Source: Physcia stellaris (taxonomy: Eukaryota; Ascomycota; Lecanoromycetes; Caliciales; Physciaceae). Taken from it: a DNA stretch of 64,000 bases. The stretch covers positions 248,001 through 312,000 of the forward strand of contig JABSSW010000012.1 of NCBI GenBank assembly GCA_018902385.1. Reading direction: 5' to 3'. The notes under the pieces were generated by a model, which was not told the DNA's origin, did not search any database, and saw only the letters and a program-made list of their open reading frames with translations. The translations under genes were made by a program, and so were the position numbers. This document shows positions 1 to 64,000 of this stretch, piece after piece; the stretch's first letter is position 1; each line of letters opens with the position of its first letter.

Positions 1-657
1 TTTCCCGGTACCAGTTGGTGTATTTACTGACACCGATGCAGTTGCGTTCCGGCGGGTACGCGGGGAGGCGTTGGCTCCAGAACAGTTCGCAAAGGGTGAT
101 GAATGGCAACGGCGGATCGAAAGACGGATACAAAGCAGTGGTGTCAGGTAGGCACTGATCGTACCAGTCTATCTCCATTAAATCTCCCGTAGTGGTACTT
201 CGTCCTAGCGAGACAAATTGATTCGGTCCCGTAATGCAGTACAACGTCGGGCTGCCGTTGGGCGATTCCGGCGGCCGAGGAGGGGTTTTCGCCATTCCCC
301 TGAGGACGTTGGTGAGCATCTTGGTGACGAAGGGTGCGGATGACGATGTCTTGAAGAACGTGCGGAAGGCCGCGCTTGGGGTTTTGCGCTTAGAGTCGCG
401 AATCGCTGAGCGGACCGCGCTTTCGAGATCGCTGAGGAGATCGCCCAGTTCGACTGTTCTGCTGCCGTCGTCGCAGTTGTAGATGTTATATTCACCGTAG
501 GATGAGTGGTTGAAAGCTATATGGCTGTGTAAGCGAAGGACCTACAACGCTCCGTCTTGGGAGGAATACCTCTCTTGGATATCGAAGATGGCTGCTCAAC
601 ATCGAAGGCGATGACAGCGCCCAGCAAAAGCAGAATCGTAAAAATTAAGCTCAGCAT
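1..657 (-). CDS. Secreted peptidase-like protein, 3' end cut by the window edge
   Basis: Two exons are visible: 657-570 and 516-1, joined by a 53-nt intron (569-517, GTATTC...CATATAG, phase 1). The start at 657 gives a clear signal peptide (MLSLIFTILLLLGAVIAFD). The second exon then stays open to the window edge with a compact, cysteine-bearing secreted-protein sequence (FKTSSSAPFVTKMLTNV, then ESPNGSPTLYC, then LPFITLCELFW). From memory this resembles the N-terminal half of fungal secreted metallopeptidase-like proteins whose zinc motif lies further on; that half would be outside the window, so the enzymatic assignment is inference. At least 200 residues are present. The splice choice rests on frame continuity and consensus ends. 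Confidence 0.6.
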
Positions 658-1992
658 TGTTAAGTCTCGTGCCTTCTGTAGCTACTTGTCTTCCAGACAA
701 ACCAATCCGTAGCAATCGATATGTTAATTGGAGGGAGAGACTGAGAGAATAGTGATTTATATAATATGGAGCTGTTCGAGTTCTCGGCCCAGTCCGCCTG
801 CGCATGTTGCGCATGTTGCGCGTGCCAGAACACCATAAATAGCCACAAATAAACAACCGACCTCATCAGACTTATTCTTCACACCATTCGTCTTCCATCA
901 TTAGCACGGTAGCATTCTTCTCTCTCCCTTCATATGCCGTTCCGTGGCATCCAGTCAAATCCGCAATGAGGTCCCGCGATTTTGAATAGCCAACCACTAT
1001 AAAACACAACTTTACGGATATGCCCACTCTAAATGCTACGCTGATGGAAGAACACAGGGCGACTTGATCCCAACTCAAAATGAGATTGTTTATCTTCGGC
1101 ACGCACTTCCACTTGAGAACCCTCACGGCAAAAAGGTCCTAACAGCCAAGAAAACTCACCATGATCATCCAACCCAAGCTGAAAACTCTCGCTGAATATG
1201 ATCCGCAACCCAAGCATGATGGAGCTGTTGAAAAGTTCGAAGAAGTTCCGGAATCTCACATGTCAGTCAGGCATACCGGTATCCACGTTGAACAGACTAC
1301 CTTTTCTGATGGGTTGAAGCCATGATTGGGTTCCGGCGAGTATCTGGCCAGTAGTGGAAATATGAGCGCGAGAGAGACGGCCGTCACATCTCCATATATT
1401 TTTTTCCGTGCTTGTTAGGGGCGCAGTCCAACAAAGACAGGGCGAACGGTCTTCAGTCCGACAAACGGACCGTACGTAAGCTTTGGGACAGTTCAATTCG
1501 ACTGTCGTGTGCACTTACTCGCGCCGCCGAGTCCTTAAAGATCCACCAATGGGGCAGGCAGAATTTCGATAGGCTTCACCAATCAGATTTGTTGCGCCCT
1601 TGACGAATGCTGACTCAAAGCGTCGAAATTGAAGAACTACTTTAAATCTCAAAAATTTGATTGGTGAATTCGGGTGCGCTTTACCCAATATCAATGAAAT
1701 TCAAGGCCTACGCGAGCATGCTGGCTTTTTCATTGGTGGACCATCAATGACTCGGCATCGCGAGTATAATGTATTTGAAGGTATGGAAATGGCAGTTTTA
1801 CCGCTCTCTTCAGTTTACATCGACTCATTGCCATTGCCTGAGCTTCTTCAGAGCTTTTACCTAAACTATTGCCGCCCCTCTACACCCACACAAGGCTCCT
1901 AACACTAGACCACTGCTCGTTCATGAAGGGGGCAGTATCGACAGGTCGCCTTCAAGAGACTGTAATAAAAAAAGTCAGCCCAAGAATCAAAG
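658..1992. other. Intergenic, no gene supported
   Basis: Only short overlapping open frames without recognisable domains, codon structure or signal peptides. It holds the upstream region of the peptidase-like gene on the minus strand and the 3' flank of the SnoaL-like gene. Confidence 0.5.
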
Positions 1993-2523
1993 CTACCACG
2001 CGACAAAACCCACGAGTGACGTCGGGCCCGTCTGCCGCGAAATCTTCCACTCCCCATTCTTCTCCTTCACATACTCGCGATCAAACCGCTCGCGAAACAC
2101 CACCGATTGATTGCGGAACAGAAAGCCGTTTCGCAGTTGCGCCGGGTTGCCAAAGTAGAGCGCGTCGGCGTAGTTCTTGGCTTTGGCGGTCGTCTGGGTG
2201 AAATTGTACGCGTAGACCGTCGTGATGGTGTGTTCGGTTAAGAGACTGGTGTTCTGGAAGGTGTCGCGGTAGAAGGCTTGGATGGCGGGGAGACCGACGA
2301 GCGAAGCGTTGCCGCCACCGCCGTCGAGCACGGCGTCGGTGGTGTAGACGTCGGCGAGGGCGTCGAAGTCCTTTTCGTCGAGGGCGAAGCTGAAGAGGGA
2401 GTTGAGCTGGTTGATAGCGCCTAAGGTGACTGCATCGCGGGGGGAGAGACGGATGCTGGTGGCCTGGGGCAGCAGGCTGCCGCTGAGGAGTAGTGAGAAT
2501 AGAAGTGTGGTGAAGGTCTGCAT
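1993..2523 (-). CDS. Secreted SnoaL-like (NTF2-fold) protein
   Basis: A single-exon 176-residue frame. Residues 1-23 form a signal peptide (MQTFTTLLFSLLLSGSLLPQATS). The rest matches the SnoaL-like/NTF2-like fold: an N-terminal helix pair (INQLNSLFSFALDEKDFDALADVY), a strand with TTDAVLDGGG, the LVGLPAIQAFYRDTF segment typical of these proteins and a C-terminal sheet ending EWKISRQ. Several N-glycosylation sequons (NAS, NTS, NFT, NQS) fit secretion. Family members include polyketide cyclases and hydroxylating enzymes, but many secreted fungal members have no known substrate, so no reaction is assigned. Length is normal for the family and the frame is intact. Confidence 0.8.
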   Translation of the reverse strand: MQTFTTLLFSLLLSGSLLPQATSIRLSPRDAVTLGAINQLNSLFSFALDEKDFDALADVYTTDAVLDGGGGNASLVGLPAIQAFYRDTFQNTSLLTEHTITTVYAYNFTQTTAKAKNYADALYFGNPAQLRNGFLFRNQSVVFRERFDREYVKEKNGEWKISRQTGPTSLVGFVAW

Positions 2524-3890
2524 GGCCGGCTTTTGTTAGAATACTTTGGAGGTGGGCTGGAAAAATGGGGGAAGGAAATGGGGTCGAGCAGTCGTGGGAT
2601 TTTGGGTGGTTTAAATATATTTACCTGGACGCTCCATGCTTTCCTGGACGAAGTCTCATGGAGGCGCTATAGCTGATCCGGCAGTCTCGTACTCCTGCTG
2701 CATCGTTTCGCAGCATTGTTGATCTCAATCTGCTTTAGAGGAATGACGTTATTGAAGGACGGACAAGTAGTTGCAGAGCTGGCGGGAAAATATGACCGAA
2801 TACATGGCTCGATGTCCCTTCAATGAACGTGTCTGGGGAAATGTTTCGCGCGCTTGTCGGAGATGCACTATGAGGTTAAAGAACGATGATCTGCTGTACT
2901 ACTGATGCAGCTATGTCCCTGCATTGCAGATGCATCCTCCGAGGTTCTACCCCGCATGGCGAAGTCTGTGGGACGCTTGTGGCTGTCGGTACTTTTCGGT
3001 CTGTAGGTCTGTTGCCGTTTTCCATTGAATGGAAACTCCAATGTCACGTAAGTACAACTGTAGACCAGAATAGCAATTACAAGAGACATCCACGGTCCTT
3101 ATTTGTCAGACGAGAGACAGGAGCAAATCCGTAAGCAAGTAGCATTTCATTCCAATCCTCCGAGTTCGCCGTTGAGATTCACGTGGTAGACTGCAGAATT
3201 CTTCGTGGTTGTTGACCTTGTGGGACTTGCAAGTGTATTATCAATGATCATGAATTGGCATGCCGGAAATCATAACGATCCCCGCGGAAGAGTCTTGCAA
3301 AAGGATCGACGCTAACATGTTGTGATGTCATGTCCACGCAAGATTGTGGACATCACAATGTAGGACGAAGTAGCATGAAAAAGTGAGGCATTCCACTCTC
3401 AGATGCGAAGGTAAGAAAGAGTACATAGAGAGAGTAGTACTGGAATCGGAAGGTATCGGCTATAGATGCCCCCGATGCAAGCCCACGGTCTTGGCGGCAG
3501 TCTCAGCCGAGGCTGATTGCTTGGCATTCTTCCATCAATCCGCGACTTCGGACCGAAGTCCTCGGTCCAGAACAACTTTGTGACCGGGCCACTCGATCGT
3601 ACATCAAGTCATTCTGGTGTTGGCGGCCAAAATGGCTAATTGATTGATGATTCTGCCCAAGCGCTCGTACTCGCTCGATTCAATCCCTTGACCTGGCCTT
3701 GGGTAGGCGTGTGCCGCAACTAGCGCATGGAGGTCGCAGGACTTACTATCAGTGCCGCTGGCCTGGCAGCTTTGTGTGACTTGTGTCTCAGAGGATCTGA
3801 TCTTCTGGAACGAGGCAAGAACTTTCTCACGGGATCACACCATACTAATGGCCCGCCTTAATGCTCAACGAGTAATCTTCACTATCTGAG
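2524..3890. other. Intergenic, no gene supported
   Basis: Upstream region of the SnoaL-like gene followed by sequence with only short frames. A short imperfect palindrome-like stretch (TTGTGATGTCATG...CATCACAATG, about 3329-3360) is present. Nothing else was recognised. Confidence 0.45.
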
Positions 3891-4400
3891 GTGACGCGGC
3901 AGAACTTTCGACGAGCAAAGGCACTGATCGCGATACTTGTTTCATTGATCCCGAGTTGCGTAGTGTGGTTAGAGACCACCCGGACTGCACCCCTTATCTT
4001 CGAGGATGAAACTCAACTCAATAAGGAGTATGGGCTCAACCCTATAAGTCTTGGCTCTATTATCTCGCGCCATCGCTTCGCACAGTTGGATCTTCGATCA
4101 TATCTGAGCAGATTTCAGGAATGTACGTCCCGCAAAAGAAAGGCGAAATGGGTGACACGTGATCTTGGGAAATTCAGAAACATGCTTGACGATCTCAGTA
4201 GATAATCACGACTCTTCGAGAGATTACCTCTTCGCTTGCAGATATTAGGCGCCAACGTGAAGTCTTTGTCGCAGAGCAGATTGCTCGACACGAGGATATC
4301 GAAGACCTAGAGATAATCAAGAAGCGCTGGGTCAAAAGGCCCTACGCTGTCATCCGCTGCAAGCGAACGACGAACTGTGCTCACGCAAACCGCGTTGACA
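3891..4400 (+). pseudogene. Remnant resembling a HeLo-domain protein
   Basis: The translation carries the second half of a HeLo-type (prion-inhibition and propagation) helical domain: a stretch like FAQLDLRSYLSRFQE, then RKAKWVTRDLGKFRNMLDDLS, and, in another frame just after, TLREITSSLADIRRQREVF. The order and spacing match HeLo proteins, where a conserved Lys/Trp-Arg-Asp-Lys-Phe helix precedes the REITSSL helix. Nothing comparable to the N-terminal helix was found upstream. It is a broken fossil copy of a cell-death-type domain. Confidence is moderate because only about 90 residues are diagnostic. Confidence 0.45.
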
Positions 4401-7400
4401 ATTCGTTCTCAGCGAGACCCATCCACAGACCAGGATGTGGGTGACCATATGCAGACGCATGCAGACTCTGACCCTGACGCTCAAACGTGGAATGTGAGCA
4501 AGGATCTAGGCGACAAGCCTGATGAAGTCCGGCACGAAGACAGGGACAAATAACACGAAACTTCAGCTAAATTTGGATATCAGAACAACTCGAGCGACAC
4601 AAAGAAGACAGAATTAATGGGAATTCTTCGACTATATGCTTTATTGGAATTAGATCGAAGCGAAGCACTTTATCGAGAGCGGGAGAAAGAAACGTCTTGC
4701 GTCAACTCCACGCCTCTCGCCAAAATTGGAATGATACACCGTTCATCAGCATTGATTTCGCAAATGATCTTGAATGCGCACTCCAACTGATAGGTTTATC
4801 TTCCATTCTCTTGCGCATCGACTGACATTTCAAAATCATTGAATCGGGAAGTTCCAGGCACCAGTAAGTCTGTAGAATTAGCAAACTCTTACATTTTGGG
4901 GTTGAATGATCCTTCAGACCAACACTCCTTTCGATGGGGGTGTATTTGCTGTCTCGTTCTGGATTCCGGATGACTGTTCTTTCGCGCGCCCGATCTGTCA
5001 CTTCATAATTCCGGTATTTCATCCCAACATTGATGATAAGAGTCGAATATGCCTTAGCAATTCAAAACGCGAGACTTGATTTAGCATGGAGCCTAGAAAT
5101 TAGTAAGCTGAATTTGAGGCCATTGAAAACACTGTTACGGACGAAGGACCATAGTACTGACTGCACTTTGCTCTTTATTGCGCAATCAAAACTGCGAGAA
5201 TGATGCTATGAGACCAGTGATTGTTCAAGATTTTCCTTGAGAATCGATATTTATTCGATACCAAAGCTAGTCTACTTACACAGCGTTTTACCTCTCGAGA
5301 TTATCACAACTGCTCAATCCCAGAATTCTACCCTGAGTCCAGCGCTAACCCAACATTGAGCGAAATATAGCGATCTACTGCTTTAGAGCCTACCAATTGA
5401 CTCACAGAAACCAGAAGGCGGTCTTTAGATATGATTTCAGGGCTTGATGTGTCTCGGCTGCTACTCTTTATTGCTCTGTTCCTAATATCTACTGCCTTAC
5501 AACATGCCAATTTGCTAATAAATTTCAGAGGGCGGCCCTACAGATCCGATATCTTTTTTGTGGAGACTGGCAAAACCAGCTGGATTCAATATCTACCTCA
5601 TGTTAGCTGTTAGACCATAGAATTTTGTTGAGATCGATGCGATGTTCGACGAAAAGTTCTTTTTTTCAATCTTTGATTTATGAATTATTATTGAAATTGA
5701 ATATGTCTCAAGTTTTTGTGTAAAACATGATTATTGTAGCTAAAGTCTCGTTCGTCTCATTGCTAGAACAGAATACTATGTACATGAATGTTTGAGCGAT
5801 AGTCTTCTAGCAAAAGCAGTAGCTCACGGAGAATTTACAAAACGGGCCAAACTGAAGCTGTCACTGTGTCGAGAAAGAAACTCCCAAACCCCAAGACCCA
5901 AGCCGCCGAAGAAAGAGTCCATATAGACGGCGCCAGCGTCGTTCAAAGCACAGAAACAGTCCAGACAAGACGCGACAAGAAAAGAAGATAATATGTAATT
6001 TCGATCTCGAAAAAAAAAGAAGAGACGAAAATTGCAGCAGCCAGAACTCGAAAAAAAGATCGTCTATATAGGCGTGCCAAGCCTCAGCCACTGCAATTTC
6101 GTCTCATTTGCTTCAGCATCCTGGTCCAGCCAGCCGAAACATCGATAGGCTAACTGTCAAAGCAATATCATAGAGAAGCTATTGTGATTTCCTATTGGCT
6201 TGACAGGGCTAAGATCCAAGGTCTCGGGCTCGGTCAAAAACTATCGCTGCTGCTGAAGAGATTGCCTTTGGCCAGAGAAGATAGTCTTCGGCTTGAAGGC
6301 TGTTGGTCCCGACCCCGAAGTCTCGGGAACTACGTCTTAACTTTCTGATCCAAACGTTTCTACCGGAAACGCGGGCACCCACTTTAAGAGATCCCGGAGC
6401 AATGAATTGGCCACTCCACCTTTGAAAATGAGCTAGGTCTTTCCTCAAGCAGCGTCAATGGCCATGTTCATCTTCCGGTATGGACTGGGCTTTCACCTAT
6501 TATCGACGCGTTGTTGCTTCATGTTCGTAACGTTCAACAGCGGATTTACTAAATCTGACCTGTACCTTCCTTGACGAAGTGGTCTTATCAAGGAATATTC
6601 GATACACCAGCAGTGGAACCAGGCGGATCAAAAGAGTTCCGATACCAAAGGAAAGCTATTTAGAAGTGTGTTCATTTCGGCTCGAAAATCTGAGGATACA
6701 TCTGTACAGGCTGCTTAGTATACATTGGCCAGTACCATATTTGGACTTAATCCAAAGCACCAGCCTCAGGTTCAACCTTAGTCTGCCGGTCCTGTCATTC
6801 CCATCCCATTCCCAGCCTTCTCAAATAATTGATTTCATCAAAGCGCTAATTCTGCGTATTTTATTCTTTGCTATGCATGAAAATCTTGGTGGTTTGCAGC
6901 TGGTCAGCCTGTAGGCCTCCTGCATGATCGAAACAATGTTCTGGATGGTCAGCGGAGGTCTTGCTTAAGTTACGAGGGGAAACATGCTGAGACGCTACAA
7001 ACAAGAAATAAAGGCAATGCTAGAGTAGTTGGAACGAAAAAAGCAAGCCCTGGTTTTTGTATTCTTAGATATCATAGTTGACCATGTGGGTTCTCGGTCG
7101 TGGGTTTTTCACTCGATGCGGAGCTTGAGACGGGAACAGTAGTAAAGATGCGACTGGGAAAAACCATCGAGCTGCTTATAGTGAAGTAATAGCAGTGTCT
7201 AAACAGAATACAAATTTGCTTCCCAAGCGGTATGTTTCTATGTTGTTTGGACCAAGATTGCCTTGACAGCTGATCTAGCAGATTTGTACTATAAATCTCA
7301 TATTAGTTTTACAAACTTCACAAAGCTCAAACCATCCATGTTTTGACACAGCAGTTTGCTATAGGACTTCAAACCACATATAAAACCCTCCAACTACCTC

Positions 7401-7446
7401 TCTCATCCACACCACACAGACCACCCACCCCCTCCCTTCCCCAAAA
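4401..7446. other. Long intergenic stretch, no gene supported
   Basis: Both strands show only short frames without domains. Base composition is mildly AT-rich (notably about 5600-6100) but lacks the extreme signature of the blocks at 26.8 and 49.8 kb. It could hold decayed genes or non-coding RNA, but none is recognisable. Confidence 0.4.
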
Positions 7447-7776
7447 ATGCCACCCGCAACTTCTACCAGCCCTGCAGGCGCAACAGTCTACATCTTTACC
7501 TACACCTGCAGCAAAAACATCCTCAAACGCGTGCCTAAGCCAGGAATCATCGCCCAATTCAGCAGCCGCGAAGAGGCCATTTCCCGCGCAAAGGCTTTCA
7601 GAGAGGAGGCTTTAGCGATGTATTATGGTGCGCAGAAGAATCCCGTGGATTGGAGAGACTATTGGAAGAATGAAGGAGGGAACGATAAGAGGTTGGGGGA
7701 GGAGGGGTGGTCGTGTGAGGTGAAGAAAGGAGACGCATATATGGTGTGTGGAGTTTGGAAGTGGGTTGGGAGCTAG
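7447..7776 (+). CDS. Small hypothetical protein, 109 residues
   Basis: Intact single-exon frame preceded by a CT-rich leader (7380-7440: CCTCTCTCATCC...CCCCTCCCTTCCCCAAAA) of the kind found just upstream of fungal starts; the start is ATGCC in context CAAAAATGCC. The sequence is soluble-looking, with no signal peptide or membrane segment: YIFTYTCSKNILKRV, then IIAQFSSREEAISRAKAF, then WRDYWKNEGG and a tryptophan-rich end (VCGVWKWVGS). I do not recognise the family. The balanced amino-acid composition and leader argue that it is a real gene. Confidence 0.6.
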   Translation: MPPATSTSPAGATVYIFTYTCSKNILKRVPKPGIIAQFSSREEAISRAKAFREEALAMYYGAQKNPVDWRDYWKNEGGNDKRLGEEGWSCEVKKGDAYMVCGVWKWVGS

Positions 7777-8572
7777 GAAGGGGGAGGCGCATGTGGTCGG
7801 GGCAGAGGGCGATTTTTGAAAGGGTTTGGGTATTTGTAATCAAGATCTGATGGGGGAAGGAGTGGCGGACGTTATTTGAGAAGGAAAGAAAGGAAAACCT
7901 TCAGACCAAGTGCTCAAGGATATTATTGCAAAATTTCTGAAGCTTACGGTACAGTGATATGACTTTCCGTATCTAGAAGCATGCCTGTCAAGCCAAAGCT
8001 TTTTTCTGCGAGGTCAAGAGGGTGCAGGCTATGTTATGACTCGCAAGGCTTAAAGCCTTTCTGCAACCTCCTCAGCGCCATGTCCACCTCCGATCTTGGC
8101 CTCTGAATCGAGCCTCTTGAAGTGACCGGGCCGATGTGTACTCAGGTCACCAGGGATATGAAGACCTGCTCGCCGCTCATAGCCATGTTTGTCACGCGGA
8201 TAGCGTACAGGCTCTTGATCACGCTAAGGCGGTTAGTTATCTAGTAGGGGGCTGTTTCCAGACAATATGTTACGTATAGCTCAGCAGAGAAATGGTTACC
8301 TGCGCACTCATAGAGGAAAGAGCTGCATGTTGGGTACCACAAGGAACAAATGTCAATGAGTAGTAGAGATGTAAGGCAAGGGACGTGGGTAGTTGAGCAG
8401 CTGGAGAGTAGCCGTGAAATGATTCAGGAACACTGAATTAACTCGGTCATAGAGTGCGGAGTTCGGCCCAGATCGAAGGCAATACTGACCAGCATTTCCT
8501 AGTGTGTAGTGCTACTCTGTTCTCAAGTTACGATACCGGCGTTAATGTTAGTTGAGTGCACCTGAGTCTTAC
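7777..8572. other. Intergenic, no gene supported
   Basis: 3' flanks of two convergent genes. No further coding signal, RNA or repeat was recognised. Confidence 0.45.
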
Positions 8573-9686
<1,114 letters not shown>

Positions 9687-9865
9687 TGTGAAATACTTTC
9701 GCAGACGAGAAAGGGCGAGGCGACCTACTGATATGATACTTTTCGACGAACAGCAAGACCTAATGAAGAGAACAGTCTGGCTGATCGTAGTACCTTATCA
9801 AGGCGTTGGTGGGTGCCTTCCGCGGCTAGACGCTTTAACGAGGCCGTGGGGTATCCTCCGGCGAC

Positions 9866-12182
9866 TTACACCCATGACGATACACATTCGGTGTCCTCGA
9901 AGTCGGTATCGGTATCCGAGTCGCTGCTGGAAAGACTCGAGGCAGCGCTAATAGCTTGTAACAAGTGGGATAGAGGCATGTTATTTTCCCTCACTGCTAT
10001 GTCCATCGGAGTCTCACCATTGCAATTGATAGCTTCTACTTCAGCCCCATTTCGAACCAAGATCTCCAGGAGGGAAAGGCATTTTTGTCGTTCTTGAAAT
10101 ATTAGAGCATGGTCAAGTCTCGTCAAAGAATCTTTGCCAAGTCCCCAATGATGGAGCACATTGTTCCCATCGTGATCTTCGATGCGAACATTTACACCGA
10201 ATTTGAGTAAGGTCAGGATTGTCTTCCTGCGGTTGATATACGAAACGACACTAGAACAGGGCTGCGAGAATGCTAGCTGCAGTAGGTTCTTCCCTGTTAC
10301 AGGACAAGCCATGTTCACGTCGTATCCGTAGGTCAAAAGGCAAAGCCACAACTGGAAAATTGAGTCCAAAGACTGCGGTGACGAGCGGCGATTGAATCCA
10401 AGTCTCAGCTCTGTCCACGGACTCCTGCGCGTCTAGAATTAAGTTGATAATTGACAGATAACCCCTGGTGCAGGCGATTTGCAGTGGACTTCGGTCTTCT
10501 TTGTCTCTCATACCATAATGTGACCCAGCTTCTAAGAGCTGCTTGACCGTTTCTATGCCACTATGGCCACAAGCAATATGAAGGGGGTCCGGCCTAGGTT
10601 ATTCTTCACGTGTAGAGGAGGATCCATCTTCAGGAGTTCAGGCACTCTACCTGTTATGTCATAGTGCATGGATGCTAAGTGGAGTGGAGTGTCGCCCTGA
10701 GTGGTTTGGGCTCGAGGATCAGCACCCTGTTCTAGCAGATACGTCAAGATATCAGACGTGGTCCGGTAAGCTTTACTAGCAGAGTGCAATGGTCGTTCCT
10801 TTGTGATACTGGACTCGCAGTCTATCAATACCCCAGCTTTGATCAGTAAAGCAATCTTTGGGAGAGGGCCTGTTTGACATGCGACATGCAGGGGTTGGTA
10901 CCCGTTAACATCCTTCATTTGATAGATTTTCATTGTGGGCCGTTCGTCCAAAAGGATTTGCATAGTCTCTATGCTGCTCGAATAGGCCGCGACATGCAGT
11001 GGTGTCGTCTGGGTGAGGAGTGATGCATTGGCCGAAGGCTGATACCCGTCTACCCAAACCTTGTGATCCAATAAGACTTGAACCACCGTTGACTTTTCTT
11101 GCTGGCATGCTTCATAAAGCATACATTGTTTCCATTCGTTGAAGTGGTCTCTGTTCTTGCTCAAAACTTCTGATAACGTTTCGGTGTTCCAAGTATTTAC
11201 GGCATCACAGACTCTAGGGTGAGGCAATTTCGTGGATAAATAGGTCTCTTCGCGTTGAGGCAATAAGAGCTCAAACCAAGGTCCTCTAATTTTCTGTTCT
11301 TTCGAGGCAATTTGGGCTCTTACATAGTCGACAGATGCATTCCAGGTTGCATGACCAGAAGTCGCAGAAATACTGCTATAGATATCAACAGGACTGCTAT
11401 TCGTCCTCAAAGGGAGCGGTGCGATAGGTATTTGAACCTTTTCATCAAATTTCATACGGTGATTGCGGTAGTTTCTCTTGTATACTCGCGCGGTAGAAAG
11501 TTCATTGTCAATGCTCAACTCTTGATATGTGAGTCCGGAGCTCTCGGCGCTGTGTCGCTGACTATCTGTTGTAGATGTAGAAAATCGAGATGACACCCGA
11601 GATGGCACCATACTCAGCGCGCTTACGTCGGATATTCGAAGAGTCTCTTTGCTGCTTTCAAGCTTTCGCTGCCGCTCGAAGGTTGATGGTCTTTCTATAT
11701 CAGCCTATATTCTAATCCGTGTACTACTAAGGTGTAGTCTCCTAGGGTGCTCACATTTGAAGCACGGAAAGTAAGAGTGTCATAGCTGTAGCTTGGCCTC
11801 TCATCATATTCTGGTATCCCTAAAGAATGCTCTCATTCCAGACCACTTTGGCTCTTTGACCAAGCGAATATGATGTTAGATCATAGGTTGAAAGATCTTC
11901 GGATAAAGCTTTCATTATCATGTCTCCAATATCAAGCTGTCGGTTCAAGCGCGCAAGAAGGTCTAGGTCCGTTGCTTCATTGTCTTCCCAAGTTTGCAAT
12001 AGCTCCTGGATCCTTTCCCAAGCTAGTCGTATGATATCCAGCTCTTGCGTCGCAGACAAGATGGTCAGATGGGCATCGTTAAATTTGGCTGACAGGTCGC
12101 GAAGAGATTTCGCGACTTTTCCACATTGTAAGGCGAGACCTGCTGCCCCAGTAACAATCGAAAATACTGATACAGGATCCAT
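9866..12182 (-). pseudogene. STAND N-terminal-like / ankyrin-repeat protein, apparently disrupted
   Basis: From the ATG at 12182 the frame begins with the helical N-terminal domain found on many fungal STAND/NLR-like and ankyrin proteins (MDPVSVFSIVTGAAGLALQ, then LTILSATQELDIIRLAWERIQ). An intron lies between about 11757 and 11700, but its exact ends do not resolve cleanly. After a linker come about eight to ten ankyrin repeats (TTPLHVAA, YQPLHVAC, DTPLHLAS, PLHIACGH, SPLQIAC). The tail is Ser/Asp-rich (SSLSSSDSDTDTDFED). Breaks seen: an in-frame TAG at 11822-11820, a one-base loss at the C/G run 10583-10587, and a frame change near the A/T run 10356-10359. The repeat pattern continues in register across each. 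Either a recent host pseudogene or a gene with assembly errors; no NACHT/NB-ARC ATPase is present. Confidence 0.65.
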
Positions 12183-12910
12183 CACTCGAGTATGAATAAC
12201 GCAGGCAAAGAAACCTCGTTGAGCGCAACAGCGTTATAGACTGTATTGAAGATGCAATGAAATGACGATGAATCCTTCAAGACAAAAAAGTGTGCCTCGT
12301 CGAGGTTGACAGCCTTGCTGCGCCGTATTGCAGGCCGCAAGCATGATCGAGCTTGGCTTTTCATCTCGATTGGACGATACGCTGCTTGAGTCGTTAGGGC
12401 TCGGAGGCGAGGATTTATGATGGTGTGGTCAGGGTTCGATTGGGAGATAAGATAGGGTTAGGGTATCCTTGACTTTGGCCCCAACAATCAGGATTCGTTC
12501 TCCAAGCCCGGGTAAGGATTGGGCGGTCTAGATGTGATAGTTTCATGTTTCATATTCTCTTCACCTCTATGGATGATAGAAGGGAAGTTGAAGACCAGCG
12601 AAATGTTCCCTTAAGTTTTTAGAAGCCTACGAATCATACGAAAAGCTACGCAACCCTCCTGTTGCTTCATGTGTTTGCGTTCAATGCGACATGAATCGTC
12701 GCAACCTCGTCAATAAACGAGCCCAGACCAACAATGTGCCAGAATGCTTCAACCCGCGAGAAACTAGAATTGTGAATGCATAAAAGATTTATGCAACAAA
12801 ACACGCGTCAAAACACGCGATTTCATGAAATTGTGAAAATACAAACTATCGGTGCACTACCAGTTTCGTCATACTGTGCGAAGCCTCGGCCGTACGAATT
12901 GCTGCGAAAG
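12183..12910. other. Upstream region of the ankyrin gene, no other gene
   Basis: Contains the putative minus-strand promoter of the ankyrin gene and non-coding sequence down to the P450 fragment. Confidence 0.4.
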
Positions 12911-13415
12911 TTACGTGGTGCGGTGCGGTGCAGGGACGTTATTGTACCCTATGCACCATTGGGCGCCTTGCTCCTCAAGCTGTGTTGTACGGGCAAGGTC
13001 CCCAGCAGTCGTGGGAAAAAGACGCATGGATTCATCGATACAAGCCCCAAGATATGGCAGATTCTTTATTTTTCGCCATGGCGTAACGTGGTCGGCAGTA
13101 GTGAGAACTGCATCAAGCTCCTTCGGCAAGATGCTCAATTTCTGCAGGTTCTTGATCAAGTAATATAGAGTACCAGCAATAGACACTGCTGGGTTGTCGA
13201 TCTGACCAATGGTTGGGACCTGGATCAGCGAGCAGGTTTCATGTCTTGTAAGCTAATCACTTACTCATCTGGTCGGTTTCTGGAACTCGATCCAACTCGA
13301 GGATTGGGGAAGGATGCCCGTTTCTGTCATCGATTGTGGGTTGATAGAAATCTTGAAGGATCTCTCTAGATCTGTGCCGCTCTAGTCGCTCTTCACACAG
13401 TTGTGCCACAACTGA
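12911..13415 (-). pseudogene. Cytochrome P450 fragment (I-helix end to K-helix)
   Basis: On the minus strand the translation shows a P450 middle section: EERLERHRSREILQDFYQPTI (pre-I-helix), then AGTLYYLIKNLQKL (after the I-helix), then PKELDAVL, YLGACIDESMRLFPT with the K-helix ExxR pair (ESMR), and YNNVPA. A well-formed intron (GTAAGTGATTAGC...GATCCAG, about 13259-13214) is still recognisable. The oxygen-binding AGxDT motif is not intact, and neither the N-terminal half nor the heme-binding FxxGxRxCxG end is found nearby, so this is a truncated relic. Confidence 0.7.
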
Positions 13416-13906
13416 TAGAAAATCTTGGGCAAGCTGCTACTTTTCTCTGTGCTTGCTTGAGTAAGCGTCGCTAAGCTTTTGAAGTGGCCGCGGCCTGAGG
13501 ACCAGCTGGCATGAAACATTGACGGAAGCCCCTGACTTTCATGACGCCATTGGTACAAGCCAGCGAGAAATGACCATTCCCTGCCTCGACGAATGGAAGG
13601 TCCATGCTAGGTCCAATTTTGACCGCACCCTCGAAAGCGAACTCGTGTTTTTCTAAAGTCCACATGTGTATGCTCACGCATGCTGCTCTTCGTCCCATAT
13701 CTCTCACCTCATCAGAAGACCTAGATGCGCGCACTACTCCTCATCCCAGCAGAATCATCCATCCTTCCAGCAGATCCACCTCAGAAGCAAGTCCACCTCC
13801 GGCCTCCCCTCTCCCCCCTCACACACACAAATATCGCCCTCGCCATCCTCATCTTCTAGCTCCGCGACCACATCTCACCCCCCTCCAGACTCCCTCTCAT
13901 CCTCAA
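13416..13906. other. Intergenic; CT-rich tract, no gene supported
   Basis: Positions about 13720-13900 are strongly C/T-rich on the plus strand and give long but low-complexity frames that I do not accept as coding. Confidence 0.4.
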
Positions 13907-14743
13907 TCATTCAACATGCGCGTTCCGACCACCAGTCCCGTTCAGCGGAGGTAAAACTAGTTCTCCCCACCCATACTTCCTCGTGATCATCCCCTCCGTC
14001 CAAACCCTCGCAATAACACTACGGCTAGGCACAAACAGCATATACACATGACCTCCCAGCCTCTCCTTTCCAATCTCCCCAATCCCCAGCCACCCCGGGT
14101 GCGGTTCCCCAATCCTCATTCTGGCTGGTGAGAAGAAGGTCATAATCCCTATGATGTACTTCCAGGAGAGTGTCAATTCCGGCGCCTGGATGGAGGTTTC
14201 CTTGTACGGGGCATCGCGCCAGCTCGGGAGGACGTGATCGCCGAAATCCTTGCCGATGCGGAGGATGAGGGTGCATGTCCCTATATTGAATTCAATTCGA
14301 TACAAGGTTCTCCTGGAATGAGAAAAGAGAGTGGTAAGGAAGGGGTGGAGCGTTTTGGCAGTAAGAGCTAGAAATCGAAAAAAAAAAGTAAAATGGGAAG
14401 ATGAGAGAGAGGGCCGCTCACGATATCTCGTCCCAAAAGGTAGCTCCCACTGATTCCCTTCAGGCTTAGTTACCCATCGTCGTGACCAGAAAGTCCATTC
14501 AATCGTGGGATCCCAGTACGCGACTCGTCCGTTGAGTAACCCCTGGGCGCGTAGGCAGTCATCTAGATTGAAGTCGCCGGCCCAGTCGGGGAAGTTGTCG
14601 GGGTTTACTGAGTTTGACTCCGTACTAGTTGCACGGAAAGCTATGGGTTTGGACAACGTATTTGGTAAGGTGAGGGGGCGGATAGCAGCTGTCGTGGGGA
14701 CTATGATTAGTAGAGATAGAAAGAGGGAATGTAGGGGGAGCAT
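13907..14743 (-). CDS. Secreted hypothetical protein, two exons
   Basis: Exons 14743-14422 and 14280-13907 with a 141-nt intron (GTGAGCGG...CAATATAG, phase 1) give 231 residues. The intron carries poly-T and a stretch whose direct translation is low-complexity (SSSHFTFFFRFLAL), which supports removing it. Residues 1-20 are a signal peptide (MLPLHSLFLSLLIIVPTTAA). The mature part reads like a compact fungal secreted protein: DDCLRAQGLLNGRVAYWDPT, then WELPFGTRYRTCTLILRIG, then WRDAPYKE and a segment with WLGIGEIGKERLGG. I do not recognise a Pfam family. Two to three cysteines limit disulfide bonding. Confidence 0.65.
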   Translation of the reverse strand: MLPLHSLFLSLLIIVPTTAAIRPLTLPNTLSKPIAFRATSTESNSVNPDNFPDWAGDFNLDDCLRAQGLLNGRVAYWDPTIEWTFWSRRWVTKPEGNQWELPFGTRYRERPSLSSSHFTFFFRFLALTAKTLHPFLTTLFSHSRRTLYRIEFNIGTCTLILRIGKDFGDHVLPSWRDAPYKETSIQAPELTLSWKYIIGIMTFFSPARMRIGEPHPGWLGIGEIGKERLGGHVYMLFVPSRSVIARVWTEGMITRKYGWGELVLPPLNGTGGRNAHVE

Positions 14744-15868
14744 GATAGTGCAGGTCTAAGACAACTTGGGGTGTCTCTGTGGCGGCAGGTCGTGAGGGAG
14801 TAAGATGGTTGATATTGTGTTTGCGTTGGAGTTTTCCGGATGATGAGCCAAAGCGCTTTTCACAACAACGTTGATTGCAGAGGTGTGCCAGGTAGTAATA
14901 TTCGTTTTTGATGGGCCTAGGCCTAGATGAAACCCGGATGATAAAACATATAAATAGATGGGCTGGGGTTTAGCCTCGGTAGCTGCGCGTAGTGGATCTA
15001 TATGCGCCCCTTGACTTCGGTTTATCGTCACGAATAATTTATCAGCGATGGAATTTTCCGAATGGTTTATGAAAAGAGATTCAATAGAAATCAGCAGCAC
15101 CCATCATAAATTAATGCACGACCTACTGCGGTCACAACCCTATCAGTCTTGTCACCTGTGACCTGTTGCTAATTATTGGGTGGCCCTTGCTTTCGGGTCG
15201 CAAGAACTTTGTCGCGTCTCCGTTATGCGATTGATCCGCCTAGAGAAGCATTTATCGCAGAGCGATGTCTGTGCTTTGGAAATGCTTGAGTCGATAGAGG
15301 CTTTCAAACCTTCTTGCGTGCACAATCATTGTTAATGTGTAGCGAGCGAAACGTTCCGAAGTCAAGCATCTACTACTTCTGAACTGATATCGATAGTACC
15401 AGACACCTTACCGATGATCTGTCATTTCAACTGACATCAACATCCTGAAGTCACAACACTTCTTCAAATTAATGACTGTTCGAGGTCTGTTTTTCCTTCG
15501 CGTCAAATCATCTTTCGAACTACTTCGAAGACGTTTCTTTTGCGAACAACATATTCTTTTTCATCTTATTCTATTTGAAAATCTAAACATCATTCGATCG
15601 AATGTTGAGTGGCGGACAAGTTCTGGAGATGGCTTTGGGACAATGGGATTGTGGTTTCCGGTGTCTTAGTTCACTTCCCTGTGCGTTTTGTATGAAATAA
15701 TTTTGAGTGATACTCAGTATTGATGAAGTCTACTCGTCAAGGTTAGCATTCTGTTCTCTAGATACATAAGGGTGTGCAGATCATAATCCCATAGTAATGA
15801 TGGAAAGCCATATACAGCATAGGCATAGTATTCGCCAATGATAGTAAAACCCTCAATGCCAGGACTTC
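14744..15868. other. Intergenic, no gene supported
   Basis: Flanks of two minus-strand genes. Only short frames without domain or signal-peptide character. Confidence 0.4.
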
Positions 15869-16522
15869 TCAAAGCTTAGCTTCCCGTGACTGAGGAGCTT
15901 CAGAGACGAAGGTCTCTCCTTCAATCTTTTCTACCTCAGCTGTGTCTTCTTGCTCTTTCGCTTCTGCGGCTCCCTTCGGAGCTTTCTTCCACTTCCTCCA
16001 ACCCTTGACTCCGGCAAATAGACCCCCAGCAGAAGCTGCTACACCCTGCACGACACCGTGGACGATCGGAACACCATAACCACCCGCGCCCGCGCTTGTC
16101 AATGTCGCGAATACGTTGCCCGCGACGACCGCGGGGCCTTGGGCGGCTGCGGCTGCTGAGCCTACCAATGGGGATTCTTGGTCAGTGACTTCTGCACCAT
16201 TTGATAGGAGAGTTGAGCAAGATTACGGCAGGGGAAGAGGGAGGTCGAAACCAAAGACATGAGGAGATGCGGTAGACTGTGGGGACATCATGCGGTGCAA
16301 GTCTGGATCAAGCTCTGTGAACATACCGCCAACAACCCCAAGAGAGCCAAAGCCCGCTGCCCCAAGTGCTGGTGCAGCAACAAGAGCTGGCACGGCGACT
16401 ACAAGGCAAGTAGTACCAATGAAGGCTGATTGATACGGGTGATCATGTACCCAGGTCCCAGTGTCACGGGCGAGTTTTTTGGGGTTGAATGATGAAATCG
16501 TCGACTGCGCTTTGTTGGACAT
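15869..16522 (-). CDS. IFI6/IFI27-like (ISG12 family) small membrane protein
   Basis: Exons 16522-16327 and 16161-15869, intron 165 nt (GTATGTTC...TTGGTAG, phase 1), 162 residues. The spliced product reads smoothly across the junction (GSLGVVGG then SAAAAAQGPAVVAG). It shows the alternating Gly/Ala hydrophobic segments of the IFI6/IFI27 family: a first span LVVAVPALVAAPALGAAGF and a second with FATLTSAGAGGYGVPIVHGV and GVAASAGGLFAGV. A short N-terminal soluble stretch has WVHDHPYQSAF, as in fungal members. The C-terminus is charged (KGAAEAKEQEDTAEVEKIEGE). Vertebrate members act at mitochondrial or ER membranes in apoptosis and interferon responses; the fungal role is unknown. Confidence 0.8.
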
Positions 16523-19306
16523 GGCTGAGATACCGGTAACTGTGCGGCTGGCAGCGTCTGCACTTGATCAGATATCTCCTAAGCTGCGCGTGATAATTGA
16601 TCACAAGGAGAAGCCATAATTACCTGAGTCTGTGGCAGAGGGTCCAGGCTTCCCCACGGTTTTTAGGGTGTTCATGGAGGTCCTGAGCTGACTGGGTTGC
16701 GTATCAAGTATTTGTGAAGGATACTGGTTGTTGGCGTACCGGATGGCTGGCAATGGAGCTGGAGTTGGAGACTAGGTGGAACTTTTCGATGTTCAGTTCA
16801 AGGATGATTTTAGATTTCTAGTATGTTCCAGAATGACAATCAATGGATAGTGAGTCTGCCTCGATTGCGCAAGGCTGGTGAATTATGCTTTGAGGCGATG
16901 ATGGCTGCATAGAACGTGTGAATGCCTGAATGTTCCAGACGCGGCTGTCTGCAGTTGGGCCTGACAAGGCTGTTGGGTTTCACAGCGGTGAAGGGTGACA
17001 TCTGATTGGCCGATACCATGAGGCTTCATGCAAGTGTCCAGAAAAGTCATGACACCCCTGCGTTCAGCCACACAAGCTGAGGGAAGGGAGAAGACAACAG
17101 AGCACCTACCGTTCAAGAAACGGAAGAAAAATACCACTTCAGTCAAGCTTTGAGTGTCTTCGATTTCAGAGGCCCATCACTTATCAGCAATCATGGTCAA
17201 ACATAAGATAGTTCTGCATGCAATGCTATTGCAGGGCGTGATCGTAGCCGCTCTCGCTGCTCATGGTGATCAAGCTGAAAGCACAATTCACCTAGCCTAT
17301 TCCAACTGAACAAACCATGCTGACTTACAGCCCTTAGTGCTCGACGCGTAAGATAACTTCCAGCTAATGTCAGTAGGTCTTGTAATTTGGGGACGATCGT
17401 CTGAAGCACCTCCAGAGTAGCGCCACAGCACTCAAATCCCCCTCAGATTCTGCTTTCCACTGCGGGTGGCTTACGACTACCTTCACCGACTTTGAGATAC
17501 AGAAGGCTTCCTACGCCGGCTACTCGCTTGGCTAATTCCTCGCTCTCGCGGAGAACAAGGCAGAGGAATTTGGACTCAATTGGCTTACTCTCGATATCGA
17601 GCTTTGGGTGGAGCACCAGCCTTGGAAGGCCGCCCTTTACAGTATATACTACGAGTACTCTAGGGTTTTTCGCTCCTGAAATTCCGTTAATACCGGCCCT
17701 AGAGACTCTGGGGTTCGGCCTCGCAGATGCCCGTAATGGAGCGCTGGACGTACATCTCCACAAAAATTCTCAAGTGCCTATCGGTTTGCTTAGGTCCGAT
17801 CGCCTGCAAGCTCGAACCTATCATCGGTTTGGTCGCAGCCCGGAGTGTCTTCGTTATGTGATTTGATATGTGAATGGAGGAGTAACAGCAGTGATACCTC
17901 TGACAGATGCCGCTAATGCGCACTGCAATCCGTTGCAGGAGTGCAAAGGGTTAATTAACCAAGGTGGGAAAGGCAGGTCCAGCCTTGCGAAGGCAGGCAT
18001 AGATCTGGCGACTAAAATATCAAGGAGTATGAGGTTACATGTAGCCAAGAACCTTCTAAAGGTAATTGGCTCGGTTGATTTTGCGCTTCTTACCGGTATC
18101 TTCAAGGCCGTCTGTCATATGAGAAACACAACCTCGGTCGCAGCATCATGGATGACTCATCTTTCTGTTTTCTCTTCTCTTCGACCGCGGGTAAAGTTAC
18201 TTAGGATTGTCAGTGTAAGCATGAATGGTCTCTCCGGTCGGAGCAACATTTGCGCGGCATATGCCTTCAAAGGGAATGCTCGGCAATCTGCGTTGGACAG
18301 ACTCACCACTTATGTACACTTCAAGTTTGCTGCGGTCGTATGCTGTCCCGGGTTTGGGATGAATGTCCCTGCAAGAAGTGAATCAAAGATGCTACTACTG
18401 ACATGTTGTGTGGACTGAGCCAAGCCACTACGCATGCGCCAACGCTTGTGGATGCGGCTTGCATCGGCGTTGTCAGCAACTCCTCTGACACGTTGTGATA
18501 CCCACCACTCGTTAACCATCTGACACGGTGAGTGGGATGACACAGCACGGATCATTATAAGGATAAGGATCAGAAAAAGACGTTGCTGGCGCTTTGACTA
18601 AGTCTACTTGACTGAGTCAGTCAGAGATCAGGAACTTCTGAAGACAAATAGCACCCGATGAAACCCACAGCCTGATTCGAGCTCCCGTTTGGTACAAAAA
18701 AAAACATGAAAGAAAGCTTAGTCTCCCGCTTGTGGAATGAGGCTGACGCTCGGCCGCCTTCCAGTTCACGGGAGATCTGACTGCAATGACGATGCCTAGC
18801 ACATGCAACAGCTTGCTGTAATGCAAATGTCAGACAGCTTGGCGCGGTAAGACCGCTCAATCCAAATGCCGCACCCTGGAAGCGGTGAGACGATGCAGAG
18901 CATCAGCTGACCCTAGCTTAGTGTTCACCAGACACTATGGCTTCCCGGAACCCGCTCGCAATCAGGTAGTCACATCGTCGACCTGATACTGGCATGTGGA
19001 TGGCTACTGTAAGTGCTGATCTATCCTCATCGATCTATTTAGTGCTTATACTTGATCATGGGACTGATGCAGGAGATCGACCGATCGGACGAATATATCA
19101 GAAATATTCGTGTTAAATAGCCGACCCTTGCCCTCTTCATTTCTTCACTCAAGGACCCTCACTTGATTATAGGGAACAGTCACTCTCTTACGTATCCTCA
19201 ACTTCATCAACTCACCAGCTCAGGGCTCAAGACTTTCCATAGCCCCCTAGTACATGAACATCGAGCATTACCCTCTAATCGAAACATCCCAATATTCTTC
19301 ACCGTC
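16523..19306. other. Long intergenic stretch, no gene supported
   Basis: The longest frame is about 180 codons on the plus strand (17870-18418). Neither strand gives a recognisable domain, and possible introns do not link frames into a convincing product. It may contain decayed genes. Confidence 0.35.
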
Positions 19307-19702
19307 ATGAAGCTCTTCTACTTTCTCCTCATCTCCACCTACTCCACCATCACTCTTTCCACCCATTTGGAACGTCCCAGTTTCTCGGACGCCCGCGGAA
19401 CCATCAATGCCACTGACATTGCTCCTGTCTCAGATGATTTAGCCGAACGCTCAGACCAGCTAGTGGATCGCTCAGGTCGGTTGGTCGAACGCGCCTGCTA
19501 CAACGGCGACAAAGTCTTCGGCTGCGACGGGGGCTTCTGCTGGTCGAAATGCGGGACTAAGGGTGAATGGTGCTGGTTTGCAGCCAATGATGGGACTGGC
19601 CCTCGGATCACCTGCCGTGTTGATAACGATTGTTCAAAGATTTGGCTTACTAAGCGTCCTTGTCAGAAGGGAAACTGCAAGTCTTGTGGATGCAGTTGCT
19701 GA
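19307..19702 (+). CDS. Secreted cysteine-rich, defensin-like protein
   Basis: 131 residues from the ATG at 19307; an upstream in-frame ATG at 19163 is rejected because the inner start gives a clean signal peptide (MKLFYFLLISTYSTITLS). A propeptide follows with repeated short units ending in dibasic-like or ER/DR sites (DLAERSDQLVDRSGRLVER). The mature part, about 65 residues, holds twelve cysteines, including CDGGFCWSKC, a WCW triplet and a terminal CKSCGCSC. This spacing (CxxxC followed by CxC) suggests a cysteine-stabilised alpha-beta or related knotted fold. Such proteins are fungal effectors or antimicrobial peptides; which applies here is unknown. Intact, single exon. Confidence 0.75.
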   Translation: MKLFYFLLISTYSTITLSTHLERPSFSDARGTINATDIAPVSDDLAERSDQLVDRSGRLVERACYNGDKVFGCDGGFCWSKCGTKGEWCWFAANDGTGPRITCRVDNDCSKIWLTKRPCQKGNCKSCGCSC

Positions 19703-20997
19703 GAGACAATTATCCGAATGGCAATTTCTTGGGGGGTTACGGGAGGAGGAGCTGAGATAGATGCATGGGATGAATGTCATGTGGAATTTTTCTCTGTTTT
19801 GAAGCTTGGAGTAGAGAGCATGATGGTACGGGCTAAGCGATGAAGCGACTTGGGCAAAAGCTCGAGCCTGCTCCGTGCATTTACGGTGCTCACCTGTCAT
19901 TGATTCCCTGTCGCAAGAAAGGCCTTGCTTTCCGGCTGCCATGGTCGTACGTATCTCACAATAGCATTATTTAGGGTAATAGGAAAAATCATTTCTGGAG
20001 AGGCGACTTTTCCAAACATGCGATAGAGATCTGAGTTTCTCTAAATGCAGCAACATTTATCAATTATCCGATCAATCCTCGCCGGATAGCTAGCTCGGTG
20101 AGACCAATGACCCCATACTAAGCAACATCATCGAAGTCGATCTAGATATTTCGACTATTGTTAGGGCGGCGACAGAATGGATACTATCAATGACGCTATC
20201 CGTGTAATCCACGTGGGTGACGACTTTTGTCGTGACTAGCGAATGACTCCAATGAAAAACTGGATTAGGACTTGAATAATCCAAGCAACAGGATTAGTAA
20301 GGGGCATAGGAGAAAGACTGGGGGTCTCAATTGGTGGAACCAAGCCTGCCCTTTTCCCCTTATTTCTGACGATTTCATGTGTCAGGTATCGTGTATCGAG
20401 TACATAACGCTTTGGACCTTGGATTTATCCTCCTCGCACATCCATTTGAAGCAAGCTACTATTCCAATCATGCGAAATGTGGTGTTCGGGGCTTAGCATC
20501 ACAATACATATTAGCCGGCCACCAAGCCACGACCACCGCGCCCGTGCATGGGATAGTCGATAGATATGGAAGTTTATCTATTCTTCTATCTGGAAATCCG
20601 ATGATTGGCCTGGCTCATATACATCTTTCATGCAATCACCACTTACAAAAAACTGCTAAGCAGTAGCAACCTTCCTTGACTTCCATTTCCACGATGGAAC
20701 GAGTTGTCAAAAAGAGATTAAGCGGGTACGAACAGTCTAAAATTAAGACAAGGAAAGAACGAGCTCTGGCATGTTGTGGACGATTCTGGAATGGAAGGTG
20801 CAGAAAGGTTGCGGCTTCCCTACATAAGCACCCCTCCCCAAAGCAAGGCCCAAGTCACAAGCATTTTACTGTTTTGCCATAACTCCACAAGAGTGCTATT
20901 GTTGAGTTATTCTCTTTTGCTCACATCCAAACTTTTACTCAGCATCGTTAATATCGACCGCTCGTAATCACCCTGCTCGGTGCTCTCTGGAAAAGAG
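19703..20997. other. Intergenic, no gene supported
   Basis: 3' flank of the cysteine-rich gene and promoter side of the next gene. Only short frames. Confidence 0.4.
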
Positions 20998-21048
20998 GTG
21001 AGTGATTCTAGCGGCATAGTTGCTGTGCTAATGATCGGTAATGTGCAG
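20998..21048 (+). other. Probable 5'-UTR intron
   Basis: GTGAGTGATT at the left, a GCTAATG branch-like motif and ...ATGTGCAG at the right, 51 nt, ending seven nucleotides before the ATG at 21055. Splicing it removes an upstream in-frame extension that looks non-coding. Confidence 0.5.
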
Positions 21049-21054
21049 GAGAAC

Positions 21055-22100
21055 ATGTCACAACCCCAAGATGGCTCCTCGCCGAAACGTGCTCTCGATC
21101 TTCAGGAAACGATGTCGGGATCTAAAAGGATAAAGCTCGAAGAGGGGGAAGAAGGCGTGGAGCAAACTCAACCAGGTCCCCCACAAGCACCGCCGCTGGG
21201 AAATCAGGATGCCACTCCAAATCCAGGATTGTCGAATCAAGATATCAGTAAACCTGGCTCTGCCAGCGGACGTCCTATTACTCCTGAGAAAAGTCCTGAA
21301 CCCAGGCCAGCGCGGGAAATGGTGGTTACAAGACACCTGGAAGACGATGTGTGTATGACTTTGTTCTTGAAGCAGGTTACCAGAGGGACGCGGCTCGTGA
21401 TACATTGTTTATCTGTGGATGGAGAGGCTAATTGCTAGATAATCAACAGCGCACTGTCACGACCTGTTGCGTATCTCTAATTGTCGGAGGCGGTGCAGGA
21501 TATAGGGACATGGACATGATAGGGCGGATTCCAGTAGGGACTTACCAAGATATCAGTATAGGCCACGATAACCTGGTCTTGACGAAACCCGATGCTGTCA
21601 CTTCCGTACCTCGATATCCCGAGGCTTTGGCGGGAGAATGGGCTAGGCTACGACCAGCTTTATACACGGCAGGCTCTGGATGTTCAACAGAGCAGAGCGG
21701 CAATGGAGGAGCGATTTCTGCTCAGGGGAGAGCTATCGAAAGGATGACTGCCCGTATGGCCATCGCTGAAATGCTTAACGAGCCTTTCCGTGATGGCCGC
21801 CTATCAAGCAATACAGCCCATACGAGGCATATCGTCAGAGATCGGATTCTGACGGACTTCATCTTTTCCGATCACACCATCGTCATTCATTGCCACTTGA
21901 TGAATTGCTCTGGCAAATATCTGAAGCTCAGCGGCTGTTCCTTCGCCATCTGCAATTTCACCGCCTCAATCTTCACAGATTGCTTTTTTGCCAGTAGCCA
22001 CATCCAGGGGTCATTGCTCACTGGCTGCACTTTCTCGAGTAGTACCATCTCTGGATCAGATGCAAGGAATTATGTCTGTTCCACCTCTCACTTTGCTTGA
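21055..22100 (+). CDS. Hypothetical protein with a pentapeptide-like C-terminal tail
   Basis: Two exons, 21055-21352 and 21439-22100, joined by an 86-nt intron (GTATGACT...GCTAATTGCTAG, phase 1); 319 residues. The N-terminus is disordered, Pro/Gln/Glu-rich with a basic cluster (SPKRALDLQ, then SGSKRIKLEEGEE) that could be a nuclear localisation signal. A central part (GGGAGYRDMDMIGRIPVGTY) has no family that I know. The last 70 residues show a five-residue periodicity: LKLSGCSFAICNF, then FTDCFFASS, then LTGCTFSSSTISGSD. The hydrophobic or cysteine residues at every fifth place resemble pentapeptide repeats. Intron choice rests on frame and consensus; confidence in the gene is moderate, in function low. 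Confidence 0.6.
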
Positions 22101-24651
22101 GCTATGAAAGCAGATATTGGGGACAAAAGATAGCTTAGTGGTCGTGCTCAGGCACTATGTACATACCTTGTCAGGTTACACATAACGACTAGACCGTTAT
22201 ATGATCTATGCGGTTTCCTCGCCGCTGTAACATAGGAATACTTAGCTCTTTCAAAACAATTACTATGCCAATAAAAGCGGTCGGAGCTCTTCTTAGCTGT
22301 AGATGACCAAGGACACTGCTGCTATTCTTGTAGTGTCGATATCGACACCGGGCTGAGCCAAAACAGTCTTCATGGTCTTTAGTAAAGAACTACTCAATGA
22401 TAATCCAACTTACTTCTTGAGAGTATTGCAGAATCCGGGCTATTTCTCAATAGAAAGTTCAGCATATCATGTAAGCCCCCAGTACTTTATTGGTGACACG
22501 ATCCCACGCGTTCGACACGATGATTGATACAAATCCTACCCCCGATCTCATCGTACAGCAAACAATATCTCTCATAGACTAGCAATACCCAACTCAAAAG
22601 TTAATTGTGCCTGGAAGAGCGACCATGTGAAAAAAGATTGGACATACTACTCAAAAACAGATTCTTCCAACCGAGTGCTCTTCCCGAAAGTACCAAACAG
22701 GACGAGTGAGAGACAGAACCCGTTTTCCATCTCGACAATTCTGTTCGAGGGAAATTGATCGACAAGTAGAAGACCACAGTGGAACTACCAGCTCTTCCAT
22801 CGACTTCATGGCGACTTGAACTGCAGGCTCTGAAGCGGGGTCACTAAGGGAGGCCCCGGAAATTAGTGCGGTCCTGACCCACGTTCACCTTACTGAAGAC
22901 GCAATTCATCGCCAGAGGTGACCATGACCAAAACAAGCGCCAAAATCGGGATGTAGATGTGAAGATGTATTGTCAAAAGTAATTTGTTGGGCGAACTGTT
23001 GAGGATGCTGCACGCCACAATTCAAGTAGACCCATTGGCGTACAATGATAGGAAACCAGAAAATAAGTATCGAGAGTCCTGAAGGAATTTCGCGTGCAGA
23101 ATTTTAGTGGTGTTGAGTAAAAGACCATGTTGAGTGAATCTACATTCACTTTGACACTAGGCTGCCGAGTGGCAACAGACTCCTCGGCCTCTGTTGACGC
23201 GGTCCTAGGCACGGCATAGGTAAATTATCTTGGTCTATTCAGTAGCCACTCCCTGCACTGTATCCCTCATGCTTCTCTATGTAAGTATAATTTCTAGGTG
23301 GGAACGAAAAAATTCTTTGAGTCATCTCTGGCAATAGCGAACCTGAACGAGCGATACTACTAGCACTTGTCCTTTTTTCGAGCCTATCTAATCTAGCTGA
23401 GTGTTCTGAGAAGATACTATAGCGGCTTCTGGTATAGTCGGATCCATACGGTCTATCTTCCTGCAACTTACTAAGAAACTTAGGCTCTCTTACGTATGCG
23501 GAATTGCTTGGGGCATTATTTGTTTTTTCAAGTGATGATTAGGCTTTTTCCGTCTCAGCCACACCCTTTGCCACTCTATACTTGCTATCCCGCCGTTGAG
23601 GTTCATAAAATTGAGAAGTGGTAGTTGTCGTGCGTTCAACAACCTCCTTTGTCAACATCCTTAATGCAACTAGTATTAAAACTGCTGGGATCGTATCGGA
23701 GGCCGCATTGCTAATAAACTCAGCGGCTTTGCGGATGATATCGTCACAACATCAGTATATGATAGAAACTCCTGAGATATAGCGTAACGGGCTCCAACTA
23801 ATATAGCATCCCCAACCCAGAAGCCACCAGTCTAGAATTCGCAGACCAAGTAAGCTGTAATAGGGTGTATCTTTCCGGTTTAAATTACCAGACTTTCCTA
23901 CCTGCCCTGAATTTAGCCGGGATTTCTCGGTATGGCGCAAGGTCCAAGAGATAGCCCGACTACCCGTCCAACGCAACAGCCGGATAAGTCCTGGATCCCT
24001 CTAGACAGCACTGGAATCCACCGGAAAGTATAGCCTTCATTGTGCGCCAAGTGTATCGAGCGGTCTGTATGATTTATCCAAAGTCTTCTCTTTCTAAAGC
24101 TTGTCCACTACATCGCCAGTACCTCACTCTCCTTTCGAGTGGCGCTCTCATACTGTTCAGGTATTACTCCACTGTAGTACAGATGAGATAAGAAGGCTGA
24201 GAACGGGAAGGAAGAGGCTTTTGATTGCGTTGTTCCTGTAGCGCCGTTAGTTATGAGGCAAGTAGCAGCAATTTGGCTGTAGTAACCGTGAGCACACCTT
24301 TCGCAGTCTCCTCTCATCGTCCCACAGCCCAAGAGCAAGTCCCTTGGCATAAATATAAGATGCGACGACTGTTTTCTGATCCTATCTGGTCCTGATCGTG
24401 TCCGTGTCGAAAGTCTGCATTGCGCTGAGGTAGGCGTGTCCAGGTTAGGAAGGTGCGAGCTCTACACCGTCTGAAGTCAGCAAACCGCTTTTCTGTCCGG
24501 AATGCCTTACTAAGGCATAGCCTGTTGTGCAGAGCTTTTTTGCTCAGGCGAATGTCCAAATGGAAAGCGATCGAGGCTGTTCTGGGGTGGATGGAGCATA
24601 GGTGTAGGGAGGGTAAATATAGATGAAAATAATTCATAAAAGTTTTATAAA
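22101..24651. other. Intergenic, no gene supported
   Basis: Short frames only on both strands. Mildly AT-rich, with no clear repeats. Confidence 0.4.
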
Positions 24652-24742
24652 TGATCACATGGTGTAGTGGTTAGGACTCAGAATTGGTCGAGACTCTGTG
24701 TAGAGTACTCTCAAGGACGTAAGTTCGAATCCCACTTCATCA
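24652..24742 (+). tRNA. tRNA-like sequence, probably degenerate (type II) or a SINE head
   Basis: An A-box-like TGGTGTAGTGG (from 24660) and a B-box AAGTTCGAATCCC are both present, and the 3' end TTCATCA can pair partly with the 5' TGATCAC. AGAGTACTCT between them could be the long variable arm of a Leu/Ser-type tRNA. Against a functional gene: the T-stem (GTAAG/CCCAC) has two mismatches that look like G-to-A changes, the acceptor has mismatches, and the apparent anticodon loop is too long (about 12 nt), so no anticodon can be read. Confidence 0.4.
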
Positions 24743-25779
24743 TTGTCTTCAAAAATCTCTAGGATGAATATCCCTTCACAGCACTCTGAGACCTTCAAGA
24801 TTATTCCATCTGGATCTGGGGGACTTGAATCTGAGGGAATTGGCTCTGGGGGTTACATTGAGGGTCGCAGAATGATGAGAACCAAGGGGCAGAATAATTC
24901 TGATGAGAATTTACCTTGCACAGATACACTGATATATAGTGAAAGGCTCAAGCTAATATTCGCCATAGAAAACCAACTCCACTTTTTTGCCATTTTCATT
25001 TAGTTGAGTCTCCCAAAGTCTCAACCCCCGGGTCAGTGGCTTTTTTCCTTTTGTGATGCATGCGCTACTCGGTCAAATACGATCACCTCATACCTTTGAC
25101 TCAACCAAAGTAATCCAATGCAGGTGTCAAGCAATGCGTCGTAGTACGACGACAACGTTCAATCATACTAATCTGTCAGATCCTGACGCATTGTATACTT
25201 TTCTATCACAGACAGAGTCAATGTTATCTATTATAATCTCTATGGCAACATCTAAGTACCAATCAACTGATGGAAATCCACTCTCTGATTCAATATTCAT
25301 TCGGCTGGCCCTTCCCACTACCCTTCCTGATCCCTCGCTGCTCGTTCAAATGAGCTGCACACTCGACCCACCACAAACCTCTCCACTGCTTCACAACCTA
25401 CACCTATATGGCTACTAGCTCTCTCGGCTAGTCAATGATTAACATCTGCACACCAACCGATCCGATCCGGACCGCGTTAGCTTCGATTCAGACTCCTCTT
25501 GCCACCGGCACCGGCCGTGAACGTTGATACATTCGCTCTGGCGGAATGCAACTACTGTCAGGTATCGCCCATATGGAATTCGCAATTTGATTCCATGATG
25601 ACCGACACGAAACATGCGGATGCGAAGGATTGTGTGTATGTTTTCATTAGGCTGAGAGATGGGTGTCTGATGGGCAGAGATCGGGATGAGCAGACCTAGA
25701 GAGGCTGGCTGAAGTAGAGCGATGATAGCACGATGAATGGGATGGAACCGGAGTTCTAGCTAATTAGCCTGATTCGGCG
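24743..25779. other. Intergenic, no gene supported
   Basis: Contains short plus-strand frames (up to 121 codons) rich in Ser/Thr but without domain or signal features. Confidence 0.35.
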
Positions 25780-26097
25780 ATGCAGGAAACCCAGTCTTCG
25801 TCTAGCCCACAGCAGAGTCCAAAGAAGACATCTTCAAGAGCGGTTTATGCAAATATTCACTACCATCGCATTCTTACCTGTGTCTTCTTGTTCCAATTCA
25901 CGTTTCAGCTTCTATTCGCATTAGCTCTCGGTGGAGTATTTGGTGAGGAGGGATATATCGTCGCATCATGGTTTCTTGTTGTGCTTATGGCCGTAGCCGT
26001 GTTCGTTGTTGTTGACGGGACGCGGCAAAGACTGAAGGAGATCAAGGAGATCAATGAGGCAAAAACAAAGTCTGCAACATGCTTAGGCGAGATGTGA
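25780..26097 (+). CDS. Small two-pass membrane protein, hypothetical
   Basis: 105 residues in one exon. An N-terminal soluble part (QSSSSPQQSPKKTSSR) is followed by two clear membrane segments, ILTCVFLFQFTFQLLFALAL and IVASWFLVVLMAVAVFVVV, and a charged C-terminal tail (RQRLKEIKEINEAKTK). Two well-formed spans separated by a short acidic loop (GEEGY) are unlikely by chance. No family recognised. Context gives no partner. Confidence 0.55.
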   Translation: MQETQSSSSPQQSPKKTSSRAVYANIHYHRILTCVFLFQFTFQLLFALALGGVFGEEGYIVASWFLVVLMAVAVFVVVDGTRQRLKEIKEINEAKTKSATCLGEM

Positions 26098-26849
26098 AAA
26101 GGGCAAACAATGAACTGTTCAACTACTGCCATGGGAAAGGCTATCTATTCGGTCGATGTCGTTGTTCGAACCATTGTGGAGCAGCGTGAAGTCGGACGCG
26201 TACCAGTCAGCCCCAAACAGATGTCTGGGGCTGTGGCCTAAAAATCGATTCGAATTACGATCTCGTTCTCAACTACCAAGACTTCTGGATACTCAGGACT
26301 TTGGCTCTCCATCCTTTCAGCGGCGCTACCAGCAATGGAGATTCGGCCTCCACGTTTACTGCACCTACATAATCGTGTCAGCCGGGGAAAACGTGGCAAT
26401 GTCCCAATCTGCTCAGTCCTTTCCAAGTCCCACAACACGCTCGCAGGAAGCCAGATGCTGTGAAGGTTCTCTGACTGAAAAAGAAGGTGGTGTAGTTTTC
26501 AATCCAGCGCGCTGCTATGATTTTTTAGGGGGAGGTAAAGGGGGTGCCGGCAGATACATGATCGATGACAACCGCTTTATGGAAAAAAGACCCGTTTCAT
26601 GAAATCGAGATTGGCGCTTCAAGTCTATTTTGGATAGCCCCTAACCTCCATATCTAGGGTCGAAACCGATATTGAAAGCGGTTCAGGACTTCATTCTAGT
26701 TGAGTTGTGTGAGTCTACTTAACATAGTTAAACAAGATACACTACAATGTAAGACTCAAGGGGTGTGGCACCAGAGATGTATATCAGAAATCAGAATAGT
26801 TTCTAGACTAATAACTGCAGAACTAACTGTCTTGCAAACCCCCATATAT
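26098..26849. other. Intergenic, no gene supported
   Basis: Transition from normal composition to the AT-rich block; only short frames. Confidence 0.4.
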
Positions 26850-28750
26850 ATAAACAATTAATTTGTTGAATTGTAGGAACTCGCAAACTCTCGCGCATGA
26901 ATATTCATGCGATATCCGAAATGTGAATCCTGCTAATTGCAAGCCGAAATTGCTTGTTTCGCGATATAATCGATTTGATGTTTCGAATTTGTTTGACGAA
27001 ATTCGACTCGCACTTTTGCAAATTTTGAACTCTGAATTTTTTACACGCGTTTTTTTCTTAGCATCGAAATTCTTTGAAATAATCAAAATCTTTTCGTATG
27101 CTTTGCAACAGAAATTTCTAGACTTATGTGTGTATGTTTTTTCTTAAAATTTGAAAAATCGTTGTAATCGCGATTTCCGCATCGATACTTTGAAATTCTG
27201 AAACTTGAAAAAACATTGTGATCGTGATTTTCGCACTCGAAATCATTCATTTCGATTTTAATCGGTTTGCGTTAAAAATTTGAAAATCATTTTCGTGAAT
27301 AATTCAAAAAAAACATAATTTGATGATTTCATTGCTTGTTGTTTTCAATATCGAAAATCTGATTTCGTACAATTCACAATTTTCGATCTGATGACTGACA
27401 ACTGATTGCGTGACAAAAAAATCGAATTCGAATTTTTTTTTTTAATTTTTTTTTTTATTTTCGAGTTTTCATACAGAAATCGAACGTTGCAATGATGTTA
27501 AACGAAATAAAATCGAATAATCGCGATTTTCGCAAATAATATATCGAATTTTCGAAATTTTTTCGATTTTTATTTTTATTTCATCATGATATTCAACGTT
27601 TCGTTAAATCGAACAGCAGTTTCTGAAAATGTTTTTGATACGATTGACTTTTCATGCGTCGTAAATTCTGAGCAATAAACAGCACAGAATTAATGACATG
27701 AATTCGTAATGTTGACATCATTGTCATACGATTTGATCGTGATTTGATCATTTTTTCGTGACGTAAAACATTGATCGCGTCATTATGATTGTTTTTTAGT
27801 CAATTGTTTCGTCAAAAAAAAATATTTACAAAACGTTGAACGCGTCATGATATTGAATATTTCTTTGTCAATTGTATCATCAAAAAATTGTATTCGTCGT
27901 TTTATTGACTGATTTTCAAATACGTTTTCGCTGTACGATTTGTTCGTTTCTTGATCATTTTTTTGTGATTATTTTTTGTCAATGTCGATGTTTTATAAAC
28001 TGATATGTGAATTTAACGAAATTTTTTTTTTTAATTTAAATTTTTCAAAAAACAAAACGATTTCTGAATACAATTATGTGATAAATTCATTTTTTGAATA
28101 TTTTGAATCGATAAAAAATTTGTTCTCGATATTTTGTTTGCATTCGTTTCGCAATTCGAATTTTATGTTATCAACAATATTGCGAACTTTCAAATTTAAT
28201 TTATTTTGAAATTTAAAAAATTTCGACAGAATTTCAAGCGATAATATTTTCAATGAATCATGCATGTTTTGCAAACAAACTATGACGAAAAAAATCATGA
28301 ATTTTTCTTATGTGCGAGATTTTTTGCGATTATTGTTTTTGAATTCACAATTCATGTTTTATGTTTTGACTGTTTATTATGATATTCATATAACGTTAAT
28401 TCATGTCAATGTTCGTTAAATTCAGACGATAATTTATCGTGTGATTTATAACGAAATGTTTGTTCGCAAATTTCTGATTCATGTTCGCATGTTTGAATTT
28501 TGTCGAAATGTTTTGCAACGACACTATATCTTGCAATCTATGACTTTGCTTAAATGTTAAAATATGACGAAATGTTTTGTAATTTTTTCGATTTACATGC
28601 TCAATCCTGACGAGATGTCTGCGACGATCATATATTTCGCAATTTCTGACCGTGCTTGCATGTTCGTGATTTGACTCTTTGTATGCTTCAGTCCGGACGA
28701 GATGTCTTGACAATTGATTTATATCTCGCTTCCGCTTTATCGTGCATAAG
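26850..28750. repeat. AT-rich block with repeat-directed mutation signature
   Basis: About 1.9 kb with long T and A runs and almost no CpC, CpT, GpG or ApG, while CpA, CpG and TpG persist, as in the element at 49.8-54.6 kb. No domain could be recognised in any frame, so the source repeat is unknown. The signature fades out to the right between 28500 and 28850, where degenerate tandem units become progressively more GC-rich. Confidence 0.7.
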
Positions 28751-28830
28751 AAATTATACTTTAAGCCCTGACGAAATGCCTTGACAACGGCCAATACCTC
28801 GCAGCTCGCAGTATTTTCTTTGGCCACATG
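28449..28830. repeat. Degenerate tandem repeat, units of about 50-90 bp
   Basis: The motif YGACGARATGYCTTGACAAY, or its T-rich decayed forms, recurs at about 28449, 28502, 28563, 28609, 28696 and 28771, each followed by a TATATCTCGCA-like stretch and an ACATGCT-like stretch. The rightmost units keep C and G, the leftmost are strongly mutated, so the units form a gradient from intact to mutated. Confidence 0.5.
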
Positions 28831-28882
28831 CTCTGAGATGCCTCTCACCAAAGTGCTCGGCCAGGTGCGTTCCACACCGAAA

Positions 28883-29580
28883 CAGTATATGGGCCCCCAT
28901 CTTGATAATTGGACACCCCGAGTTCGGTAAATCGACCCTCCTCCCCAGAAGGTGCCCCGGAGCTGCGCCCGAAGACCATCCGACCCACATCTCCTGTCAA
29001 AGTTTGATTTTGATCTACTAACTACATGTCTACCTATCTAGGTCGAGATCCTCGTATCTCCCTGCCTTCTAGCCTATCTATTCGCTTGTTTCGGATCTGG
29101 CCTGCAGGTCGAATGGATCAAACTGAAGACTTCATTGCATAGTATGACTGTGGCACTGATTTCGCAGTCATATGCTAGTGATAATTCCCCGTTTTCGAGC
29201 TTCCGGTTTCCTGCTAACGGCGCTGAGCCTACCTGCTCTCGCCACCCCTCCTGATGGCGGCGAGACGCTTGATTGAGACGATTTGCTCATAGGTGGCAAC
29301 ACGGGCCATTTTTTAATACTAAAGTACCGCTGCGAATGCGGCGGGTGTGCGAACACTGAAGCAAACGCCAAAACATTTGGTGGTTACAAGTCGCGCAAGG
29401 TAGGAGTCAAACTACTGATGTTTTCTCGATCTTTCTTGGTACATTTTTGGGTGTGATGGTTGGGAGACGCGATAGTTTGATGTAAGAGTAGGTTGGAATG
29501 CCTGCCGAGGCAATTTCGAAGAAAGGGATCGTTTTACCGGATTCGGGGTGCCCATTTATTAAGATGGGTGTTCCGTACTG
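28883..29580. mobile_element. Short element with terminal inverted repeats (DNA-transposon/MITE-like)
   Basis: The left end begins CAGTATATGGGC at 28883 and the right end, read on the minus strand from 29580, begins CAGTACGGAACA. After a one-base gap the next 45 bases of each match at about 37 positions, including ATCTT-ATAA and GGNCACCCCGA. The length of about 698 bp and a CAGT start fit a Tc1/mariner- or pogo-type non-autonomous derivative. No transposase frame is recognisable and no clear target-site duplication is visible (a TA duplication would be expected). Confidence 0.5.
28970..29017. repeat. Diverged direct repeat, copy 1 (partner 30252-30299)
   Basis: GACCATCCGACCCACATCTC here and GACTATCCGACCCCCATCTC at 30252 begin two 48-bp copies that agree at about 38 positions. 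Most differences place T or A in this copy where the partner has C. A further shared segment, GATGGCGGCGAGRCGCTTG, lies at about 29252 and 30545 in the same order, so a piece of some 300 bp was duplicated. Confidence 0.5.
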
Positions 29581-31884
29581 CTAGCCTACTAAAATGCCCC
29601 CTTGCGATAGAACAGCGACAACAAATGGCAGACTTTCCGTAAGCACTATTAATGCCATACTATGTTAGCGGATAATATCTATATATTGTAAAACGTTATT
29701 CAACGGCGCGCAACGAAATCGGGACTTATGTGTTCAGAAAAGACAGATGAAAGAGATGATTACGTACGCAAGATATTTTAGTAATGATCACAGGGGAAAT
29801 CAGAAGCTACGTGTTTAGAAAGGAGAGGTGAGGGATTTCTGAGATGTTTTGTCTTCTGACGACAATGCAAGAACCTCGATCGAAATTTTCCCCATCCCAG
29901 TTTCACAGTGCCAAGATACCTATACACGAATTATCCCAGGGATGATAACAGATATCCGCCCACGAACTCGAACTTTGAAATTCTTTGTGGGGGACGTCGA
30001 TAGCGGTTGGTGAGAACCTGATCACAAAAATCCAACATATCTGCCCAAACCCTCTCAAGAAAGACGAAAAAAAAACCAACAAATATCACATCCGCCCAAT
30101 ACTAGTTTAGATCTTCACATCATATTTACTGACACGATAACGATCTCCTCTCCTTATTCTCTCAATCAAATTCCCTAATCATTTCGGCTATCATTCAGCG
30201 CACCCCCCCCCAAATTCCGGGACGCATACCACCGAGCCTAGAACACTACGCGGAGACTATCCGACCCCCATCTCCGGCCAAAGTTCGCTTTCGCCCTACA
30301 AAACGGACATTTCTACTGGAAATCCTCAATCACTTCAGTAGCATAACTTACTGTCCGAGATACTCGCAGAGACAAAGCCTTTGATGGGGTGTAAAACAAT
30401 GCATTTTCGATGTAGTTATGTTTCGTATTTCATATTAGTCTGTCTGTCTGCCTGCCAGCCTGCTTTCTGCACGAGGCCTCAGCTTCAAATCAGGTAGACT
30501 AAAATTCAAGATGTCGAAGCATGTACTGATTGGATGTTCTGGCGATGGCGGCGAGGCGCTTGGATTGGAATGGAATACTCGTCGGTACGTTCGTAAAGCA
30601 AAAGTCATCTATACCTCCAACCTCACACATCCCGCCCCGACCCGACTCCAAGCCCTGCAACCCCTGCAACCCTGCAACCCCTCCAACCCATCTCAAAACC
30701 CCCAAACCCATCTCAAAACCCTCTCTCCCCATCACCCCCCTCACCTCCTTTCATCCCCTACCCCCTCAAACCCCTAACCTTCAAGCTAAAGTCGATACAA
30801 ACTCCCCACCGCGCTCTTCCACGAATTGAGGAATAAGCTTTCATACTTCAAGGGCGGACCTATGATTATAGTGCCGACACTTCAGGCAAGGTTTCGAGGG
30901 GAGGGTTCGGCGTTGAGGGGATAGGGCTGAGGTATGCGTGTTTTGGCGGATTTGAGGTTTCGAGGGTTTGAGGGTTTGAGAGGTTTGAGGGGGTGGGAAG
31001 GTAGGGATGGTGAATGAGTGGGGAAAGGGGAGGTGGGGGAGGCTTGCTTTTCGGAGAAAGGAGAGGGAGGGGAAAGATGAATGGGACGGTGGATTTTTGG
31101 AGGTGGGCAGTGGATGTCGGGCGTTGGAGGACTCGAGATGTAGAGATGTCCAAAGCTGTATCGCAAAGTTGACAGGACCAGAGGGGGAAGGAGTCAACTA
31201 ATGCCGTTACGGGGATACTAATTTCCATTTCACGGAAACCATGCGGCGGTGCTTGCTTTTTTGCTATTTTGGAATTTACTTAGGCAAGGATAATCTTTTC
31301 TTCGTCATTTGTTTGGACTCTTCAAACGACTCTAGCTGTCAGCTACCACGATCGCCTGATTTCGAAGTCCGAAAACTGTCCCCCGATGTCCGGTAAGCTA
31401 CAACTCACAGATCTACTCTCGTAGGTAATGACTTCCCGTACCCGAGGATCATGGAGAGCGCATCAAATGTTCGCCGAAGCTTGTATTCTTCCTAAGCACA
31501 TCTTGATCAAGCTCTCCGGATACCTCCGTGTTTCTCCTTCTCTCATGTATTCATCCTCGTGCTCTCTCAGATGGACACCATGTAGAAATCATGCCCTGAC
31601 TGCACACCTGGACGAAGTGTCTACTACCAGGGCTCAAGAACAGCCGTCCCGCTCCTCAGCCTGCAGCAGCTTTTATTGTTGGCGGACCCTGCGTATAGGG
31701 CTAGCTGATAGGATAGAATGGTTTTGATGGTTGTACAGATAATTTGTGGCGCGAAGATATATTTTGGATGGCTTTGGTGCTGGATACAACAAGCATGTCT
31801 GATTCCTCGGTGCTGTAGGCTCTTTGGCATATCGAGTACCGTTTGTTGTTTCTGCGTGTACGTTCGTGCCGTATTGGGTCTTAG
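29581..31884. other. Gene-poor stretch with C-rich and G-rich tracts
   Basis: No gene supported. Plus-strand C-rich low-complexity sequence at about 30620-30780 (CCCTGCAACCCCTGCAACC) is followed by plus-strand G-rich sequence at about 30890-31110 (GAGGGTTTGAGGGTTTGAG). These tracts create long frames of Pro/Ser/His composition on both strands that I reject as genes. The second copy of the diverged direct repeat is at 30252-30299. Confidence 0.45.
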
Positions 31885-32428
31885 TGTGCTGAGTATGCTG
31901 AGTATGCTGAGTGTGCTGAGTGTGCTGAGTGTGCTGAGTGTGCTGAGTGTGCTGAGTGTGCTGAGTATGCTGGAATGGGTGAGAATGTCGAGGATGCTGA
32001 GGATGCTGAGGATGCTGAGGATGCTGAGGATGCTAAGGATACTAAGGATGCTAAGGATGCTGAGGATGCTAAGGATGTTGAGAATGCTGAGAATGCTGAG
32101 TATTTTGAATATGCTGAGTATGTTGAGTGTGCTGAGTGTGCTGAGTATGCTGAGTATGCTGAGTATGCTGAGTATGCTGAGTATGCTGAGTATGCTGAGT
32201 ATGCTGGGATGGGTGAGGATGTCGAGGATGCTGAGGATGCTGAGAATGCTGAGTATTTTGAATATGCTGAGTATGCTGAGTGTGCTGAGTATGCTGAGTG
32301 TGCTGAGTATGCTGAGTGTGCTGAGTGTGCTGAGTATGCTGGGATGGGTGAGGATGTCGAGGATGTTGAGGATGCTGAGTATGCTGGGGATGGTGGGGAT
32401 GTCGAGGATGCTGAGGATACTGAGTATG
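31885..32428. repeat. Minisatellite built on a 9-bp unit (TGCTGAGTA and variants)
   Basis: About 60 units of TGCTGAGNN (variants TGCTGAGTA, TGCTGAGTG, TGCTGAGGA, TGCTAAGGA). It also has higher-order structure: a block like GGGATGGGTGAGGATGTCGA occurs three times (about 31975, 32206, 32341) and GAGAATGCTGAGTATTTTGA twice (about 32086, 32242). Because 9 is a multiple of three, most reading frames stay open across it, which makes several spurious long ORFs on both strands. Confidence 0.9.
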
Positions 32429-35298
32429 CCGACTCGGAAAACATTCTGCATCCATATCACGGCACTGATCCCAAGAGTCAAGCGCCTCCTCTGCAAATCT
32501 TGACGATGACCTCGGCGAACAATCCATGGCCAATCAGCACGCTTGCCTCGACTTATCATTGTGCACGTTTCGATCCCGCTGTGCGCTACACGTCGATGTA
32601 GCAAACGACTACGAGGGTTTCGCATCGATTGGTCTCTGCTGCGCTCTGAAAGCGGAGTTGTTTTTGAGTCGTTGAACTTTGGTGGCTGGGGCAACCATTA
32701 CGAAGCCAAGGCCGGTCCATAGGTGGATATGACTCTGTTTTGATACGCTAGTGCAGACGCGGCTTCTTCGTGAGAAGATCTTTGAACGCGTCGCGATGGA
32801 GAATTGAACGATAGGGTGTGCTGAAAGGGCCTTGCGCAAGGGAGGGTGATTCGGGAAAGCCAGCCAAATAGGACTGCTGGGACGTCTTTGGCTCTCTATG
32901 CTTGTAATCAGCATTGGACTGCAAATGGAGATACAGACATTTCAAGCCTTCAAGGCAGTTTTCTCCAGTTTCCTAGTTGACGATGAGGTCTAAACCCAGA
33001 CAGCAAAGTGCTCTGATTGAGGGAAGCTAGGCCACCTAGAGCAACGAGGGAGATCCCAGCTTCTACGGGTGACGTTGTGACTCAGCCAGCCTTGAGGCTG
33101 ACAATCGTGACATGGCTTGGCAGCATGAGCTTCGAAGCTGCCAAAGATATTCCTCCGAAGTACGTACTAGACTCTGGCTCCAGCACGGGTAACTCGTGTC
33201 GATCTCGGAGATGCTTGGCAACGGTCCGAACCAGTGACGAGGGTTGTAAAGCAAGGCATCTGCAATGAAAAAGTCCCCCGTGCGCATCGTTGCCGAAACC
33301 AAGCGTACCTGTGCGGGAAGTCATTTCAACGGTGACGTACGACGCGACTGAATCGGGATCATCCAGTCCAGTGAACGATGCTGATCACCCCGGACACTTT
33401 TTCACATAGGATCGCCTTCTGGCTAGAGCAAGGGGCGGATTAGCAGGGCTCTGTGACGGGTTTGCAGATCAGTTGCTGGGTTATTCTGATCGCGGGGCCA
33501 GTCTTGTAAACAGCTCGTACAATCGACGATCGTCTCCAGCCTGGTCGAATTCAGGTCCCTTCTTCTTAGGAGACCATAGGCCTATCTCTACACGCGCGCA
33601 GATGTCAGCGGTGTTTCACAGCATTAGGCTAGCAGCTCTGAGCTCACGATTGATGCTTTGCTTAGAAACGAGGTGGCTGAATGTTTGGCAGGGCTTGTAG
33701 GGGGATGGAATCGCGCTACATGCTCGAAACCGAAGTTCCGAGCCAGTAGTGCGGTGATTACCCCGGATGCATCGACCGTTGTCACCTGTCAGCCTTCACT
33801 CTGCATTACCAGCTGAGAGTCTCGCTGTCGCTCTTTTCGGTTAGCTTTACTCGCCAGACGTACCTGTTGTCATGTGCTGGTTTCATGTCTGGGAAAGTAT
33901 TAATTAAAAAGTCCGAGCGTCTTGCCTAGACCCCGAAGCCCAAAATCATCCGAACCCACTGTTACATCATCCGCGGTAATGAGGTGACTCTTGTCTTCAT
34001 TGTATCCTCACTTAATGTCGATAATGATCCGTGGTCGAACATTGCAGTCTGCAAGACATTCGTGATAGTGGATGTGTTACTAGAATAATCGTGGGAACCC
34101 CAGTTTGGCTTTCCAGCCTTCAACCTAATTCCCAATAATTTCTAATCCTAGTTCATGGCTTACGCCCCATTATCTAGGGAGAAAGAGGGATAGCATCTTT
34201 TACCCATGTCGTCTTGGCGCAGGACACCCTCGCTGTCGCTAGGAAATGATCGACTGCCGGGGGCTAGCCCGCCGCTTTAGTGAGAAGGAAATTATGTCTC
34301 AAATTTTGTCAATCTTCAGCCATGCATCGCTGGCCCAAAGATCAATGAAAAGAGAGCTTAGATAGCATCTGCAATCATCTTAGGGATAGAGAGGGGCGAT
34401 AGTGGCCCCAAGGTTATTGATGTCAACCTTGTTGTTTCGAGCATTGAGACCTACCGGCGACCCCTTCAAATGTGTTTGGATCAATCTCCGGACGTAGATA
34501 GAGCATCACCACGTGAGGGTGTTCCTCCTAAGCTGACATTGTTCCACCAGACGCCCGCAGTAAAGGATTGTCTGTAATCCTAAGATCTCATAGGTGCGCC
34601 AAAGGCTCTGGATGTAGGTGAATTGTCCCAATTTGATGCTTGGTGCTAGTGCGTGTTGACGAGCAGAGACTTGCATTGTCAATGTCTGCCATAATGGTAT
34701 GAGAGGAAAAGATTGGTGGCGTCGCACGGCGCTGCAAGCTCCACCTTTGAGCCGTGTTCTTGGTTGAGTGAGAGTCGCTGAGCTTGCAGTAGCCAAGGCC
34801 ACAGCATCGCTGCTGGTCAATTGTCTCAACAAGTTTGGCCGGTCATGCCTGTGTTGGCCACCTTTGACCTCTGAGCTGCTTTGCCAACGCATTTCCTCCG
34901 TGCAGGTAGACACTTAATTGAGATAAGGAGGCAGGGAGCTATTATCCGATGGTGGTTTGCATTGCACATTGACAGGACGGCGAAGCGAGGAGACACGCAC
35001 AGAAACGGTGCCAGTGATGTTGTTTACCCCTATTTTTGGATGTGCGAAAATCTCCTCTCCAGCAGTCCCCCCTGTTGAGACCATACCTCACAGCCAGTCG
35101 AAACACTATAAGAATAGCATACCTTTTCCGCTTTACAAGTAGAAAGAACCCTTGCCCTCTACATTGTTAAAGAGAAAGCAATCAGAGACGTACCTTGCTA
35201 CTCATAAACCTACACCATCATCATTCAAAAGTGGCGTTGTCCGACGCAATCATATCCATCACCCAAACCACGAGCGTGTTCAACGGAAAGAAAGCAAG
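32429..35298. other. Intergenic, no gene supported
   Basis: Short frames only. The minus strand at 33063-33324 gives some protein-like stretches in two frames (IADALLYNPRHWF, and LPVLEPESSTYFGGISLAA) that may be the remains of a gene, but I cannot name it. Confidence 0.35.
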
Positions 35299-35356
35299 GT
35301 ATGATCGCTAGAAGAGACCATGCTGTCAGTATTTCACTGACACAACGTCCTATTAG
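35299..35356 (+). other. Probable 5'-UTR intron
   Basis: GTATGATCGC, a CACTGAC branch motif and ...CCTATTAG, 58 nt, ending one base before the ATG at 35358. Confidence 0.45.
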
Positions 35357-35357
35357 G

Positions 35358-35831
35358 ATGCCCACGCTTGAAGCCAACTCCCATAAGTTGATAGTCGACC
35401 ACCATCTCTGCCCTCCGATAGGCGCTGGCATTCTGAACCGCCGGTCTTACACCGGATCGATAGGCGGAAAAGATGACACACCACCTCAGCCGGTCGAGCC
35501 ATACGGTACTTGGAAACCCCTTGGAGCCGGTGGTCATAACTTATCCTACCTTCTCCGCACTGGACGTCTCGACTGCTACAAGAATAATGTGCATGGCACC
35601 GATGATATTTTGGCTGAGAAGCCTCAAGGACCCCAAAAACTCATCGGTCCACCTCAGCCCCTCGACCCATACGACAGTAGGAAGCCGTCATCAGCTCCTC
35701 GTCGAGTTGGGCTCGGCGTTGCCAACACGGGCGGCTACAATGTCTTGATGAAGTCCCTTGCGGTGGGCCATACGATCGGTCATACGGTCTATGCCATTGC
35801 CCAATACTTTGGGACCATTCCAACAGCCTAA
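35358..35831 (+). CDS. Hypothetical protein with an internal PPQPxxPY duplication
   Basis: 157 residues from the ATG at 35358, directly after a probable 5'-UTR intron; an upstream in-frame ATG at 35301 falls inside that intron. The sequence has two copies of a motif: PPQPVEPYGTWKPLGAGG (about residues 41-58) and PPQPLDPYDSRKPSSAP (about 97-113). Each is followed by a Gly-rich stretch. No signal peptide, membrane segment or known domain. The duplicated protein motif with diverged DNA supports real coding. Function unknown. Confidence 0.45.
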   Translation: MPTLEANSHKLIVDHHLCPPIGAGILNRRSYTGSIGGKDDTPPQPVEPYGTWKPLGAGGHNLSYLLRTGRLDCYKNNVHGTDDILAEKPQGPQKLIGPPQPLDPYDSRKPSSAPRRVGLGVANTGGYNVLMKSLAVGHTIGHTVYAIAQYFGTIPTA

Positions 35832-36516
35832 ATGTCTGTGAATATGTGAGCCATACTCGGTGAGATGCCTTCAATGACAGTACTCATTCACCGAGGGCTA
35901 ATCCAAACATAGGCTCCCACTCAGCCAGGGTACATGCTTCCCTCCTCGAAAGAAAATAGCTATGAGAGATGTTAGAAAGGGTTGTACGAGGAAATGCCAT
36001 GGGTACGAGCAAAGAAGCATGATGAGGGACAAGACTGGGTTTTATGGGGAGACGGGTTGTGATGTAGCACCAACTCATTTATGATTCATGTCCAATACCA
36101 GTCTACCGTCTTGTCCTTCATTGCCTTGGATTCTATCGATACATCCATCGAGATCTCGCATGAGCCTTGGTTTTCTTGCAAGATGTAACGCTGTTAATCT
36201 CCGGAGAACGCTATGCGCGGTCCACTGAAAGTACCATATGACAGGTGAGAAAATCAATGCTTTGCCCACTGAAGCACGAAAACATTTCTTGCCTGACACA
36301 CGATTCATGACAGCTCGACATGAAGTTCGTAGATTGTCTGCTTTTGCAACGCTTAATAACAATGCGTAAACATATCCACCTTGAAGACTCGGTTAGGACT
36401 CAGTCAATCCGGGCTCCAGAGACGAATCCCTTAGTTCCTAATGATCTAGCAGTCAATGGCGCAGAGGACCTGATGACTTTGTTAATATGTATGCCATGTC
36501 CGGCCATTATGTAGCG
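35832..36516. other. Intergenic, no gene supported
   Basis: Region between the 3' ends of two convergent genes; nothing recognised. Confidence 0.4.
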
Positions 36517-39257
36517 TCAAGTAACCCCGCTTCCCTCAGGATAGCCAAAGGGAAAGTCCAAGAGTCCGTCCAGTGTCCATGAGAGAGGATCGAAAACCTC
36601 ATAATTAGCGTCACCGAAGAGGTTACCATCACTCAATAGTGCGGGATGGGCAAACGCTGGCTCCACGATAGCAGAAGATGTGGAGCTTTCGGCGGCCGAG
36701 TCCAGATTGGTGGGATTGCTTACGGCAGCTGTTTGCCAATGGGTTAGAACATAGGAATCCGATGTGGAAAGAGTGCAAGCTTACACTCCAGGTTCCCCTT
36801 TCCTTTTGCTTGAAACTCCTCTCTCCAACGCCAAACAGAGTCGTAAACCAAACTCATGCTCATCCGACATCTTACCTTCAGTTGAAGAGAGCTGTCGGTC
36901 ACCTCGTTGATACGCTTCGGTATCCGTGACCCGGCCCCACCGTTACTCCACAGCTGTGCGAGTACTTCTGCCAAGCGGCTTGGAAGGTCGTTGGTTGATA
37001 CACTGATCGTCCTGATCATCCAGATCGCACGTTTGAAGAGCGTCTTCCCGTATTCGAGATCCACTTGGTTGGCAAAAAGCTGTTGAGTAGCTTCAACAAG
37101 CTGAAACCGGCTGCTATAATCATCTGGAGTATGTAATTCGTCGCATGATGAATTTGGAAACCAGCAGAGATATCAGCGCTTGATGCACTCTCTAGAAACG
37201 AAGTTGTAGACATCCATAGTTGTGTGAGATGGAATTGGTAGTCCCTGGAAGTTGGTGACTGAAAAAAAGCGGAAAGCCTCAGATGTAATTCAGCGGCTCG
37301 GAGGTAAAGGGTGCTGACGGCTAGGTTATAGATGTCAGCTGCATCCTATATTCAATGAAGCTTGGTAATGGCTGGAAGTAGAAATCGACCACTTACAGGT
37401 GGGATTAGTGTGGGATTTCAATGTTGCTTCCAGCTCTTGAAGATCAGTTGCCAGGAACCGCATCAGATTAGATCTCTCTATATCGCTCGGTAATCCTACT
37501 GGATCTGAATCGTTGCTGTACAGTATCTGTGTCACCTTGTTACAAAAGCGTTCGATCAGCAGTCTTGCCTCTGCTTCTTCTGGAAGCTTGAAGCTGCCTT
37601 CTTTCAAACCGTGTGGGGCCAGCGTCCAGTCATAATGTGTAGCAGGAGGCTGGCCGTAACCTGTTGCAACACTAGTGATAGCATTAGCTTATCTGATTGA
37701 TTGATAAGAAAGCGTTTGATGTACCGTTGAGCCACAGCATTGCACGACGCCCATGTTCGGACACGGTCTTTCAGCTCTTCGGCTCTCAGCTCGACCTTGA
37801 ATTTTGTGAAGTCTTGAGCGTGACTCGGCCTGTGTAATCCAATTTGCTAAGTGAGATCATGAAATCAGCTCAGCCACCAGTTAGAAGGCTTCAAAGTTCT
37901 CGGCGTTCGTGATGCGCCACAGCCTCGGAATGCGGGCGTTGCGATTTGACTTCTAATTTCATCGGAGATTGGGACTAACAATTACGTACCATAGCAATCT
38001 GCATCATCATTCCGCTAAGCATGAAAGTAGGATCGGCAGATGTACTACTTATCGGCATCGGCCAAGTGCAAATTATACACAAAGCCTTCACGACGATGTA
38101 GCTCTGAGGCACACTCTCTAAAGTTGCCCAGAGTAGGCGAGACACAGGTCCAGCAAGGGAGGCCAGGAGTGTAGGGTCGGAATCATATCGACGTGCAGCA
38201 ACCGCAACAACTACCCAAAACAAGAGTGGCGAAGCTGCGTAGTAATCATCCGGGGATTTTAGGGGGTCCAACATTGGGAGCCAAGGATGATAGTAGGTGA
38301 AGAAACTATAGCTATGTCAGCCGTAGAACAGTACTCTATCTCATAGCCCGGCATGGTAAATGCATGAGCCACCAGATCCGTCAGAACATCGGAACTCACC
38401 TCAAAAACAGATGTCGTATCCTCTCCTGGGAAAGCACAACCCCCTCAATCCTCCTCGACGGCACTAACCCCCCGTTCGCCCCCTCAGAAACGCCCCTCCC
38501 CCACCCCCCTCGACCCCACTCTTCAAATCCATCAAGCTGGCCACCGCCTCCTGAGAACCAATATATTGATCGATAGAAGACTGCATGCTGACACCAACTC
38601 CCGTGGGACTAGCACTCATGCTGCCCGTCGCCGTCCCTGAGCCCTTTATGTGATGCAGCTGCCTCGCAGGCGAAGTCCTTCGGCTCTCCAACTGCGCCCT
38701 CAGCTCACTCAGCTCTTTCTCCATCTCCGCATTCTTATGTCGCTTGCCGACGCGTCGGAAGTTGGCGTCGATTTTGCAGTCAAGGTTGAGGCGCTGGCAG
38801 CGTTTGCAGGGGATGTAGGTCGGCTCTTGGATTACGTCGCAGCGAAGTTTTTGCTGGCGGCACTCGTTACAGGCTCGTTTCACTGCTCAGTTGATGTGGA
38901 GTTAGCATTTGTGCGGGCACGGGTAAGCAGTGTGTCGTCAGGCTAGTCCCTTGCGTGGGGCGATCAAGGGTACGGTGTTGTGACACCAAGAATGGGAAGG
39001 AACATACCGCCTGGGAGCCTCCTCCCGCCATCCCCTCCCTCGAGTCCATCTTCGGCACTAGAAGGCGAGGCTATCAAGCCTGCGGTGCTGGAGTTGCGCT
39101 TCCTGCCGTTGCCATCATCGCGGCTGCTGGGCCGGTCGTTGACGGGGCTGAAGGCGCTGGGGCTCAGGATGGTTTGGGTGTTAGCGGGGACTCCATTCTG
39201 ATCTTGTTGTGCCAGCTGTAGGTCTGAGAGCGGGAGGCCGTGCATCTGATCCGACAA
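36517..39257 (-). CDS. Zn2Cys6 fungal transcription factor with fungal-specific regulator domain
   Basis: Eight exons: 39257-39008, 38882-38400, 38305-37990, 37846-37725, 37671-37397, 37338-36785 and 36728-36517 (seven visible here; the second carries a frame change). Introns are 125, 94, 143, 53, 58 and 56 nt. Allowing one missing base in each of two exons, the product is about 737 residues. The zinc cluster CNECRQQKLRC...CKRCQRLNLDC lies at about 88-119, followed by a coiled coil (EMEKELSELRAQLESRR). The middle domain has LSQERIRHLF, then FFTYYHPWLPMLDP and YYAASPLLFWVVVAVAARRY; later come MSMSLVYDSVWRWREEF and an acidic end, DPLSWTLDGLLDFPFGY. Single-base losses lie at the G run about 38479-38510 and the T run 37073-37078. 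Target genes unknown. Confidence 0.8.
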
Positions 39258-40221
39258 TCAAAGTAGGGTCTTGCTGGTCTCCGAGAGCGGAGGGTTTGCT
39301 GGAAATACTCGGACGATTTATCCGCTTATCGGGTGGGGGAGGGAAGGCTTGGCAAGGCGGGGATCTCGACGTCGATCTCATTCATCCAAATCCTTCACAT
39401 CCTTCCATTGCAGCTCAGCTGACAATCTAGAGTCAAGAGTCTTCATGGCAGGAAGCAAAAGTCGGGAATTGTTCCCGGGGCGATTGAAACCGATCGCTCA
39501 ATGCAATATGACTCATAGAATCTCTTACTCACAGCCCGTATCCACTAAGGGCGAGATTGAATTTGGGAGAAAAATTGATAAAAAAGCGACAAAAGGTGAA
39601 CAGCATAGTTGGCAAACCACTGAAACATTGATCTCTGTACTAATCCCTATCTAGATGTGACCTTCTCCTCGTCAAAGACACTACAGCCCTTCCTCAATTC
39701 AAAGGTCTTGGCATCCGATGCTCTCTGATGTTGACCCATCTCTTTCTGACCGCGAAAACAGATGCCAAGATGATAGTATCTTCAAGCAGCTCGTACAAGT
39801 GACCCAGCCCGGGATCCAAATACAGAATCAATACGCGACTGATACGCGCAATGTTTAAACGAGAATCTCCATGGGGTACCAAGAAAAAACCCCATCTTAT
39901 TCAAAGGACAGCAAGGACCGTAAATGCCCTATCACCACTGGAATCTCCCATGTGTGTTTGCCTTATGCATCGCCGAGTTTCCCCGAAGAACCTCTGGCCA
40001 ATCGCTCTGGATTGCGCAAACAGGTCCCGTCTTACACCACCCCCAATTTCAAACACCAACAAGGTTTCAATTTACAGAATTAGCGCCGCATTCACTTTCC
40101 TAACCTCCATTTCTTCTCCAAGTATTTACCCACACTATCCAAGTCGACATCACCCTCCAATTAGATTTCTTCGCCGGAATAGGATGTACCAACGTCATCT
40201 GCACCGACATCCCCCCGGCGT
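39258..40221. other. Promoter side of the regulator gene, no gene supported
   Basis: Only short frames. A stretch at about 40100-40270 (LDFFAGIGCTNVICTDIPPA) looks protein-like and may belong to the decayed ORF that follows. Confidence 0.35.
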
Positions 40222-41407
40222 ATGTTGCAAAGCGGAACAGCTATCTTTCATCTGGCCTGCGAGGTAGGGAAGATCCCGAGATTTAAGAATGCCACATTCC
40301 AGCATCTGCTCCCAGAGGATACCGCAGCAGTGTGGCAGCAACGGACCGTACTTCATCCCCCATCCCAAAGTCTAGGCGAACTTATGGAAACGTGTGCAGG
40401 CTACTCGTCCAGCATCATGCAAACCAAATATGGCCCCTCAGAATGGGTTTACGATACACCGCAGAACGCGCCTAGAATTGCGCCATAAGATTACAAAGCC
40501 ATTGACTGTGCGAGCTATATCAATATACCCATCATCCCTTCTCGGGACCAGAACATGGTACAGATACTGACTATGGAGGGATCCTGGGGTTTGTATGGGG
40601 CGGTGGCAAGTGGTTTACCCGTAAAAATACGGCTAGCATGGTAGCACGAGGAGGTCAGACTTGTTAGTACCCCGAAATCCAGGATCAAGAGAAAAATTAC
40701 CTCGCGCTTGACGGGGACGGTTTATGCTCACGGACCGTCAAAGTAGGTTTATCCCGACGAGGATATAGTCAATGGGACGAAGTACAGCGGAGGGCTAGAG
40801 GACCTGATCTATGAGGGTGGGGATGAGACCTTGCTGAATTTTACTTCGATGCTGGAATACGGTGGATAGAAAGTAAAGAGCTTTCGGTTCCGAAAGAAGA
40901 GTAAGGGCGCTGGCTATCTGCGCCACACCACCGGAACCTTGATTCGCACCCGCGAAGGCTCATAACTTCCTTAGATCCAGCAGCTCGCAAACTCCAGCAG
41001 CAAGACGACCGCGCAATACTTGGTCCAAATCGGCATCACCTTGCTCTTTACCACGAGCATCATCCTCCCTTAAAGACCAGGGATCGCAGCGCCCTTTGAC
41101 GTCCCGGCCTGCAGTCATGGAGAGACGCGAAATCACTTCCATCACCTATCCATAACTCTACCCCTCAGTTGCAGAAGGGCCTCTATTACAGATCACGGAA
41201 CGAAGATCGGTATTGAAGCGGCGTCAAGAAAGTTTGCATCGAGCCTCACCAGCCTACTCGCGCCTAGGTCCCCGTCATCAGACCGTCTGCCGGGTCACGA
41301 CAATTTGGAGTCTGTATTGCATGCTTGTGTGTACCATGGCCGATTGGTGCAGGCTCGCTTTGTGAACATGGTATGGCGCATAGTTTACTTTAGCAAATTC
41401 CGCCATT
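40222..41407 (+). pseudogene. Decayed coding sequence, unrecognised
   Basis: One frame stays protein-like over some 390 codons, interrupted by a handful of stops (the first at about 40486). Readable stretches include AAVWQQRTVLHPPSQSLGEL, GPSEWVYDTPQNAPRIAP, YINIPIIPSRDQNMVQILTM, NGTKYSGGLEDLIYEGGDE and SVLHACVYHGRLVQARF. The composition is that of a folded protein and not of random sequence. I cannot assign a family. Either an inactivated gene or one with several unrecognised introns; the stops lack good splice sites around them, so inactivation is preferred. Confidence 0.35.
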
Positions 41408-41684
41408 AACCGGTTTTCACGGTGCGATCTCCTCTCTACCGGTTCGCGTTCTGTTCCTTCCGTGGAATTCGCGGGTTGATTAACCTTTCAAACACTTGGC
41501 ATGTAGCTAGCTAGCCCCGGATTTTCATATCCTTGCGTGGAACTAATTCCTTTGATTCGGATAGAATTGTTGTGCTGATTGGTATTCTTCCGTAAAGCCC
41601 CTGTCAGCCCTCAATAAGTTTCGAGATAGACTGATTATGGAATTAGGAAGACATCAAAGACATTGAATTATACGATAGTACAGG

Positions 41685-43249
41685 TTAATCATTTCCAATA
41701 TCTCCATCTATCACATCCTCACCATCAACCTCCACCCCGTCTTCGCAACCCTCGCCCCAGCAAGCACGAGCCCCCCACCAAAATGACACTCCCAGCCCAC
41801 ATCTGCGCCCCCACATACCCCCCTCATCCCTCTGCACCAACGCCCCCGCCAACGGCGGCCCCGTCAACAGCGCAAAACTCGTCACACTAAAAATCATCCC
41901 CATCCTAACCCCCGTCTTCTTAACATCCTCCGTCAAGCCGGCGACCATAGCCGCAAACAGCCCTTGCATGCCGGCCGTAAACCAGCCGTAGACGACGGCC
42001 CACGCGATCAGGGCGTCGGGGCTGGTGATGGCGGCCCAGCAGTAGAGCAGGAGGGCGGTGACGAAGGCGCAGGGGATGACGTAGTTGAAGGGCCCGCACC
42101 AGCGGTCCGAGACGTAGCCTGGGATCAGGCGGCCGAAGAAACCGACGCCGTTGATTATGATTATGAGGTTGAAGGAGGAGGATTGGGGGAGGTGGAGGAT
42201 GTCTCGGCCGAAGGAACCGACCTGGGGTAGTCAGTTGAGTCAATTGCTTGGTTGGATCGGAGGGATCTTTACGTAGAAATAGCCGAAGTACTGGCCCCAG
42301 AGCACTAGGAACATTCCTTCAAGGATCAGCGGTGCAACAAAGAGAGAACAAGAGGCTGCTCACCGATTGCGAAAAGGCTGTACGGCGTTTCGCGGAAAGC
42401 AGCCTGGACAGCAATTAGCTCTACCATATCAATCATCCACAGAAAACGAAGACATCTCACAAGCTCGATGAGCGGCCCCGCCTTCCGCGGCGGTAAGCGC
42501 GTCTTCATCAACGCCATGGAAACAGACGTGATCCCAAGCATCAGGAACCCCAAAGCGCGCATCGTCCACGGGAACCCAATCTTCGGCAGCAGCGTCTCGA
42601 CCATAGCCGGAAACACCATCCCCCCAGTCGCATTCCCAGTAGCAGCGATCGCGAGGGCCAATGCACGATTCTTAGCGAAGTACGTCGAGATACAAGCCAA
42701 AGCGGGGGTGAAGAGGAGCCCATTGCCAATGCCAGTGCAGATGCCTTGCGTCAAGAACAGGTGCCAATACCGGGTCGCGAGCGAAGTCATGAAGATGCCT
42801 ACGAGCTGCAGCACGGAACCCGCGATGAACACGGCGCGAAAGTAGCCCGCGTCGGTGGCGCGGCCGGAAATGGATCCGATGGCGAACAAGAGGAAGATCT
42901 GGATGGAGCCGACCCAGGAGATGGCGGAGGGCGTCTGGTTCAAGGCGTTGACGTAGTAGGTTTGGAATACTCCGAAGGAGTTGATGTAGCCCCACGTGTT
43001 GAAGACGACAAGGTGACCCATCAGAGCTTGGGTCCAGGCTTGAAGTCCGCCGTCGGGAGGTGGGCCGGGATCGATGGTCGAGGTCCGCGACAGGGTCCTG
43101 CTTATCGTCCTGAGTATGCCTCCTTGAGCAGCTGCGGTTTCTCCTAGCGTTTGTGGCTCCTTTTCGGCATCGGCGCACCCACTATGTTCCTCGTCTGGGG
43201 CAACAACGTTCGAGACATCGGGACCGGGAGAGCACTTGTTGACATCCAT
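41685..43249 (-). CDS. MFS transporter, monocarboxylate (MCT)-type
   Basis: Exons 43249-42461, 42403-42364, 42316-42273 and 42221-41685; introns 57, 47 and 51 nt, all with GT...AG and a branch-like CTAAT, CTGAT or CTGAC. 469 residues as read. A disordered N-terminus precedes PPPDGGLQAW, the entry signature of fungal MCT-type transporters. Twelve-helix features follow: HLVVFNTWGYINSFGVFQTYY, then SWVGSIQIFLLFAIGSISGR, GNGLLFTPALACISTYFAKNRALA, NGVGFFGRLIPGYVSDRW and FALLTGPPLAGALV. The last 50 residues (after about 41823) do not match the family; the frame one base over reads YVGAQMWAGSVILVGG, so one base seems missing in the G run at 41818-41823. Likely substrate: a monocarboxylate or related small acid; not determinable. 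Confidence 0.85.
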
Positions 43250-43820
43250 CCCTTGATCTTTTTGTCCTACTTTCGCGTTTTGGTTACACGAAAATTGTCA
43301 CAAAATTAAGACTGACGAAGATAAAAAAAAAAGATTAAATTGAACAGGGACAATACAGCCGGAATGCAGAACTTCAAGACCGAAGAAAATCATTTTGTTG
43401 AGAAATTGACTTCGAGTCACCGTTTGCCTCCGGTTCGGAGGAGCATTGATAAGCATCGTACTTAGCCTGACCAATCACACTTGACTCCAGACAAGCCGTT
43501 ACCTCACCGCAGCAGCTACCTCTTAGATTGTGGGCCGTTAACGCAGCGTGCAGTAGTGTATCCAGCGGGGTGATGTTGAGGCCCAACAGAAATTTTCCGG
43601 CAGCTGCTTGTGACGTAGTAGTAGTGCGACAGGCGAGCGGTGTGAATAAGGTACCGCAGCTAATTGCCGAGACAGCCGGCGCTTGTCGTTTCTTGATGTG
43701 TCATGGGATCCAATGACAGCTGGTACGTACCTCGTATTGGCGTCTCCTAATTATTGAATAATGGTGGTGAGTCTCGTTACCAACGTCGCCGAGCATGGCT
43801 GGAGTGCCCACATTATCCAG
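43250..43820. other. Intergenic, no gene supported
   Basis: Promoter region of the transporter and 3' flank of the next minus-strand gene. A poly-A tract lies at about 43323-43336. Confidence 0.4.
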
Positions 43821-45976
43821 TCACTCATAATTTCCTGCAGGAAATCTTCTCCCAGGCAATCTCTTTCTAACCTCGAGACCCTCGCCGACCTCTAAGATTC
43901 TTCCAGCTTCTCCTTCCCTGACTCCATAGCTTACTGTTCCTCTCTCCTTTTGAATGGCCTCTGCAATTTCTGGGCCATTCAATAACCCACCGCCTTGACC
44001 CAGAGGGTCCACCACGCCCTTCAGAAGCCGCGCCACCGCAAGGTTACTATCGTCCGTAATGACGATCGGCCGTGCAATCCAAAGCATCAGTACCACAAGC
44101 ATGCAATGGATGCCCACAATGCAAGCAGCAAGAGCGATAATGTATTGCCACTCGACTGAAAGACTATAACCCAATGTGGGTAAAGTCCCACGGATCTGAG
44201 TGTCAGGGTTGAAAATCGCCATTGCAGCCACAGAGCCTATAGCGAATTCAGACATGTGGGCTCCCACCTGTTCCGCGGTGAGTTTGTCAGTCTCCCAATA
44301 CGAACTAGGATCTATTAGTTGGTGATCAGGTTTTAGGCGCATAAATTACTTCATCTGTATCTAACAATGACAGAGACATTGGATTAATAGATTAAGGAAA
44401 CGGGATGACTTGCCCAAAAGGGTAAAGCTGATACTGCTGCCACTGTGGGTCCTTGCTTCCGGCTTGGTGTGTATATCTTCCACTGAGTGCGATCGAAGCC
44501 GCTGCTAGACGTGCATTGTCGTCTGGCAAGCGGTGCGCATCTTCACTCGCGTTGCTCACATTGCTCACGGTCACGTAGCATCGGAAAAGCGACCTTGGCC
44601 GTTTCGTGATGGGTCCCCCATTCCGTAAAGCAAAAAGCTGTATACATCGCGGCCCACAAGATTGGACTGTGGCATTCTGCGGAGCCAGTAGACCATTGTA
44701 GACATACGTCGTTGCATCGTTAGCCGCATCGGGCTTTGGTATGGAAAGGCTTCCGTTGAAGGTTTGATTGTAATAGTTGAACACCCAGGTTGCGTTCTCA
44801 CCATCTTGAGAGTCAATGGAATCGATGGAAGAGACACTATACTGGTGGCAGTTGTCGGCCGAGGCTCGCACGATACGTTCTGTAAGGTATGGATAGGCGC
44901 TAGCTCGATCATGGGGGTTGTATTCCGCAAAGCGGTAAGCAAAGTCCTGGCTTACTCTATTGTAAAAGTATGTACAGTTCTGCGGGGAACTGTAGATGTC
45001 TTGATCAGTCGTGTAGGGGCAGCGCCTCTGCCCACGGGTAAGCTCTCCATAGGTATGTGCTTGGTTTTGGGTAATCTCAGGTGGTGCGCCAGGCCTATTT
45101 CCGCAAAGAAGCTCCGCATAGTAGCAGTCAATCTTAGAGACGTTGACCATACCGTTCCGTGTGGTGATAGTTGTAGCGTCTGTTCCACCATCCATTGAAT
45201 ATGCCAATCCGATCACGGCGATGGACGCTTGAGCTAGCTTCTCAGTATTAGACAAGTAGACCCAAGAGCGGTGTTCCGACTCACAAGGTTGAGAGCGATC
45301 TACGAAGTGATTAGTACCGACTGTACCGAAGGAGCTCGGGGGAGGAGCATAGGGACTGATCCACGTCCGAAATTACATACCCAAGAAATGCAAATCAAGA
45401 AAGTTAAGGGCTTCCTTGACTCCCACATCAAATTGAGAAGTTTCATCAAGCTCTCGCCACCGAGAATGAGGTCAGCTTCTCGGATGGTATACCTTCGATT
45501 GGCCAGCACCCTCCAACGTAAGACTTTCGCCATATCCTTAAAGGCTTCCTACCAGTTCATCCGATGTCAGAGCCCGTACGGATCATGAAGGTGAGGTTTC
45601 TTACCAAGAAGTTGAGCCCGAGCGCGAGATTGAGGATTGTAATGATGACATTGAATTTTATCTTGTCCTGGTGTTCAACCGCGCCCTTATCTTGATATAT
45701 CTTCAGAGCCAGCACCGTGCCAACGACAATGGCGATGGTAAAGCCAAGACGGAGCGCTTGTTCCCAGAAGAGCTTCCATGTCTGCTTTATGGGTTCAAAG
45801 GTCTTCGAGTTAGGATTTTGGTTTAGTGTTTCTAGACATAAGAAACGTTAGTGGTGGTTCGATATCTAATGTGCGAGAACCTCACTTTCGTCCCTAATTT
45901 CGTCCCTTGAGACTTCTTCTCCATTGGCAGACTTGGCACCGCCTTTCAGCGGCGCATAGAGATCACCGATACGCAT
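43821..45976 (-). CDS. Four-span membrane glycoprotein, fungal family of unknown function
   Basis: Best model: exons 45976-45886, 45831-45605, 45548-45381, 45299-45285, 45237-44410 and 44291-43821, about 599 residues. Introns one to four (54, 56, 81, 47 nt) have clean consensus ends; the fifth (44409 to about 44292) is uncertain. Membrane segments: ALRLGFTIAIVVGTVLAL, then FNVIITILNLALGLNFL, a third around FLICISWIALNLLAQASIAV, and a last one IIALAACIVGIHCMLVVLML. Between the third and fourth lies a large, presumably extracellular domain of some 290 residues with many N-glycosylation sequons (NCT, NAT, NQT, NGS, NVS) and paired cysteines. This layout is common in uncharacterised ascomycete proteins. 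Function unknown. Confidence 0.7.
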
Positions 45977-46625
45977 GGGCAGACAATATCCCCAGCACAA
46001 AGGAGAACGCGATTACTGGTGCTAATCGTGGGCCAGGACCTCACTAAAACTCGGGGCCTCCCTTTGTACTCAGGCTGGATCACGGCGCATCAGAAGTGTC
46101 CGCCTGCTAGCAGAGGTGGAATAGAGGACAAGATGGAAGGGGACGAGCTGATGAGGGACGAACAGCTCCCCTGAAGAACGCTGCATTCTTGGAGAGGAGC
46201 TGAAGGTGACGAATATCAAGGATCAGGAATTACTACCTCGCCGCACAACTCGGTCTCATTTTCAGCTGGGTCTTGGCGCTGACAGTTTCGGCTCACCCGG
46301 GCCGAAACGCCGTTCATCATCGTAGAAAATCGTTGGCCGCGGTCCAGAATCTTTCAAATCGCAGAATATAAGATACGAGCAATGGCCATACCGGATCCTG
46401 ACTTAGACTAAAAAAAGTGGCGCTCGATCAAGCCATTCGCGCCAGAATTGAGATTTGATGCAATGTGCCACCGCTGAATCCTAACCTCCATCATATAGCG
46501 ACTATCTGGGGGTCAACTATCTTAGGCCCAGGGAACCGACATTGTGTGTCCATCGATACAACTCTGGGCGCCCGCTCGGCTTAGCCATTTCGGTACAACA
46601 TTCCATGATCTCAGATTATGGTGTT
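45977..46625. other. Intergenic, no gene supported
   Basis: Promoter region of the four-span gene and 3' flank of the HeLo gene. No repeat or RNA recognised. Confidence 0.4.
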
Positions 46626-48449
46626 CTAGACAGCAGCTGCGAGCCCTCTGAGGGTGGCAAGGCTTTCTTCTAGAATGCCCAGCGAGTCGAATATGTCCTC
46701 TGTGTCACTGTCCACTTGACTTGTGGCCGCGTGTAGACAAGTCATAACAATTTGGCTATAAGCAAACCCCATTCTATGGCAAAGGTCTGCGTGGATGGTG
46801 CCAAGGCCTGTCTCTCGTATCAAACTCTGCTTCTCACCGACCATGAAGTAGTATTCCGTGTCGTTCTCAGGAACGAGAACGGAGGAGGAAATGTCCTCTA
46901 ATGGGTTGCTCGCTTTGCGCCTCAAGTAGTGTAGAAGGACTGTCTGCAAAGGCGCCCAGAAACCCAATTCGAGCAGGACGCAGCCAAGACTATACAGATC
47001 GAAGGACTTGTTGAACGGGACTCTACCTCGACCGACTGTCAGAGGGTGACGATACATGTCTGACGTCCGCTGCGCTGATGGAGCTTCTGTAGTTTCCAAG
47101 GGATTATCCGCCCTTGCATATTCGTAGCCGCCAAGGTACGCAGGTGGCAGACTATCACCGATGTTCCAATCGGCTGACTTGGTCTTAAAGAACAATAAAT
47201 TATCGGGACGGATACACTTATGCATCCAGCCAGATGTGTGCAACTGAAGCATCGTCTCTGTCAGATTGACAGCGATATGAATTCTGCTATTTAGACTTGG
47301 TCGCTGGGATGACTGATTAAGAAGGTCTTGTAAAGTTCTCATCGAAAAGCCCGAAGACATCGTAGCTGGAGGTTGGAAGAGATAAGCATATCTTCCTGAT
47401 TTGGCAGCTTTGAGATACCCCAAGCAAGAGAGTGAATGGAAGGATGGATCTTCCATTTCAGCAAGCAGTGCGGCTACATGAGCGATCCTATACTTCAGCT
47501 TAGACTCCAACGAGCGTTCGACATTCTTCCACTCAACAATGATAGTTTGGCTGTCATAATGCGCAATTTCCCGCGAGATCGCAGAAGACGCATGGCCTTC
47601 GCAGCCCGATAGCATTTCCGGGTCGCGACGGAGTTTGTTCAGTCGTTCCACTGGCAAGTTCTTCCGAGTACTGGCTTTGACTGGTGTTACTAAAGTTGTC
47701 TGAGAGGATGAGGCAACAGATCGAGGACTGGTCGACCCTACTAAGTCTAACAGAAGACCCCGGTGCTTCAGACGAGCGGACGCTGCTATGGCTGCGTCCA
47801 CTGTATTTAACGGCCCAGCCATAACATCTAGTAGAGTTTTGTCAGAAGTTTGGGATACGATGGATCGCATTATAGCATTGTCTTCCGAGGATTTCAGCCT
47901 TTGATCCACATTGTGGAGAAGGCCAAAAAGTCGTTTATTGAAGTAACGTATGTCCTTTAGCAAAAGCCTCAATTTTTCTTCATCGACCGACGCCCATTTC
48001 AGTTTCTTCCACGGGTTGTTCCTACGCGAGTACACTTTTGCGGTGTCATTGATAAATTGAGGTCTTGCCTTCTCCAAAATTCGACCGAATAGGCGTTTGG
48101 GTTCCAGAATACCGCGGATCTCTTCATCGGTTATTGTCACATCCAGTCCATAATCGTTCTTTAGCTTCGCAGCATCAGTGAGAAGCTGTTCAAGATTCGA
48201 AAGGGTGCTCTGAACAATTGGTGGGTAAGGCACGTTGAGCTCGGGAGGCTCTTTAAAGAGACCCACCGTCGTCGCCCACTCATTCAGGCAATAGTGTTCC
48301 CACTCCAGTTGACATCGAAGGACATCACCTCTGCTTCCTAGCGCCTGCGCAGCTGAGAGAAGAACGAATCCTTTGACACAGCCATCGAAAAGTTGAATGC
48401 TCAAGGATATAAAACTGACGATGGAAGCAGCCTCGCCAACACCAGCCAT
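46626..48449 (-). CDS. HeLo-domain / pseudokinase protein
   Basis: Single-exon, intact, 607 residues from the ATG at 48449. A longer in-frame extension to 48731 is rejected because the HeLo domain starts exactly at MAGVGEAASIVSFISLSIQL, where family members start. Residues 1-210: HeLo domain (LFDGCVKGFVLL; DVLRCQLEWEHYCLNEW; KLKWASVDEEKLRLLLKDI; a helix near 165-185). Residues about 300-605: kinase-like fold (VEWKNVE for the VAIK lysine; SGWMHKCIRPDNLLFF at the catalytic loop; KSFDLYSLGCVLLELG). The HRD aspartate is Cys412 and no DFG is seen, so it should be catalytically dead. HeLo domains in HET-S and MLKL insert into membranes to kill cells; a similar role is inferred, not shown. The gene diverges from the kinase-ankyrin gene. 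Confidence 0.85.
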   Translation of the reverse strand: MAGVGEAASIVSFISLSIQLFDGCVKGFVLLSAAQALGSRGDVLRCQLEWEHYCLNEWATTVGLFKEPPELNVPYPPIVQSTLSNLEQLLTDAAKLKNDYGLDVTITDEEIRGILEPKRLFGRILEKARPQFINDTAKVYSRRNNPWKKLKWASVDEEKLRLLLKDIRYFNKRLFGLLHNVDQRLKSSEDNAIMRSIVSQTSDKTLLDVMAGPLNTVDAAIAASARLKHRGLLLDLVGSTSPRSVASSSQTTLVTPVKASTRKNLPVERLNKLRRDPEMLSGCEGHASSAISREIAHYDSQTIIVEWKNVERSLESKLKYRIAHVAALLAEMEDPSFHSLSCLGYLKAAKSGRYAYLFQPPATMSSGFSMRTLQDLLNQSSQRPSLNSRIHIAVNLTETMLQLHTSGWMHKCIRPDNLLFFKTKSADWNIGDSLPPAYLGGYEYARADNPLETTEAPSAQRTSDMYRHPLTVGRGRVPFNKSFDLYSLGCVLLELGFWAPLQTVLLHYLRRKASNPLEDISSSVLVPENDTEYYFMVGEKQSLIRETGLGTIHADLCHRMGFAYSQIVMTCLHAATSQVDSDTEDIFDSLGILEESLATLRGLAAAV

Positions 48450-49020
48450 CCACGCGACCAAATTCGGTCTAGCGCTTTCGGCATTTGCAATAAAACCCTC
48501 ACCAACAGGATTCGAAGAAGAAACCCTTCGAGATGCACAACTTTCTGCCGCACTTTCTTCTTGTAGATACACACACAAAGCAATTGCAGGGAAAAGACGG
48601 AGACTACGACTGTAATGCCTTGAGTAAGACCGTGCGAGAGGGAGAAAGTCTGCTCCGGTGATCGCGATGATCGAATGCCTCATGCTCAATATCTGCACGA
48701 GGCAGCCACTCACATTGAGACGCATCACCACTGCATACTCCTTATTTCTCGGAACGGTTTCGCCTTAGAAGTGCATATTATGGCCAACCCTGATCAGACC
48801 TAATCACCACCCCGTCCAAAGACCCTATAGATAAGCTGGTTGCAGTCAGGATTTGGCTTGGCATGCACTTCCCAAGGAAATGCACTTCACAGGTTTTATG
48901 GAGGTAGCCTGGGTTGGCGTGGGGCCTCATCATCGCGCTCGGCTTAGGCTCAGCCTTATCCACATATTGTACAGCTGGTCCACTCTCCCATGCCCATTCA
49001 GCGGTCAGTTCCCGGATAAG
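48450..49020. promoter_or_regulatory. Shared divergent promoter region
   Basis: The 571 bp between the start of the HeLo-pseudokinase (minus) and that of the kinase-ankyrin gene (plus). A shared promoter could allow co-expression. I see no specific factor sites that I can name. Confidence 0.4.
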
Positions 49021-49754
49021 ATGGATTATGTACGCAGCTTTGCAAGCCAAATCGTGGAGGACTCACGAAGACTCGAGGTCCTTTGTCGGGTAACTGAGGC
49101 TGGAACGTCTACCAACAAGCCATCGGTCATACCAGAATCAACATTCGATGCCATATCCAAAGCACTAGAGACAGAAGTCCAAAGGAAAGAATGGACTGCG
49201 CGACCAAGAACATATTTCATCTTGTGGCAGATCAGACGCATCGATGCTATGGAGGCTTTCATTGGCCAGGGTCTTAACGATACCTCGTTGCCCTACAAGG
49301 GCAGGAGCTCGTTGCCCGCAGCTCTAAACATTGGCGAAGCCAACCAATTTCTACAATGGCAAGATAGAGTTGTCAGTGACATCATTCACTTGGAGCAAGG
49401 CAAGCATGTCCGCATCAACGACGGCGATACCCTCTTCGAAGTTGCAAGGAAAAAGTTAGGCGTTGGCAGCCAGGGGTAAGACAACAATTCATACATTAAT
49501 CCTCCTGTAACTTCATGGGGCCTCATGAGGCTATTCGTCGGGTAATCGTGTAGGCGTACGTGAAGATCAATACCTCTAGTAATGTATGGGATAGCAGCGG
49601 CATATGTAATAACATTGGTCTTTTTCGTATGCTGACTAAAACTCCAGAGAGACGGTTGTGGACAAGGTGATAAGCAAGGCCACCGGAAAAGTCTATGCAC
49701 GGAAGCGCATCAATCGTAAACGAAGATGGAATCATGACAAAACACACACAGAAA
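49021..49754 (+). pseudogene. 5' part of a Ser/Thr kinase-ankyrin gene, interrupted by a retroelement
   Basis: Exon 1 is 49021-49475 and exon 2 starts at 49648 after a 172-nt intron (GTAAGACAAC...CTGACTAAAACTCCAG, phase 2). The start MDYVRSFASQIVEDSRRLEVL opens a family-specific N-terminal region (about 150 residues: TYFILWQIRRIDAMEAFI, then HLEQGKHVRINDGDTLFEVA). Splicing makes the glycine-rich loop GVGSQGETVVDKV, then the beta-3 strand VYARKRI with the VAIK-type lysine. The coding sequence stops about 12 residues later at the border of the inserted element (about 49755). It continues beyond the element at 54651. Host coding sequence itself shows no stops or frame changes here. Confidence 0.8.
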
Positions 49755-49885
49755 GTCGTCCAGGCTAAACATGGGTGCTAATGCAGAAATGACGAAATGA
49801 AAAAAACTTGAAAAAATCGATCTTTTAGTTAAATAAAAAATCATTGTTTTTTTCATTTCATTTCTCATTTTTCGTTTTTTTTTTT
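49755..49885. repeat. Split direct repeat A1 of the retroelement
   Basis: About 131 bp, matching A2 (54263-54394), ending in a T run. A1 keeps more G and C, including CATGGGTGCTAATGCAGAAA, than A2, so mutation is weaker at the outer edge of the element. Confidence 0.8.
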
Positions 49886-52800
49886 GCAAATATTTGCAAA
49901 AGTCAATTGTAAAAATTTTTACATCAATTTTTGATGTAACATATCTCAATTTTTCGATTTTCGTACATTTTTTGATGTAATATTTCGTTCGACATAATTA
50001 AAATTCGATTTCATTGTTTTTTCGTCGTCGCAATATGAACATCAAATTCAATTTCGTTTCAAACAAAAACAATGTCGTTGTCATCAAAAAAATCAATGAC
50101 AACGATGTATTCAAATTCAAACGAATTGTTTTCAAACGTGTCACATTCGAAATAAATAATCGTATTCGAATTGACAAAAATACACGTTTTCGTTTCATTT
50201 CGAAACGTTCGATTTCGCGAACGTTCGTCAAATTTCGTCGCAAAATTTTTTTTTCGTTTGAACATTTCGAAAATCAAATCGAAAAATCAAACGATTTCGA
50301 CATTCACGACGATTTCGAATTTATCGACGTAAACGACAACGACGCATTCGATTCATTTCAAATTCGACGATCACGTTCGAAAACGACAAAAATTCAAAAT
50401 TTGAAAAAATATCATGTTGATTTTCGTCGTCAATTGAAAATCAAAAAAATGAAAAAACAATTGAATATTAATTTTATTCAACGTACGTTGTTTTTTTTTT
50501 TTCACATTTTTTCAATTTTTTGTTCGTCGTGTTTTTTGCGTTCGAATTTCAAAATTTTTATTTTCAAAACGTGTTTTTTTTTTACGATTTGATCAATTCA
50601 TATTTTGATTTATCGAATTTTTGAATTTTCATCGAACACGTTGCGTTCGCGACGAAAATTCGTACGAATTTTTTGTTCAACAACAATTTCGAATATTCGA
50701 AAATTGAAAGAAAATTTTCAACGTGTCGTTGCGTATATTCAAAAACGTGTACAACGACACGTTGAATTTCAAAAATTTTTCAAAATTCTTTTTTTTTTGA
50801 ACGATTTTCAGCGTTTTCGTCGATGCACGTGCGAAAATTTTCAAAAATTTTCACATTTTGTTGACGTTTTTGAAAATGTATTGCAATATAATATTTGATT
50901 TTGCGCATTCGAACATTCGATACGAATTGAATTACGTTATGAATCAATATCGTTTTCGCATTTTGAAAACATACATTTACAAAACGTGATCATCGATTCT
51001 GATTTGACATGAAAAAAATTTAATTCGAATTATACGCATTGATCAAAATATCGCAATCAATTGAATTATTAAACATGATATTATCGAATGAATGTTCAAA
51101 AATATCGTCGTCATCGAATTCAATCAAAAATCGACGAATTCGCAATCGTTTTTCATTTCACGCACGATCAAAAAAAAATTCGATCGTTTGACAATCAATA
51201 ACGAAATTTGTCACGCGTTCAATAACAACAATCGTTGCGAATTTGAATTTTGCAAATGAAAACATGTTTGCATCAAATGTCAACAATCAAATCATAACAA
51301 TTTCGAATGTTTCGAAATCAAAATCGTCAAATGATTGATCGATGCGTTTTCTTTTGATTTTTTCTTTTTCATCTTTTTTTTTTTTTATTTTCGTAGAATG
51401 ATCATGTCGATTTCGATCGAGTGATCGTCAAAAAAACTTTCATATGACGTCGTTTTCGACAATGTTTTCAAGCTCGAAATCAAAATGTCATTGAAAATCA
51501 AAACATGAAGATTTTATTTACTAAAACATTTCGATCAGCATTTTGTTTCGAAATTGCTTGACATTATTAAGCGAGACGTCAACGTCGAATATATCGAAAA
51601 TAAGAAATTTTTTGTTTCTATTAATCATCGTTCGATCAACGAAATTTTCGATATATTCACTGTCGATTTCAACAAACAATTGATTGTTCAACGAGTGTTT
51701 AGAATGCTCTTTTTTCTTTTTTTTTTCAAATTACGTTTGCTCGTTTTTAAATTTGATTTTCAAACACGACGACGAATGAAAACGTATTCACGATTTTTCG
51801 TATTTCAAAAATAATTCAATCAATGAAAACATCATCGAAAATGCAAAAATTTTGAAATACGTCACGTTCGATGAAATCGTTGCAATATTCATATTTCAAA
51901 AACGAAATGTCGTTATGTTCAAAAAAAATTTCGTCAATGCATTCAAACACATTTCGATGATTTTTTTAAATCGTTGATTATTCGATTTCGAATGAATGAA
52001 TGTGTATTATATGAAATTGTTTTTATCGTTCGATTTACGTATTGTTTTTTTTTATTCGATTTATTTGTTAAAACGTTGCATTGAATTCTGATCGAAATTT
52101 ACGAGTTTCGCATAGTTTTTCACTATTTAGACGATTTTCTGATTATCATGAAATTTTACACGAATTCGAAATCGTTCAAAAGAAAATGACAAAATATTTG
52201 TCAAATTCTCGATCTCGAAACGAATCAGAAAAAAAAAAAATCTGATACGAGACTCGAATTTTTAAACATCGAATTCGATAACGAAATCATGAAAATCAAA
52301 TTTTTTTCAACAAAATTGACGAAAACAATGAAATTTGTCAACGAAATTTTCATCAAAAAGTTTTTCACGTATCGTCAAATCGATTTTTTCGTGAATTTTT
52401 TGTCATTTTGCACGAAAATCGTCATTTTTGAACGTTTTTTTTTTCATTTCATTTTACATCGCTCGAAATCGAATTCGAAACGTCAACAAATTTTGCAAAA
52501 TCATCGAAACAATGCGTTTGAATTTGCAATGATGACAAACGTTTTTATTTCAATGAAACGACATCAAAATTTTGCGAACGATTTCGTTTAAATTTTCGAA
52601 TCACATTTGAACGAATGTTTCAAACAATTGAAATATCGAAAATTTTTGATTTCGTAATCGTCAAAACGAATTTTTCGAAAAATTTAATTTACGATATTCA
52701 ATTCGTTATCGTAATCGCATGTTCGATATTCAAATCAAAAAAATGCGAATCGTGTTGAAAATTTTGCGTCAATAATTATTTCATTTCGAAAATAACAAAA

Positions 52801-54100
52801 TCATCATTCATTGCGATAATCAAATCGTTTGTTTTGAATTCATCAAAAACACGATACACGATTCGACAATGACGTCGTTTCGAAACGTTGTCATGTTGTT
52901 TGTTTTTCACGATATCATCGTTGAAATGAAATGATTAAATTCGAAATTCAATCATTTGATTGATTTGTTTTCGCGAAATGAACACGATAAAATCGTTGAC
53001 GAATATTCACAATTGCAAATTCGTCATGATCAATTCGCGAATTAAATTTCGCATTCAACGACGACGTTTCAAAATATTGATATATTCAAATTTCGTTGAA
53101 CAAAATAACAACACGTTTTTTGTGATGAAATTTGATTTCGAATATTCGCAAAATTTACAATTTCGCAATCAAATCATACGTGAAATTTTGCGCATTTGAT
53201 GATTTTCAAACATTTTTTTTCATCATTTTCGTTATCGATGATTGAATGAATTCGTTGAACATAAAACGATTCAAATCGAAAATTATCAAAATTTACATCA
53301 CGACATTACGTTTTGCTTGCGTGAATCGAAAATATTTCGATTTCAACGTTTTCAACGAATTTTTGTTGCAACGCGAAATCGATGAAATCAAACGTATGTA
53401 TGAAAAAAACGAAAAACGTGAAAAAAAAATTATTATTCGTGATATTTTGTTAAATATTTTGCAATTTTTCGATATTCGCATCAAAAAAAATGCAACGTTG
53501 CACGTCGCATTTTGTTTGACTTTTGCAAACTTTTTGCGTATAAATAAATTTATTTGATCAAATGTTGATCGTATTTTCGAATTTAACAAATAAAACGTTA
53601 TTCGTTTTTCGATAATTTTTTTCGATAATCATTTCATTTTAACGTTTTTTGTTTCGAAAATCGATTCATTTCGCAAAAAAATTTCGATATTCATTGCGAT
53701 CATCGACGATGCAATTTGTACGATAATCTCATTACGCAATTTTTTCGAGCGTTTTTCTGTTTCGACATTCTTTTTTCTATTTCAGATCGATCAGTCAAAA
53801 TTTTTCAATGCAAATTACGTCATCATCGTGTTACGTAAAACGATTATAAATTTGAATTTCGAAAACAATTATTCAAATCATTTTTTTCGACGAGACGTTG
53901 CAATTGAGATTCGCAATGCGAACGTTTTTGACGATTTGATCAAACTTCTAAAAAAATGAAAATTCGAAACGTTCTTGTTGTATATCGAAAGCAACAAAAA
54001 ATACATTTTTCAAATATCGCGACATCATCAAAACGATTGATTTGCTTTTTTTTCGTTTTTTTGACGACGACGTCGTTTCTCGACGTGTTTTGAAAATTGT

Positions 54101-54263
54101 GAAAAAATAATTAAATTTTGAAAATTGCTTTGTTGAATCACTTTGTTCAACGAAATCGATTTTGCAAAATCATTTTGTTTTGCAAAATCATTGTTTACAA
54201 ATCGATCATGTTCAAAACATCAAAAATTTTGTACATAACAATGAAAAAAATACGTAACATTAA
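54101..54263. repeat. Split direct repeat B1 of the retroelement
   Basis: About 163 bp aligning without gap to B2 (54488-54650). B1 is contiguous with A2. In the 156 best-aligned bases I count 22 differences, all transitions. Confidence 0.8.
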
Positions 54264-54394
54264 TTCGTTCAAATTAAACATGAATGTTAATGCAAAAATG
54301 ACGAAATAAAAAAAATTTGAAAAAATCGATTTTTTAATTAAATAAAAAATCATTGTTTTTTTCATTTCATTTTTCATTTTTCGTTTTTTTTTTT
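54263..54394. repeat. Split direct repeat A2 of the retroelement
   Basis: Second copy of A, directly after B1 and separated from B2 by about 95 bp of T-rich sequence. Strongly mutated relative to A1. Confidence 0.8.
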
Positions 54395-54487
54395 GTTCGT
54401 TCATTCACTTTTTGTTTTTGATTTTTTTCGACGTTTTCATTTTTTTCGAAAATCTTTTTTTCGTTTCAAAATTCAATCGCAAAAACA

Positions 54488-54650
54488 AAAAAAATAGCTA
54501 GATTTTGAAAGTTGCTCTGTTGAATCATTTTGCTCAGCGGAATCGATTTTGCAAAGTCATTTTGTTTTGCAAAGTCATTGTTTACAGATCGACCATGCCC
54601 AAAACATCAAGGATTTTGTACATAGCAATGAAAAAAGTACGCAGCATTAG
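54488..54650. repeat. Split direct repeat B2 of the retroelement (right end)
   Basis: Right-hand B copy, less mutated than B1, ending GCATTAG directly before the host sequence CTATATGAAAATGAAG. It ends the element. Confidence 0.8.
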
Positions 54651-57600
54651 CTATATGAAAATGAAGTGAAGACCCTTAAAAAGGTTGCTGATCACGAACA
54701 TCTCATTAAAGTTTGCGGTACTTATACCGACAAAAAGTACCTGGTTATGCTTCTGCAACCGGTCGCAGATGAGAATCTGAAGCAGTATATGAGCCGAGCC
54801 CCCCACCTTTCTGTGGAAGAGCAAACCTACTTTCGAAGCTACTTTGGCTGCCTGGCTCATACAATCAAGTTTCTCCACGGGATCGAGATGCTCCATAAAG
54901 ATATCAAGCCGGAGAACGTGCTTCTGAAAGACGGTCAACTAATCCTGACAGATTTTGGCACAGCCTTCGATTGGTCCAAGACTGGCCAAAGCATGACACA
55001 AAGTAATGCTAGCGATTGGAGGACTCCACGGTATCAGAGTCCAGAGGCTGTGCATGGAGAATTCCGCCGTGCTTCAGATATATGGTCATTGGGGGTCGTA
55101 TTCCTTGAAATGGTAACTTTTCTCCGTGGCAAAACTCTAGCGGAGATGGATACCTTCCTGAACAGACATGGTCAAGGAGTTACCAGCATACACAACAATA
55201 TCGAGGGTGCAATGAATTGGTTCGGTCAATTGCAAGCATACGACTCTGGCTTTGGTTCTCCGGTCGACAACGAGCCGTTGACCTGGATTAAATCCATGCT
55301 GAACCGAGTGCAGTCCAATAGACTGACAGCTGAAGAGCTTGTGGATAAAATTGTAGGCTTCAATGACGGGATGTTTTGTGGTCGATGTTGTATGGATGTA
55401 GACTCAAGCTTTGATGACGGTTTTGAAAGTGATGATGATATGCTGTCTGATATATCAGAGTATTACGAAGTGGAGACCACGATTCCCAGTGGTAACCGGC
55501 AAGAAGATCCCATGAGCTCGAACAATCAGTCCCTCGATAGAGCACCGCCACCGCCAACTTTCAACAGCGAAAGCAAAGCAGTCAGCGGGGTACCTCTAAA
55601 TGTCAAGATATTGTCCGACTCGACAAACCTTTTGGTGGACTCCCAACAGATCGCCGACACTGTCATGTCGGTCCCGCTATATGGGGAAATCATGTCAACC
55701 ACCGATTTGCCTGATGAGCCAGCAGTATCTATCTTTTCATATCGACGAGAGACACGGCAGAACTCATCGAAATCCTTAAGATCGCCAAAAGAGGCTTCCA
55801 TCCCAGGCTCCCAAAAGGCTACTCCAAAACCAAAATCGAAGACTTTTCGTGAGCGTGAGACATTCGTACAGTGGCTGGCGAGTTTGCCTGAGAAATTTGC
55901 CCCAGCGCCAGCGCATCGCCGATCAAGCTCTTCAAGGCGTTCTGTTAGTCATGGACTCCGTGGTCCGACCGTTGAAACACAACGCATCAAGCATTTTCTG
56001 TCATCTCTGCCCGAGGAGATCGAAGATTTTGATGACCCTCCTGATGGTACTGATGACTACGGGGAGGTATATCACCGCTCCAACCAGCCAATCGTAGTCG
56101 GACCATGCCAGTCACCTCCAACACAATCAGACGTTCAAACAGCCAGGAAGACTTTCAATCTTCATCACATCTACTCCACGAAGATGATGATGATGACCAA
56201 TTTGCTGATGTAGGAAGGTCGAAACTTATTCATTATGCGAGCGATGGTGATCTAAACCTGGCCCTCGCCATTTCCAAGGAAGCATTGCAAGTAGCGAAGA
56301 TGGACCTAAAAGAATTCGCAGCGAACGTTCAGATACCAGATAGCAAGCGTGAGTCACAGGCTATTAATGTTGCACCTGCAATTCATCATCAGTTCAGTGC
56401 TCCCTCAGAAGAATTAGATCCACGAGATCAGGCCAGGGCACCGCCAGCCCGACCGAAATTTTCAGTTTGGGAATCTTTCAATCTGGGAATCCAGGACCCT
56501 GCTTCTATCGACCCTTCTCTAGCGAACACCGGAGATCTTCGTCCCTCGACAGCAAACGACCAGCGGACCGAGAATGTTCATGAAGGTACAGCGTCTGCCG
56601 GGGGTGCCCCCAATTCGAAAGTATCTGTAGCTACGAAAGCCTCGAAGACCTCTCGTCTAGGGGACTTCATCAAGAAAGCTCCAGCTCGCCGTCGTCGAAA
56701 GTTTGAATCTGCTACCATCATCATGGGCAGGATTCTGGACGACAAATCTTCAGAGGCACCAACGTCTCTTATGTCAGTAAATACACGCGCTGTTGTCTCC
56801 GCTGGGCTACCCGTCCTCCGTTGGAACGATAAAGCTTATGGTTATCTACCAAAGTTTGTTGCGAGTGGGAAGGTCGGTGCTGTTAGAGAGTGTTTGAAAG
56901 CTGGCTGCAATCCAGGTACTGAGCAGAAGCCCCGCTGGGCGCCCGTTTACAATGCAGTCAGGGGTGCGAGTGATAGGCACCTTAAATGTCTTAGGGAGCT
57001 AGTACATTATGGCGCTGACGTTAATGTAAAGCGATCAAACAATGGCAGGACGTCTCTTCACTACGCGGTCGAGTCAAAACCTTGGTCAGGTTATTCATCT
57101 GTCATCTATACGCTTTTGGCCGCTGGTGCGGATCCGAACATCAGAGACTGGGCCAATGACCTACCTCTCTTGATGCTCTTGGTTGGGAACGGTCCATTGT
57201 CGCAAGCCAAGCGAGACGCTCTCTTCCTGCTACTTGCCCCGAACTTTGCCACCAACCTCAATGTCAGCGTTGCCGGAACTCTTGATAATCCACTGCATTT
57301 GGCTATACGCCGAAAAGATCCCTACACTGTGGACGCGATTTTGGAGAAACTGAAAAGCCGTGGCACTGCATCACAGCTCATGGACGCACACAATGGTAGC
57401 GGTTTCACGCCCTTACTGCTTGCTTTGACTATCTTCCAACTAGGGGAAGACTCCGACGAAGAGCTTCAGATCATCGAGTACCTCCTCAAGCATGGCGCCA
57501 ATGCCAACGACGCGGACGCTACCCAAGGGAAGACTCCGCTGCACCTAATCATTGGTTCCAGCAAGAACACCATTGCGCTGGAGCTCCTTTGCAGACACTC

Positions 57601-57799
57601 GGCGAACCCAGATCTACCCGATCTCTCGGGGCTGACCGCCACAGGCTTGGTACGCAAATTGCGGGTTGATTATCCGCAGGACCGGTGGTATAGTTTCGCT
57701 GATCGACGGATGGGCAACAGACTGACTGCTGAGCACTATCGGCCTCCAGAACTTGAGGCCTTCCTGGCCGAGACCGCGGAGAGCATGCGAGCTCCGTAA
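54651..57799 (+). pseudogene. 3' part of the interrupted Ser/Thr kinase-ankyrin gene
   Basis: Coding resumes in the kinase N-lobe with YENEVKTLKKVADHEHLIK (alpha-C region) and runs open to 56066; an 80-nt intron (56067-56146, GTATATCACC...AACAGCCAG) leads to the last exon, 56147-57799. Kinase motifs are complete: HKDIKPEN (from 54894), DFG (from 54951), SPEAVHGE and ASDIWSLGVVFLEM. A long disordered linker (EDFQSSSHLLHEDDDDDQF) follows. The C-terminus carries ankyrin-type repeats (CLKAGCNP; LVHYGADVN; TSLHYAVES; NPLHLAIRR; TPLHLIIG). Nearly 1,000 codons remain open without a stop, so disruption is recent or this part is still under selection, perhaps from a start of its own. Confidence 0.8.
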
Positions 57800-58930
57800 T
57801 TGGATTTGCATATCCTTGAGCTTGTTATAATTTGTCACCAACATTGGACAAGCGACAAATGAGTACGCACGATACAAATGGTTTGAACTCCCTCTGAAAA
57901 CATAAGGCCGAACCCAGAACCTTCAAAGTTTCAAGTATGTTCGTAACAGTTGTTTCCTAGAAATGTAATAGATACAGACACCCGATGCATCCACGCATCT
58001 CTTTACTCCACTCACACCCCTTCTCGCTCGAATCAGACTATAGAGCCGCCTGCTAGAGTACCTGGTCTACATGCGCATTCTTCACCCACTTGCTCTACTC
58101 CATACCGATATGCAGTCAGCTCACCTGCATACTAGAAAGACAGTATCTGCAGCCCTTAGACGAGCTAGGCCTACCACACCGCTAAATGATACCAGGGCAT
58201 GGAACATCTTGCTATGCATGACCGAATAGACTGCATGCGTTGGCCTAGATGAATGCTATCGTAGTATCAAGCACCGAGATCCACTAATCGTGGTGCACTA
58301 ATCGTAAGGCTCTGGTAACTTGCTTACTTATCCTCTGTCAGCAATTAATCTATCAGGCTTTTAGCTTGCATATCCTCAACAGCACGCTCACAAATACGCT
58401 TTTCATTACGCGTATTGAGATCGATAATCAGGGTTGCGGCACTCAGCAAAAGGCGCAATTACCAAACGGGCAGACTGCATAGTTCGAACTTTGACCAATG
58501 ATCAAGCCCACAATCCGGTACCTTTAAAGCGTGTTCCAAAGGGCACTATGTTCAGTGCCTCTGCAACATATGGGATCGAGAACACTTTTCTTGAGTACAA
58601 TCGTGAGTTTCGGCTGAACAAGCCCGAGATCGGGGTTCCGCAGATCGGAGTTCCGCAGATCGGGGTTCCACAAGGCTGCCCGAATACTGCACGTCTAGCT
58701 CGAACCTTAATATCCGGTGATACATTACGCGGAGACTCGCATTAGTCTGCTCGATCGCAGCTTACAGTACCTCCCTAGCAATACCACGAGCCATGCTGCC
58801 ACCAATTGAGATGACAGTGGCTTCTGGGTCTCAGGACAAAAGCATACCTCTTCTGCAAAACGGTGTCTGTCCTGTACCATTACCTCTGATACGAATTGTG
58901 ACTGTGGAGTGGACTTGCTTCCAATGACTT
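57800..58930. other. Intergenic, with a 15-bp x3 tandem repeat
   Basis: No gene supported. GATCGGGGTTCCGCA is repeated three times at about 58628-58672, which gives an IGVPQ repeat in one plus-strand frame; I do not accept that frame as a gene. Confidence 0.4.
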
Positions 58931-59463
58931 GTGTTCTGTATTTCGCTTCTTCAGTCTACATCTGTAATTCACACAGTGGAACCATCTCGAAGGAAGTCAA
59001 TGGTTCGAGAGGCATTGTTGTACGCCTTGCAGATGCAATGCACAGCTCGCCGCCTTTCACTTCGTGTCCATGGTACACGTGCGCTTAGTCAAACAAGCCA
59101 CAAAATTACTGACGCTGACCTGTATAAGGGAAAAGACAAATGGGGAGCTGCTGTTGTCTCCACGTGTCTGCAATATGAGCGACTATTGAAAAGCAGGCGT
59201 ATTTGGCAGATACTATGTCCTTTTCGAACCGATACCGAATTTGTGATTTGGACATCGTCTCTGCCGTACAAGTCGTCCCTACCGATTGAGAGCGGGGCAA
59301 TGACTGATCCAAAGAATTGGAAAATATGTATTACGAAGTATTTGACGCGCTTCGCGAACATGCTGGTGCCCCTGAAAGCGTCTGTATAGCGACTTCGATG
59401 ATTGGCCCTGCCAGCGAGCACCGCCTATCCAAGAAAAACCCGCACAGAGGCTCTGCTGGGCAT
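58931..59463 (+). pseudogene. Decayed coding remnant, unrecognised
   Basis: Protein-like stretches run in one frame (LLYALQMQCTARRLSLRVHG, then HKITDADLYKGKDKWGAAVV) and, after about 59190, in another (EKQAYLADTMSFSNRYRICD, then YYEVFDALREHAGAPESV and SEHRLSKKNPHRGSAGH) with two stops between. The order suggests one former gene with a frame change, not two genes. No family recognised. Confidence 0.35.
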
Positions 59464-60175
59464 TAGCATCGCCGGCTAATTCCCTCTATCTGACGCGGTC
59501 GGGCTATGGAGTCGATATGTATGTGTACGTGAAAGGACATCCCCGGAGCGGGTGAATGGTAAACAAAAGGTTCTGAAGAATGAAGAACAGAAAAGGGAAA
59601 AAGAAGGGCGGCCGCCCGCAATATAACCAGTAGAGGGTTCGAGCGTTTCCCCTGACGATTGGGCATAGATGCGCCGTCCCTGCGCCAGCACCCCTGTCCA
59701 GCAGGCCGATCTGTATTAGCTCAAAGCCTTTGCACCTGTGCGTTTCTGGTGGAAGTTTGAGTCCACACCGCTTTCTCAGATTGATACAAAGAGACAAGCC
59801 TCGCCGATCATGCAATGCTTCAGAAGAAAGTATCAGTTGCTGCACATCTTGCAGCTGCGGCTGCTCCCAGTGGTTTGATTGGTTGCTCTTTAAGGCTGGT
59901 GCAGCCTGTGGAGACCTCCACTTGTTCATTTAGGGATTTTGTCCGATCATCCAATGACGACGGCTTGCAGGGACATCTCGTCAAGACATCCCGCTGTGAC
60001 GGAAACCCCTCTTTCGATTAGGAATCGTCGAGATCCCAGCACCGTCAGTGCCTACATAAACCGCACGAATTCCCCTCTTTCCCAAGGAGTACCAGCGCTT
60101 GCCCAAAGATCCTACAAAATCATCTTCCCAAACCCAGTTGATCGATTCAGCAATCCAGCACCGCGTGCCCCAACC
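59464..60175. other. Intergenic, no gene supported
   Basis: Upstream region of the cysteine-rich secreted gene; only short frames. Confidence 0.4.
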
Positions 60176-60624
60176 ATGCATCTTCCTACACTCCAGGTAA
60201 TGGCAGCTATCACAGGGCTCCTGGCCGTTTCCGTCGCCAACCCTCTATCATTCGAGGCTACACCGGGCGAGCTAACCAAACGCGCCTGTCCCGCTGATTG
60301 TAACAATCCCCAATTACCCCTTGCTCGAAGGTCGGGACAACCTTGCGGCGGAGACTGCGATAGAACCTACAGGCTAGGTTCAGAAACCTGCTCTTGCGAT
60401 CTTGGTGCCATTGTGAGTTTCCCCGTCGTTTGAAGTCTTGCATTCTGGCACTAGGTTCAGTGTGAATATTGCTTGGTGGTAGCTAAAGCGCTGACCTGGC
60501 TTCATAGCTACTGTGCAAATCATTTACATGGCAAGTGGTAGCGAATTGCGCCAGTGGGAATCAAGCCTGTTTCAATAACCAGCCAAGTAACCCGGCGGGT
60601 GGTAGGACATGTAATCCAAAGTAA
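60176..60624 (+). CDS. Small secreted cysteine-rich protein
   Basis: Exons 60176-60412 and 60508-60624, with a 95-nt intron (GTGAGTTTCC...GCGCTGACCTGGCTTCATAG, phase 0; the CTGAC branch is well placed). 117 residues. The first 24 residues form a signal peptide (MHLPTLQVMAAITGLLAVSVA). A short propeptide ends in a KR site (ELTKRACPADC), a likely Kex2 cleavage point. The mature protein has ten cysteines (CPADCNNP; CGGDCDR; TCSCDLGAI; CKSF; NCASGNQACFNN; TCNPK). No family recognised; it could be an effector or antimicrobial protein. The alternative of two introns is rejected because the second would be 29 nt. Confidence 0.7.
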
Positions 60625-61587
60625 TGGAAAGAGGATTTATGCTCCATTGTCATGCGCACATTCGCGGTCGTAGCGACATGGGTAGTCGGAGCCAACTGGA
60701 TTCTGGTCTATCTTTGTCTGTGCGACGAGCTATTCTAGAAACATGAGATGTAGGCAAGAAGAGACCTTGGATAGGCTCTCAGCGCCAATTAGCAGTTCTG
60801 TGGTTTTAAATCAAGACCAGATCTAGGAGAAGAAACCTCAGACTCGTGGCCTAGGTTGCGCTTTTGCTCGATCTTTCTCTCCGATGTGATTGACTCAGAT
60901 CAAGCCACAAAAAGCCACGCCCCACCACTTGAACGAGCGGGGTACACAATCCAGCAGATGATCTTCCATTTAACTGTATCAGATAAGGAAATTTATCCCT
61001 TGAAACCCAGTATGTTCTTCTCGATTTTTCGTAATACGAGATTAATGGTCATATTTTCCACGTGTCATAACCCTCTTAGGATGAAGGAGGCAGAAAGAAG
61101 AACGGGAACAATCAGCAGCGCTGTCGAGCAGATTCTATTTTGAAAAAAAGTAATGAATAGTAATCTTACGTATCGTTACGGATACAAGACGCTCGATGGT
61201 GCTATAATTATCGCAAGGCCAGATCTGCCGATAGCGCTAAGGCAGTGCGCCCGACGCTACTTCTCGGGTATGCAATGTACCTTATGCAATGTACCTTATG
61301 CAATGTGCTTACGTCATGGGATGGCGGCTGGCGTTTACAGCGTTTCGAAGGCGCTTACGAACTAAGTGGCCGGGATGTTGCAGATCCGCCGTGGCAACTT
61401 CCCTTATCATCCTTCGTACTTCGAGCCTCAGCAGATCTCTCCCATGCTTGAGTGGGTCGCACTGCAATATGTGTCTGTTATTGTTAAGATTCAGTCTCAA
61501 TGTAATTTACATCAACGGCTAAGGATGCTCATGGATGACTTGTCTTGAAAACGGACCTCTAGAGTTGACGGTCTTCTTTTCTCCGTC
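60625..61587. other. Intergenic, with a 14-bp x3 tandem repeat
   Basis: ATGCAATGTACCTT is repeated at 61270-61311 (third copy diverged). No gene supported. Confidence 0.4.
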
Positions 61588-63510
61588 ATGGCGATACGCC
61601 AAGATAGGCGCAGGCTCGCAAGGTGTAGAACGGGTGTCTTCTTTGCATATGCTTTTCTCGCTCTTGGTTCAAGCGCATCTTTCCAACAATCGACCTTGGA
61701 TTCCCAACAAGACTCGGAAGGCTCGAAAGCCCACGTTCAGGATGCGCTATCCACCTCGATCCCCATGAATCATCGACTTCAAGACTCTGCTATAAGGACG
61801 GTACCCCAAACGCCGTTGCAGCCACTGGCAGAAGTGTCCTCGGGTAGTGGGGTTATTGAAAGCACTCTACCTCTTGTGACCAGTTACTCTGCTCTGCTTG
61901 ACGCCCTCCATGTAATGCAATCGAATTACTTTCGCTTATGGCCCGGCATCTGGCCAACTGCTATTGATTGGACGGCAGCAGTAATGGGCACGCAAGTCTC
62001 CGCTACCTTATCGGCTGTTTCGGAATCACTAGGGCGTAATTCCACAACCAGTACAGGTAGCGATTGCTTGGACACGGAAGAGAACCAAGTACTTGAAAAT
62101 ACCATCAATCAGTATTTCACACAAATCACATCCTTTTACCATGGCGAAAATGCATTCAGCCTCCGAACTCAAGCTTACGACGACATGCTTTGGGTTGTGC
62201 TTGGCTGGTTAGAAAGCATCCAGTTCATCCATCGTCACTCCAACCTCCACCAAGCTTCTTGTAGTGTCAAATCCGAACGCTCCGCAAACGACCTTTTCAA
62301 CACCTCGCTATGGTACGCCCAGCAATTCATCCCTCAATTTGCGCACCGCGCCCGCCTCTTCTACGACCTCGCCGCAGAAGGCTGGGATACATCCCTCTGC
62401 GGCGGCGGCATGATCTGGAACCCCTATCTAGCGCCCTACAAAAACGCGATCACGAACCAGCTCTTCATCGCCGCAAGCGTGAGCATGTTCCTCCATTTCC
62501 CAGGCGACGACAACTCCTCGCCCTTTGTGCAAAGGGATCTCGCTCAAGCGCACGATGTGCACTACCTCATCGCAGCGATCGAGGCATATGACTGGCTTCG
62601 AGGCAGTAACATGACCAATCGCCTCGGACTCTATACCGACGGCTTCCACGTCTCCTCTTTGCACCACCCCAATTCCACCGGCAAATGCGATCTCCGCGAC
62701 GAGCAAGTCTACACCTACAATCAAGGCGTGATTCTCTCCGGCTCGCGAGGTCTCTACACCGCAACCGGCAATCGCAGCTATCTCGAAGACGGACATCAAC
62801 TCATCCGCGACGTAATAGCCGCTTCAGGCTGGGAAAACCGTGAAAGCGAAGATCCCTGGGTAAGATACAGGTGGGCGGGCCTTGGCCGTGGTGGCGTTAT
62901 GGAAGAAGCCTGCGATGCCTCCGGGAGCTGTAGCCAGAACGGTCAAACCTTCAAGGGGATTTGGTGGCACCACTTTACGGTTTTCTGTACCCCGATCGAG
63001 ATGCACGAAGGCGCGAGCGTGAATCATGAAGAGGAAACAGCAGGGCGGAGAAATCGAGAAGAAGTAGCGCTACTGCACCGGCGCAGCTGTCAGAGCTACG
63101 GGGAGTGGGTGAAGTGGAACGCGAAAGCAGCATGGGAAACGAGGAACCATGAAGGGAAATTCGGCGAGTGGTGGGGCGACCATAGCTGGCGCCGTTCCGC
63201 TGAATTGGAGCCGATTAATGATGAAGGTACGGACTACCGCAATGAAGGTGTCCCTGACGATGATGTCTGGAGGCTGCGTGGGAAAGGCAGTGGTAGGATA
63301 GAGTATCATGACTTCGCGAGGTATGCGGAATCATCAGCTGGATCTAGCATGCACAGTTCGGAACGCGAGAATGGGGATGGCGACGAGGACTCAACGTGGG
63401 ATCCCAATGACCGCGGGCGGGGACGCACGGTTGAGACGCAGAGTGGGGGGCTCGCTGTGGTGAGGGCGCTGTATAGATGGGAAATGTGGTATGAGAATAC
63501 TAACATCTAG
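61588..63510 (+). CDS. Glycoside hydrolase family 76 (alpha-1,6-mannanase-type)
   Basis: Single-exon, 640 residues. The N-terminus (ARCRTGVFFAYAFLALGSSASF) fits a signal peptide. The GH76 alpha-toroid is recognisable: YDDMLWVVLGWLE, with the catalytic Asp-Asp pair at 198-199; AQQFIPQFAHRARLFYDLA; GMIWNPYLAPYKNAITNQLF; EQVYTYNQGVILSG; NGQTFKGIWWHHF; and NDRGRGRTVETQSGGLAVVRALY near the end. GH76 enzymes cleave or transfer alpha-1,6-mannan in the cell wall and GPI-protein cross-linking (the Dcw1/Dfg5 type). Unlike those, this protein has acidic insertions (HEEETAGRRNREEV, and SSERENGDGDEDSTWDPN) in the C-terminal third and no GPI signal. It is intact. Confidence 0.88.
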   Translation: MAIRQDRRRLARCRTGVFFAYAFLALGSSASFQQSTLDSQQDSEGSKAHVQDALSTSIPMNHRLQDSAIRTVPQTPLQPLAEVSSGSGVIESTLPLVTSYSALLDALHVMQSNYFRLWPGIWPTAIDWTAAVMGTQVSATLSAVSESLGRNSTTSTGSDCLDTEENQVLENTINQYFTQITSFYHGENAFSLRTQAYDDMLWVVLGWLESIQFIHRHSNLHQASCSVKSERSANDLFNTSLWYAQQFIPQFAHRARLFYDLAAEGWDTSLCGGGMIWNPYLAPYKNAITNQLFIAASVSMFLHFPGDDNSSPFVQRDLAQAHDVHYLIAAIEAYDWLRGSNMTNRLGLYTDGFHVSSLHHPNSTGKCDLRDEQVYTYNQGVILSGSRGLYTATGNRSYLEDGHQLIRDVIAASGWENRESEDPWVRYRWAGLGRGGVMEEACDASGSCSQNGQTFKGIWWHHFTVFCTPIEMHEGASVNHEEETAGRRNREEVALLHRRSCQSYGEWVKWNAKAAWETRNHEGKFGEWWGDHSWRRSAELEPINDEGTDYRNEGVPDDDVWRLRGKGSGRIEYHDFARYAESSAGSSMHSSERENGDGDEDSTWDPNDRGRGRTVETQSGGLAVVRALYRWEMWYENTNI

Positions 63511-64000
63511 GGATGAAAGCGTTCTTTGCAGCGCAATCTTTTTGGTTTTGTTGTATATTCATAGAAATTTGTAAGGCTTCGTATACTGGGAGGATTTTTG
63601 GGGACCTTGGAACAAGATGACAGTCACTAGGCGTAATGAGTATGGAAAGATGACAACGGCGCAAGAGGGGACATATAGATACATCTGAAATGAATGAAGC
63701 TTTTCCAAGCTTCACTCAACGTGCTGGACAGAGAAACTCCACATGATATCGTAGTCTACTCTACAGCCACCCAGCACCGATTTCCACAGCCACAACTCCC
63801 ACCATCCTCTTCCCATCCCCAATAATCAACTTCCAAACCATCACCAACAACACCACTTTCCCCACCCCTCAAACACCCAAAATCCCCACCCCCACCCCCC
63901 CAACCTCCAGCACCCTAACACTCCTCCTCGCCCCCTCCTCCACAACCCTCGATCCCTCTCCTCATCCCCCACCCAGCGCTCAACCCTCAAAAGCATCGCC
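63511..64000. other. 3' flank of GH76 and C-rich stretch at the window edge
   Basis: The last 250 bases are strongly C/A-rich on the plus strand. On the minus strand a frame ending at about 63763 reads VVLLVMVWKLIIGDGKRMVG and could be the end of a gene that starts outside the window. Only weak support. Confidence 0.25.

Follow-up and report, generated by a model that had tools for sequence, protein, structure and literature searches.

Repeats examined in the genome of Physcia stellaris carry dense C-to-T changes, mostly at cytosines that are followed by a pyrimidine, and in three families this context preference was shown with a large excess over other changes. We consider it probable that the mutated blocks are repeats struck by a RIP-type hypermutation of C before a pyrimidine with a C5-methyltransferase as the writer, two RID-like genes being likelier candidates than the DIM-2 homologue. 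The features found in the window (the whole stretch of 64,000 nucleotides that was analysed) are collected in Table 1.

Table 1. Positions of repeats and depleted runs in the window
Feature	Position	Strand	Basis
Copy of the 4.9-kb repeat with the CpC/CpT-depleted block	49753..54651 (edges approximate)		alignment of other genomic copies
Run without CC or GG, 4,764 bp	49775..54538		dinucleotide scan
Test stretch of the first-pass annotation, CC = CT = AG = GG = 0	50041..50400		counts and shuffles
Longest run free of CC, CT, AG and GG, 853 bp	52463..53315		dinucleotide scan
Second repeat, same CpC/CpT depletion	26900..28600		composition and genome search
Internal B repeat, heavily mutated	54102..54262	+	repeat alignment
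Less mutated B repeat, right edge of the element; reference for the mutation pattern within the window	54489..54649	+	repeat alignment
Left-end A repeat of the element	49753..49886	+	matches 54262-54395
A repeat, right copy, more mutated of the pair	54262..54395	+	repeat alignment

The window contains two mutated blocks, both of which are repeats, and its remainder is normal. For the 360 bases at 50041-50400 the first-pass annotation had reported no CC, CT, AG or GG and seven TA, and our recount gave identical numbers; when the same bases were shuffled in 20,000 trials the four dinucleotides together averaged 57 and never fell below 34. TpG had been described as frequent there, which is incorrect: it occurs only 8 times (0.57 of expectation), and over 49900-54500 it is normal with 240 occurrences (1.07 of expectation). 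This longer interval holds CC 0, GG 0, CT 41 and AG 27, together 68 compared with a mean of 641 in 500 shuffles. After removal of the two mutated blocks the longest run free of CC and GG in the window is 212 bp and the longest free of all four dinucleotides 60 bp.

The bias extends beyond the block near 50 kb, which excludes one of the two outcomes named by the annotation as refuting: the 4.9-kb repeat (family 1) occurs at 30 or more loci genome-wide, and all 30 loci analysed are depleted, with 0-13 CC+GG and 2-53 CT+AG per kb versus 117 and 132 in the rest of the window. CA+TG amounts to 98-132 per kb at these loci versus 139. They are AT-rich (24-34% GC), and 8 of the 30 copies lack CC and GG altogether, as do 11 of 15 further copies. 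For the second repeat at least 118 matching stretches were found in the genome. Pfam scans of twelve open pieces of the window elements gave nothing above cut-offs, and both elements are unclassified.

The internal repeats of the window element already display the direction of change. The B repeats align over 161 gapless columns with 21 differences; relative to the less mutated copy, 14 of 15 CpT, 5 of 5 CpC, 1 of 27 CpA and 0 of 8 CpG sites are changed, and one further difference runs in the opposite direction. The dominance of CpC/CpT reported earlier for this pair therefore stands (19/21), whereas the figures given with it (156 bases, 22 differences, 21/22) do not. The A repeats show 14 differences, namely 12 of the CpC/CpT type, one of the CpA type and one transversion.

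Conversion rates were determined with less mutated copies as references. In the second-repeat family, the comparison of L036 with the less mutated L037 gave C-to-T conversion at 91/95 CpC and 196/231 CpT, but only at 19/260 CpA and 3/202 CpG; the 1,898 columns contain 309 C>T changes on both strands, 20 T>C and 14 transversions. A further copy, L035, yielded 78/91, 176/230, 20/257 and 2/201 for CpC, CpT, CpA and CpG against the same reference. For a reverse-transcriptase repeat, L056 was compared with the unmutated L050: conversion affected 247/270 CpC, 233/302 CpT, 23/272 CpA and 20/278 CpG sites. The 2,198 columns of this alignment show 523 C>T against 19 T>C, besides 28 transversions. CpA conversion is 7-9% compared with 91-96% for CpC in L037 to L036 and L050 to L056, and both show the dense both-strand C:G to T:A changes with few others by which RIP is recognized. 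In the unmutated control pair L050/L051 the CpC/CpT excess is absent. These two copies are 95% identical over about 3.3 kb, yet unmutated, although many other repeat copies are mutated; the reverse-transcriptase locus L057 is likewise unmutated, and further loci of this kind show the same CpC/CpT depletion by composition. A mutated transposase locus (L059) has 1 CC+GG and 50 CT+AG per kb, its divergence from a transposase locus with an open frame (L058) being too great for alignment.

For family 1 we counted differing sites in an orientation-aware manner: a match of at least 800 columns was obtained for 406 pairs out of a possible 435, and the 183 pairs with at least 88% identity were used. 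The sites that differ are 758/913 for CpC, 13731/16000 for CpT, 12969/67670 for CpA and 6677/75163 for CpG. The second refuting outcome, CpA-to-TpA as the main change in other repeats, did not appear per available site in any comparison with a less mutated reference; in the raw numbers of saturated family-1 pairs, CpA and CpT differences are similar (12,969 vs 13,731) because few CpC and CpT remain in saturated copies. CpA is a weak secondary target and not spared, contrary to the earlier description: similar family-1 copies differ at 19% of their CpA sites, L018 and L027, both saturated, have 43 of their 56 mutual transitions at CpA, and conversion reaches up to 24/85 in L043. CpG is not always the lowest context, as L051 to L056 gave 28/278 for CpG and 18/261 for CpA.

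The base in front of the cytosine has little influence. In the second-repeat family ACC, CCC, GCC and TCC were converted at 42/44, 21/24, 53/61 and 53/57 sites, and a mild difference appeared in the reverse-transcriptase family, with 47/69 for ACT and 75/86 for CCT. TCA exceeded other CpA in the family with L037 as reference (26/204 vs 13/313) but not in the reverse-transcriptase family (7/100 vs 16/172); TCG conversion was 2/172 in the second-repeat family. Mutation of C ahead of a second C or a T, mostly irrespective of the preceding base, is borne out by direct comparison in three families, by the composition of reverse-transcriptase loci and by the types of stop codons in transposon domains. 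Conversions clustered on the same strand in only one of seven comparisons (L035, correlation 0.21 vs 0.01 shuffled), and processivity is therefore not claimed.

An excess of TGA is predicted because mutation at CpY (C before a pyrimidine) turns TGG into TGA, whereas CpA mutation predicts TAA and TAG. Among the 297 transposon-domain matches listed, TGA accounts for 695 of 838 internal stops: 250 TGA, 33 TAA and 3 TAG in 140 of the 150 RVT_1 matches listed, 401, 101 and 3 in 133 of the 137 RVT_2 matches listed, and 44, 3 and 0 (counted by hand) in 9 of the 10 DDE_1 matches listed. Simulation in seven frames gave 100% TGA for CpY and 62% TAG with 38% TAA for CpA. At 85% conversion, CpY mutation produced 4.8 stops per kb, TGA only, versus 15.4 per kb for CpA. 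With fewer, TGA-only stops in simulation, mutated copies therefore retain longer reading frames, and the effect on genes would differ from that of CpA-type RIP.

RID/DIM-2-type methyltransferases had been proposed at the outset as worth examining. One gene, at C3:340323-341498, is a DIM-2 homologue (E 2e-181 to PDB 9bap). Two further C5-methyltransferase genes (L001 and L003), mutually 36% identical in aligned parts, look RID-like by their motifs and are candidate members of the RID class; the pair lies at C6:791557-792528 and C5:498855-499792. Domain matches were also obtained for Pre-SET and for the mating-type alpha box. A search for the chromo-shadow (HP1) domain returned no match, and the controls were equally silent. 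Cytidine/dCMP-deaminase-type matches number 8; the family is also present in 12 of 14 control genomes.

In the mechanism that we propose, C would be converted to T on both strands where a pyrimidine follows, at CpC more than at CpT and far above CpA and CpG. Judging from where the mutations lie, the process may be triggered by repetition and act in the sexual phase like RIP. A C5-cytosine methyltransferase with a 3′-pyrimidine preference would mark or deaminate the target, and one of the two RID-like genes is a more plausible source of it than the DIM-2 homologue. The same RIP-type outcome could instead be written by a heterochromatin-guided DIM-2 branch, the context being an exaggerated taste of DIM-2, which we regard as possible but rather unlikely. 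Besides the homologue being encoded, N. crassa DIM-2 prefers CpT, and older heterochromatic repeats need DIM-2 for RIP, according to a 2026 review (PMC13297926). Depleted flanks, on one or both sides in 4 of 6 full-length copies profiled, could be due to spreading or to neighbouring repeats. However, the flanks of L005 and L007 are near normal, with target density dropping almost to zero over the outermost 100-200 bp of the repeat, and a CpT preference alone does not predict CpC as the top context.

These limits inside the repeat also argue against slow decay by long-term CpC/CpT methylation and spontaneous deamination of 5-methylcytosine, an improbable alternative to RIP. Many copies are saturated to the point of lacking CC and GG (8/30 and 11/15) and saturation varies among copies, as decay would have it, yet from L037 to L036 88% of CpC/CpT (287/326) were converted alongside the few transversions and CpG changes given above. 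This CpC/CpT excess is far above that expected from methyl-C decay. An APOBEC/AID-type cytidine deaminase is a very improbable source of the changes, and so is damage to dipyrimidines by ultraviolet light. The changes are indeed C to T, dipyrimidines are favoured by ultraviolet light, and deaminase-type matches are encoded, if in a family shared with most controls; however, APOBEC/AID-type deaminases read the 5′ neighbour and ultraviolet light strikes TpC too, whereas TCA and TCG are barely changed here and CpC and CpT are converted with little regard to the 5′ base. The apparent restriction to repeats would also go unexplained. Of the two enzyme types named by the first-pass annotation, the methyltransferase is the better fit and the deaminase the weaker one, because the specificity lies 3′ of the C. 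There is a negligible chance that the pattern merely reflects base composition or arose in the assembly: the mutated family-1 copies are AT-rich, but shuffling the same bases never comes near the observed depletion, and the pattern recurs across families, many contigs and reading frames.

The context preference is roughly the reverse of that of Neurospora RIP, which suggests a variant with a differently specific DNA-reading enzyme. It seems to us an even chance that a RID-class paralogue or DIM-2 in this lineage switched its 3′ recognition to pyrimidines, roughly reversing the known context order. Such systems would elude TpA-based indices and keep reading frames about threefold more open than RIP of the CpA type, and may therefore be widespread but unnoticed. 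In excerpts of the RIP literature searched we found no report of a CpC-and-CpT-first pattern, and a survey from 2025, which covered 1,239 genomes, describes RIP-like defences as sharing a CpA preference (PMC12543289). CpC/CpT-first repeats with low TpA break the CpA rule behind the usual indices and would score as RIP-free. The purified enzyme of the methyltransferase class concerned is inactive in vitro (PMC13297926); the present case would offer a natural specificity switch in that class, together with three candidate genes.

We looked for the marks of Neurospora-type RIP (CpA preferred), CpT+CpA RIP, CpG-type and APOBEC/AID-type mutation and found none of these patterns. The repeats resemble those under RID/DIM-2-dependent RIP in N. 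crassa in their dense both-strand C-to-T changes with few others and in the DIM-2 homologue and RID-like genes encoded; unlike the order CpA>CpT>CpG>CpC there (PMC5496416), CpC and CpT lead here and CpA and CpG are low. Duplication-directed RIP in Trichoderma reesei, likewise C-to-T, affects CpA about equally to CpG, CpT next and CpC last (PMC5496416, the sign between CpG and CpT being lost in the excerpt), whereas CpC is the most converted context here. In Magnaporthe oryzae, Botrytis cinerea and Sclerotinia sclerotiorum CpT is a main or secondary RIP target, a signature tied to a RID-class motif, and each genome is said to carry one or two genes of the RID class; a table in that paper pairs CpT with CpA, and the term CpC is absent from its text (PMC4352252). 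The present pattern differs in that CpC is most converted and CpA minor. CpT is also dominant in some or all families of Colletotrichum truncatum (PMC6180176) and Anisogramma anomala; the latter has two rid homologues and dim-2 and CpA as a dominant target as well (PMC10998396), so that having two RID-like genes does not by itself account for what is seen here. Most C. truncatum families pass RIP thresholds on CpA/TpA indices (PMC6180176), unlike the copies studied here, none of which (0/45) passes either standard index at the thresholds quoted in PMC4188875. In Microbotryum and other basidiomycetes repeats are mutated at CpG (TpCpG), which has been linked to a DNMT1-class enzyme (PMC4352252): the repeats of P. 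stellaris share with this type the context-specific C-to-T change, but their CpG sites are barely changed (3/202 and 20/278).

A dinucleotide scan of the window delimited a stretch without CC or GG that lies within the window copy of the 4.9-kb repeat (family 1). The longest stretch of the window lacking CC, CT, AG and GG together measures 853 bp; when the two mutated blocks are left aside, the longest CC/GG-free run is 212 bp and the longest run free of all four dinucleotides 60 bp. Base shuffles came nowhere near reproducing this depletion. The first-pass annotation had reported CC, CT, AG and GG at zero and seven TA in bases 50041-50400, and our counts agree; TpG, which it had called frequent there, is low. 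A Pfam search with open pieces of the element copies gave nothing above cut-off.

Coordinates of features (window positions unless a contig is named)
Feature	Position	Remark
Family 1, window copy	49753-54651	
CC/GG-free stretch	49775-54538	
A repeats	49753-49886; 54262-54395	At element ends; 49780-49870 and 54294-54391 partial palindromes; inverted similarity of 73-76% inside each and from one to the other
B repeats	54102-54262; 54489-54649	
Second repeat	26.9-28.6 kb	
Left open frame	46626-48731	Kinase-like by eye
Right open frame	54666-56213	Kinase-like by eye; listed start 15 bp past element's right end, 5′ part may be insertion-cut
Tandem array	31883-32429	About 61 copies of 9-bp unit AGTATGCTG
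RT copy L050	G000:C5:1165001-1168500	
RT copy L051	C12:59001-62500	
Best cytidine-deaminase-type match	G000:C64:178666-179121	4 TGA, which may represent introns or a mutated copy

The assembly (43,974,083 bases in 147 contigs, the window being on C12) was searched for further copies. With 49700-54700 as query, at least 73 matching stretches of family 1 were found (best 39 of 131 candidates scored). Thirty loci were cut out of the genome and form two groups, with 89-93% versus about 74-78% identity to the window copy. In the matched part of all 30 loci, CC+GG amounts to 0-13, CT+AG to 2-53, CA+TG to 98-132 and doubled CpG to 122-153 per kb; the corresponding values for the window outside the blocks are 117, 132, 139 and 105. 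For the second repeat at least 118 stretches were listed (best 40 of 451 candidates scored); of 15 copies extracted, 11 contain neither CC nor GG, and one, L037, is far more lightly mutated than the others. Among six further reverse-transcriptase (RT) loci, L052, L054, L055 and L056 carry 0-4 CC+GG per kb, L053 is partially depleted (38) and L057 is normal (130). End profiles of six full-length family 1 copies showed near-normal flanks in L005 and L007, where the target dinucleotides drop to about zero over the initial 100-200 bp of the repeat; flanks are depleted on one side in L006 and L010 and on both sides in L008 and L009, which may reflect adjacent repeats or spreading.

With the lightly mutated L037 as reference, cytosines of the two strands were grouped by the base 3′ of them and their fate was followed. 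C-to-T conversion in the copy L036 affected CpC at 91/95, CpT at 196/231, CpA at 19/260 and CpG at 3/202 sites, with few other changes in 1,898 columns (20 T>C, 14 transversions), and in L035 the values were 78/91, 176/230, 20/257 and 2/201. Summed over 14 copies they were 874/960, 1606/2049, 310/2104 and 158/1675, where part of the CpA and CpG counts stems from ordinary divergence, because 12 of these copies are only 66-73% identical to L037 (conversions included). In a third family, the RT repeat, the unmutated L050 as reference for its mutated relative L056 gave CpC 247/270, CpT 233/302, CpA 23/272 and CpG 20/278, and L051 as reference yielded 251/273, 226/297, 18/261 and 28/278. Between the B repeats, 5/5 CpC, 14/15 CpT, 1/27 CpA and 0/8 CpG sites changed. 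The 5′ neighbour had little effect on conversion before C or T in the second and RT repeats, and context bias was absent from the unmutated pair L050/L051 (39 CpC, 36 CpT, 31 CpA, 19 CpG, 37 transversions). The CpC/CpT mutation signature is established.

CpA is a second target. In L021/L024 (95% identical) CpA differs at 44/501 sites, clearly above CpG at 9/553. Across 183 mutually non-independent family 1 pairs of at least 88% identity, 758/913 CpC, 13731/16000 CpT, 12969/67670 CpA and 6677/75163 CpG sites differ, the raw CpA number approaching that of CpT because few CpC and CpT remain. The earlier description of CpA as spared is overstated given these CpA differences.

Standard indices miss CpC/CpT mutation: TpA/ApT and (CpA+TpG)/(ApC+GpT) are 0.33 and 1.35 in the window element and 0.32-0.56 and 1.18-1.91 in 45 copies of two families, none of which passes either threshold as quoted in PMC4188875.

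Stop codons offer an alignment-free view. Mutation of C before C or T (CpY) creates stops solely from TGG, as TGA. When seven open frames were mutated in simulation, CpY yielded TGA alone (100%), CpA 62% TAG and 38% TAA, CpG 64% TAA, 25% TAG and 11% TGA, and CpY followed by 8% CpA 74% TGA, 23% TAA and 3% TAG. Genomic domain matches contained 250 TGA, 33 TAA and 3 TAG for RVT_1 (140/150 with stops; best 150 of 527 candidates), 401, 101 and 3 for RVT_2 (133/137; best 150 of 165) and 44, 3 and 0 for DDE_1 (9/10; hand count). Pooled, TGA makes up 695/838 internal stops among the matches listed, which are non-independent events because family copies share ancestry.

A reading as repeat-induced point mutation (RIP) is probable, and we infer the repeat dependence and the timing that such a process would have. 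Specificity on the 3′ side favours a methyltransferase over an APOBEC-type deaminase or UV damage. Four C5-methyltransferase matches in the genome were read as three genes. L002 is a DIM-2 homologue: it matches PDB 9bap (E 2e-181), which is listed as DNA (cytosine-5-)-methyltransferase and which we take to be a DIM-2. DIM-2 is a real candidate for the writer of the mutations. The two further genes, L001 and L003/L004, are 36% identical and similar upstream of the catalytic domain too; they contain PPCQ, with MEET or LEQT at the ENV position of other enzymes, and are presumably RID-like, judged by sequence features of that class. A Pre-SET domain and an alpha-box mating-type domain (within a 345-aa open frame) were also found, and the genome search gave no chromo-shadow domain, with no signal from the controls either. 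Against RIP stand the RT copies L050 and L051, which are 95% identical yet untouched, with long open frames and the mutation pattern absent; other listed stretches of their family are 69-82% identical to L050 (best 40 of 251 candidates scored).

In the literature searched, we came across no description of mutated repeats in which CpC and CpT lead. Most RIP fungi favour CpA, with CpT rarer (RIPCAL, PMC2621366), a common CpA preference is concluded (PMC12543289), and in both N. crassa and T. reesei CpC has the lowest rank (PMC5496416). CpC-to-TpT double mutations are mentioned alongside classical CpA RIP for Monilinia (PMC8959702). In a SNP-spacing table for Rhizoctonia solani AG8, uncorrected for site number, CpC is the densest class and CpT the sparsest genome-wide, the authors emphasising CpG (PMC4014442). 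CpT occurs beside CpA in three species (PMC4352252), and alignment-based controls in PMC7882544 are dominated by CpT-to-TpT, so that CpT alone is not new.
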